Source: Chlorobiota bacterium
Lineage (GTDB): Bacteria; Bacteroidota; Ignavibacteria; OLB7
Length of the DNA stretch: 42,802 nucleotides
Assembly (NCBI GenBank): GCA_016788565.1
Contig: JAEUSP010000044.1
Location: 1 to 42,802, forward strand
Reading direction: 5' to 3'
Shown here: in pieces, positions 1 through 42,802 of the stretch
Numbering within the stretch: position 1 is the stretch's first letter
Layout of the letters: the number at the start of each line of letters is the position of its first letter
Notes under the pieces: generated by a model
Seen by the model: the letters and a program-made list of their open reading frames with translations, nothing else
Told to the model about the DNA's origin: nothing
Database searches by the model: none
Program-made: the position numbers and the translations under genes

Positions 1-993
1 GCAGCACCAACGATTCTCTCAACGAACACAGATGGCGCACCAGCGATTGCCGCGGTGAACAGCGGCACAGGTCACGGTGTGACCTCGACGACTGGTAATG
101 GCAATGCCTTCATGGGTACTGTTACCGGAAGTGGCAACGGCCTAGATCTGACAATGAACGGTACCGGAACTGGTGTTGCAGTTGCAACCAACGGCACTGG
201 TAGCTCGGCTACATTCCAGAACAACAACGGTGGTAACGGTGCTCCAACGGTCTCCATTACCAGCAACGCTAACCCAGGCAACGCACTGCAAGTGGCTGCG
301 ACTGGTGATGCTGGCAATGCAGTCGTAGCCTCGGCCAACGGCAATGCAACCAGCACCACAGTGATGGCCAGCAACACCGGCGCAGGCCGTTCGGGTCACT
401 TCGATAACACGCAGCCGACCAATGCCAACACCATCGTTCGCGCACAATCGGCTGGTAACACCGGCAGTGTGCCTGGCCAAGATGCCTTCCCATTCCCAAT
501 CGGAAACGCAGGTGTTGATGTTGCTTTGACCAACGGTGCTGCCACTGGCGCAGCGGTTCAAGCAACACAGGCTGGTACCGGCTTGGCTGGTCGTTTCGAG
601 GCCACTGGCAACGGTAGCGGTGTCTATATCACCACGAACGATGCTGCAAACAAAGGTGGTTTGTGGGTCAATCGCGGTGGTATCGTGATGCCGTTCCGCT
701 CGGTAGCCGCCAACTACACTGTCCAGCTTGATGATGCCTACGTTCGCATCCAGGATAACGGCGTGCCGGCAACAACCTTTGCTGTCACCTTGCCTGCTGG
801 CTTGCAAGATGGCCAAACCATCTGGGTGTATAACGGCGACGTTGATGCCTTGGCTCAAGGCATTGGTGGTCTGCTTGGCGTGGTCAACGGAACGGGCGCA
901 CCGTTCGTTGGCTTCAACATCAGCCCGTGGCGCGGTTGCCAGTTCGTCTATATCTCAGCTCTTGGTGGCTGGGTACCGATGAGCAACCTGTAA
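1..993 (+). CDS. Gly/Asn/Thr-rich fibre-like protein, 3' part
   Basis: The frame is open from base 1 and stops with TAA at 991-993, so the true start lies upstream of the window; a GTG at 55 is internal. The visible 330 residues have two parts. The first ~200 residues are low-complexity, with recurring short G-N-A, G-T-G and V-A-T/S-N-G motifs, as in beta-helical or adhesin-like stalks. The last ~110 residues are compact and non-repetitive (NYTVQLDD, LPAGLQDGQTIWVYNGD, C-terminal GGWVPMSNL), like a globular tip. No signal peptide, T9SS domain or enzyme motif is visible in this portion. A surface or extracellular structural role is inferred from composition only; a phage-tail-fibre-like protein is an alternative. 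A strong terminator follows directly. Confidence 0.6.
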   Translation, partial: AAPTILSTNTDGAPAIAAVNSGTGHGVTSTTGNGNAFMGTVTGSGNGLDLTMNGTGTGVAVATNGTGSSATFQNNNGGNGAPTVSITSNANPGNALQVAATGDAGNAVVASANGNATSTTVMASNTGAGRSGHFDNTQPTNANTIVRAQSAGNTGSVPGQDAFPFPIGNAGVDVALTNGAATGAAVQATQAGTGLAGRFEATGNGSGVYITTNDAANKGGLWVNRGGIVMPFRSVAANYTVQLDDAYVRIQDNGVPATTFAVTLPAGLQDGQTIWVYNGDVDALAQGIGGLLGVVNGTGAPFVGFNISPWRGCQFVYISALGGWVPMSNL

Positions 994-1030
994 TCCCAAT
1001 AATTTCTGCACTTCGGTGCAGCGACGTTCC

Positions 1031-1071
1031 GCAAGGGATGAAGAGAATTTCTCTTCATCCCTTGCTTTTTT
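1031..1071 (+). terminator. Rho-independent terminator
   Basis: A 16-bp perfect stem (1031-1046 with 1050-1065, arm GCAAGGGATGAAGAGA) has a 3-base loop and is followed by six T residues (1066-1071). It closes the fibre-like gene and separates it from the lipoprotein gene. Confidence 0.9.
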
Positions 1072-1084
1072 GTTGCCTCACTGT

Positions 1085-1113
1085 TTGCTCCCTTGCTTCG
1101 GCTTCGCTATACT
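1085..1113 (+). promoter_or_regulatory. Sigma70-like promoter, probably giving a leaderless mRNA
   Basis: TTGCTC (1085-1090) and TATACT (1108-1113) are separated by exactly 17 bases. The ATG of the next gene begins at 1120, only 6 bases after the -10 box, so transcription would start at or next to the start codon. No Shine-Dalgarno sequence lies before that ATG, which fits a leaderless transcript. Confidence 0.5.
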
Positions 1114-1119
1114 CGCACC

Positions 1120-2046
1120 ATGAAAACAACCAGCTACGCTCGTGCTTTTTCCGTGATATGCTGCGGGCTTCTTGCTGTTGCTTGTGGTTGCAGCAAGAAG
1201 AAGTCAGAAGCCCCTTCAACAGAATCAAAAGTGGAAGCAAAAACGGAGGCGGCTTCCCCACTTCCTGCGTCATCGGGGTTGGCGAGATATGATTTTTCTG
1301 CTCCGCCTCAGTTCGTCACACTCCCTTCAGAACTCAACGAAATTTCTGGACTGGCCGCTACCCCCGATGGCCGCCTGTTCACTCACAACGACGAAAACGG
1401 GACGATAACTGAAGTAGATGCTGCCACCGGAGCCATCCGCAAGGAGTTCCAGCTTGATGGAAACGCTGGAGCCAAAGATTTTGAAGGCATTGCCATTGTC
1501 GAGAATCGTTTTTTTATCACCACCAGTGCTGGGGTGATTTTTGAGTTTGCCGAAGGAAAGGCAGGCGAAACCGTTCCCGCAAAGGAATACGCCACCGCTC
1601 TATCCCGCAAAAACGACATCGAAGGGCTTTGCTACGACCCGCTGACCAACGCGCTGCTGCTTGCCTGCAAGGAACGTGCTGGCAAAGGCTTCGATGACAT
1701 GAAAGCGGTCTATGCCTTCTCCCTCGACTCCATGAAGCTGATCCCTCAGCCTCGTTTCCTTCTGCCGATTGCTCAACTTCTTCCGGGGGCACGGGGCGAT
1801 CAGTTCAACCCTTCCGGCATTGAGTTCAACTCCCGCTCGCGCACCTTCTTCATCGTTGCTGCCGAAGGGAAATCGTTGGTTGAGGTTTCCCCCGAAGGAG
1901 CAATCGTGGGGCAGGTCAAGCTCGATAAATTCCACCGCCAAGCCGAAGGCATCACCTTCATGCCCGATGGCACACTGCTAATCAGCGACGAAGCCCGTGG
2001 CGAAGACCCAACGATTGCCCGCTACCCGTTGCGTGCCGCGCCGTAG
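1120..2046 (+). CDS. SdiA-regulated (YjiK-like) domain lipoprotein
   Basis: This 308-residue protein has an N-terminal lipoprotein signal with the modified cysteine probably at C22 (AVAC), followed by a polar Lys/Ser/Glu linker. The rest resembles the SdiA-regulated/YjiK beta-propeller family: LNEISGLAATPDG, a DENGTITEVD strand, AKDFEGIAIV, NDIEGLCYDP, and QAEGITFMPDGTLLISDE near the C terminus. The repeated (D/N)-(I/F)-EG(I/L) motifs mark propeller blades. The biochemical role of this family is poorly defined; a calcium-binding or esterase-like propeller at the membrane surface is a guess. The ATG at 1120 is preferred to an upstream start at 1093 because it gives a clean lipoprotein signal and fits the promoter. 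Confidence 0.8.
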   Translation: MKTTSYARAFSVICCGLLAVACGCSKKKSEAPSTESKVEAKTEAASPLPASSGLARYDFSAPPQFVTLPSELNEISGLAATPDGRLFTHNDENGTITEVDAATGAIRKEFQLDGNAGAKDFEGIAIVENRFFITTSAGVIFEFAEGKAGETVPAKEYATALSRKNDIEGLCYDPLTNALLLACKERAGKGFDDMKAVYAFSLDSMKLIPQPRFLLPIAQLLPGARGDQFNPSGIEFNSRSRTFFIVAAEGKSLVEVSPEGAIVGQVKLDKFHRQAEGITFMPDGTLLISDEARGEDPTIARYPLRAAP

Positions 2047-2179
2047 CCGCTTGGCCTCACGGCCTAGCTGCCTTCTGCTGCACGCAATCTTGCTTCCCAA
2101 CTTCCTCGTACTCACCTGCGGCATCCTTTCGCTTGCTCTGCTCCATCTCTCATCATATCCTCTCTTTTTTAGAACAGCT

Positions 2180-4858
2180 ATGCGGACTCAATCACGCTCC
2201 CTGCTGCTTCCCCTTTCTTGGCTCGCGCTCTGGTTGGTGGCGATTCCAAACAATGCTTCCGCCCAAACTGAGCCTGCCAAAACAAACCCGGCGCAAAAAA
2301 CTGTGCGGGTTGTTCCCGGCCCAGAGTATGATGCTGGCGGAATGCACCGCTTCTTTTTTGGAGACCTGTGGCGGAATCTGTGGGCAACCGAAATTGAGGT
2401 GGAGGTGCTGGATATGGCCACCTTTGCTGGTGGGCTGAAACCAACAAAACGTGGCGGCGGATTCCAAACAAAGTCGCTGCGGTTTGTTGGGGGCGATGGG
2501 CATGAGTACAAGTTCCGCTCGCTAAACAAGGACCCCAGAAAAGTGCTTCCCAAAGCATTGCAGGAGTCCATCGTTGCCGATATTGTGCAGGACCTTATCA
2601 GCACCTCCAACCCGGTTTCCCCCCTTGTTGCCGCTCCGATCCTTGATGCCCAGGGGGTGCTGAACACCGCCCCCCGAATTGTTGTTTTGCCGGATGACGA
2701 ACGGCTTGGCGAGTTCCGTGCCGACTTCGGCGGACTGCTGGGAATGCTGGAGGAGAATCCAACCGCTGAAGAAGATGTTGAGGGGTTTGCCGGCGCGGAT
2801 AAAATCCAGACCACCTACAAATTCTTCCGCCGCCTGGACGATGACAACGATAACCAAGTGGATGCCCGCGCTTTTTTGCGGGCGCGATTGCTGGATGTTT
2901 TTATGGGGGATTGGGATCGCCACGTTGACCAGTGGCAGTGGGCGCGGTTCCGTGAAGAAGACAACGATAAACTCTGGCGGCCAATCCCGCGCGACCGCGA
3001 CCAAGCCTTCTGCCGCTACAACGGGCTTATCCCCTCGCTGGCCGAAATGTCCGTTGCACAGTTGGAAGGATGCGAGGACGAATATCCAAAAATTGCCGAC
3101 CTCACTTGGTCCGGCCGCTATCTTGACCGCAAGTTTCTTTCAGCCATTGACCGCCCAACCTGGGACTCCATTGCTAGCGATGTAGCCGCCAAACTAACCG
3201 ATGAAGTGATTGATAACGCCGTGCGCCAAATGCCGCCCCAGATGTACCAGAAGGAAGGAGCCGCGCTTGCCAACACCCTTCGCGCCCGCCGCGACGGCTT
3301 CCGTGCGGCGGCAACGGAGTTCTATTTGAACATGGCCAAAGTCGTGGAGATTCGCGGAAGCAACAAGGGTGAGTATCTGGAGGTGGCGCGCCGTGGCGAT
3401 GATGCCACCGAAGTTTGGATGTTCAAGCGGGACAAAACCACGGGGGAGAAGAAGGGGGACGACCTGCTGTTTCACCGCCTGTTCAACAATCACGAAACCC
3501 GTGAGCTTCGCATCTTCCTGTTCGATGGCGACGACAAAGCCGTTGTCACCGGCCAAGCGACCACCAGCCCCATCGTCAGGGTGGTTGGTGGCGATGGCCA
3601 GGATGAGCTGATGGATAGTTCACGGGTGGAAGGCTACTTTCTGAGCATCACCCCAATTCCCGATGCTGAAATCACAACCTACTTCTACGACGAAGGGAAA
3701 AAGACAACCGTTGTGGAAGGCCCAAGCACGTGCTACAACAGCCGCCAACGTCCCCTTCCCGCCAACGACACTCTGAAGTACGAACCGCCCGTTGAGGATC
3801 GTGGCCACGATTGGCGGTTCGGCCCCATGTACGGCTACAACAGCGATGAAGGCGTTCTGCTTGGTGGCGGGCCAATTTTGTACGAGTTCGGATTCGATGC
3901 CGACCCCTACGTCTATCGGCTTGATTTGCGCGTTGGATATGCCACCGCCAACCGGTTCAATACGGAGTTCACCAGCGATTTCTACACCTTGATTCCGGGG
4001 GCGCATTTCAGCCTCAACGCACGCGCGTCGGGGCTAGATGTCCTGAAATTTTTTGGGATTGGGAACGAAACAGCCTTCAATCATCAGCTTGCCGACGAAG
4101 GCTTCTACAAAGTCCGCCAACAGCAGTACTCCATCAATCCTGAGCTTGGGTTCCCGCTGTTCCCAAACGCCGAAATGCACGTGGGAGCCGAGTACAAGTT
4201 TATCCACACCGAACAGACCAACACCGAAAATGGGAGCGACTCCACCTTCTTGGGCACCGAGCCAACACCCCGGTACGGAACCGAAGATATCGCCGTGCCG
4301 AAGATTTACACCGGGCTGACGTTGGACACCCGCAACAGCACAGCATTCCCCACCAGCGGGCTGTTCGTTGATCTGAAAGGCTCCTACAGCCCCAAATTTG
4401 GGAAGCTACGCGATGACATGGTGCGGCTGCAAGCGGACGCACGGCTCTATCTATCGGCCAAATTCCTCACGTTGATGACGCTGGCATTACGTGTTGGGGG
4501 AGAGCAGGTGTGGGGGGAATATCCATTTTTTGAAGCTGCATTTTTGGGGGGTGATGCAACGTTGCGTGGGTTTGATAAAAACCGTTTTGCCGGAAACACC
4601 TCAGCCTTTGGCAATGCTGAATTGCGTGCCTATCTGTTCAAAGTGAAGTTGCTGGTTCCCCATTACGTTGGGTTCTTCCTGACGGCTGATGGGGGGAAAG
4701 TCTTTGCCGCAGGGGAGCAATCCACGGTGTTTCACCGAACCGTTGGCGGCGGTTTGTGGGTTGCCCCCGTTTCCCCGGATAATGTCTTCAGCATCGGCTA
4801 CGCAAAGTCGGAATCGGAAGATGGTGGTATCTATTTCACCACGGGGTTTATGTTCTAA
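2180..4858 (+). CDS. Kinase-like domain fused to Omp85/BamA-type outer-membrane barrel
   Basis: This 892-residue protein has a Sec signal (cleavage near ASA-QT, residue 29) and two parts. Residues ~40-420 carry a kinase-like signature: a strand with a candidate ATP-binding lysine (K111 in EYKFR), GDWDRH at 243-248 and DRDQAF at 272-277. The order and spacing of the last two match the catalytic loop and metal-binding aspartates of CotH/FAM20/HipA-type kinases. Residues ~580-892 are beta-rich and resemble the BamA/TamA (surface antigen) 16-strand barrel, with GLTLDTRNSTAFPTSG, a late LRGF(D)KNRF segment, and a terminal Phe. The enzyme-like part should be periplasmic and anchored by the barrel. 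The ATG at 2180 is chosen over the track's upstream extension because it gives a proper signal peptide. A cyclase gene follows 25 bases downstream, probably in the same operon. Enzyme activity is inferred, not shown. Confidence 0.8.
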   Translation: MRTQSRSLLLPLSWLALWLVAIPNNASAQTEPAKTNPAQKTVRVVPGPEYDAGGMHRFFFGDLWRNLWATEIEVEVLDMATFAGGLKPTKRGGGFQTKSLRFVGGDGHEYKFRSLNKDPRKVLPKALQESIVADIVQDLISTSNPVSPLVAAPILDAQGVLNTAPRIVVLPDDERLGEFRADFGGLLGMLEENPTAEEDVEGFAGADKIQTTYKFFRRLDDDNDNQVDARAFLRARLLDVFMGDWDRHVDQWQWARFREEDNDKLWRPIPRDRDQAFCRYNGLIPSLAEMSVAQLEGCEDEYPKIADLTWSGRYLDRKFLSAIDRPTWDSIASDVAAKLTDEVIDNAVRQMPPQMYQKEGAALANTLRARRDGFRAAATEFYLNMAKVVEIRGSNKGEYLEVARRGDDATEVWMFKRDKTTGEKKGDDLLFHRLFNNHETRELRIFLFDGDDKAVVTGQATTSPIVRVVGGDGQDELMDSSRVEGYFLSITPIPDAEITTYFYDEGKKTTVVEGPSTCYNSRQRPLPANDTLKYEPPVEDRGHDWRFGPMYGYNSDEGVLLGGGPILYEFGFDADPYVYRLDLRVGYATANRFNTEFTSDFYTLIPGAHFSLNARASGLDVLKFFGIGNETAFNHQLADEGFYKVRQQQYSINPELGFPLFPNAEMHVGAEYKFIHTEQTNTENGSDSTFLGTEPTPRYGTEDIAVPKIYTGLTLDTRNSTAFPTSGLFVDLKGSYSPKFGKLRDDMVRLQADARLYLSAKFLTLMTLALRVGGEQVWGEYPFFEAAFLGGDATLRGFDKNRFAGNTSAFGNAELRAYLFKVKLLVPHYVGFFLTADGGKVFAAGEQSTVFHRTVGGGLWVAPVSPDNVFSIGYAKSESEDGGIYFTTGFMF

Positions 4859-4883
4859 CGCACACCAAACCAACGCAAAAACC

Positions 4884-5960
4884 ATGTCGCAGAATATCGC
4901 CATCAATCGCCACGCACGCCAACGGAGGCGGCTTCGGAGCATCATCATCGGAGGGGCGGTTGGGTCGGGGCTTGGCCTGCTGTTCGCGTTATTGTTGCAG
5001 GGGGGGAAACTTGGCCCGTTGGCCAACGGGCTTATCAACGGCATGGTGATTGGCGGGGTGGGGGCGGTGTTCGAGAATTACGTGTTCCAGGTTCGATTTC
5101 GCAAGCTCAACTTCCTGACGGTTCTGCTGATCCGCTCGCTGATCTACGCCGCCCTGGTAAGCGTCACCGTGCTTCTGGAAATCAAGGCCTACCGGGCCGT
5201 TCGCTACGGCATTCCCCTCACGGAATTTTCTGGCGACACTGGGTTCATGGAGTTTTTAACCGGCGGTGAATTCTTTGCGATTTTTGTTTTTGCTGTGGTG
5301 GGGAGTTTCGTTATCAATTTCCTGCGCCAAATCAACCGGTTGCTTGGCCAGAATGTTTTGCTGAACTACATCACCGGGCGGTATCACAAGCCGATTGAGG
5401 AGGAACGAATTTTCCTGTTTTTGGATATGCGTTCCAGCACCACCATTGCCGAGCGAATTGGCCACCTTCCGTTTCACCAGCTTATCAACGATTGCTTCTT
5501 TGATCTTACCGAACCGATCATCGAGTCCAAGGGGGAAATTTACCAGTACGTGGGTGATGAAATTGTGGTGACGTGGCCAATGGAAAAGGGCTTGCAGGAT
5601 GCCAACTGCATCCGCTGTTTTTTTGCCATTGCTGACCGGATGGAGGAACTGCGCGAAGAGTACACCGCCAAGTATGGTTTTATCCCTGAGTTCAAGGCCG
5701 GATACCACTACGGCATGGTGATTATTGGGGAGATTGGGGATGTGAAAAAGGAGATTGCCTTCCACGGCGACCCCGTGAACACCACCGCCCGAATCCAAGC
5801 CGAGTGCAACGGGTTCGGCACCAACATCCTCCTTTCTAGCGACCTGCTGGAGCGGCTTCCCGCCACCCCCGAACTGAAACCCCGGCGCATCGGCAGCATT
5901 CAGTTGCGGGGGAAGGAGCACGCGGTGGAGTTGTTCACGATGGAGCGGGAAATCGGTTAA
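4884..5960 (+). CDS. Membrane-bound class III adenylate/guanylate cyclase
   Basis: The 358-residue protein has about four N-terminal membrane segments (near residues 19-38, 47-64, 77-97, 127-150) and a C-terminal cyclase homology domain (~170-355) facing the cytoplasm. Both metal-binding aspartates are present (D181 in FLDMRSST, D225 in YVGDE), as are the transition-state pair N299 and R303 in GDPVNTTAR. Family knowledge predicts cAMP or cGMP synthesis from ATP or GTP. The position that usually holds the base-selecting Lys before the GD motif is Gln (Q221, IYQYVGDE), so the nucleotide used cannot be called. The start at 4884 precedes the first membrane segment; an upstream in-frame extension would overlap the barrel gene. 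It is probably cotranscribed with the kinase-like/Omp85 gene. Its 3' end lies 10 bases from a convergent helicase gene. Confidence 0.88.
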   Translation: MSQNIAINRHARQRRRLRSIIIGGAVGSGLGLLFALLLQGGKLGPLANGLINGMVIGGVGAVFENYVFQVRFRKLNFLTVLLIRSLIYAALVSVTVLLEIKAYRAVRYGIPLTEFSGDTGFMEFLTGGEFFAIFVFAVVGSFVINFLRQINRLLGQNVLLNYITGRYHKPIEEERIFLFLDMRSSTTIAERIGHLPFHQLINDCFFDLTEPIIESKGEIYQYVGDEIVVTWPMEKGLQDANCIRCFFAIADRMEELREEYTAKYGFIPEFKAGYHYGMVIIGEIGDVKKEIAFHGDPVNTTARIQAECNGFGTNILLSSDLLERLPATPELKPRRIGSIQLRGKEHAVELFTMEREIG

Positions 5961-5970
5961 TCGTCGAATT

Positions 5971-7749
5971 TTAGGAGCCGGACAAATCCTGCCGTTTGCT
6001 CACAATCTCTTTGTGCTCGGCATGGGCTTGCTGAGAAATCAACATGAATAATCGCGACAAGGGACGCGACATGCTGACGTACAGTATCTGGCGGTCTTTG
6101 TCATCGCTAAGATGTTTGATGTCAATGATGACAATCGCTCGGTTTTCCAACCCTTTGTAAGCATGTACCGTTGCAAACAGCACGGCGTTCGGCGGAGGAT
6201 TTCTCAGAGTTTCCTCGGTAAGATTTACCACCTCTATTTCCAAATTTGGCAGCGGTTCCCGCAGCGATGACTTTTCACGGCGCGACGCAGAAAGAATGGT
6301 GATCTCGTTCGGGCGTAATCCATCGTTCAGCAACCCCTGAATAATTTCTGAAAGAATTTCTCGCTGCTTGGTCTCATTTTTCCAAAATCGATATTCTACC
6401 TTCGCGCCCTGCACTTTTGAAGGGAGAAACGGAAACTCCTCAAAACCGGAAAGCAGTGCTGTATCTACTCCAATTGGTTTGGTGTTTCGGCAATTATATT
6501 TTAGCGAATACGTAGCCGAAGTTCCCCGAGCTGCCAATGCTGCACGCATTTCCTCGGCGGTCATATCGGCGTAGATTGCTTGGCGTGCAAAGTCAGCAAA
6601 AAAACTCCATTTCCCTCCTGCTAACCCTCCTTTTAAAAGAGCATCGAACAAGTCAAGATATTCAGTGAAAATTAAATCCTGCCCTTCATCAATAATCAGT
6701 ACATCAAATGGCTCAATAAATCCTTCGGTAACGGCATCAAATGCGTACAAAGGAAAATCTTCCCGAAAAAATCTTGCTTGCTCATCTTTGCTTTTCATTG
6801 CTTCATTTTTCAGCATCTCAAATTCTTCCACGCGATTTCCACGAGCAATAAATTGCGTTTCAAAAATGCGATGAGCATTGCCAGCTGTGACTGCATCAGC
6901 ATTGGGAAATTTTGCCACCTGATCCTCTATCCAAAAACCTAATAAGCGATTGAAGCAAAGCAGTAGGGTGGATTTCCCTGCCATTGCTGCGCGCCGTGCT
7001 GCTTCGATAGCAAGCAGTGTTTTTCCGGTTCCGGCTCCACCCTCAATAATAATGCGCGGGTTCGTTCCCAGCGCGTCCAATATGGTGTATTGTTCCTCGG
7101 TCAATGCCTGCAGCTCCGACTCCGCTTCCGACATCCGTTGGGAAGGTTTTATGATATAATCAAAATCGGGGCGTAATGCTTGCTGAAGGGCTTTAATATC
7201 TTGTGAAGTCGGACGTTGCCGCCCCCTTGATAGGTCTGGCGAAAATCGCGCTAAATCCTTAATGAATTTGCTGATAGGATCACGGTATGCTCTGTCAAAA
7301 ACTTGCCAAGGCTCATGCTCTGGGTCAGTATGCTGCCATTCAATATCAGGGAACATTACTCCGTATCCATACAGCAAATTTAGCAGACTGTGGTGGTCTC
7401 CAAATTTACCTCGTAAAATTTCTTGCAGCGAAAACATTCCGTCGCGGGCTTGGACAAAAGGACTTTTTTGGGATGACATTGTGATGTTGCCCCGATTTGT
7501 GTAATGCCATTGCCCGTCACTACAGGAAATACGTCCGCCTTTCACCTCAAGGCAGAAAATTCCCAAGTTTGGTGCAAGCACAACAAAATCAATCTCGCCA
7601 TAGCGACTTCTTGTGTGTTTCGATAATCCCAACGAATGAAGTACTACCCAACCCTCGGTGTCCGGGTCAGCCTCGAATTTTTCAAATATCCTACGCTCGG
7701 CAGAACTTCGTACATCCGGAGGTAAATATGAGGGGAGCATTTTTGCCAT
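5971..7749 (-). CDS. NERD-domain nuclease-like / SF1 helicase
   Basis: This 592-residue protein starts with a NERD (nuclease-related) domain: the E-D-x-K-like series GEIDFVVL (51-58) and CLEVKGG (66-72) is the expected PD-(D/E)XK-like core. An SF1 UvrD/DUF2075-type ATPase follows, with Walker A GGAGTGKT (237-244), Walker B-like IIDEGQD (352-358), and motifs V-VI near the C terminus (TVHAYKGLENRAIV, ILYVSMSRP). Family knowledge suggests ATP-driven DNA or RNA unwinding with a possible nuclease activity; NERD-helicases occur in repair and in phage-defence settings. The gene is AT-richer than its flanks, which suggests transfer. No clear defence partner is next to it. Its 3' end lies 10 bases from the cyclase gene and no terminator is visible between them. 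Confidence 0.88.
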   Translation of the reverse strand: MAKMLPSYLPPDVRSSAERRIFEKFEADPDTEGWVVLHSLGLSKHTRSRYGEIDFVVLAPNLGIFCLEVKGGRISCSDGQWHYTNRGNITMSSQKSPFVQARDGMFSLQEILRGKFGDHHSLLNLLYGYGVMFPDIEWQHTDPEHEPWQVFDRAYRDPISKFIKDLARFSPDLSRGRQRPTSQDIKALQQALRPDFDYIIKPSQRMSEAESELQALTEEQYTILDALGTNPRIIIEGGAGTGKTLLAIEAARRAAMAGKSTLLLCFNRLLGFWIEDQVAKFPNADAVTAGNAHRIFETQFIARGNRVEEFEMLKNEAMKSKDEQARFFREDFPLYAFDAVTEGFIEPFDVLIIDEGQDLIFTEYLDLFDALLKGGLAGGKWSFFADFARQAIYADMTAEEMRAALAARGTSATYSLKYNCRNTKPIGVDTALLSGFEEFPFLPSKVQGAKVEYRFWKNETKQREILSEIIQGLLNDGLRPNEITILSASRREKSSLREPLPNLEIEVVNLTEETLRNPPPNAVLFATVHAYKGLENRAIVIIDIKHLSDDKDRQILYVSMSRPLSRLFMLISQQAHAEHKEIVSKRQDLSGS

Positions 7750-7789
7750 AATGAGTGCCGAAGGTGTGGAATGTTGGGAGTGGAGTTAG

Positions 7790-9001
7790 TTAATTTTTGC
7801 CTTCCACCAAATACCGGTACGCCACCCACGCCATTAGCGCGCTGCCAATCGGAAGGATGCTTTCGTGGATGGTGAATTTGGGGTTGTGCAGGCCACCCAT
7901 GCAGCCTTGCTCGCGTGTGCCCGCGCCAATCCACCAGAACGTCCCGGGGACTTTTTCCAAGTAGTACGCAAAATCTTCTGCGCCCATCATCGGCGGTGCA
8001 TCGAACACCGCTTGTTGCCCCAGCATCTGCCGCGCCGATTCCTGCGCGAACGCCGTTGCCCAGGGGTCGTTATTCAGTGCCGGGTAGCCAAGCCGAATTT
8101 CTAAATCATACTCAGTCCCGTTCGTCAGGCAAACCCCTTTCACGCTGTTTTCGATCATGGTGTGGGCGCTGCGCCGCCATTCTTCGTTCATGGCGCGCAA
8201 GGTTCCCTCGATCTTCACTTCGTCGGGGATGATGTTGGTGGCCGATCCCCCTTCAATTTTTGCAATCGTCAGCACTGCCGGCTGGAATGGATCAACGTTG
8301 CGGCTCACAATTTTTTGGAGTGAGGTCACCAGCTCGCAAGCGGTGATGATGGGGTCCACCGATAGTTGCGGCATTGCTGCATGGCCGCCGCGCCCGCGGA
8401 TGGTGATGTACAACTCATCGGCGCTGGCCATCATGTTCCCCGGGAAAAAACCGACAGCACCCGCCGGGGCCATCGGCGCAACGTGCTGGCCGAAAATGGC
8501 ATCCACCGGTGGGTTTGCCAGCGCGCCATCGGCAATCATTACCGAGGCCCCGCCGGGGAGTTTTTCCTCGCTGGGTTGCAGCAGAAACTTCACGGTGCCG
8601 GGAAGTTGGTCGCGGATCTCCGAAAGAATCATTGCCGCGCCCAGTGCCATGGTGGTGTGTGAGTCGTGGCCGCAAGCGTGCATCTTCCCCGGGTTGCGGC
8701 TGGCAAACGGAAGCCCAGTTTCTTCGTGGATCGGAAGCGCGTCCATATCGCCCCGCAGGGCAACGCATCTGCTGCCGTCGGTTGCCGCCCCACCACGAAG
8801 CACCCCCACCACGCCGGTTTTTGCAATCCCGGTTAGCGTCTCAATCCCCAACTCACCCAGCACCGACTGTGCTAATGCCGAGGTCTCGTACTCCTCGAAG
8901 GCAAGTTCTGGGTTGGAGTGAAGTGTGCGGCGGATTTCCACCAGCCGCTGGTTGCGGCGCATGGCGGCGGCAAGAAAATCGGACGGAGTAAGGTTCGGCA
9001 T
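7790..9001 (-). CDS. M20-family metal-dependent amidohydrolase
   Basis: This 403-residue protein matches the M20D amidohydrolase/carboxypeptidase family (hippurate or N-acyl-amino-acid hydrolases). Metal ligands lie in RGDMDALP and MHACGHDSH (about residues 106-114), with a catalytic PSEE motif and LPGGA(S) after it, and the later domain-closing MGAEDFAYY. Family members hydrolyse N-acyl or amide bonds of amino acids and use two divalent metal ions in the cytosol. No signal peptide is seen. The ATG at 9001 is chosen because the frame's upstream start at 9049 adds 16 residues without family likeness. It lies 40 bases upstream of the helicase gene on the same strand, and a hairpin separates it from the sugar transferase gene. 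Confidence 0.9.
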   Translation of the reverse strand: MPNLTPSDFLAAAMRRNQRLVEIRRTLHSNPELAFEEYETSALAQSVLGELGIETLTGIAKTGVVGVLRGGAATDGSRCVALRGDMDALPIHEETGLPFASRNPGKMHACGHDSHTTMALGAAMILSEIRDQLPGTVKFLLQPSEEKLPGGASVMIADGALANPPVDAIFGQHVAPMAPAGAVGFFPGNMMASADELYITIRGRGGHAAMPQLSVDPIITACELVTSLQKIVSRNVDPFQPAVLTIAKIEGGSATNIIPDEVKIEGTLRAMNEEWRRSAHTMIENSVKGVCLTNGTEYDLEIRLGYPALNNDPWATAFAQESARQMLGQQAVFDAPPMMGAEDFAYYLEKVPGTFWWIGAGTREQGCMGGLHNPKFTIHESILPIGSALMAWVAYRYLVEGKN

Positions 9002-9064
9002 GGCAAACGTGGGAAGTGTGAGTACAATCGGTTGTTGAAGTGCGGGCAAAATACGTGACAGCGA

Positions 9065-9096
9065 GAAAAGAGCAGTTGGGGTGGGCTGCTCTTTTC
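9065..9096 (-). terminator. Probable terminator hairpin after the sugar transferase gene
   Basis: An 11-bp perfect stem (9065-9075 with 9086-9096, arm GAAAAGAGCAG) has a 10-base loop. The A/T runs are inside the stem, so it could act in either direction. It sits between two minus-strand genes. Confidence 0.5.
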
Positions 9097-9168
9097 CCGC
9101 TGCCGGGGAAATGGGGAATGTGATGGAGTGATTGCCGCCCGGTAATGGCGCGGCTTCTCAGCCTTCGC

Positions 9169-9930
9169 TCACCAAGCTCCGCTTCCGCGCCTCACCACCC
9201 CGATTGTTTTTACCAGGATCACCAGATCAAGCCACAACGTGCGGTTGCGGATGTAAAGTATATCCAACATCACTCGCTGCCGATACGCAAGGGTGTTCCG
9301 CCCGCTCACCTGCCACAGCCCGGTGATCCCCGGGCGGACGGATTGATAGACAGGAAGGGCATTGCCGTACAACTCCGACTCGTAGCTGGGAACTGGGCGT
9401 GGGCCAACAAGGCTCATCTGGCCCCGCAGCACATTCCACAACTGCGGAAGTTCATCTAAACTGGTGCGGCGCAGAAAATGCCCAAATGGAGTGATGCGGG
9501 GGTCATGGCGGAGCTTCCGATAGGTCTCCCATTGCAGGCGGGCTATTGGGTTGTTGCGCAGGTAACGGCGCAGCAGGTCATCGGAGTTGGGGTACATGGT
9601 GCTGAATTTTAAGCAGACAAACAGCTTCCCCTGATACCCAACGCGTGTATGCCGGTACAACGGCGCAATCCCGGTTTGCAGCAAGCGGAGCCAAATAAAC
9701 AGGAACAGCGGAGCAAGAATCACCAGCAATAATGCCGAGGCAACAACATCAAACAGCCGTTGCAGCGGCAGATGGCGTGGGGCGCGTTCGGTGGTGGTGT
9801 GTGTGCCGGAAAGCATCGTCCACAGGAGGTTCTGCTCCAACGATAGCGGCAGCGATAGCGGCTCCCCTGTTCTGTTCGGCGATTGAGGGCGCGCGAATCC
9901 CTTGCGTGCGGACGCGGAAATGGTTGGCAT
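9169..9930 (-). CDS. Undecaprenyl-phosphate sugar-1-phosphate transferase
   Basis: This 253-residue protein belongs to the bacterial sugar transferase (polyprenol-phosphate sugar phosphotransferase, WcaJ/WbaP C-terminal type) family. It has one hydrophobic segment (residues ~60-83) and the signature motifs [14 protein letters not shown] (near 155-168), SLVGPRP (173-179) and [13 protein letters not shown] (near 199-211). Family members move a sugar phosphate from a UDP-sugar to undecaprenyl phosphate, the first step of an exopolysaccharide, capsule or O-antigen unit. The frame extends upstream to 10101, but that extension is rich in Ser/His/Pro and runs into the shared promoter region, so the ATG at 9930 is preferred. 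No other polysaccharide genes lie nearby, which is unusual for this enzyme. Confidence 0.85.
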
Positions 9931-10073
9931 ACCTGAAGAAACACTGGTGTGAAGAAAACACGCTTCCGGCAGTAAGCCGGCGATTGCTGGCGCAGATGCG
10001 TGTGATGTGTGTGCAGCAGGTAAGGGACAGTTCCGGTAGTCCTTCGTCCAAGATTTGTGTGACAGCGGGGAAG

Positions 10074-10122
10074 TTGAGCGGACGCTCAATTGTACTAACA
10101 CAGGAAATGCGCTAAATGTTAG
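10074..10122. promoter_or_regulatory. Palindrome cluster between divergent genes
   Basis: The 400-base gap 9931-10330 separates the minus-strand sugar transferase from the plus-strand receptor gene. It holds a perfect 16-base palindrome TTGAGCGGACGCTCAA (10074-10089; 7-bp arms, 2-base centre), followed by inverted CTAACA/TGTTAG (10095-10100 and 10117-10122). A weak -35/-10 pair (TTGTAC 10090-10095 and TAAATG 10113-10118, spacing 17) overlaps it. The arrangement suggests an operator; this is inference. The rest of the gap shows nothing clear. Confidence 0.35.
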
Positions 10123-10330
10123 CAGACTGAAGCAGTTCTTCCTAGATTTTCTTGCAATCGCTGCGGGAACCTATCGTCTTCGCGGGGGCACTGTTGCGGC
10201 TACTCACTGCGGGCAGATGTTTCCGGTTGGAGTGACTTGGCAAGAGAACGAGAGCGGCTGGCGTAGTTCAGTGTGGCCATCTATCCTTGCAGCAAACTCA
10301 CGCAAAAATTTCTTCCACAACTACATACCT

Positions 10331-13270
10331 ATGTCCCATTCAACGCGGGGTCGGTTTTTCGTTGCCCCATTGTTTTTTTCACTGCTGATGTTGGCGGTTG
10401 GGAATGCTTCAGCACAAGAAACCACCGTTCGCGGCGTGGTGATGGATTCGGCCACAAACGCTTTCACCCCCGGCGCGCGCGTGTCGGCGCGGCGATTGCC
10501 CGACACCGCAACGGTGATTGCCGGGGCCATTGCCGACCGCAGCGGAAACTTCAGTCTGCAACTCCCTTCCCCAGGCGGATACCTTATCCAGATCACCTCC
10601 GTTGGCTACCAGCTGCGGAACATCATGGCGCGTGCTGAAGGAACCGAGCTTCAGCTTGGCCGAATTCTGATGCAGCCGCGCGACGTTCAGGGGAACGAAG
10701 TTGTTGTCAGCGACCAACGCCTTGCTGCAATCCAGAAGGATGACACCACCGAGATTGACGCGAAAGCCTTCAAGACCGCGCCCGATGCGAACGTGGAGGA
10801 CCTTGTGCGGAAGATGCCAACCATCACCATGCAGGATGGGAAGATCAAAGCACAGGGGGAAGATGTTCAGAAAGTGCTGGTGGATGGCCGCCCATTTTTT
10901 GGCGAAGACCCCACCGCAACCATGCGGAATCTTCCGGCCGAGATGGTGGATAAAATTCAGATTTACGACCAGCAAGGGGATCAGTCGCAGTTCACCGGGT
11001 TCAACACCGGAAACGGCAACAAAACCATCAACGTCGTCACCCGCCCCACCATGCGGAACAGCCAGTTCGGCAAGGCTTATGCCGGCTACGGGCCCGACGA
11101 CAAGTACAAAGCTGGCGGAGCACTTAGCCTGTTCAATGGCGACACACGGGTTTCCATCATTGCCCAAACCAACAATATCAGCGAGCAGAATTTTGCGATT
11201 GAGGACATCCTGGGCGCGGTTGGCGGCGGCGGAATGTTCGGCGGCGGGGGAATGGGGCGAATGATGTCGGCCATGCGAGGAAGCCAGGGATCGGGCGGCG
11301 GTCATTTCTGGCGAGGTGGCGGCGGCGGCAGAGGGGGGGGCGGGGGAATCGGCGACTTCTTGGTGGATAGCCGTAACGGGCTTTCCACAACCCACGCCGC
11401 AGGGGTGAATTATTCCGACCGTTTCGGCACCACGCTTGACCTGACGGCCAGCTACTTCTTTAACCTCACCAACACCGAATCGGAGCAAACTCTGCTGCGC
11501 CAGTATGTGCTTCCGGCCACCAGCAACCAACGCTACAACGAACAAAGCACCAGCGAAAGCGATAACCTCAACCACCGGTTCAACGCAAAGCTGGACCTTC
11601 GCCTGGACTCGCTGAACTCCATCACGCTGCGCCCACGGATTACCATGCAGCAGAACGACGGAACCAGCAGCCTTCGCGGAGAGAACCGGGCCGGCGAGGC
11701 ATTGACCGGAACCTCGGCCAGCAACACCAAAACGGATTTAACCGGCGTTTCAATCTCCAACGATCTGCTGTTTCGCCGTGGTTTTGCCACCCCCGGGCGG
11801 ACGTTTTCGGTGAATCTTACCACCAGCTACAACAGCAACGTCGGCACCAGCGATCAGGGGTCGGATAACGCCTATTTCCAACCTTCCCCCTTGTTCGATA
11901 CGCTAACCCAAAACGCAGACCTTGATAAAAATGGGTGGTCGGCATCGGGGAACATCTCCTACACCGAACCGCTGGATACGGGGATGGGGCTTCTGTTTAG
12001 CTACGCCCCCTCGCTCACGGTGGATAACAGCGACCGGACAACGTTGTCGCCGCTGGATGGCGTGTCCGATGGCACGATGATGCTGGACTCCGGCCTCAGC
12101 AGCCGCTCCGAATCACGCACCACTACTCACACTGCGGGGGTGACATATCAGTACCGGGATTCGTTGTGGGAACTGAGTACTGGGGCTTCGTATCAGTGGT
12201 CTGGTTTCAAGTATGATGACCGATTCCCGCAGCCGTTGGCGGTTGAGCGGACGTACAGCGATCTGCTTCCCACCGCCTCGGTTCGGTACAGCTTCTCGCG
12301 CGATGCCAGCCTTCGGCTAAGCTATCGCACTTCGGTCAACACCCCGGCCGTGGATCAACTGCAAACGGTGCTGAACAACACCAACCCGTTGCTTCTCAGC
12401 ATTGGGAACTCAGCCGTTCAGGAGAGCTACCAGCACAACCTGTTCCTTCGCTATTCTTCCACCAACATCGCATCGGCCAGCAACATCTTTGCGATGTTGG
12501 GGGGAACCATCACCAGCGGCTACATCGGCAACCAAACGATTATCCCAACCCAGGACACCACGCTGGCAAATGGTGTGTTGGTGCAGCGTGGGGCGCAGCT
12601 AACCCAGCCGGTGAATCTGGATGGCTACATCAGCGCACGCTCGTTTGTTAGCTACGGATTCCCGCTCAGCTTCCTGAAATCGAACCTGAACTTGTTCCTC
12701 TCGGCCAACTACACCCGCACCCCTGGCATTATCAACAACGTGCAGAACCAGGCCCACGCGCCAACGGCAGGATTTGGCGTGGTGATTAGCAGCAATATCA
12801 GCGAAGATTTGGACTTCACGCTCTCCAATAATTTCACCGGAAATCTTGTTCGTAACTCGGTCCGCCAGGACCAGAACACGGAGTACACCAACAACATTGC
12901 GCGGGCACGGCTAAGCTGGACGCTGTTTGAAAATCTGGTGCTGGGAAGCGACATTACTCACCAACTGAACAACGGGTTGGCCGAAGGAAACAACGGCGAT
13001 TACCTGCTGTGGAATGCCAGCTTGGGGGTGAAATTCTTGCCGGAAAATCGCGGCGAACTGCGGCTGTCGGTGAACGACATCTTGAACCAAAACACCAGCG
13101 TCTCGCGCACGGTGAACGATGCCTACATCGAGGATTTGAAATCCACCGTGCTTGGGCGTTACGCGCTGCTGACGTTCACCTACAGCATCCGTAATTTTGG
13201 CGGCACAAGCTGGTCGGCCCCACCCGCCGGTGGCGATGCCCCGCCACCACCGCCGCCGCACGGGCGGTAA
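10331..13270 (+). CDS. TonB-receptor-like outer-membrane protein with carboxypeptidase-like N domain
   Basis: The protein has 979 residues from the ATG at 10331, which starts a clean Sec signal (cleavage near SAQ-E, residue 29). Residues ~30-115 form a carboxypeptidase-regulatory-like beta sandwich (VRGVVMDSATNAFTPGARV). A plug-like region follows (VEDLVRKMPTITMQDG, VLVDGRPFFGEDP). A Gly-rich insertion comes at ~296-342, then an outer-membrane beta barrel of the OMP_b-brl_3 type to the C terminus. The last residues are Pro-rich (APPPPPPHGR type), not the usual aromatic end of a barrel. Such proteins import or bind nutrients, or act as surface receptors; the substrate cannot be told from sequence. 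Upstream frame extension to 10055 is rejected because it puts ~90 residues before the signal peptide. Confidence 0.85.
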   Translation: MSHSTRGRFFVAPLFFSLLMLAVGNASAQETTVRGVVMDSATNAFTPGARVSARRLPDTATVIAGAIADRSGNFSLQLPSPGGYLIQITSVGYQLRNIMARAEGTELQLGRILMQPRDVQGNEVVVSDQRLAAIQKDDTTEIDAKAFKTAPDANVEDLVRKMPTITMQDGKIKAQGEDVQKVLVDGRPFFGEDPTATMRNLPAEMVDKIQIYDQQGDQSQFTGFNTGNGNKTINVVTRPTMRNSQFGKAYAGYGPDDKYKAGGALSLFNGDTRVSIIAQTNNISEQNFAIEDILGAVGGGGMFGGGGMGRMMSAMRGSQGSGGGHFWRGGGGGRGGGGGIGDFLVDSRNGLSTTHAAGVNYSDRFGTTLDLTASYFFNLTNTESEQTLLRQYVLPATSNQRYNEQSTSESDNLNHRFNAKLDLRLDSLNSITLRPRITMQQNDGTSSLRGENRAGEALTGTSASNTKTDLTGVSISNDLLFRRGFATPGRTFSVNLTTSYNSNVGTSDQGSDNAYFQPSPLFDTLTQNADLDKNGWSASGNISYTEPLDTGMGLLFSYAPSLTVDNSDRTTLSPLDGVSDGTMMLDSGLSSRSESRTTTHTAGVTYQYRDSLWELSTGASYQWSGFKYDDRFPQPLAVERTYSDLLPTASVRYSFSRDASLRLSYRTSVNTPAVDQLQTVLNNTNPLLLSIGNSAVQESYQHNLFLRYSSTNIASASNIFAMLGGTITSGYIGNQTIIPTQDTTLANGVLVQRGAQLTQPVNLDGYISARSFVSYGFPLSFLKSNLNLFLSANYTRTPGIINNVQNQAHAPTAGFGVVISSNISEDLDFTLSNNFTGNLVRNSVRQDQNTEYTNNIARARLSWTLFENLVLGSDITHQLNNGLAEGNNGDYLLWNASLGVKFLPENRGELRLSVNDILNQNTSVSRTVNDAYIEDLKSTVLGRYALLTFTYSIRNFGGTSWSAPPAGGDAPPPPPPHGR

Positions 13271-13332
13271 ATCGGCGGGCGCGGAATCCGTTAGCCCGCA
13301 TTGCTGCTGTGCCAAAAAACCAGGAAAGGACG

Positions 13333-14715
13333 ATGCCCCGAACAACCGCTCGAATCCAACACGCTTCAGGAAAAACCAACAGCCAGCAACGCATTCCGGC
13401 GTTGCTGGCTGTTGCCGCTGTGATGCTGGCGGCGATCGTTGCGGCTTGCTCCTCCACTCCAACAAAAACCACATCCACCACCCAGAACAACGACACAGTA
13501 GCGTTGGAAACCGGTGGGGTTGCCGCCGCAACGCTCCCTTCCTACGGCCAGCCGCAGCCGTACGATCCCCCGGGTTCCACCGTCACCACCAGCCGTGCCA
13601 TCGAGCCGGTAAGCCACGCTGTGCGGAGCTTCGCCGACGTTGGCGTTTGGTTCGGAAGCGATTTTGCCGGGGCGCGGCTGGGGCGGGTGTTCAACACCAG
13701 CGACAGCGATTTTGTGGCAGTGGTGAAACCGGAAAACGCGCCGATCAACAACAGCCCGTGGTATGCGTTCAAGGTGTGGTCCCGCGCACGCCGCACCATC
13801 CGGCTGCATCTAACCTACGATGGCGGCGACCACCGCTACACCCCGGCAATCAGCACCGACGGCGTGCATTGGCGGCAAGTAGAATCCAGCCGGGTGAAAC
13901 GGGAACGCGCCACCGGCAGCGCAATCATCTGGTTGGATGTCAGCCGCGACACGTTGTGGGTTTCCGCTCGCCAACTGCTTACCACCGATGCGGTAAAAAG
14001 CTGGGAAGACTCACTTGCTCAGCTTCCGTTCGTGAGGTTGGATGTGATTGGCACATCCACACAAGGCCGCCCGCTGCGTCGGCTGACGATTGGGGAAGGG
14101 GCGGAGGGGGAAGTTCTGATTATTGGCCGGCAGCATCCACCGGAAGTAACCGGGGCATGGGCGTTGGAAAGTTTTGTGGAAGCGTTGGCTGCCGAAACTC
14201 CGCTTGCTGCCAGCTTTCGCCAGCGGTTCACTGCGCAAGTGGTGGCGGTGGTGAACCCCGATGGAGTTGATGGCGGGCATTGGCGGCACAACGCCGGCGG
14301 GGTGGATCTGAACCGCGATTGGTTTGCCTTCAACCAGCCGGAAACCCGCGCCGTTCGCGATGCCTTTCTGGGCGCGGTCAGCAATCCAAATAACGTGCTG
14401 TTTGGGCTAGATTTTCACTCAACATGGAGTGATATTTTCTACACGCTGGACAGCACCGTGACGGTGCGGAATCCGCTGTTTACCGAGCGGTGGATTCAGC
14501 AAATTGAGGAGGCTGTTCCCGGGTTCACCGCACGCATCGAGCCTTCCAACCTGGATTCCCCAATTTTCAAAAGCTGGTTTGTTCGCCAGTTTGGTGCGCC
14601 AGCCGTGACGTATGAAATGGGGGAATCCATCACACGCCAGCGGGCGCAAACCATCGGCACCGCCGCAGCCGAACAGATGATGAAAATGATGCTGGCGGAG
14701 AAACGGGAGGGGTAG
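13333..14715 (+). CDS. M14-family zinc carboxypeptidase lipoprotein
   Basis: This 460-residue protein has a lipoprotein signal (lipobox VAAC) and an N-terminal beta domain of ~200 residues. The M14 zinc peptidase domain carries the ligands H268 and E271 (RQHPPE) and H362 (DFHS), the substrate-binding GGVDLNRDW, and the catalytic E428 (TYEMGE). Family members remove C-terminal residues from peptides or cut murein-like amide bonds. It should be anchored on the periplasmic or outer surface. The start is the ATG at 13333, preceded by AGGAAAGG; a GTG at 13309 is less likely. It lies 62 bases after the receptor gene and 13 bases before the SGNH gene, so the three are probably cotranscribed. Confidence 0.88.
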   Translation: MPRTTARIQHASGKTNSQQRIPALLAVAAVMLAAIVAACSSTPTKTTSTTQNNDTVALETGGVAAATLPSYGQPQPYDPPGSTVTTSRAIEPVSHAVRSFADVGVWFGSDFAGARLGRVFNTSDSDFVAVVKPENAPINNSPWYAFKVWSRARRTIRLHLTYDGGDHRYTPAISTDGVHWRQVESSRVKRERATGSAIIWLDVSRDTLWVSARQLLTTDAVKSWEDSLAQLPFVRLDVIGTSTQGRPLRRLTIGEGAEGEVLIIGRQHPPEVTGAWALESFVEALAAETPLAASFRQRFTAQVVAVVNPDGVDGGHWRHNAGGVDLNRDWFAFNQPETRAVRDAFLGAVSNPNNVLFGLDFHSTWSDIFYTLDSTVTVRNPLFTERWIQQIEEAVPGFTARIEPSNLDSPIFKSWFVRQFGAPAVTYEMGESITRQRAQTIGTAAAEQMMKMMLAEKREG

Positions 14716-14728
14716 CAATCCAGCATTT

Positions 14729-15475
14729 ATGATCCCCATGCATACCAACCACCACCATATTTTCCTAAAATTACTCACCGTTGGCCAGCTGCTTCTGTTG
14801 GCCTGCAACCGTTTACCAAACACCATGACATCTTCTTCTCCTGAAACCGTTTCCCAACAGCAAACGGCTGCCGAACTTCGATTCCTGGCGCTGGGCGATT
14901 CCTACACGATTGGCGAAAGTGTGGCCGATTCCGAACGCTGGCCGGTGCAGCTTGCCAAGCAGCTTCGTAAGCAAGGAATCGCGATAAACGACCCGCAGAT
15001 TATTGCCCGCACCGGCTGGACTACCGATGAGTTAGATGCCGCCATTGATGCCGCAAACCCGCAAGGCCCATTCCAGTTGGTGACGTTGCTGATTGGGGTG
15101 AACAACCAGTATCGCGGAAGAGCGGCGGAGGAGTACCGGGTGGAGTTCGTGGGTTTGCTGAAGCGTGCTATCGGGTTTGCTGGTGGCGTGGCGGCGCGGG
15201 TGATTGTTGTCTCGATTCCCGATTGGGGCGTTACTCCATTTGCCGAAGGGCGGGACCGCGCCGGCATTGCCCGGGAGATTGATCTGTTCAACCAGATTGC
15301 GCAGAAAGAGGCCGCAACCGCAGGTGCATACTTTGTTGATATCACCCCGGAATCACGCAAAGCCGCAACGGATCCCGCGCTAACCGCCCCCGACAATCTT
15401 CACCCTTCCGGGGCGATGTACACGGCTTGGACGGAGTTGATATTTCCGGTTGCTGTGGAGGTCTGCTCACGGTAG
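14729..15475 (+). CDS. SGNH/GDSL-family hydrolase lipoprotein
   Basis: The 248-residue protein has a lipobox (LLLLAC, C26) and an SGNH hydrolase fold: block I LGDSYTIGE with nucleophile Ser58, block III GVNNQY, and block V DNLHPS with Asp222 and His225. Family members are esterases, lipases or carbohydrate acetylesterases; the substrate is not evident. The start may be 14729 or the in-frame ATG at 14738; both give the same signal peptide. The gene begins 13 bases after the M14 peptidase gene, so the two probably act together on envelope or external polymers. Confidence 0.87.
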   Translation: MIPMHTNHHHIFLKLLTVGQLLLLACNRLPNTMTSSSPETVSQQQTAAELRFLALGDSYTIGESVADSERWPVQLAKQLRKQGIAINDPQIIARTGWTTDELDAAIDAANPQGPFQLVTLLIGVNNQYRGRAAEEYRVEFVGLLKRAIGFAGGVAARVIVVSIPDWGVTPFAEGRDRAGIAREIDLFNQIAQKEAATAGAYFVDITPESRKAATDPALTAPDNLHPSGAMYTAWTELIFPVAVEVCSR

Positions 15476-15499
15476 CTCTCCCGGCTCAACCTCACTTTT

Positions 15500-15610
15500 C
15501 CTCTCTCTTTCTTCCCTCTGTGATCTCTGTGCCTCTGTGGTTCTTTCTCTTCCTGAAGAGGGAAAAAAACCACAGAGACACAGAGGGCACAGAGAGGGGA
15601 AGAAGAGAGG
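15500..15610. repeat. CACAGAG-type long imperfect inverted repeat
   Basis: Between the convergent SGNH and SNF2 genes, a left arm rich in CTCTGTG steps (about 15500-15548) pairs imperfectly with a right arm rich in CACAGAG (about 15560-15610). The core arms are TGCCTCTGTGGTTCTTTC and AACCACAGAGACACAGAGG-like. The same type of sequence (ACCACAGAGACACAGAG) occurs widely between genes in environmental bacteria. It can fold into a long hairpin and may end transcription from both sides. Confidence 0.7.
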
Positions 15611-15614
15611 GGGG

Positions 15615-18600
15615 CTACGAAAGCAGAAGCTCCAAATCTTCCTTGCTGAGGTTGCGGATTAGGGCGTTATCGGCATTGATGATTGCATCGGCCAACTCCC
15701 GTTTGCTTTCCTGAAGTTTCAGGACTTGCTCTTCAACGGTGTCGCGGGCAATCAGCCGGTAGGCAAACACGGTTTGTTGTTGGCCGATGCGGTGTGCGCG
15801 GTCAATGGCTTGGGCCTCCACCGCAGGGTTCCACCAGGGGTCCAGCAGGAACACATATTCGGCTGCGGTCAGGTTCAATCCCAGCCCGCCAGCCTTCAGG
15901 CTAATCAGGAATATCTTGCAGTTTGGGTCATTTTGGAACCGCTCCACATGCTCCTGTCGGTTGGTGGTTTTTCCGTCAAGATATTCGTAGTTGAGCCCCT
16001 TGGCATCTAACCGATTTTTTACGATGGCAAGGAAACTGGTGAACTGCGAAAAGACCAAAACTTTGTGCCCTTCTTCCACCACTTCCACAATCTGCGGAAT
16101 CAACGTATCTAACTTGGCCGATCCCTGCTTCAATTTTGTTTTGTCAATCAACCCCGGGTGGCAGGCAAGCTGCCGCAGCCGCAACAACGCTTCCAGAATT
16201 TGAATTTTCGAGCGGTTCAATCCCTTGTCCTCCACCAATCCCAGCAGTGTGGCGCGGTAATGTTCGCGAAGATCGTTGTACAGTTTCCGTTGTATTGGCT
16301 CAAGTTCGCAGTATATCGTCTGCTCGGTTTTTGCGGGAAGCTCAGGGGCCACCTGCTCCTTCGTTCGCCGAAGAATAAATGGCCGAAGCGCGTGCGCCAA
16401 CATTTTTCGCGATTGGTCATCGGGCTTGGCATCGGCACCGATTGTTTGGAAAAAGGAAGAGCCGCCCAGCATTCCTGGATTCAGAAACTCAAACAGACTC
16501 CAAAGCTCCCCAACATGGTTTTCGATTGGTGTTCCGCTCATCGCCAGCTTGTGATTTCCTTGCAGCAACCGGACCGCCTTTGCTGATGCGGTAGAAGCGT
16601 TTTTGATTGCTTGTGCTTCATCCAAAATCAGGTAATCGAAACGGAAATCCTTCAGCGTTGGCACATCGTTCCGCAGCGTCCCGTAAGTGGTCAGGATAAC
16701 GTCGTACTGGCCGAAGGTTTCCAACGTGATGCCGCGGCGAGTAAGCCCGGTATTGTTCAGCACCCGAAGGTTTGGGGCGAACTTTGCGGCTTCCGCTATC
16801 CAGTTAAAAATCAACGATTTGGGAACCACCACCAGCGATGGAGGGATTGCTTCGGGAAGCTGCTCTTCCTTCCCGTTTCCCCCTTTCTCGGTAGCGGCTT
16901 TTTCGGCTTTCTGGCGCAGCAGCCGTCGGCTTTCCAGAAGTGCCAGCACTTGCACGGTTTTTCCCAGGCCCATGTCGTCGGCAAGGCAACCGCCAAGCTG
17001 GAATTTCTGCAGGAATTGCATCCACCCCAACCCCTCCTTTTGGTATTGGCGTAAGGTCCCGGCAAACGTTCTGGGGGCTTGGGCGGGTTTAATTGATTGG
17101 AATTTTTGCAACTGCTGGCGCGCTTGCCGAAACCCTTTGTCGAACGTGATTTCTGGCTGGGCCATCAGCAACATATCCAGCATAAAAGTTTGGGAGCGTT
17201 GAAACCGGAAATGGCCATCGTCGGGTTCCCCTAACTGGCTTATCATCCCATATTTTTTCAGCCATTCTTCGGGAAGCACCCCGTAGGTCCCATCATCCAA
17301 CAGCACCGCTCCCCGCCCCTCACGTAATGCCATTAAAATCTGTGGTAGCTCAGCCGATACTCCGTCAAACGTTGCCGCCCCGTGAACCTCGAACCAATCA
17401 ATTCCTGATTGCACCGCAATGTTAATCATGCCGTTGCTTCGGTACAGTTTGCCTTCGGCTTCAACAATCCATCCGGCTTCATTCAAGGTGCGGATAACCA
17501 GCGTGAACTTGTTTTTTGGGATCGTCAAAAACCTCTTTCCCCTCTCATCCCGCGCACGGAAACCCAGGCTGAACAGCTGTGTGGTTGCGGCTTGTTCGGC
17601 GGCGTGGTCGCGCTTGGTCAGTTGCCGTTCGGCGGCGTTGTACACGTAGTTGGCAGGGTGTTCTGGGCCAACTTCTTTGCTGTTGTAGGCAAAGGAAAGA
17701 GCGCCGGATAATTGGGAAGTGCTTCCCCCAGGGTTGGAGTGGGAGAGCCGCAGAATTAGCGTTGGGGAAACGGATGCTTCGGCAATGGCAAGCTGGTCGG
17801 GAAGCTCAATCGGGATTGCGGTGGGGCTGTTGTAGTACGCCTCAAGAAATTGATCAACCTCATCGGCAGGGATATACACCCCTTTGGTTGTGTGGATGTA
17901 CTGCACCCAGGGGATCATGCCGTTGTCGTGCAGGGGATAGAACGTTGATTCCAGCAGTGCTAATCCGGGGATCATCAGGCTGAGCTGCCGGGTGGCAATG
18001 ATGCTGCCATCATGGCGGAATACATTCGCAGAAACGGTGTAGCCCCCATTGGGTGTGGCAACAAGCCGTAGCCGTGCCTGCAACGGTTCATCGGCCCGCC
18101 ACGTGATTTCTTTCATCACCTCCCCATTTTTGGCCCGCGCAGTGCACCTTCCGGTGGCGGCAATCAGCGGTATCAGCATCGGCAGTTGTTCCGGTAGCAG
18201 CCTCCACCATTTCTTGGTATAATTCCAGTAGTTGGTATCGGCCGTTTGTGATTGCCCACCAATCAGCAACAATAAAATTTGGCGGTCATCAGCATTCGCT
18301 ATCGAAGGGATGGTGTTGTGGTCTATTTGAAAAGGCTTGGGTTCTCCTAATATCCCATTCTTGCCGTAGGCCTGTTTGGTAACGCTAAGGAAAAGTTGGC
18401 CGTGAATTGTTGAGCTTGCCAGATCAATCTCATAAGTAATGATTTCGGAGGATGTTGGCGTTGAAAAATGGGGGGAAGGACGAGCATACGTCATTACGGT
18501 GTGGAGGACGGAAACGTCATCGCGCCAAGTTTTTTGGGGCGGTGGGGTTGGCGTTGCCGAAGCAGAAGCGGGAACATGAGGACGCCCAACGCTGAACGGC

Positions 18601-19001
18601 TTTCGGGACGGCTGGGAATTTGGGGCTTCGTCCTCATATTCTTGGCTCTCATCATACTCGTCGTCATCATAATATCCCTCACCGAAATCGCCACCTGTCA
18701 CCAACTGAGGGGGAACCTCAGCTTCGGGGCGGAACCATAGTTTGGAGTCTAACGCTACCATCACCGCCCACAGGTGCTTGCACAGATTTCCCGTTTCATA
18801 GTGGGGACAGCTGCAGCAAACAGTGAGTCTGGTGAGGGAGAGGTCGAGGGTGACGACATAGGATTCCGAACCATACGCCAACGCAATCACCGAACGTGGC
18901 TCCATTTTTCGGAAACGAATCTTCCCATGGGTGAAATACTCTGCCCCACGCTGGCGTACTCCACTATCGAAAAAGCGTGTATAGATCTCTGAAAGTCGCA
19001 T
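15615..19001 (-). CDS. SWIM zinc-finger SNF2-family helicase
   Basis: This 1128-residue protein begins with a SWIM zinc finger (CxC at 63-65 and CKH at 74-76), a nucleic-acid or protein binding module. A ~400-residue middle region has no recognised motif. The SNF2 ATPase core follows: Walker A DDMGLGKT near residue 675, DEAQ (box II) near 795, SGTPIEN, and the second RecA lobe with VFSQFT, GGLGLNLT, DPWWNP and DRAHRIGQ near 1065. Family members use ATP to remodel or move along double-stranded DNA and act in transcription recycling or recombination, as in RapA-like proteins. It is cytosolic. The start at 19001 is the first ATG of the frame and directly precedes the conserved N-terminal segment. 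Confidence 0.93.
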   Translation of the reverse strand: MRLSEIYTRFFDSGVRQRGAEYFTHGKIRFRKMEPRSVIALAYGSESYVVTLDLSLTRLTVCCSCPHYETGNLCKHLWAVMVALDSKLWFRPEAEVPPQLVTGGDFGEGYYDDDEYDESQEYEDEAPNSQPSRKPFSVGRPHVPASASATPTPPPQKTWRDDVSVLHTVMTYARPSPHFSTPTSSEIITYEIDLASSTIHGQLFLSVTKQAYGKNGILGEPKPFQIDHNTIPSIANADDRQILLLLIGGQSQTADTNYWNYTKKWWRLLPEQLPMLIPLIAATGRCTARAKNGEVMKEITWRADEPLQARLRLVATPNGGYTVSANVFRHDGSIIATRQLSLMIPGLALLESTFYPLHDNGMIPWVQYIHTTKGVYIPADEVDQFLEAYYNSPTAIPIELPDQLAIAEASVSPTLILRLSHSNPGGSTSQLSGALSFAYNSKEVGPEHPANYVYNAAERQLTKRDHAAEQAATTQLFSLGFRARDERGKRFLTIPKNKFTLVIRTLNEAGWIVEAEGKLYRSNGMINIAVQSGIDWFEVHGAATFDGVSAELPQILMALREGRGAVLLDDGTYGVLPEEWLKKYGMISQLGEPDDGHFRFQRSQTFMLDMLLMAQPEITFDKGFRQARQQLQKFQSIKPAQAPRTFAGTLRQYQKEGLGWMQFLQKFQLGGCLADDMGLGKTVQVLALLESRRLLRQKAEKAATEKGGNGKEEQLPEAIPPSLVVVPKSLIFNWIAEAAKFAPNLRVLNNTGLTRRGITLETFGQYDVILTTYGTLRNDVPTLKDFRFDYLILDEAQAIKNASTASAKAVRLLQGNHKLAMSGTPIENHVGELWSLFEFLNPGMLGGSSFFQTIGADAKPDDQSRKMLAHALRPFILRRTKEQVAPELPAKTEQTIYCELEPIQRKLYNDLREHYRATLLGLVEDKGLNRSKIQILEALLRLRQLACHPGLIDKTKLKQGSAKLDTLIPQIVEVVEEGHKVLVFSQFTSFLAIVKNRLDAKGLNYEYLDGKTTNRQEHVERFQNDPNCKIFLISLKAGGLGLNLTAAEYVFLLDPWWNPAVEAQAIDRAHRIGQQQTVFAYRLIARDTVEEQVLKLQESKRELADAIINADNALIRNLSKEDLELLLS

Positions 19002-19040
19002 AACGGTTTGTCTGGATGTAGTGTGGTTGTTGGCTGTTGA

Positions 19041-19634
19041 TTACTTCCCAAACATCACATCAAAGTTCCCTTCCCGAATCTGAACCTTGCCGTTCCCCCC
19101 TTGCTCGGCGGCGGTGACGCTGAATGTTCCGGCCACCCGCTTGCTGTCAAGCCGGGTGATGCGGGCGTTTCCGGTTCCGCCCGGTTCGGTGCTGAAGCTA
19201 ACCCCTTGCGCGCTGATCCACGTTGCAAACGGGCCGGGATTGGCCGCGCCAAAACTCAGTGTGCCAGGGGCCTTCTGCTTCCCAAAATTTATGATCAGGC
19301 TGGTTCCGTTTGGGCCAACCGCGGTGATGGCAATCGCGCTATCCACCCGCGAGGCAATCACCTGTATTCCGCTCCACTCCACCCCATCCACCGTTGCGGT
19401 GAATGCTTGATTGTTGGGAAGCGAAACGGTGGCCGGGGTGGTGGTGGAATCGCTGCTCACTGGCGGCGGTGCGGCAGTATCGGCAGTGGGTTGCGGTGGC
19501 GGTTGTGCGGCGGGCGCGCCAGCGGGGGAAGGGATGTTCTTGGCTTCTTGCCGAACAGTGTCGGCGGGGTGGTCGGCTGCGCGCTGGCCACAGGCCGCAA
19601 GCAGCGATAGGATAATCCATGCAAGTCGGTTCAT
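19041..19634 (-). CDS. Small lipoprotein, DUF6252-like
   Basis: The protein has 197 residues with a short lipoprotein signal (LLAAC, C15). A Pro/Ala/Thr-rich linker (~residues 20-70) follows, then a compact beta domain that starts with FTATVDGVEWSG and contains SLIINFGKQKAPGT and the C-terminal QIREGNFDV. The pattern (TATVDG..W..., then alternating strands ending in xGxFxV) resembles DUF6252-type lipoprotein domains of Bacteroidota; this is recall from family appearance. No enzyme motif is visible. It lies 39 bases upstream of the SNF2 gene, same strand, possibly cotranscribed. The function is unknown. Confidence 0.7.
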   Translation of the reverse strand: MNRLAWIILSLLAACGQRAADHPADTVRQEAKNIPSPAGAPAAQPPPQPTADTAAPPPVSSDSTTTPATVSLPNNQAFTATVDGVEWSGIQVIASRVDSAIAITAVGPNGTSLIINFGKQKAPGTLSFGAANPGPFATWISAQGVSFSTEPGGTGNARITRLDSKRVAGTFSVTAAEQGGNGKVQIREGNFDVMFGK

Positions 19635-19686
19635 GGCCGCAAAAATAGAAAATGGGGGGGGAGAGGGGAAATGGTTGGAGTAGCAA

Positions 19687-19720
19687 CAAGGGGTGCATGA
19701 AATACATCATGCACCCCTTG
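19687..19720 (-). terminator. Terminator hairpin after nrdJ
   Basis: A 14-bp perfect stem (19687-19700 with 19707-19720, arm CAAGGGGTGCATGA) has a 6-base loop. It lies about 30 bases past the nrdJ stop on the minus strand. The T tract is weak in both directions, so stability rests on the stem. Confidence 0.6.
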
Positions 19721-19748
19721 CTCTGTTTTCTTACTCCGTGCTTTTTTT

Positions 19749-22700
19749 TTACGAGCAACCGCTGGTGGTTCCGCAGTCCTCGCAGACGTGGCAGGTGCCG
19801 TTTTGGCGCACCCGCATCGAGCCGCAGTTGCCGCATTGTTCGCCGGTGTAGCCTTGCGCTTTTGCGGTCTGGACCTTCTTCTGGTTTTCCCCCATCGGCT
19901 TTATTGGCGGGGCAACCGTGGGCGTATCCACCGCGCGGATTTGGCGGGCGTACAGCGATTGCCCGGGTGAGAGTTTCTGGCCGTTCCCATTGCCGTTTCC
20001 GTTGCCGTGGTGTTGGCCGCCCCCTTTTGCGTTTGCGCCGGTTTTTTGTTCGGCGGTTCCCCCTTCGTCAATCGCTTTCACGTGGATGAAGTCTTCGCGC
20101 CCCAGATACTCATACCCCAACGCCCGGAAGACATAATCAATGATGGAGGTGGAGGATTTGATGGCCTCGTGCCCGAACACCGGGCCCGATGGCTCGAACC
20201 TGGTGAAGGTGAAGGTATCCACCATTTTTTCCAGCGGCATTCCGTACTGCAAGGCTTTGCTGGCAAGCACCGCAAAGCAGTTCAGCAGCCCTTTGAAGCT
20301 GGCCCCTTCCTTGTACATATCAATGAAAATTTCGCCCAGCGTTCCGTCCTCGTACTCCCCTGTTCGGATAAAGACTTTGTGGCCGCCAACGGTGGCTTCG
20401 CGCACAAAACCGTGGCGGCGTTTTGGCAGCCGTCGGCGGTCGGCACGGTGATAGACTTTCTCCACAATGCGTTCGTGGATTTGGGCCGCACCAACGTTTT
20501 CATCCCAGCTGTTTTCATCCCCCATCATCTGGGTTGGCTCAACGGTAGCGTCGTGCAGCGTCACCTCCTCCACAAGGTCGGTGTCGGCGGTGGAGTTCAG
20601 CGGCTGCGATAGCTTGCTGCCGTCGCGGTACAGCGCGATTGCTTTCAGCATCAGCTTCCACGATTCCAGATAGACGTGGGCAACTTCATCAATGGTGGCG
20701 TGGTTCGGCATGTTGATGGTTTTGCTGATTGCCCCGCTGATGAACGGTTGCGCGGCGGCCATCATCTTCACGTGGCCCATGTGTTGGATGTAGCGTTGGC
20801 CATATTTGCCGCACTTGTTGGCGCAGTCAAACACCGGCAAGTGTTCCGGGTTCAGCCCCGGCGCGCCCTCAATCGTCATGGTTCCGCAGATAAATTTGTT
20901 GGCTTCCTCAATCTGCGTTGCGGTGAACCCAAGCCGCGCAAGGATGTTCAGCGATGGGTCCTCAAGCTCGGCTTGTGTGAAGCCAGCACCCCGCAGAACG
21001 TCCTCGCCCAGGGTCCATTTGTTGAAGGCAAATTTCACATCGAACACGCTGTCTAACTGGCCTTCGATTGTTTGGATGCTTTCATCGCTGAACCCGCGTT
21101 CTTTCAGGCTTTGCTTGTTGATGTGCGGGCATCCGCTTAGCGTGCCGTGGCCTTTGATGTAGCGTTCAATCTCAAGGATTTCGGATTCGGAATATCCCAA
21201 CGCCCGCAGCGCAGCCGGCACCGAGCTGTTCACAATTTTGAAGTAGCCCCCCCCCGCCAGCTTCTTGAATTTCACCATTGCGAAGTCCGGCTCGATGCCG
21301 GTGGTGTCGCAATCCATAATGAGCGCGATGGTGTTGTGGCTGATAAATCCGTTGGCCACGTAGGTCACGTTTTCGGGAACGGAGATGTCGTAGGTGAGTT
21401 GTTCGCCACCGTCTTCGTTGGCTTCTACGATGTCGTAGTAGTAGCCCAGTGCTTTTGCTATTTCGGTGTCGCCGGTTTGTTCATACACCCGTTGCAGGCT
21501 TGTGCGGGTGATTGCGCCGTGGCGTTGCACGGCAAGCATCACGGCGTTCCGTTCGGTGGGTTGTGATAGTGCTACATCAATCACTTCTTGCTCGGCATAG
21601 ATATAATCACGCCGTGCCGATTGGACGGTTTCCACCACGCGCACCGCATTGCGTTTGCGCGCCCCGATAAAGCCGATCTGTTCTTGGAATGCCTGGTTGT
21701 AGGATTGATTCAGCAGCCGCACCACGTACAGCGTGGAATCCCCCCACTGTGAATGATCTAACTTGGTTGTGGTTGGAATCCCCAACGCCAGCAGCAGCGA
21801 TTTCACTTGCGTGGAAAACGATTTGCGCCCGCTGCTCCAATGGGGAACTCCGTTGGTGACGGTTCCATCGGCCTCGAACAATCCACGCAGGAATGCTCCG
21901 TAGCAAGCTGGGTCGTTGGTATAAAGAACGGCGTTGGGAATCCGTGGGGTCCACCCCTTTCCAGAATGGTCCGGCGTTGGCTGCAATTTGTTGAAGCCGC
22001 TGGCCTGCCACCAATGGGTAAGCTGCACGCTGTTTACTCCAACTTCCACGTAGCCCTGGCGCGGGTCCAGATAGCAATCCAGATTGAAGAGCGATGCCAC
22101 CAAAGCGGTAATCCGTTGGGCAACGTCGTGATCTTCCTTGGAAACGCAGAATCGCAATCCTTTGCTGTGAAGCGAGCCACCCCCCATGAAGTATCCCACC
22201 AGTTCTGCAAGCTCGGGGGTCATGGTTTCTGGAACAGTGAGCCTTGGACTGGAGTTCCAGTGAAGCTGGCCTAACAATGGTAACCGCACGGTTTGCGGGG
22301 TTCCAACGCTGGCGTTCATCGAAAGCGGGAGGATGTCGCCAGAAGTGATCTCGGAGAATCGCTTCCATTTCCACTCTCTGGTGGAAGCATCAACCACTTT
22401 CACGCGGTGTTGCAGTGTTCCGGTGATTTCGTAGCCGCTGGATGTTCGGATAGTGCGGGTTGGAGCAATGCCGTTGATGTAGAATTTCGTGGCCTGCTTC
22501 TCCCCCTGGTCGGTCAGCACGGTAAAGTCGGCATCTTGCCACTGTTGGCCGTTGATGTCGCCCAGGGTTTCCAGCGGTACAAGGCCACGATTTGTAGAAA
22601 TCAGCGACCCGCCAACCAGGCATCCGGTCGGCGCAATCACACTGACTTGCGCGTTGCGGTAGCCATGTTGCTCACCCAGCGCAAGTGCCCGATCCCACGT

Positions 22701-25700
22701 CTCCTTTGCCGATTCGGAAAGGTTGGTTGGGCACAGTGAGTGATTGATTCCCACCGGCTTGATCGTCAGCCCTTCGTACTCGTAGTCGGGCGCGTTGTAG
22801 GCGGCGCGGCGGTGGTTCCGGATCACCCGCAGCATATCCTTCTCGTTCCGTTTGTAGTTGGGGAAGGGGCCAAGCTCACCTGCTATTTGCGCGCTGGTGG
22901 CGTAGGCTTCGCCGGTCATAATCGCGCTTAGCGCGCCGGCCCATGCGCGTCCTTCTTCGCTGTCGTAGGGGATTCCGGCGGTCATCAGCACCGTGCCGAT
23001 GTTGGCGTATCCAAGCCCAAGCGTGCGGAAATCGTAGCTTTTTTGGGCAATGGTTTTGGACGGGAACTGCGCCATCAGCACCGAGACCTCCAGCACAACC
23101 GTGAGCACCCGGCAAGCGTGTTTGTAGCCCTCAACATCAAAAACGCGCGTCTCGGCATCGTAGAATTTGGCAAGGTTGATGCTGGCCAAATTGCAGTTGT
23201 GGGCAATCATCCCCTCGGCAATCACCGAGTGCGTGAACGGCTCGGTGATGTCGTACACGGTGGTGAGCGCGTCCGGCTTGATGGAGGTAATCGCCACGGG
23301 GCGTGGATTTTTTTGTGCCGCGCTGAATGGGTGTGCAAGAATTGCCTGGGCGCGAGCATCTTTTTCGGCTGAGCACGGGAAGCCCACCAGCGTCAAGAAT
23401 TTCCGTGCTTGCTGGTTGTAGATATGCAGTTGCCCTTGTGGATTTTTGCGCCCTTCTGGGTGGTTCCATGTGATGCGGCTCACAATCCCCATATCGGAAA
23501 GGATCAACTGCACCGAACGGAGCAATGCCGGCGACGAGGATGCCAGCATGACTTCATCTTCCGTTGCCGAAGGACGAATAGAGCCATCGGCCGAGAAGAG
23601 GCCTTGCAGATATGCAACCTTAAGATCGTCGGCGATTTGGTGGAGCGTTTCCGGCACGTCCTTGTGCACGGCGGTTCCCTGCTTCATGCCGTAGTGGCCT
23701 TCTAAGTAGCGAACTAACGGGGCAGATTTGGAAACGATCTGCAGAACTCCATTGGCTTGTTGGCTTAGGTGGCACACACGATACTGCCCAGTGGATTCGG
23801 CCACCAAACGGCCATCGGAATCAATGGTTAGCTCAGTTTCTACAATGGGTTCAGCAACCAATGTTCCTCCGCTGCGGCTATCGGCATTGCGGGAAAGTTC
23901 GGTGTAGGCATCGGCAACCAAGCGTTGAAACTCACCTTCCATCTGCTGGGCGGTTGCCTGTTCTTGGGGGCCAAACACCATGGCCACATTCCCTTTTGAA
24001 AACACGCCCTCGCCGGTTAGCCAGCCCAATGCACGCCAACGGCGAACATCAGCTTCGTTGGACGTAAACGCAATCGGGTTGCCGCTTTGCCGAATATGGA
24101 TGCGATCGCTTCCCACCTGCAAGTGCTCCACCCGTTTCCATTGGCCATCATCGGTCAGGAAGCGGTGGTCGCCCGTTACGCGGATTGAACGGCCGTCCTG
24201 CAACGTCATCCGGTAGGTTTGCTTTGTGCCAACTTGCGTGACAAATGCCGGGCGGTGGGCGGTGATCCGGCGGTGATCCTGCTCGGAGTATAAATCGGTG
24301 GTGATCGTCACCGACTGGCCACGCTCCTGCATGTTGTACAACTCTTCCACGGTGCGCAGCCCCGCTGGTGTGCTGATCCGGGTTTCCGGGGCGAAGCAGG
24401 CCGTGTCATCCAAGAACATGTATTCGCTGCATGGATTGCTCCCGTTAATCTCGCCATCCTTCGGGCTGGTGTGCCACTCGTTAACGGTGGTGTGGAACTG
24501 AAGCCCGGGGTCGGCACAGCTCCATGCTGCGTAGTTGATCTTCTGCCACAGTTGGCGCGCCGCAATTGTTTTCACCGATTTGCCATCGGTGCGGCGAACC
24601 AGATTCCAGGGCGCGTCCTGCTCCACCGCGTCCATAAATTCGTTGGTGACGCGGACGGAGTTGTTGGAGTTCTGCCCGCTGGCGGTGATGTAGGCTTCCC
24701 CTTCGTAGTGGGTGTTGTAGGTCTGCACGTCGGACTTGGTGTGGCCCTGCTTCACCAGTGCCAACGCCCGTACAATTTGGCTCATCGGAATGCCGCGATT
24801 CAGTGCGCGTTGCACAAGGTCGTGAAGTTCAGTTCCGGGTTCGGTGTAGTCGTCGCCGTCGCGGGCGGCAACGGCCATAATTTCGTTCAGGAACAGGCTG
24901 TTCATTTTCGAGCCAGCAACCAAATCGGCCACTTTCTGCTCTTCCAGCATCTTCCAATCAATAAAGTTTTCAATATCTGGGTGGTCGGCGTTCAGGATCA
25001 CCATCTTGGCAGCGCGGCGCGTTGTTCCGCCCGATTTCACCGCCCCGGCAGCGCGGTCAGCAACTTTCAGGAACGACATCAGTCCGCTGGAAACACCGCC
25101 GCCGGAAAGTGGCTCGCCTTCGGCACGGATTGCGGAGAAATTGGATCCGGTGCCGGAACCGTATTTAAAAATCCGCGCCTCGCGGGTGATTAAATCAAAA
25201 ATTCCCCCTTCGTTCACAAGGTCATCGCTGACTGATTGGATGAAGCAATTATGCACCACAACGCCGTTAGCCGCAAACCGGGAAGTTTCGGTCTGAATAT
25301 CGAAGACTTCTTCCTCGCCAACATACTCAATCGAAACCACCTCTTCTTCTGACAAAGAAGATTTTTGCTTGCCAACAATCTGAGCATTTAATTTTTGCAG
25401 TTTTTCTTTTTTATCAGTGGAAATAAATCCAATCAACTGCTCATATTTTTTGCGTTCGGAGAAATAGGATATGCTCACCTGATATAGTGGCTTGCGGCTT
25501 GTTCTGCTATCGTAGCCAACCGTGATGTTGGAGTAAATACCGATACTCAACAGCAGCAACTGTACTCCATGCGCTAATTCTTCGGAGATTGTGGAAAGCA
25601 CAATGTCGCCCGCATTTTTTTTGCTGCGTATCCGCACACATCCATCGGCTTGGAAAAGCGAGCGCAGAAACAGCCGCTTTTCTTCTGAGGTGCCTCGGAA

Positions 25701-26993
25701 GATTTTTTCAGGAACCGTTGCGGTGAAAGAAGTAGCGTCTAATTCGTATTCTTCCACAAAAGAATCCACCACCTTCCGGTCCAGCTTCACGATGCGATAA
25801 TCGTTGCTGATGTTGGCGCGGGTAACAACGTTGTACTGGTTGAACAACGTCTCAAATAATCCGGTGACAAAAGCAAATTCATCATTGTTGATAGTAATAG
25901 CTCCGAACATGGTGGTTGTGCTATTACGATTGTGCTTGCCGTAGTATCCATCTCCAAGAATCCAGCCCGACAATGCAGCTTTTGCGTTGTTGATGCTTGA
26001 CGGCGATATGTCAGCAAAATCATTATTGGGAAGTTCAATTCCGGCATGTTGAAAAATATGCTGCAATTGCAATTCCGAAGCGTTGAATGATTTTTCCGCT
26101 GCGGCTACGCTTATTTCATCAAAAACTTCTTCTTCTGGATGCACCGGCATAGCAATTTGCTGAACCCGCCAGCCCAGTATTTCCCGCAGTGGATTCCAAT
26201 CAAATTTGCCACCTTCTTTTGTGCGCCGGTCAGAACTCCAGATACGGTGATCGTCGGTGAACTCAATAAAATTTCCATTGCGAAGCGTGGCGCGCCAGAT
26301 GGGCCGAACCCCATTATTCTTAACGGCCTGAATCGAGACCATTTTCTCACCATCAAACACCTTCAAATCGGTGCGATTATTCTCCACTATTTCGCGGATG
26401 CTGAGAACGCCAGCAGTGGTTGATAGGCGAGTGTTCCCGCGGGCGCAGGCGTGAGGTTGCGGGTGGGTGTAGGCATCCTTCGATTTAGTGAGTTTTCCGG
26501 TGGTGGGGTCAACGTAATAATGCCCCTGCGATGGCCCGGTGATTCCGTAAGCATAATTCAGCCCGGTGTTGAACCATTGGGGTGAGTTCGGCGCGGCCAT
26601 TTGCGCCAGAAGGATGTAGGCGTTCTCATCGTAGAATGCTTGCGCGTCCTCCTGGGTGTCGAAGTAGCCGTGATCTTTTCCCCACTGGGTCCAGCAACCA
26701 GCAAGCCGGTGGATCACTTGGCGCGCACTCTGCTCCCCCCCCATCATTGGGTTGCCCGATTCATCGGTTAGCGGGTTCCCGTTGGGGTCCAGCTGCGGCA
26801 CCCCGGCTTTGCGGAAATACTTCTGGGCCATGATGTCGGTGGCAACTTGCGACCACCCCTTTGGCACCTCGATGTCGTGCATTTGGAAGACGACCGAACC
26901 GTCGGGATTGCGAAGAACGGAAGAGCGAAGGGTGTACTCAAACTGGTCGTACACGCTCTGGCCTGCCTGTGTGAATCGGCGAGTGATTTGCAT
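19749..26993 (-). CDS. nrdJ: B12-dependent (class II) ribonucleotide reductase with three inteins
   Basis: The single 2414-codon frame encodes an adenosylcobalamin-dependent ribonucleotide reductase, which makes deoxyribonucleotides without oxygen-sensitive metal radicals. Exteins are residues 1-182, 583-865, 1267-1457 and 1888-2414; joined, they give 1183 residues. Key residues are the redox cysteine C583 (HA-CFIQSV), the thiyl-radical cysteine C855 in NPCSE, the second redox cysteine C1267 (TA-CNLASINL, 11 residues after C855 once spliced, as in class II enzymes), and the APTG-TIALIM phosphate loop. The C terminus has a TSCPD-like domain (~2140-2260) and a zinc ribbon (CxxC at 2387-2390, cysteines at 2401, 2404, 2407, 2413). 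The ATG at 26993 follows a GGAG. No frameshift or stop is seen in any intein or extein. It is the only nucleotide-reduction gene in the window. Confidence 0.97.
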   Translation of the reverse strand: MQITRRFTQAGQSVYDQFEYTLRSSVLRNPDGSVVFQMHDIEVPKGWSQVATDIMAQKYFRKAGVPQLDPNGNPLTDESGNPMMGGEQSARQVIHRLAGCWTQWGKDHGYFDTQEDAQAFYDENAYILLAQMAAPNSPQWFNTGLNYAYGITGPSQGHYYVDPTTGKLTKSKDAYTHPQPHACARGNTRLSTTAGVLSIREIVENNRTDLKVFDGEKMVSIQAVKNNGVRPIWRATLRNGNFIEFTDDHRIWSSDRRTKEGGKFDWNPLREILGWRVQQIAMPVHPEEEVFDEISVAAAEKSFNASELQLQHIFQHAGIELPNNDFADISPSSINNAKAALSGWILGDGYYGKHNRNSTTTMFGAITINNDEFAFVTGLFETLFNQYNVVTRANISNDYRIVKLDRKVVDSFVEEYELDATSFTATVPEKIFRGTSEEKRLFLRSLFQADGCVRIRSKKNAGDIVLSTISEELAHGVQLLLLSIGIYSNITVGYDSRTSRKPLYQVSISYFSERKKYEQLIGFISTDKKEKLQKLNAQIVGKQKSSLSEEEVVSIEYVGEEEVFDIQTETSRFAANGVVVHNCFIQSVSDDLVNEGGIFDLITREARIFKYGSGTGSNFSAIRAEGEPLSGGGVSSGLMSFLKVADRAAGAVKSGGTTRRAAKMVILNADHPDIENFIDWKMLEEQKVADLVAGSKMNSLFLNEIMAVAARDGDDYTEPGTELHDLVQRALNRGIPMSQIVRALALVKQGHTKSDVQTYNTHYEGEAYITASGQNSNNSVRVTNEFMDAVEQDAPWNLVRRTDGKSVKTIAARQLWQKINYAAWSCADPGLQFHTTVNEWHTSPKDGEINGSNPCSEYMFLDDTACFAPETRISTPAGLRTVEELYNMQERGQSVTITTDLYSEQDHRRITAHRPAFVTQVGTKQTYRMTLQDGRSIRVTGDHRFLTDDGQWKRVEHLQVGSDRIHIRQSGNPIAFTSNEADVRRWRALGWLTGEGVFSKGNVAMVFGPQEQATAQQMEGEFQRLVADAYTELSRNADSRSGGTLVAEPIVETELTIDSDGRLVAESTGQYRVCHLSQQANGVLQIVSKSAPLVRYLEGHYGMKQGTAVHKDVPETLHQIADDLKVAYLQGLFSADGSIRPSATEDEVMLASSSPALLRSVQLILSDMGIVSRITWNHPEGRKNPQGQLHIYNQQARKFLTLVGFPCSAEKDARAQAILAHPFSAAQKNPRPVAITSIKPDALTTVYDITEPFTHSVIAEGMIAHNCNLASINLAKFYDAETRVFDVEGYKHACRVLTVVLEVSVLMAQFPSKTIAQKSYDFRTLGLGYANIGTVLMTAGIPYDSEEGRAWAGALSAIMTGEAYATSAQIAGELGPFPNYKRNEKDMLRVIRNHRRAAYNAPDYEYEGLTIKPVGINHSLCPTNLSESAKETWDRALALGEQHGYRNAQVSVIAPTGCLVGGSLISTNRGLVPLETLGDINGQQWQDADFTVLTDQGEKQATKFYINGIAPTRTIRTSSGYEITGTLQHRVKVVDASTREWKWKRFSEITSGDILPLSMNASVGTPQTVRLPLLGQLHWNSSPRLTVPETMTPELAELVGYFMGGGSLHSKGLRFCVSKEDHDVAQRITALVASLFNLDCYLDPRQGYVEVGVNSVQLTHWWQASGFNKLQPTPDHSGKGWTPRIPNAVLYTNDPACYGAFLRGLFEADGTVTNGVPHWSSGRKSFSTQVKSLLLALGIPTTTKLDHSQWGDSTLYVVRLLNQSYNQAFQEQIGFIGARKRNAVRVVETVQSARRDYIYAEQEVIDVALSQPTERNAVMLAVQRHGAITRTSLQRVYEQTGDTEIAKALGYYYDIVEANEDGGEQLTYDISVPENVTYVANGFISHNTIALIMDCDTTGIEPDFAMVKFKKLAGGGYFKIVNSSVPAALRALGYSESEILEIERYIKGHGTLSGCPHINKQSLKERGFSDESIQTIEGQLDSVFDVKFAFNKWTLGEDVLRGAGFTQAELEDPSLNILARLGFTATQIEEANKFICGTMTIEGAPGLNPEHLPVFDCANKCGKYGQRYIQHMGHVKMMAAAQPFISGAISKTINMPNHATIDEVAHVYLESWKLMLKAIALYRDGSKLSQPLNSTADTDLVEEVTLHDATVEPTQMMGDENSWDENVGAAQIHERIVEKVYHRADRRRLPKRRHGFVREATVGGHKVFIRTGEYEDGTLGEIFIDMYKEGASFKGLLNCFAVLASKALQYGMPLEKMVDTFTFTRFEPSGPVFGHEAIKSSTSIIDYVFRALGYEYLGREDFIHVKAIDEGGTAEQKTGANAKGGGQHHGNGNGNGNGQKLSPGQSLYARQIRAVDTPTVAPPIKPMGENQKKVQTAKAQGYTGEQCGNCGSMRVRQNGTCHVCEDCGTTSGCS
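21333..22622 (-). other. Intein 3 of NrdJ (LAGLIDADG type)
   Basis: Residues 1458-1887, 430 aa. It begins CLVGGSLISTNRG and has ITGTLQHRV as block B. It ends TYDISVP...GFISHN. The next extein residue is Thr1888, so this intein uses a hydroxyl nucleophile at +1, unlike the other two. Dodecapeptides are LVGYFMGGGSL (1598-1608) and FLRGLFEADGT (1701-1711); in the first, Gly replaces the acidic residue, so its endonuclease may be impaired. Junction codons are TGC (22622-22620), AAC (21335-21333) and ACC (21332-21330). Confidence 0.95.
23196..24398 (-). other. Intein 2 of NrdJ (LAGLIDADG type)
   Basis: Residues 866-1266, 401 aa. It begins CFAPETRISTPAG and has VTGDHRFLT (block B, H943). It ends VYDITEP...GMIAHN. 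The following extein residue is C1267. Dodecapeptide-like motifs are RALGWLTGEG (987-996) and AYLQGLFSADGS (1127-1138). Codons at the junctions are TGC (24398-24396), AAC (23198-23196) and TGC (23195-23193). A segment near 1010-1080 between the motifs is rich in Glu/Ser and little conserved-looking. Confidence 0.95.
25248..26447 (-). other. Intein 1 of NrdJ (LAGLIDADG type)
   Basis: Residues 183-582 of the precursor, 400 aa. It begins CARGNTRLSTTAG (splicing block A) and has FTDDHRI (block B, H249). It ends VFDIQTE...GVVVHN (blocks F/G). The next extein residue is C583. Homing-endonuclease dodecapeptides are LSGWILGDGYY (341-351) and LFLRSLFQADG (441-451), both with the acidic residue kept, so the endonuclease may be active. 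The junctions were checked against codons: TGC at 26447-26445, AAT at 25250-25248, TGC at 25247-25245. Confidence 0.95.
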
Positions 26994-27343
26994 TGAGGAA
27001 TGCTCCGTGAAAGGGAAACAATGAAGGTTATCGGTGCTTGCAGCAATCGGCTACCGGTCGGCTACTATCGGTGAAGGGCGCACAACGTCCAGCGTGATTT
27101 GTGGCCATAACGCCACCAATCACGCCTCACGTTGGGTACGGAAACCGATGAGTAGTTACGTGGTTAGAAAAGGACTGCTGTGTAGCTATCCGGCTGAGTT
27201 GTGGCACGAATATACAGCCGCCCGCCGCCCGATAGCCAAGATTTTTTTAGTGGTGATAACGGCAGTTAAAGAAGCCCGCGAAAGGGGCAGAAAGGGGCGA
27301 TTTGAACCCACAGCTGGCCCGCACACCGTGCCGGATTGGCGGC
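26994..27343 (-). other. Leader region of nrdJ, no gene
   Basis: This 350-base gap lies between the DUF1501 stop and the nrdJ start. It holds a GGAG Shine-Dalgarno sequence 10 bases before the nrdJ ATG, a small direct repeat of CGGCTAC (27048-27066), and a weak promoter-like pair read on the minus strand: TTGGCT (27234-27239) and TATATT (27209-27214) with 19-base spacing. That would give a leader of ~200 bases. I looked for the conserved B12-box of cobalamin riboswitches and a clear NrdR box and saw neither. Confidence 0.4.
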
Positions 27344-28894
27344 TTACCGCACCACCCCGAACTTCTGGCTTTGCTCCACTTCATCGCCATGCAGCCGCAG
27401 CATGTAGCTTCCGGTGGGCCAGCCCAGGACGTTCAGCTGAAGGATGCCGTTTGCGGGAACCGCTTGGCGCAGTAGCAGTTGGCCATGCTGCGACCAGCAT
27501 TCCACCGTAAGATCGCTGCGGCCGTTAGCTCCACGGATGAAAATTTCCGCTGTGCTACGCGCTGGGTTCGGCCATATCCCTTCCAACTGAACCGCAGGTG
27601 AGGTGGCCAGCGGGGCAGCAATCGGAAGCCCAACCTGGGCCCCTTTGAAGATTGGTACTTGCGCGAACGTCCGCTCGAAAACGTTTGGCACCAGCGATTC
27701 TGGTTCGGCCCCCAGCCATTGGCACATCAGCGAAGAATAGATCTGGCGGAAGTCGTACTGGAAACGGAGGTTGTCGTTCTCATCAAGGTTCACCAAATCG
27801 GGATCGGGGCCGATGATGCCGGGCTGCACACCGTTTCCAACCACCATCACCGGGGCTGCCGCGCCGTGATCGGTCCCCAAGCCTTGCGACTCCACCCTGC
27901 GGCCAAACTCGCTGATAACCATCAGGCAGACTCGGTCGGCAAGGCCACGCGACTCCAAATCGCGCTGGAACGTGTGGATGCACCGCCCAATTTCCGCAAG
28001 CCGTGCGGCGTGGTCGGGAAGTTGGTGGTGGTGGGTGTCGAATCCGGGCATTGTCACCAGCCATACGGAGGTCTCCACGCCAACATCAATCAACTTTGCA
28101 ATTGTGGAAAGCTCCGTTGCCAGCGGCGGATGTGATGGATACTCCACGGTTGGCTCGGTTGTTTTTGTGTTTGCCTCCATCAACGCGCCGATAAACTGGT
28201 GCGATTGGCGTGCAATCAGCCGCACGTACTCGGTCTCTATTTCGGCAGAGATCGTGATCCCGGTGCTGTTGCCTGTTGGCGCGGGAAGGTAGTGCAAGTC
28301 GTTCAGCGCAAACCCCATCGGCCCTTTTCGTCCCATCAGCGCGGCAGTCATAAACGGCCCCATCTCGATAGCAAACGGATAGGTTGGCAGTGCGTTCAAC
28401 GCGTCGGGGAATTGGTCTTCCAGATACCGCCCGTACCACCCGCTTGTCTCAAAAGTCCAGGCATCGGATCCGGTAAGCCAGATGTCGGTGGAGCGGAAGT
28501 GGGAGAGGTCCTGGTTGGGATAGCCGACGTTTTGCACCGCAGCCATTTTCCCTTCTTGGTACAGTTCATGCAGCAACGCCAACGATGGATGCAGCCCCAG
28601 CGTGGCGTGATCCGGCAGCAACAGCGTTTCTTCCGGCAGGATGGAGACGTTCCGGTTGGTCCCGCGGTGGCGAAAGCGGTAGTAGTTCTCATCATGCACC
28701 GGAACCAGTGTGTTCAGCCCGTCGTTGCCGCCGTACAGCCGCAGTATCACCATGGCGTTTTTGTTCCCAGCGGCGGTGCGTAGCAGCCCACGGCGTGGCA
28801 AGGCATGGGCAAACGCCTTGATTCCAACATGAGGCATCAATTGGGCAACAACGCCAGTAGCAGCAAGACCTTTCAGGAGTGAGCGGCGGTTCAT
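27344..28894 (-). CDS. DUF1501 exported protein with C-terminal T9SS sorting domain
   Basis: This 516-residue protein starts with a Tat-like signal (NRRSLLKGLAATG). The DUF1501 (sulfatase/alkaline-phosphatase-like fold) domain follows: RLYGGNDGLNTLVPVHD, HPSLALLHELYQEGK, QDLSHFRSTDIW, a TMPGFDTHH segment, and ISEFGRRVESQGLGTDHGAA near 305-325. The last ~85 residues form a T9SS type A sorting domain (WPNPARSTAEIF at its start, ending LRLHGDEVEQSQKFGVVR), so the protein should be exported and attached or released by type IX secretion. DUF1501 genes are typically paired with a DUF1800 gene, as here (18 bases). The exact reaction is not known for this family. Confidence 0.9.
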   Translation of the reverse strand: MNRRSLLKGLAATGVVAQLMPHVGIKAFAHALPRRGLLRTAAGNKNAMVILRLYGGNDGLNTLVPVHDENYYRFRHRGTNRNVSILPEETLLLPDHATLGLHPSLALLHELYQEGKMAAVQNVGYPNQDLSHFRSTDIWLTGSDAWTFETSGWYGRYLEDQFPDALNALPTYPFAIEMGPFMTAALMGRKGPMGFALNDLHYLPAPTGNSTGITISAEIETEYVRLIARQSHQFIGALMEANTKTTEPTVEYPSHPPLATELSTIAKLIDVGVETSVWLVTMPGFDTHHHQLPDHAARLAEIGRCIHTFQRDLESRGLADRVCLMVISEFGRRVESQGLGTDHGAAAPVMVVGNGVQPGIIGPDPDLVNLDENDNLRFQYDFRQIYSSLMCQWLGAEPESLVPNVFERTFAQVPIFKGAQVGLPIAAPLATSPAVQLEGIWPNPARSTAEIFIRGANGRSDLTVECWSQHGQLLLRQAVPANGILQLNVLGWPTGSYMLRLHGDEVEQSQKFGVVR

Positions 28895-28912
28895 GGTGGG
28901 TTCAGAATGGGA

Positions 28913-30553
28913 TCAGCAAAGATGAAACTGCGGTAGCTTGAAAATCGCTTCCAACAACTTGCGGATGCGGTCGCCCGTGCGTTGGGTTGGGTCGTCAAGG
29001 CTCCACTCGTACTCTTTCCCGCCGTCCAGCAACACCCCGTGCAAGGCTTCGCGTTCGGCGGCGGATAGTGGGGCGGCAACAAGAAGTTGGATGAGGTTAT
29101 CGCACAATGCGTGTGGGTCGTTTGGTTGCGGGAAGGTGCGGGCCAACTGAAGTGGATCGAAGGTGTACAGCCGCGCCAACTGCGGAAGGTCCGCGAAGTG
29201 GCGCACGTTGTTCCGCGCTATCTCCACCGCAAATTGCTCACGCTGCGCCAGCGTGGATGAGCTAACCCACGCCCGCCCTTGCCGCCACCCTTGAACATCG
29301 GGGGGATAAAAAGGCATCTCCCCAATTCCACTTAGCCGCCGTGAAAGGTTGTTGAACGGCGAGCGTGTGGTTCCATCGAAATCGGGAACGGATTGCAGCG
29401 ACAAGGTTCGGATCAGCCCCAAGTAGAACCCAACATGGGTTTTGTAAATCGCCCCTATGCTCTCCGGCAAATAAAAGTGCTGGCTTGCAAACAGCGTCCG
29501 CAGCACCGGCTCAATCTGCCAATCATTCTGGCGCAGCAGCGATGCCATTGCTTCGATCACCGTATCATCTGGCTGGTGGCGCACAAACGTGGTGTAGAGT
29601 TTTTGGCAGATGAACCAAGCAACCTGTTCGGCACGTTCGCTGAAGATGATCTCGATGATGTCGTCGGCATTCCAGTTCCCCCGTTTCCCCAAAAACACTT
29701 TCTCCCCCGGGTCCCAGTTCTCGGGAATGAACACCGACGCGGTGGAATGAAATCGGGAGTCGTTGGAACTCACTTGCGTGCCCCATCCGGTTAGCGCACG
29801 GCCCGCCTGGCGGACATCGGTTTCGGTGTAGTTTGGTTGGCCGTATCTATCCACCCTTCCCATTGTGAACAGCTCCATCAGTTCGCGGGCGTAGTTGGCG
29901 TTCAGTTGGTAGCGGTTGTTGGCTGACCCATCCAAAAAAATCAGCATCGCCACATCTTTGGTCATCGCACGGATCAGTTCTTTCACGCTTCCCAGCGCGT
30001 TGTTCCGCAGCGTCATGTTTTGCACAAACAGGAATTCGGCATACTCCACCTTTGCCGTTTGGGTGGGGATATGAGTATGCCAAAACAGGGTCATCCGTTC
30101 TTGCAGCGACGTTGGCGCGGTGCCGACAACGGCCAGCAGCCACATCCCCAAACGGTCGCGGCGTTCCAATTTTGCCGACACCCACACTTCATAATCGGGG
30201 CCTTCGGGCGGAGGGCCGGTATGCGGTTCTTTGCCAGCAAAGTCGGCGATGGCATCGGTGGACGGGGGCGTACGGCGCATCAGCCGGTTGATGGTTGCTG
30301 GAAGCCCTTCGGCAACCGCACGGCGTATCTCCCACTCCGCCGGGCCAATAATGCAGCGGCGCAACAGGTGGGCGGCTGTGCCATAGTTCCAAGCATCCTT
30401 GGTGGTAAAAGGGAAAGGAGCAAGCGGGTCGGTTACGGGATCGCCTGCGGTGATTGCCGGGCCGGAGTCCGGCAGCGCGTCCGCCGATGATGCAGAAGTG
30501 GGCTGAGCGAAGGGAACGGAAGCAGCAGAACGAAGAAATGAACGCCGGTTCAT
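28913..30553 (-). CDS. DUF1800 exported protein
   Basis: This 546-residue protein has an N-terminal Tat-like signal (NRRSFLRSAAS). The DUF1800 domain shows AHLLRRCIIGP, LFWHTHIPT, MLIFLDGSANNRYQLN, NYARELMELFTMGR, and YPPDVQGWRQGRAW near the C terminus. The biochemical role of DUF1800 is not established; it is usually encoded with DUF1501 proteins, and this pair is 18 bases apart on the same strand and so probably one operon. No T9SS sorting domain is visible in this member. The ATG at 30553 is chosen because it starts the Tat motif; an upstream in-frame start at 30658 would place 35 residues before it and overlaps the promoter-like repeats. Confidence 0.9.
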   Translation of the reverse strand: MNRRSFLRSAASVPFAQPTSASSADALPDSGPAITAGDPVTDPLAPFPFTTKDAWNYGTAAHLLRRCIIGPAEWEIRRAVAEGLPATINRLMRRTPPSTDAIADFAGKEPHTGPPPEGPDYEVWVSAKLERRDRLGMWLLAVVGTAPTSLQERMTLFWHTHIPTQTAKVEYAEFLFVQNMTLRNNALGSVKELIRAMTKDVAMLIFLDGSANNRYQLNANYARELMELFTMGRVDRYGQPNYTETDVRQAGRALTGWGTQVSSNDSRFHSTASVFIPENWDPGEKVFLGKRGNWNADDIIEIIFSERAEQVAWFICQKLYTTFVRHQPDDTVIEAMASLLRQNDWQIEPVLRTLFASQHFYLPESIGAIYKTHVGFYLGLIRTLSLQSVPDFDGTTRSPFNNLSRRLSGIGEMPFYPPDVQGWRQGRAWVSSSTLAQREQFAVEIARNNVRHFADLPQLARLYTFDPLQLARTFPQPNDPHALCDNLIQLLVAAPLSAAEREALHGVLLDGGKEYEWSLDDPTQRTGDRIRKLLEAIFKLPQFHLC

Positions 30554-30603
30554 GGGTGTGTCTGCGTGAAAGAATGAATGATGACAACTGTTCAAAATTG
30601 GCC

Positions 30604-30640
30604 GCCAACGATTGAAAGCCAACGATTGAAAGACAACGAT
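30604..30640 (-). repeat. 14-bp tandem direct repeat in the DUF1800 promoter region
   Basis: GCCAACGATTGAAA occurs at 30604-30617 and 30618-30631, and a partial GACAACGAT at 30632-30640, 51-87 bases upstream of the DUF1800 start. Tandem 14-bp spacing is not a whole helical turn. It may be an activator or repressor site, or a replication-slippage product. Confidence 0.6.
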
Positions 30641-30669
30641 GCAGGCAAAAGTTCTCACCCCACCAGGAA

Positions 30670-30707
30670 AAAAACTCCATCACAATGGCGGTTGTGATGG
30701 AGTTTTT
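30670..30707. terminator. Bidirectional terminator-like hairpin
   Basis: A 16-bp perfect stem (30670-30685 with 30692-30707; arm AAAAACTCCATCACAA) has a 6-base loop and A/T runs at the outer ends. It lies upstream of the DUF1800 operon in a divergent region, where no gene end is known, so what it terminates is unclear. Confidence 0.6.
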
Positions 30708-30822
30708 GATTTGGTAGTGGCTCATAGTGGGGAGAATCTTTAAATTTAGCGTGTTGTTCCTACATGGCTATCATCTTCTGCATCTCACCCGAGTGAACCA
30801 CTACCCAGTAGAATTCATCTGA

Positions 30823-30849
30823 TAGGCGCAGGCTAAAGCCCTGCGCCTA
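30823..30849. repeat. REP-like hairpin with GGCGCAGG arms
   Basis: TAGGCGCAGG (30823-30832) and CCTGCGCCTA (30840-30849) form a 10-bp perfect stem with a 7-base loop containing CTAAAG. It resembles the short GGCGCAGGCTAAAGCCTGCGCC type of intergenic repeat seen in many genomes. Confidence 0.6.
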
Positions 30850-30926
30850 CCGGGGAATGGGTGCTCATTCTCTCCGGCTATTTCGATGACCCATTTTAAC
30901 CTACTTCAATTTCAATGAGGTACTGA

Positions 30927-31083
30927 TATACTCCAAACAGAGTGGTTTGCGAAAAACTCAATCACTGTCATTCCCAGTTCACCCCGACCAGTCGGGGCGA
31001 AAGCGGGAGCCGAAGGCCTGCGAAGCGTATCCATAGCACACCTAGCTGAGCAGAGTTTCGCAAACCAATTTGCGCCGAGTATA
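30927..31083. mobile_element. MITE-like element with inverted terminal repeats
   Basis: The ends are imperfect inverted repeats of ~31-33 bases: TATACTC (30927-30933) against GAGTATA (31077-31083), and GGTTTGCGAAAAACTC (30944-30959) against GAGTTTCGCAAACC (31053-31066), separated by a variable 10-base stretch. The inside holds a strong hairpin CCCCGAC/GTCGGGG (near 30983-30998) and a TCATTCCC...GCGGGAGCC stretch typical of dispersed repeats. It is 157 bp with no open frame and no transposase. No target duplication could be identified. It lies in the gene-poor gap 30721-31232. Confidence 0.55.
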
Positions 31084-31128
31084 ACCACCCATTTTCTTTC
31101 CCATCTTCCTCACTCCTACTCCATCCCC

Positions 31129-31136
31129 TATATTTG
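31129..31136 (+). promoter_or_regulatory. Bacteroidota-type -7 box upstream of the RodZ-like gene
   Basis: TATATTTG fits the TAnnTTTG -7 consensus of Bacteroidota sigma factors and lies 97 bases before the start at 31233. No clear -33 TTG lies at the expected distance, so the call is weak. Confidence 0.3.
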
Positions 31137-31232
31137 CAGCGGTCTCACTTCTTGGTGTCGGTACCAACTCCCTGTCCAACGTGACTGCATTCTCTCACTC
31201 TCTCTCCATACTTGTTTAGGAACAGCTTCTCC

Positions 31233-32426
31233 ATGAACATTGGCCAGCAACTACGTGAAGCGCGCGAAGCGCAAGGGATGAGTATCGGCGATGTTTCGCG
31301 CCGGACCTACATCCAACCGAAATTTCTTCAGGCGATTGAGGAGGGGAACATTGCTGCAATCCCGAACCCGCAGCGGCGATTCTTTGTGCGCGATTACGCC
31401 CGCACCGTTGGGCTGGATTCCGACGCACTTCTTGCACTGCTTCCCGACACCCCGCCACCAACGCCAGTGGCGATTGCGCCGGAATCCAGAACCTCAGCCC
31501 GGTTCGATTCTACCGATACCGAACGCCGTGGGAAATTCCCAAAATTCAAACCAATGGCGTTTGGCGAACAGCGGCGGCGCAGCACCAACATGGCCAACTG
31601 GGTGATTGCTGCGGCGTTGGTGTTGCTGATTGGAGTTGGTGGATACATGGCTTGGAGCGGCGGGCTGTTCGGCGGAGGAGAAGCACCCCAGCAATCCGAA
31701 CAACAACCATCAGCAGCAAGCGATGCTGACTCCCCCGCGCAGATCATCAACTCACCCGAAACACCGGCAACTCCAGTATCAGAGTCGTCGTGGCAGCCGG
31801 GGGATAGCCTGACGCTGGTTGGGCGCGCCACTGCCCGCGTTTGGTTCGATGTGGTTTCCGACGGGCAGCGAAGCTCCACCGGAACGTTGGATAGCGGCGT
31901 GGTGAAAACGTGGCGAGCAATGAAGACCTTCAAGGTGTCGCTGGGGAATGCTGGGGGATTGCACCTGACGCTGAACGAGCAAAGCATCGGCACACTGGGG
32001 CCGCTGCGCACTGCCGTCCGCAACCAGATTATTGATTCGGCTGGGGTGCGCCGCCCTGGCGGAGTGCGCCCGGCAACCGCAGCCGCAACATCACCCACCG
32101 CAACTTCCGCAACGGCGACAACACGCCCGGCGGCCACAACGTCATCGCGTCCGGCAGCAACGTCATCAACACCTGCCAGCCGTCCAGCGGCAACGTCGTC
32201 ATCTTCCACTGCTCGCCCAGCTACTTCCACAACCACGCAGCAACGGACAACCACGCAACCAAGCCGGCAAACCAACTCAACGCCAAACCGGCAGCCGGCC
32301 ACGCAACCGAACCGCACCACCACGTCGGCTCCGCGCCGAACCGTGAAGCCCCGAACACCAACGGTGCGGCCAATCGAGCCAACCGAGCCGCGCCGTGTTC
32401 CGCGCGACCCGCAATCGAATCCGTAA
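31233..32426 (+). CDS. RodZ-like membrane protein with long low-complexity tail
   Basis: This 397-residue protein has an N-terminal helix-turn-helix of the RodZ type (residues ~1-70: GQQLREAREAQGMSIGDVS, then RRTYIQPKFLQAIEEGN). It has one transmembrane segment (~120-142, WVIAAALVLLIGVGGYMAW) and a periplasmic DUF4115-like domain (~188-266, SLTLVGRATARVWFDV). The last ~130 residues are Thr/Ser/Pro/Ala/Arg-rich repeats with a basic end. In known bacteria RodZ links MreB to the cell-wall machinery and sets rod shape. The family likeness is good; the tail is unusual. No mre genes are next to it. The start at 31233 (ATG) gives the conserved N terminus; an upstream start at 31212 adds 7 residues. 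Confidence 0.83.
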   Translation: MNIGQQLREAREAQGMSIGDVSRRTYIQPKFLQAIEEGNIAAIPNPQRRFFVRDYARTVGLDSDALLALLPDTPPPTPVAIAPESRTSARFDSTDTERRGKFPKFKPMAFGEQRRRSTNMANWVIAAALVLLIGVGGYMAWSGGLFGGGEAPQQSEQQPSAASDADSPAQIINSPETPATPVSESSWQPGDSLTLVGRATARVWFDVVSDGQRSSTGTLDSGVVKTWRAMKTFKVSLGNAGGLHLTLNEQSIGTLGPLRTAVRNQIIDSAGVRRPGGVRPATAAATSPTATSATATTRPAATTSSRPAATSSTPASRPAATSSSSTARPATSTTTQQRTTTQPSRQTNSTPNRQPATQPNRTTTSAPRRTVKPRTPTVRPIEPTEPRRVPRDPQSNP

Positions 32427-32534
32427 CACGGCTTGGAAAAAGAACGATCAATCATTCGGTAGCTTCAGGAACCTCTATCACAGGTACTCTTGTTCTGCAC
32501 CCATCATCTTCATTAACACAATCCCTAAACAGCG

Positions 32535-33587
32535 ATGAAAAAAATGATTCTGCTATGCTTCACGCTAGCAATGCTGGCCGTTGACGTGAACAACCTGGCC
32601 GTGGCTGGCGGCGGCCCTTGGGTGAACAAGCCCGGGCAGTTCAGTTTCACCTTTGGCTTCAGCCGCAAGACCGCTGGCAAGTTGTGGCGCAACGGTAAAC
32701 TGGAAGAACCTGCCGACAGCACGTTGGTGGATGGCTTATTCCACGATTTCCAGTACGCCTACTTTCAACCAGAAATTGGATTGATGGAGAATCTTTCGCT
32801 CTCCGGGAATTTCCTCTACCTGTGGGGATACGAGCGGGTGCAGAGCGATCCCAAAACAGGCAAACCAGTGAAGCCACATTGGGAGTTGAACCATGGTTTC
32901 ACCGATATGTGGTTGAACCTGAAATATCAGTTTCTGCAGGGGGATTTTCCAATGGCGGTTCAGGTCTCATCCCGGTTCCCCGACTTGTACGATGAAGAAG
33001 GGCCATACAGCCGGTACATCATGCGCGTCACCACACGCGACGAAGCGGTGAAAGTAGATGACACAACGTTCAAGCGCGTCACCTACCGCGACACCACCGT
33101 GGCCGCCAGCTCCGAATGGCGAGGATTGCTGAAACGCGATCTTGGAATCCATCTGCTTGCTGGGCATTCGTTCGATGGAAACGGATATGCCCAAGCCGAG
33201 CTTGCCTACAACTTCCGGCAGGATGCCTATGCCGACCAGGTGATCTTCCGTGCCGATGGCGGCTACAACGTCTGGCAAGGGGATGGCTTCACGCTGATGC
33301 CGAAGCTCTCGTTCGACTACACCGCCGGCGTTGGCAACGGCACGGTACCTGATTCCACCGACCGATTCTACTTCAAAACTATGCAGACAGTGCCGGGAAC
33401 ACCTGTCCAGGCAAACCTTCCCACAGCAAACTACTACTTCAACGACGGGAATTATGGGCGGCTGTACGGCAGCCTATCGCTGATGTACGACAAGTACGCG
33501 ATTGAGCTTGGCGGAGGCCGCTGGCTGTTTGGCGATGGCGCGCCGGTTTATACCGAGCTGTACGCCCAAGTTGGGGTAACGTTCTAA
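32535..33587 (+). CDS. Secreted outer-membrane-barrel-like protein
   Basis: The 350-residue protein has a Sec signal (MKKMILLCFTLAMLAVDVNN, cleavage near VAG). The body is rich in alternating aromatic/polar strands typical of a transmembrane beta barrel: FSFTFGFSRKTAG, DFQYAYFQPEIGLMENLSLSGNF, YQFLQGDFPMAVQVSSRFP, and a terminal YAQVGVTF that ends in Phe. No recognised enzyme motif is seen. It resembles, in general outline, small outer-membrane porin or transporter-like proteins, but I cannot name a family. It starts 108 bases after the RodZ-like gene and stands before a terminator, so it may be transcribed with RodZ or alone. Confidence 0.6.
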   Translation: MKKMILLCFTLAMLAVDVNNLAVAGGGPWVNKPGQFSFTFGFSRKTAGKLWRNGKLEEPADSTLVDGLFHDFQYAYFQPEIGLMENLSLSGNFLYLWGYERVQSDPKTGKPVKPHWELNHGFTDMWLNLKYQFLQGDFPMAVQVSSRFPDLYDEEGPYSRYIMRVTTRDEAVKVDDTTFKRVTYRDTTVAASSEWRGLLKRDLGIHLLAGHSFDGNGYAQAELAYNFRQDAYADQVIFRADGGYNVWQGDGFTLMPKLSFDYTAGVGNGTVPDSTDRFYFKTMQTVPGTPVQANLPTANYYFNDGNYGRLYGSLSLMYDKYAIELGGGRWLFGDGAPVYTELYAQVGVTF

Positions 33588-33633
33588 AGCGAGCGCGCAG
33601 CGAACCTCTGTGCTCCGCTTTTCTGATACACAA

Positions 33634-33706
33634 TACTGAGAAACATCATAGTCCGTAGCCCAGCTACGGGCTATATTTTTAACTGCACCTTCAAAAAAAC
33701 TCAGTA
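33634..33706 (+). terminator. Terminator-like nested hairpins after the barrel-like gene
   Basis: An inner stem TAGCCC/GGGCTA (33656-33661 and 33668-33673) is followed by TATTTTT. An outer pair TACTGAG/CTCAGTA (33634-33640 and 33700-33706) encloses it. The inner hairpin plus U tract could end transcription of the barrel-like gene. The outer repeat is close to the next start and may be regulatory. Confidence 0.5.
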
Positions 33707-33726
33707 TCACATAACCAAGTAGAGCC

Positions 33727-35055
33727 ATGAGACGAGTTTCCCTACTTCTGCCTGCCATCGCGCTTTGCGTTAGCTGTTGGGCAGCCCCTGCCAATGCTTC
33801 GGTGCCATCGTACGATAAGGACGGTGCGCGTTTCATCCACCAATGGGTCTGGACCCTGACCGATGCAATGGTGGATGAAATCCGCACCCCTTGCACCATC
33901 AGCCGTGTGTATGCCTACTGCAACATCGCCGCCTACGAAGCGGCGCGGCCCGGCTACCCAGATTTCCGCTCCTTTGCTGGCCAACTGAACGGATTAACGC
34001 CCCCACCCAAAGCACCCAAAACCCAGATTGATTGGCGCGTTGCAGCGATTGCAGCATACCACCGGGTAGCCGGGAAATTACTCTATTTCTACGACCGCAG
34101 CGAGGCCCGATATGAGGGCGACTTGGATAATTTGAAGCAGATGGGGGTCAGCAAACAAGTCATTGCTGCCTCGGTGAAATATGGCGAGAAGGTTGGCGAT
34201 CATATCATCGCATGGTCTGGCAAGGATGGCTTCCGTGAGGTCCAAGCGATGGGCGATTACGAGTTCCCGAAAGGGGAAGAACATTGGCAGCCAACGCCTC
34301 CAGATTTCCTTCGCCCAGTTGATCCATACTGGAATCGTGTGCGCCCGTTTGTGCTTACCGGCCCGCGCCAGATACCACCCGACCCGCCAATCCCTTTTAG
34401 CAAGGACCCTTCCTCCGCTTTTTACAAAGATGAAAAAGAGGTGTGGGAAATCGGGAAGAACCTTACCGAAGAACAGATCATGGTCGCAAAGTTCTGGGAT
34501 TGCAACCCGATTCACTCCTTCCACTTTGGTCACATGGCGTTCAAGACCCGCCAGATTAGCCCGGCCGGGCATTGGATGAACATCGCCAAAATCGTCTGCG
34601 TGAAACAGCAGCGGGGGATGATGGAGGTGCTGGAAACCTACGCCTTGACCTCGGTAGCGATTGCCGATGGATTCCTGAGTTGCTGGACGGAGAAGTACCG
34701 TGACAACACCATCCGGCCAATCACCTACATCAACCGCTACATGGATTCCACGTGGACCCCGCTGATTCAAACGCCGCCGTTCCCCGACCACTCCAGCGGG
34801 CACAGCACAATCTCGGCAGCGGCAGCGGTGGTGCTAACAAAGCAGCTGGGCGCGGTCCCGTTCGACGACGACACCGAGGAGTACCTGAATATGCCGGTAC
34901 GCACCTTCCCCAATTTTATGGCCGCCGCATACGAAGCAGCCATGAGCCGCTTGTACGGCGGGATTCACATCCGCTCCTCCAACACCGCCGGCACAAAAAA
35001 TGGAACCGAAATTGCTGAGTATCTGCTGGGGAAGATTAAGACTCGGGTGAAGTAA
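33727..35055 (+). CDS. Vanadium haloperoxidase-like PAP2 protein
   Basis: This 442-residue protein has a Sec signal (cleavage near ANA, residue 24). The vanadate/phosphate site of the haloperoxidase-PAP2 superfamily is complete: K323 and R330 (KYRDNTIRP), H359 (DHSSGHS), R408 and H414 (SRLYGGIH). Family members are vanadium-dependent haloperoxidases or acid phosphatases; the enzyme type cannot be decided. The N-terminal half is all-alpha as in the haloperoxidase group. It should be periplasmic or extracellular. It starts 139 bases after the barrel-like gene, with a terminator between, so it is probably a separate unit. A repeat-rich region begins right after its stop. Confidence 0.85.
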   Translation: MRRVSLLLPAIALCVSCWAAPANASVPSYDKDGARFIHQWVWTLTDAMVDEIRTPCTISRVYAYCNIAAYEAARPGYPDFRSFAGQLNGLTPPPKAPKTQIDWRVAAIAAYHRVAGKLLYFYDRSEARYEGDLDNLKQMGVSKQVIAASVKYGEKVGDHIIAWSGKDGFREVQAMGDYEFPKGEEHWQPTPPDFLRPVDPYWNRVRPFVLTGPRQIPPDPPIPFSKDPSSAFYKDEKEVWEIGKNLTEEQIMVAKFWDCNPIHSFHFGHMAFKTRQISPAGHWMNIAKIVCVKQQRGMMEVLETYALTSVAIADGFLSCWTEKYRDNTIRPITYINRYMDSTWTPLIQTPPFPDHSSGHSTISAAAAVVLTKQLGAVPFDDDTEEYLNMPVRTFPNFMAAAYEAAMSRLYGGIHIRSSNTAGTKNGTEIAEYLLGKIKTRVK

Positions 35056-35116
35056 GGTGGGGGAGTATGAGCGGAGGCCGCCGAACAAAGGCCTCCGCTG
35101 CCCGCCCTCTCCCCCC

Positions 35117-35350
35117 GCAGCGAAGAGTGAAGAGTGAAATGGGAAGAGTGAAAGAAGATGCCAAACACACCACCGAACCCAGCCCGCCGCTCAAGCAGCG
35201 AAGAGTGAAGAGTGAAATGGGAAGAGTGAAAGAAGATGCCAAACTCACCGCCGAACCCAGCCCGCCGCTCAAGCAGCGAAGAGTGAAGAGTGAGATGGGA
35301 AGAGTGAAAGAAGATACCAAACTCACCGCCGAATCCAGCCCTCCGCTCAT
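35117..35350. repeat. Three tandem 78-bp repeats
   Basis: Copies start at 35117, 35195 and 35273, each beginning GCAGCGAAGAGTGAAGAGTG. Further single copies lie at ~35489-35566 and ~40812-40889. Because 78 is a multiple of 3, several frames stay open, which creates false repeat-protein ORFs on both strands. The repeat lies between genes and is not a gene. Confidence 0.9.
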
Positions 35351-35587
35351 GCTGAGCACCGTCGAAGTATGAGCGTGAGTCGCCGAGCCGAACCGAGCCG
35401 CCGTCGCTGCCTGCCCTCACCCCCCGCCCTCTCCCAAATGATGGAGCTACTGCTTCGGCTGGATTGGTCAGCTGGGAGAGGGAGCCAAAGCGAAGAGTGA
35501 AGAGTGAGATGGGAAGAGTGAAAGAAGATGCCAAACACACCACCGAATCCAGCCCGCCGCTCATGCTGAGCTTCGTCGAAGTATGAG
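35346..35587. repeat. Mixed repeat cluster (CTCATGCTGAGC hairpins, CCCTCTCCC hairpin, fourth 78-bp copy)
   Basis: A CTCATGCTGAGC...GAAGTATGAG hairpin occurs at 35346-35373 and again at 35560-35587. A CCCTCACCCCC...CCCTCTCCC / GGGAGAGGG hairpin block lies at ~35411-35490. A 78-bp copy fills 35489-35566. The same modules recur near 40557-40912. All are noncoding dispersed repeats. Confidence 0.75.
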
Positions 35588-35596
35588 CGTGAGTCG

Positions 35597-35770
35597 CCGA
35601 ACCGAGCGGCCGCCGCTACCTGCCCTCACCCCCCGCCCTCTCCCAAATGATGGAGCTGCTGCGGCGGCTGGATTGATCAGCTGGGAGAGGGAGCCAAAGC
35701 CGGGGAAAAGGAAAAGGGGGAGGTGAGTTGCTCGCAATCTCCGCGCTGAAGCACGGAGTAATGGGGAAAC
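35597..35770. repeat. Left copy of a ~170-bp direct repeat flanking the T9SS cassette
   Basis: The order is: linker CGCCGAACCGAGC, then a CCCTCACCCCCCGCCCTCTCCC hairpin module, then GGGAGAGGGAGCCAAAGCC, then CGCAATCTCCGCGCTG with AGCACGGAGTAATG. The same modules in the same order and orientation occur at ~40533-40705. The two copies lie on opposite sides of the 36102-38984 gene and its leader array. Confidence 0.7.
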
Positions 35771-35782
35771 CGACGACTGGCC

Positions 35783-42802: not shown

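Follow-up and report, generated by a model that had tools for sequence, protein, structure and literature searches.

A class II (B12-dependent) ribonucleotide reductase (RNR) gene, nrdJ, lies in the stretch of DNA analysed here (the window, 42,802 nucleotides from a Chlorobiota bacterium) and carries three inteins, two of which stand directly before cysteines that align with the putative redox pair of the enzyme. Judging from sequence comparison, we consider it highly probable that this is an ordinary class II RNR into which three homing inteins, each of its own site-specific lineage, inserted independently. In the likeliest scenario, selfish elements have built up at codons of the active site, and the enzyme becomes functional only once they are spliced out; the layout is explicable without a regulatory role. 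The anatomy of the gene, the intact splice residues, the relatives of the inteins at the same sites and the patchy distribution are all observed directly. The gene offers a clean natural example of a redox pair whose two residues double as +1 nucleophiles of inteins, in an enzyme that seems to be the only RNR of its host, and it provides a test bed for asking whether placement at redox cysteines reflects target-site conservation alone or has been put to use.

The reading frame begins with ATG and runs without interruption, with 0 internal stops (Table 1). Pfam models PF02867 and PF08471 scored above their cut-offs, together with three LAGLIDADG_3 and three Intein_splicing stretches. Three NCBIfam models for B12-dependent RNR also exceeded their cut-offs: NF005736 (1787.5 bits against 1737), TIGR02504 (550.6 against 399.95) and NF005122. 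By these family models, above curated cut-offs, the predicted product is the class II ribonucleotide reductase NrdJ. Exact boundaries could be placed for all three inteins, bearing out the claim of the original prediction that one open gene holds three uninterrupted inteins. The predicted spliced extein has 1183 amino acids and 19 cysteines, and the solved NrdJ structures 7b9p and 7b9q match its residues 1–903. Its six-cysteine tail can be likened to the cysteine-rich domain (CRD) of S. nassauensis NrdJ, which, according to an excerpt of PMC5704485, passes electrons to the active site.

Table 1. Features of the intein-bearing nrdJ gene, with nucleotide positions in the window and residue numbers of the precursor (aa)
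Feature	Position	Strand	Remarks
nrdJ precursor, class II (B12-dependent) ribonucleotide reductase with three inteins (predicted)	19749..26993	-	ORF, Pfam, NCBIfam, 2414 aa
Extein 1, aa 1-182, C-terminal end ...THPQPHA	26448..26993	-	
Intein 1, aa 183-582, 400 aa, CARGNT...VVHN	25248..26447	-	same-site relatives G209, G411, G432
Codon C583 (extein C183), intein 1 +1 residue	25245..25247	-	aligned with T. maritima C134
Extein 2, aa 583-865, contains NPC855	24399..25247	-	
Codon C855 (extein C455), NPCSEY	24429..24431	-	aligned with T. maritima C322; intein-free in the window gene
Intein 2, aa 866-1266, 401 aa, CFAPET...IAHN	23196..24398	-	
Codon C1267 (extein C466), intein 2 +1 residue	23193..23195	-	aligned with T. 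maritima C333
Extein 3, aa 1267-1457, CNLASIN...VIAPTG	22623..23195	-	
Intein 3, aa 1458-1887, 430 aa, CLVGGS...ISHN	21333..22622	-	
Codon of intein 3 residue 148 (aa 1605), Gly in motif LVGYFMGGG	22179..22181	-	G034 relative: Asp (GYFMGDG)
Codon T1888 (extein T657), intein 3 +1 residue	21330..21332	-	aligned with T. maritima S493
Extein 4, aa 1888-2414 and stop	19749..21332	-	
C-terminal cysteine-rich tail, six Cys	19752..19835	-	resembles the CRD described for class II RNRs

Alignment to the more distant NrdJ of T. maritima paired C583 with C134, C855 with C322, C1267 with C333 and T1888 with S493 (the S493 stretch alone is a weak match, at 4.4 bits), placing the active-site cysteine triad, the equivalents of C134, C322 and C333, in the window NrdJ. 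We take C134 and C333 to be the redox pair and C322 to be the catalytic thiyl cysteine. The original prediction had assigned C583 and C1267, the +1 residues of inteins 1 and 2, to the redox pair, and the alignment places both exactly there; the 11-residue spacing that it gave between C855 and C1267 after splicing also holds (extein C455 and C466). As it had further stated, the +1 residue of intein 3 is a threonine, T1888, in IAPTG|T (the vertical bar marks the insertion point), for which the T. maritima counterpart is IAPTG|S493; the loop at this site presumably binds phosphate. Our literature search found no paper naming T. maritima C134/C333 or L. leichmannii C119/C408/C419; a passage of PMC9669993 states that the cysteine pair used by class I and class II RNRs is conserved and lies on betaA and betaF.

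Ten cysteine columns are invariant among 27 aligned NrdJ sequences from the class of the window genome, and two random picks among these ten would be the redox pair 1 time in 45. The placement is not an independent surprise, because inteins are known to favour such residues. Inteins favour conserved sites, according to part of PMC2814812, and an excerpt of PMC3359363 puts native intein sites at a mean of 8.3 Å from active-site residues, compared with 21.1 Å for other Cys, Ser or Thr residues. Intein placement near active sites is a published general pattern; among titles and abstracts, we found none that states placement at the NrdJ redox cysteines, and we do not claim that it is unpublished.

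In the mechanism that we propose, the nearly invariant active-site codons of A|CF, TA|CNL and APTG|T (sites 1, 2 and 3) would present homing endonucleases with a conserved DNA target, and the same three codons would supply the Cys or Thr +1 nucleophile for the intein. After translation, the Hint domains would fold and three class 1 splicing reactions would follow, each excision passing from an acyl shift at Cys1 through transfer to C583, C1267 or T1888 to Asn cyclisation. Only after splicing would C583 and C1267 be joined to their N-terminal neighbours, and they would then be usable as the turnover disulfide. That splicing occurs, and that homing brought the inteins to these sites, is what we infer from the comparisons below.

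The window assembly (4.58 Mb in 137 contigs, with tool estimates of 100% for completeness and 0.92 for contamination) gave a single match to PF02867, namely nrdJ itself. A separate intein-free NrdJ in use, which the original prediction had named as evidence that would count against it, is ruled out by this search, because the model matches only the intein-bearing gene in the assembly. A class I or class III enzyme as a replacement was also ruled out: the genome gave 0 matches to the NrdB radical subunit model (PF00268) and 0 to the NrdD (class III) model, which matched 7 and 6 of 14 control genomes, respectively. With no other RNR detected, and provided that the assembly is complete, the supply of enzyme therefore depends on splicing. 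The full dependence on splicing that had been claimed thus stands as far as other class I/II large subunits, NrdB and NrdD are concerned, and is conditional on a complete assembly.

The closest relatives located for the inteins sit at the same sites in other reductases. Intein 1 shows 57%, 55% and 54% identity to its site-1 counterparts in G209, G411 and G432; intein 3 is 64% identical to the site-3 intein of G034; and intein 2 is 60% identical to its counterpart in L071 (Acidimicrobiia) and 37% to that in L073 (Diapherotrites), with all of its ten best matches being site-2 inteins (29–60%). Against inteins at other sites, inteins 1 and 3 reached 23–30% among the matches listed. We built a tree with 34 rows from 38 cut inteins, leaving out L081_NPC and L107_virus_NPC (ends not located), the truncated site-1 intein of L079 and the short L084; the cut set lacked the intein of L085 at site 1 and those of L072, L078 and L080 at site 2, and the NP|C cuts of L069 and L076 carry one residue too many, the +1 Cys. 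In this tree, the four site-1 inteins formed one group (100/100), the window site-2 intein paired with that of L071 (100/100) and was joined with that of L073 (99/97), and the window site-3 intein paired with that of G034 (100/99). Site labels required 4 changes, compared with a mean of 13.8 when shuffled. Neither the site-2 inteins (2 changes, with 1 change in 0% of bootstrap trees) nor the NP|C inteins (3 changes, 0%) form one clade in a tree in which several rows have long branches, and these changes would run counter to a simple one-origin view. The host exteins of the window and L071 share 62% and 53% identity over two stretches, a third stretch, at 29%, lying within an intein-interrupted part; those of the window and G034 are 59–68% identical in three stretches. 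The similarity of inteins 2 and 3 to these relatives is thus close to that of the hosts, even though L071 comes from another phylum, which points to transfer or to slow change, neither of them proved.

To chart the same sites in distant lineages, we scanned 84,980 species genomes with the pattern HN-CNL[AG]SIN and obtained 14 site-2 loci, 13 of which lie inside an RNR extein (L075 lies outside). These 13 loci come from bacteria and archaea, namely Actinomycetota, Bacillota, Cyanobacteriota, Diapherotrites and Woesearchaeota (the class in which we place L080 is our assumption), and they set a lower bound on filled C1267-type sites, because the scan finds exact pattern matches alone. The same pattern gave three loci in the viral collection; the DNA retrieved for two of them matches RNR. 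Among 395 genomes of the window's own phylum, 43 matched intein 2 at E <= 0.001, with a best score of 42 bits outside the window genome, and, with loci opened in 8 of the 43 besides the window's, we found nothing closely related to intein 2 there. Site 3 is filled in G034, of the same phylum, and in the IMG/VR contig L107; the former was a chance find of the intein 2 search (the site-3 genome survey covered the class), and the latter is the one NrdJ with a site-3 intein among 32 loci from the viral scan. The site-1 viral scan gave four loci, with the match inside a reductase frame in none. In the phylum, the site-1 pattern HNCFIQ matched 13 genomes, compared with 1 for a backward control pattern, and the outcome rests on four of the 13: NrdJ inteins in the window genome and G209, and matches in G021 and G236 on contigs other than those of their NrdJ. 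When inteins 1 and 3 were compared with phage and plasmid records, the long matches among those listed were 19–29% identical and in other hosts; the matches listed also include one of 44% over 64 residues in SPbeta-type phage reductases and some that cover just the NrdJ extein tail of the query.

The window gene is not alone in its double redox layout: both cysteines are filled in L085 (IMG/VR; SS|C...HN|CFIIDI and SS|C...HN|CNLASI) and in L079 (Woesearchaeota; HN|CYVLPV and HN|CNLGSI). Both loci resemble the window NrdJ in having the two redox-pair cysteines as +1 residues in one RNR, but the site-1 intein of L079 is cut by the end of the locus. NP|C inteins (in L071, L073, G034, G289, G297 and others) likewise have an active-site cysteine as the +1 nucleophile; they use the C322-like catalytic Cys, whereas this site is empty in the window gene. 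They occur in 5 of the 13 site-2 loci (L069, L071, L073, L076 and L081), a count in which L081 is represented by the start of its intein alone and in which several of the 13 loci do not include the NP|C stretch, and also in G034, G071, G197, G289 and G297. The Mth RIR1 intein is, we presume, of the same type. Taken together with the window sites, these inteins mean that the equivalents of C134, C322 and C333 each serve as the +1 residue in some class II RNR.

Within the class, inteins in NrdJ are sparse. A total of 143 of 149 sampled genomes match NrdJ, 94 of them with a long form (>=61% identity) and 49 with a shorter, more distant one (48–57%). Over the stretch searched (extein residues 177–694), 88 of the 94 long-form proteins are intein-free, and an intein is present in the window genome, G001, G209, G411, G432 and G289; in G435 and G454, which are split over contigs, and in G446, which is ended by a contig end, the visible sites are empty. 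Site 1 is filled in four of the 94 (the window genome, G209, G411 and G432), and in the last three of these site 2 is not. Sites 2 and 3 are filled in the window genome alone, NP|C in G289 alone and GSG|T215 in G001 alone, and intein 1 was found in 0 of 4 other genomes of the family. G001 is a congeneric sister species with an NrdJ extein 93.6% identical in amino acids to that of the window; sites 1, 2 and 3 are all empty in it, and its single intein, at GSG|T215, had no BLAST match at E 1e-4 among the inteins compared.

The original prediction had concluded that each intein is hard to lose. This is reasonable as a principle, because loss demands precise excision at a conserved site (an argument made in a passage of PMC2814812), but as stated it is unsupported: the closest relative, with 94% extein identity, lacks all three inteins, and only 6 of 94 long-form NrdJ proteins hold any. 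The patchiness shows that gain or loss has occurred between close relatives. In a co-conversion test against G001, third-position identity was 0.60–0.69 around the three sites versus about 0.72, with uncorrected p values of 0.03–0.12 across five window sizes; the trace is weak, and the G001 intein near site 1 confounds it.

The same distribution bears on an improbable alternative, in which splicing stops in an oxidised cytosol, through a disulfide between C583 and C1267 or a block on either thiol, and the cell makes active reductase only when conditions are reducing. The disulfide, formed prematurely in the folded precursor or under oxidative stress, would then block both splicing nucleophiles. 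That the +1 residues of inteins 1 and 2 are both members of the redox pair fits such a checkpoint, as does the apparent lack of another RNR, and the recurrence of the double layout in L079 and L085 would fit convergence. There is also a precedent in M. smegmatis DnaBi1, an intein that is redox-controlled by way of its catalytic cysteine according to an excerpt of PMC6195587; for other inteins, the discussion in that source points to cysteines of the extein as partners in a disulfide. M. smegmatis DnaB is comparable in that one replication protein holds two inteins (DnaBi1 and DnaBi2, one of them redox-sensitive), but, in the part of PMC6195587 concerned, DnaBi1 differs in its host protein, in being a class 3 intein and in having the sensing pair inside the intein. 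Against a checkpoint stand the 88 of 94 long-form class members that are intein-free in the stretch searched, the sister G001 with both redox sites empty and the three genomes in which site 1 is filled without site 2, a pattern that fits accumulation at conserved sites. Redox gating is possible in NrdJ, with placement and recurrence the only points that we found in its favour. If it were real, the supply of DNA precursors would be tied to the cellular thiol state through protein splicing, and the same switch would have arisen convergently in other NrdJ proteins whose inteins sit on redox or catalytic cysteines.

Independent invasion by homing inteins, our preferred reading, accords with the residues of the elements themselves. 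All three inteins bear the marks of class 1: C1, a TxxH block B, a terminal HN and a +1 residue (Cys, Cys and Thr, respectively). In an alignment of 11 site-2 inteins, from which three viral ones were left out, C1, T75, H78, H400, N401 and C402 are invariant. The splice residues are thus intact in all three window inteins, which are predicted to splice. A fold model of intein 2, made with ten same-site relatives in the alignment, had a mean pLDDT of 85.7, and its best Foldseek matches in the PDB (7qsu, 1dq3 and 7qss; E 3.8e-17 to 7.4e-16, with modest TM-scores of 0.51–0.59) are inteins with a homing endonuclease. A Hint fold is accordingly modelled for intein 2 and is predicted from sequence for inteins 1 and 3. 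The three inteins contain 2, 3 and 4 cysteines.

The LAGLIDADG motifs keep their acidic residue in both copies in intein 1 (LSGWILGDG and LRSLFQADG) and intein 2 (ALGWLTGEG and LQGLFSADG). Intein 3 does not have the two acidic motifs of a LAGLIDADG homing endonuclease: its first motif reads GGG and that of the G034 relative GDG, and its endonuclease is probably inactive, because Gly replaces the Asp kept in that relative. This loss is what could be cited for a decaying gene in which at least one intein no longer splices, a reading that we regard as very unlikely, because the missing residue serves DNA cutting rather than splicing, all splice residues are intact, 2414 codons remain open and no other RNR was detected.

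Composition sets intein 1 apart. Its GC content is 45.9%, compared with 57.6% for the extein, and its GC3 is 49.5%, compared with 65.1% for intein 2, 64.2% for intein 3 and 71.9% for the extein. Intein 1 is foreign in composition relative to the extein; inteins 2 and 3 are unremarkable in GC, and their arrival may therefore be older. A chimeric contig or contaminating intein DNA, suggested by the GC of intein 1 below that of its surroundings and by a genome in 137 contigs, can be dismissed almost entirely, given three exact, in-frame junctions, same-site inteins in independent assemblies, the contamination estimate of 0.92 and the presence of inteins elsewhere in the assembly, in gyrA, gyrB and smc.

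As a case of homing inteins gathered in one reductase, the window nrdJ is a further example of a known mobile element, multi-intein reductases having already been published. The Trichodesmium RNR gene also holds several inteins but differs in having four, plus introns (Liu et al. 2003, as cited in part of PMC1635734). Excerpts of PMC4071816 place RIR1 intein alleles l, m and g (g by its place in a table) in one protein of an uncultured Chloroflexi, and alleles g and l in Chloroherpeton RIR1. Like the window gene, these reductases hold two or three inteins each, in site-specific alleles that are distributed across phyla; the alleles are known here by letter, without residues, and are not matched to the window sites. 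The NrdJ-1 split intein, with native exteins NPC and SEI (that is, NPC|SEI) in a passage of PMC13123727, is similar in lying at the NPC motif, beside what the motif suggests is the equivalent of the catalytic Cys. It differs in being inserted one residue later, with a +1 Ser, and in being split.

Several of the distant loci have features of their own. In L069, L071, L073, L076 and L081, an NP|C intein and a TA|C or ES|C intein lie about 11 extein residues apart, with a very short extein segment between them (in L081, the end of the first intein was not located). The NP|C inteins of L069 and L076 end in SLD|C, with Asp replacing Asn at the last position; we take Chy RIR1 to be another of the terminal-Asp inteins. 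That of L071 (aa 419–819 of the frame) ends in VVRN|C, without the penultimate His. The NrdJ frame of L107 (1738 aa) contains a site-3 intein of 253 aa, from which most of the endonuclease part is missing, and the start of an NP|C intein.

Inteins are not confined to nrdJ in these genomes. In the window genome (G000), we found further ones in gyrA (AAMRY|T; G000:C109, L133), in which the Tyr is presumably catalytic, in gyrB (SAGG|S; C105, L153) and in smc (GCGK|S, a P-loop by motif; C137, L152), giving at least six inteins in four genes. The sister G001 carries them in dnaE (FNK|S) and in nrdJ at GSG|T215 (L154, G001:C20; L038). A Bacteroidota-like host is suggested, elsewhere in the window (27347–30658 and 36105–38984), by a DUF1501/DUF1800 gene pair and by weak to moderate matches to T9SS-type sorting domains (Por_Secre_tail).
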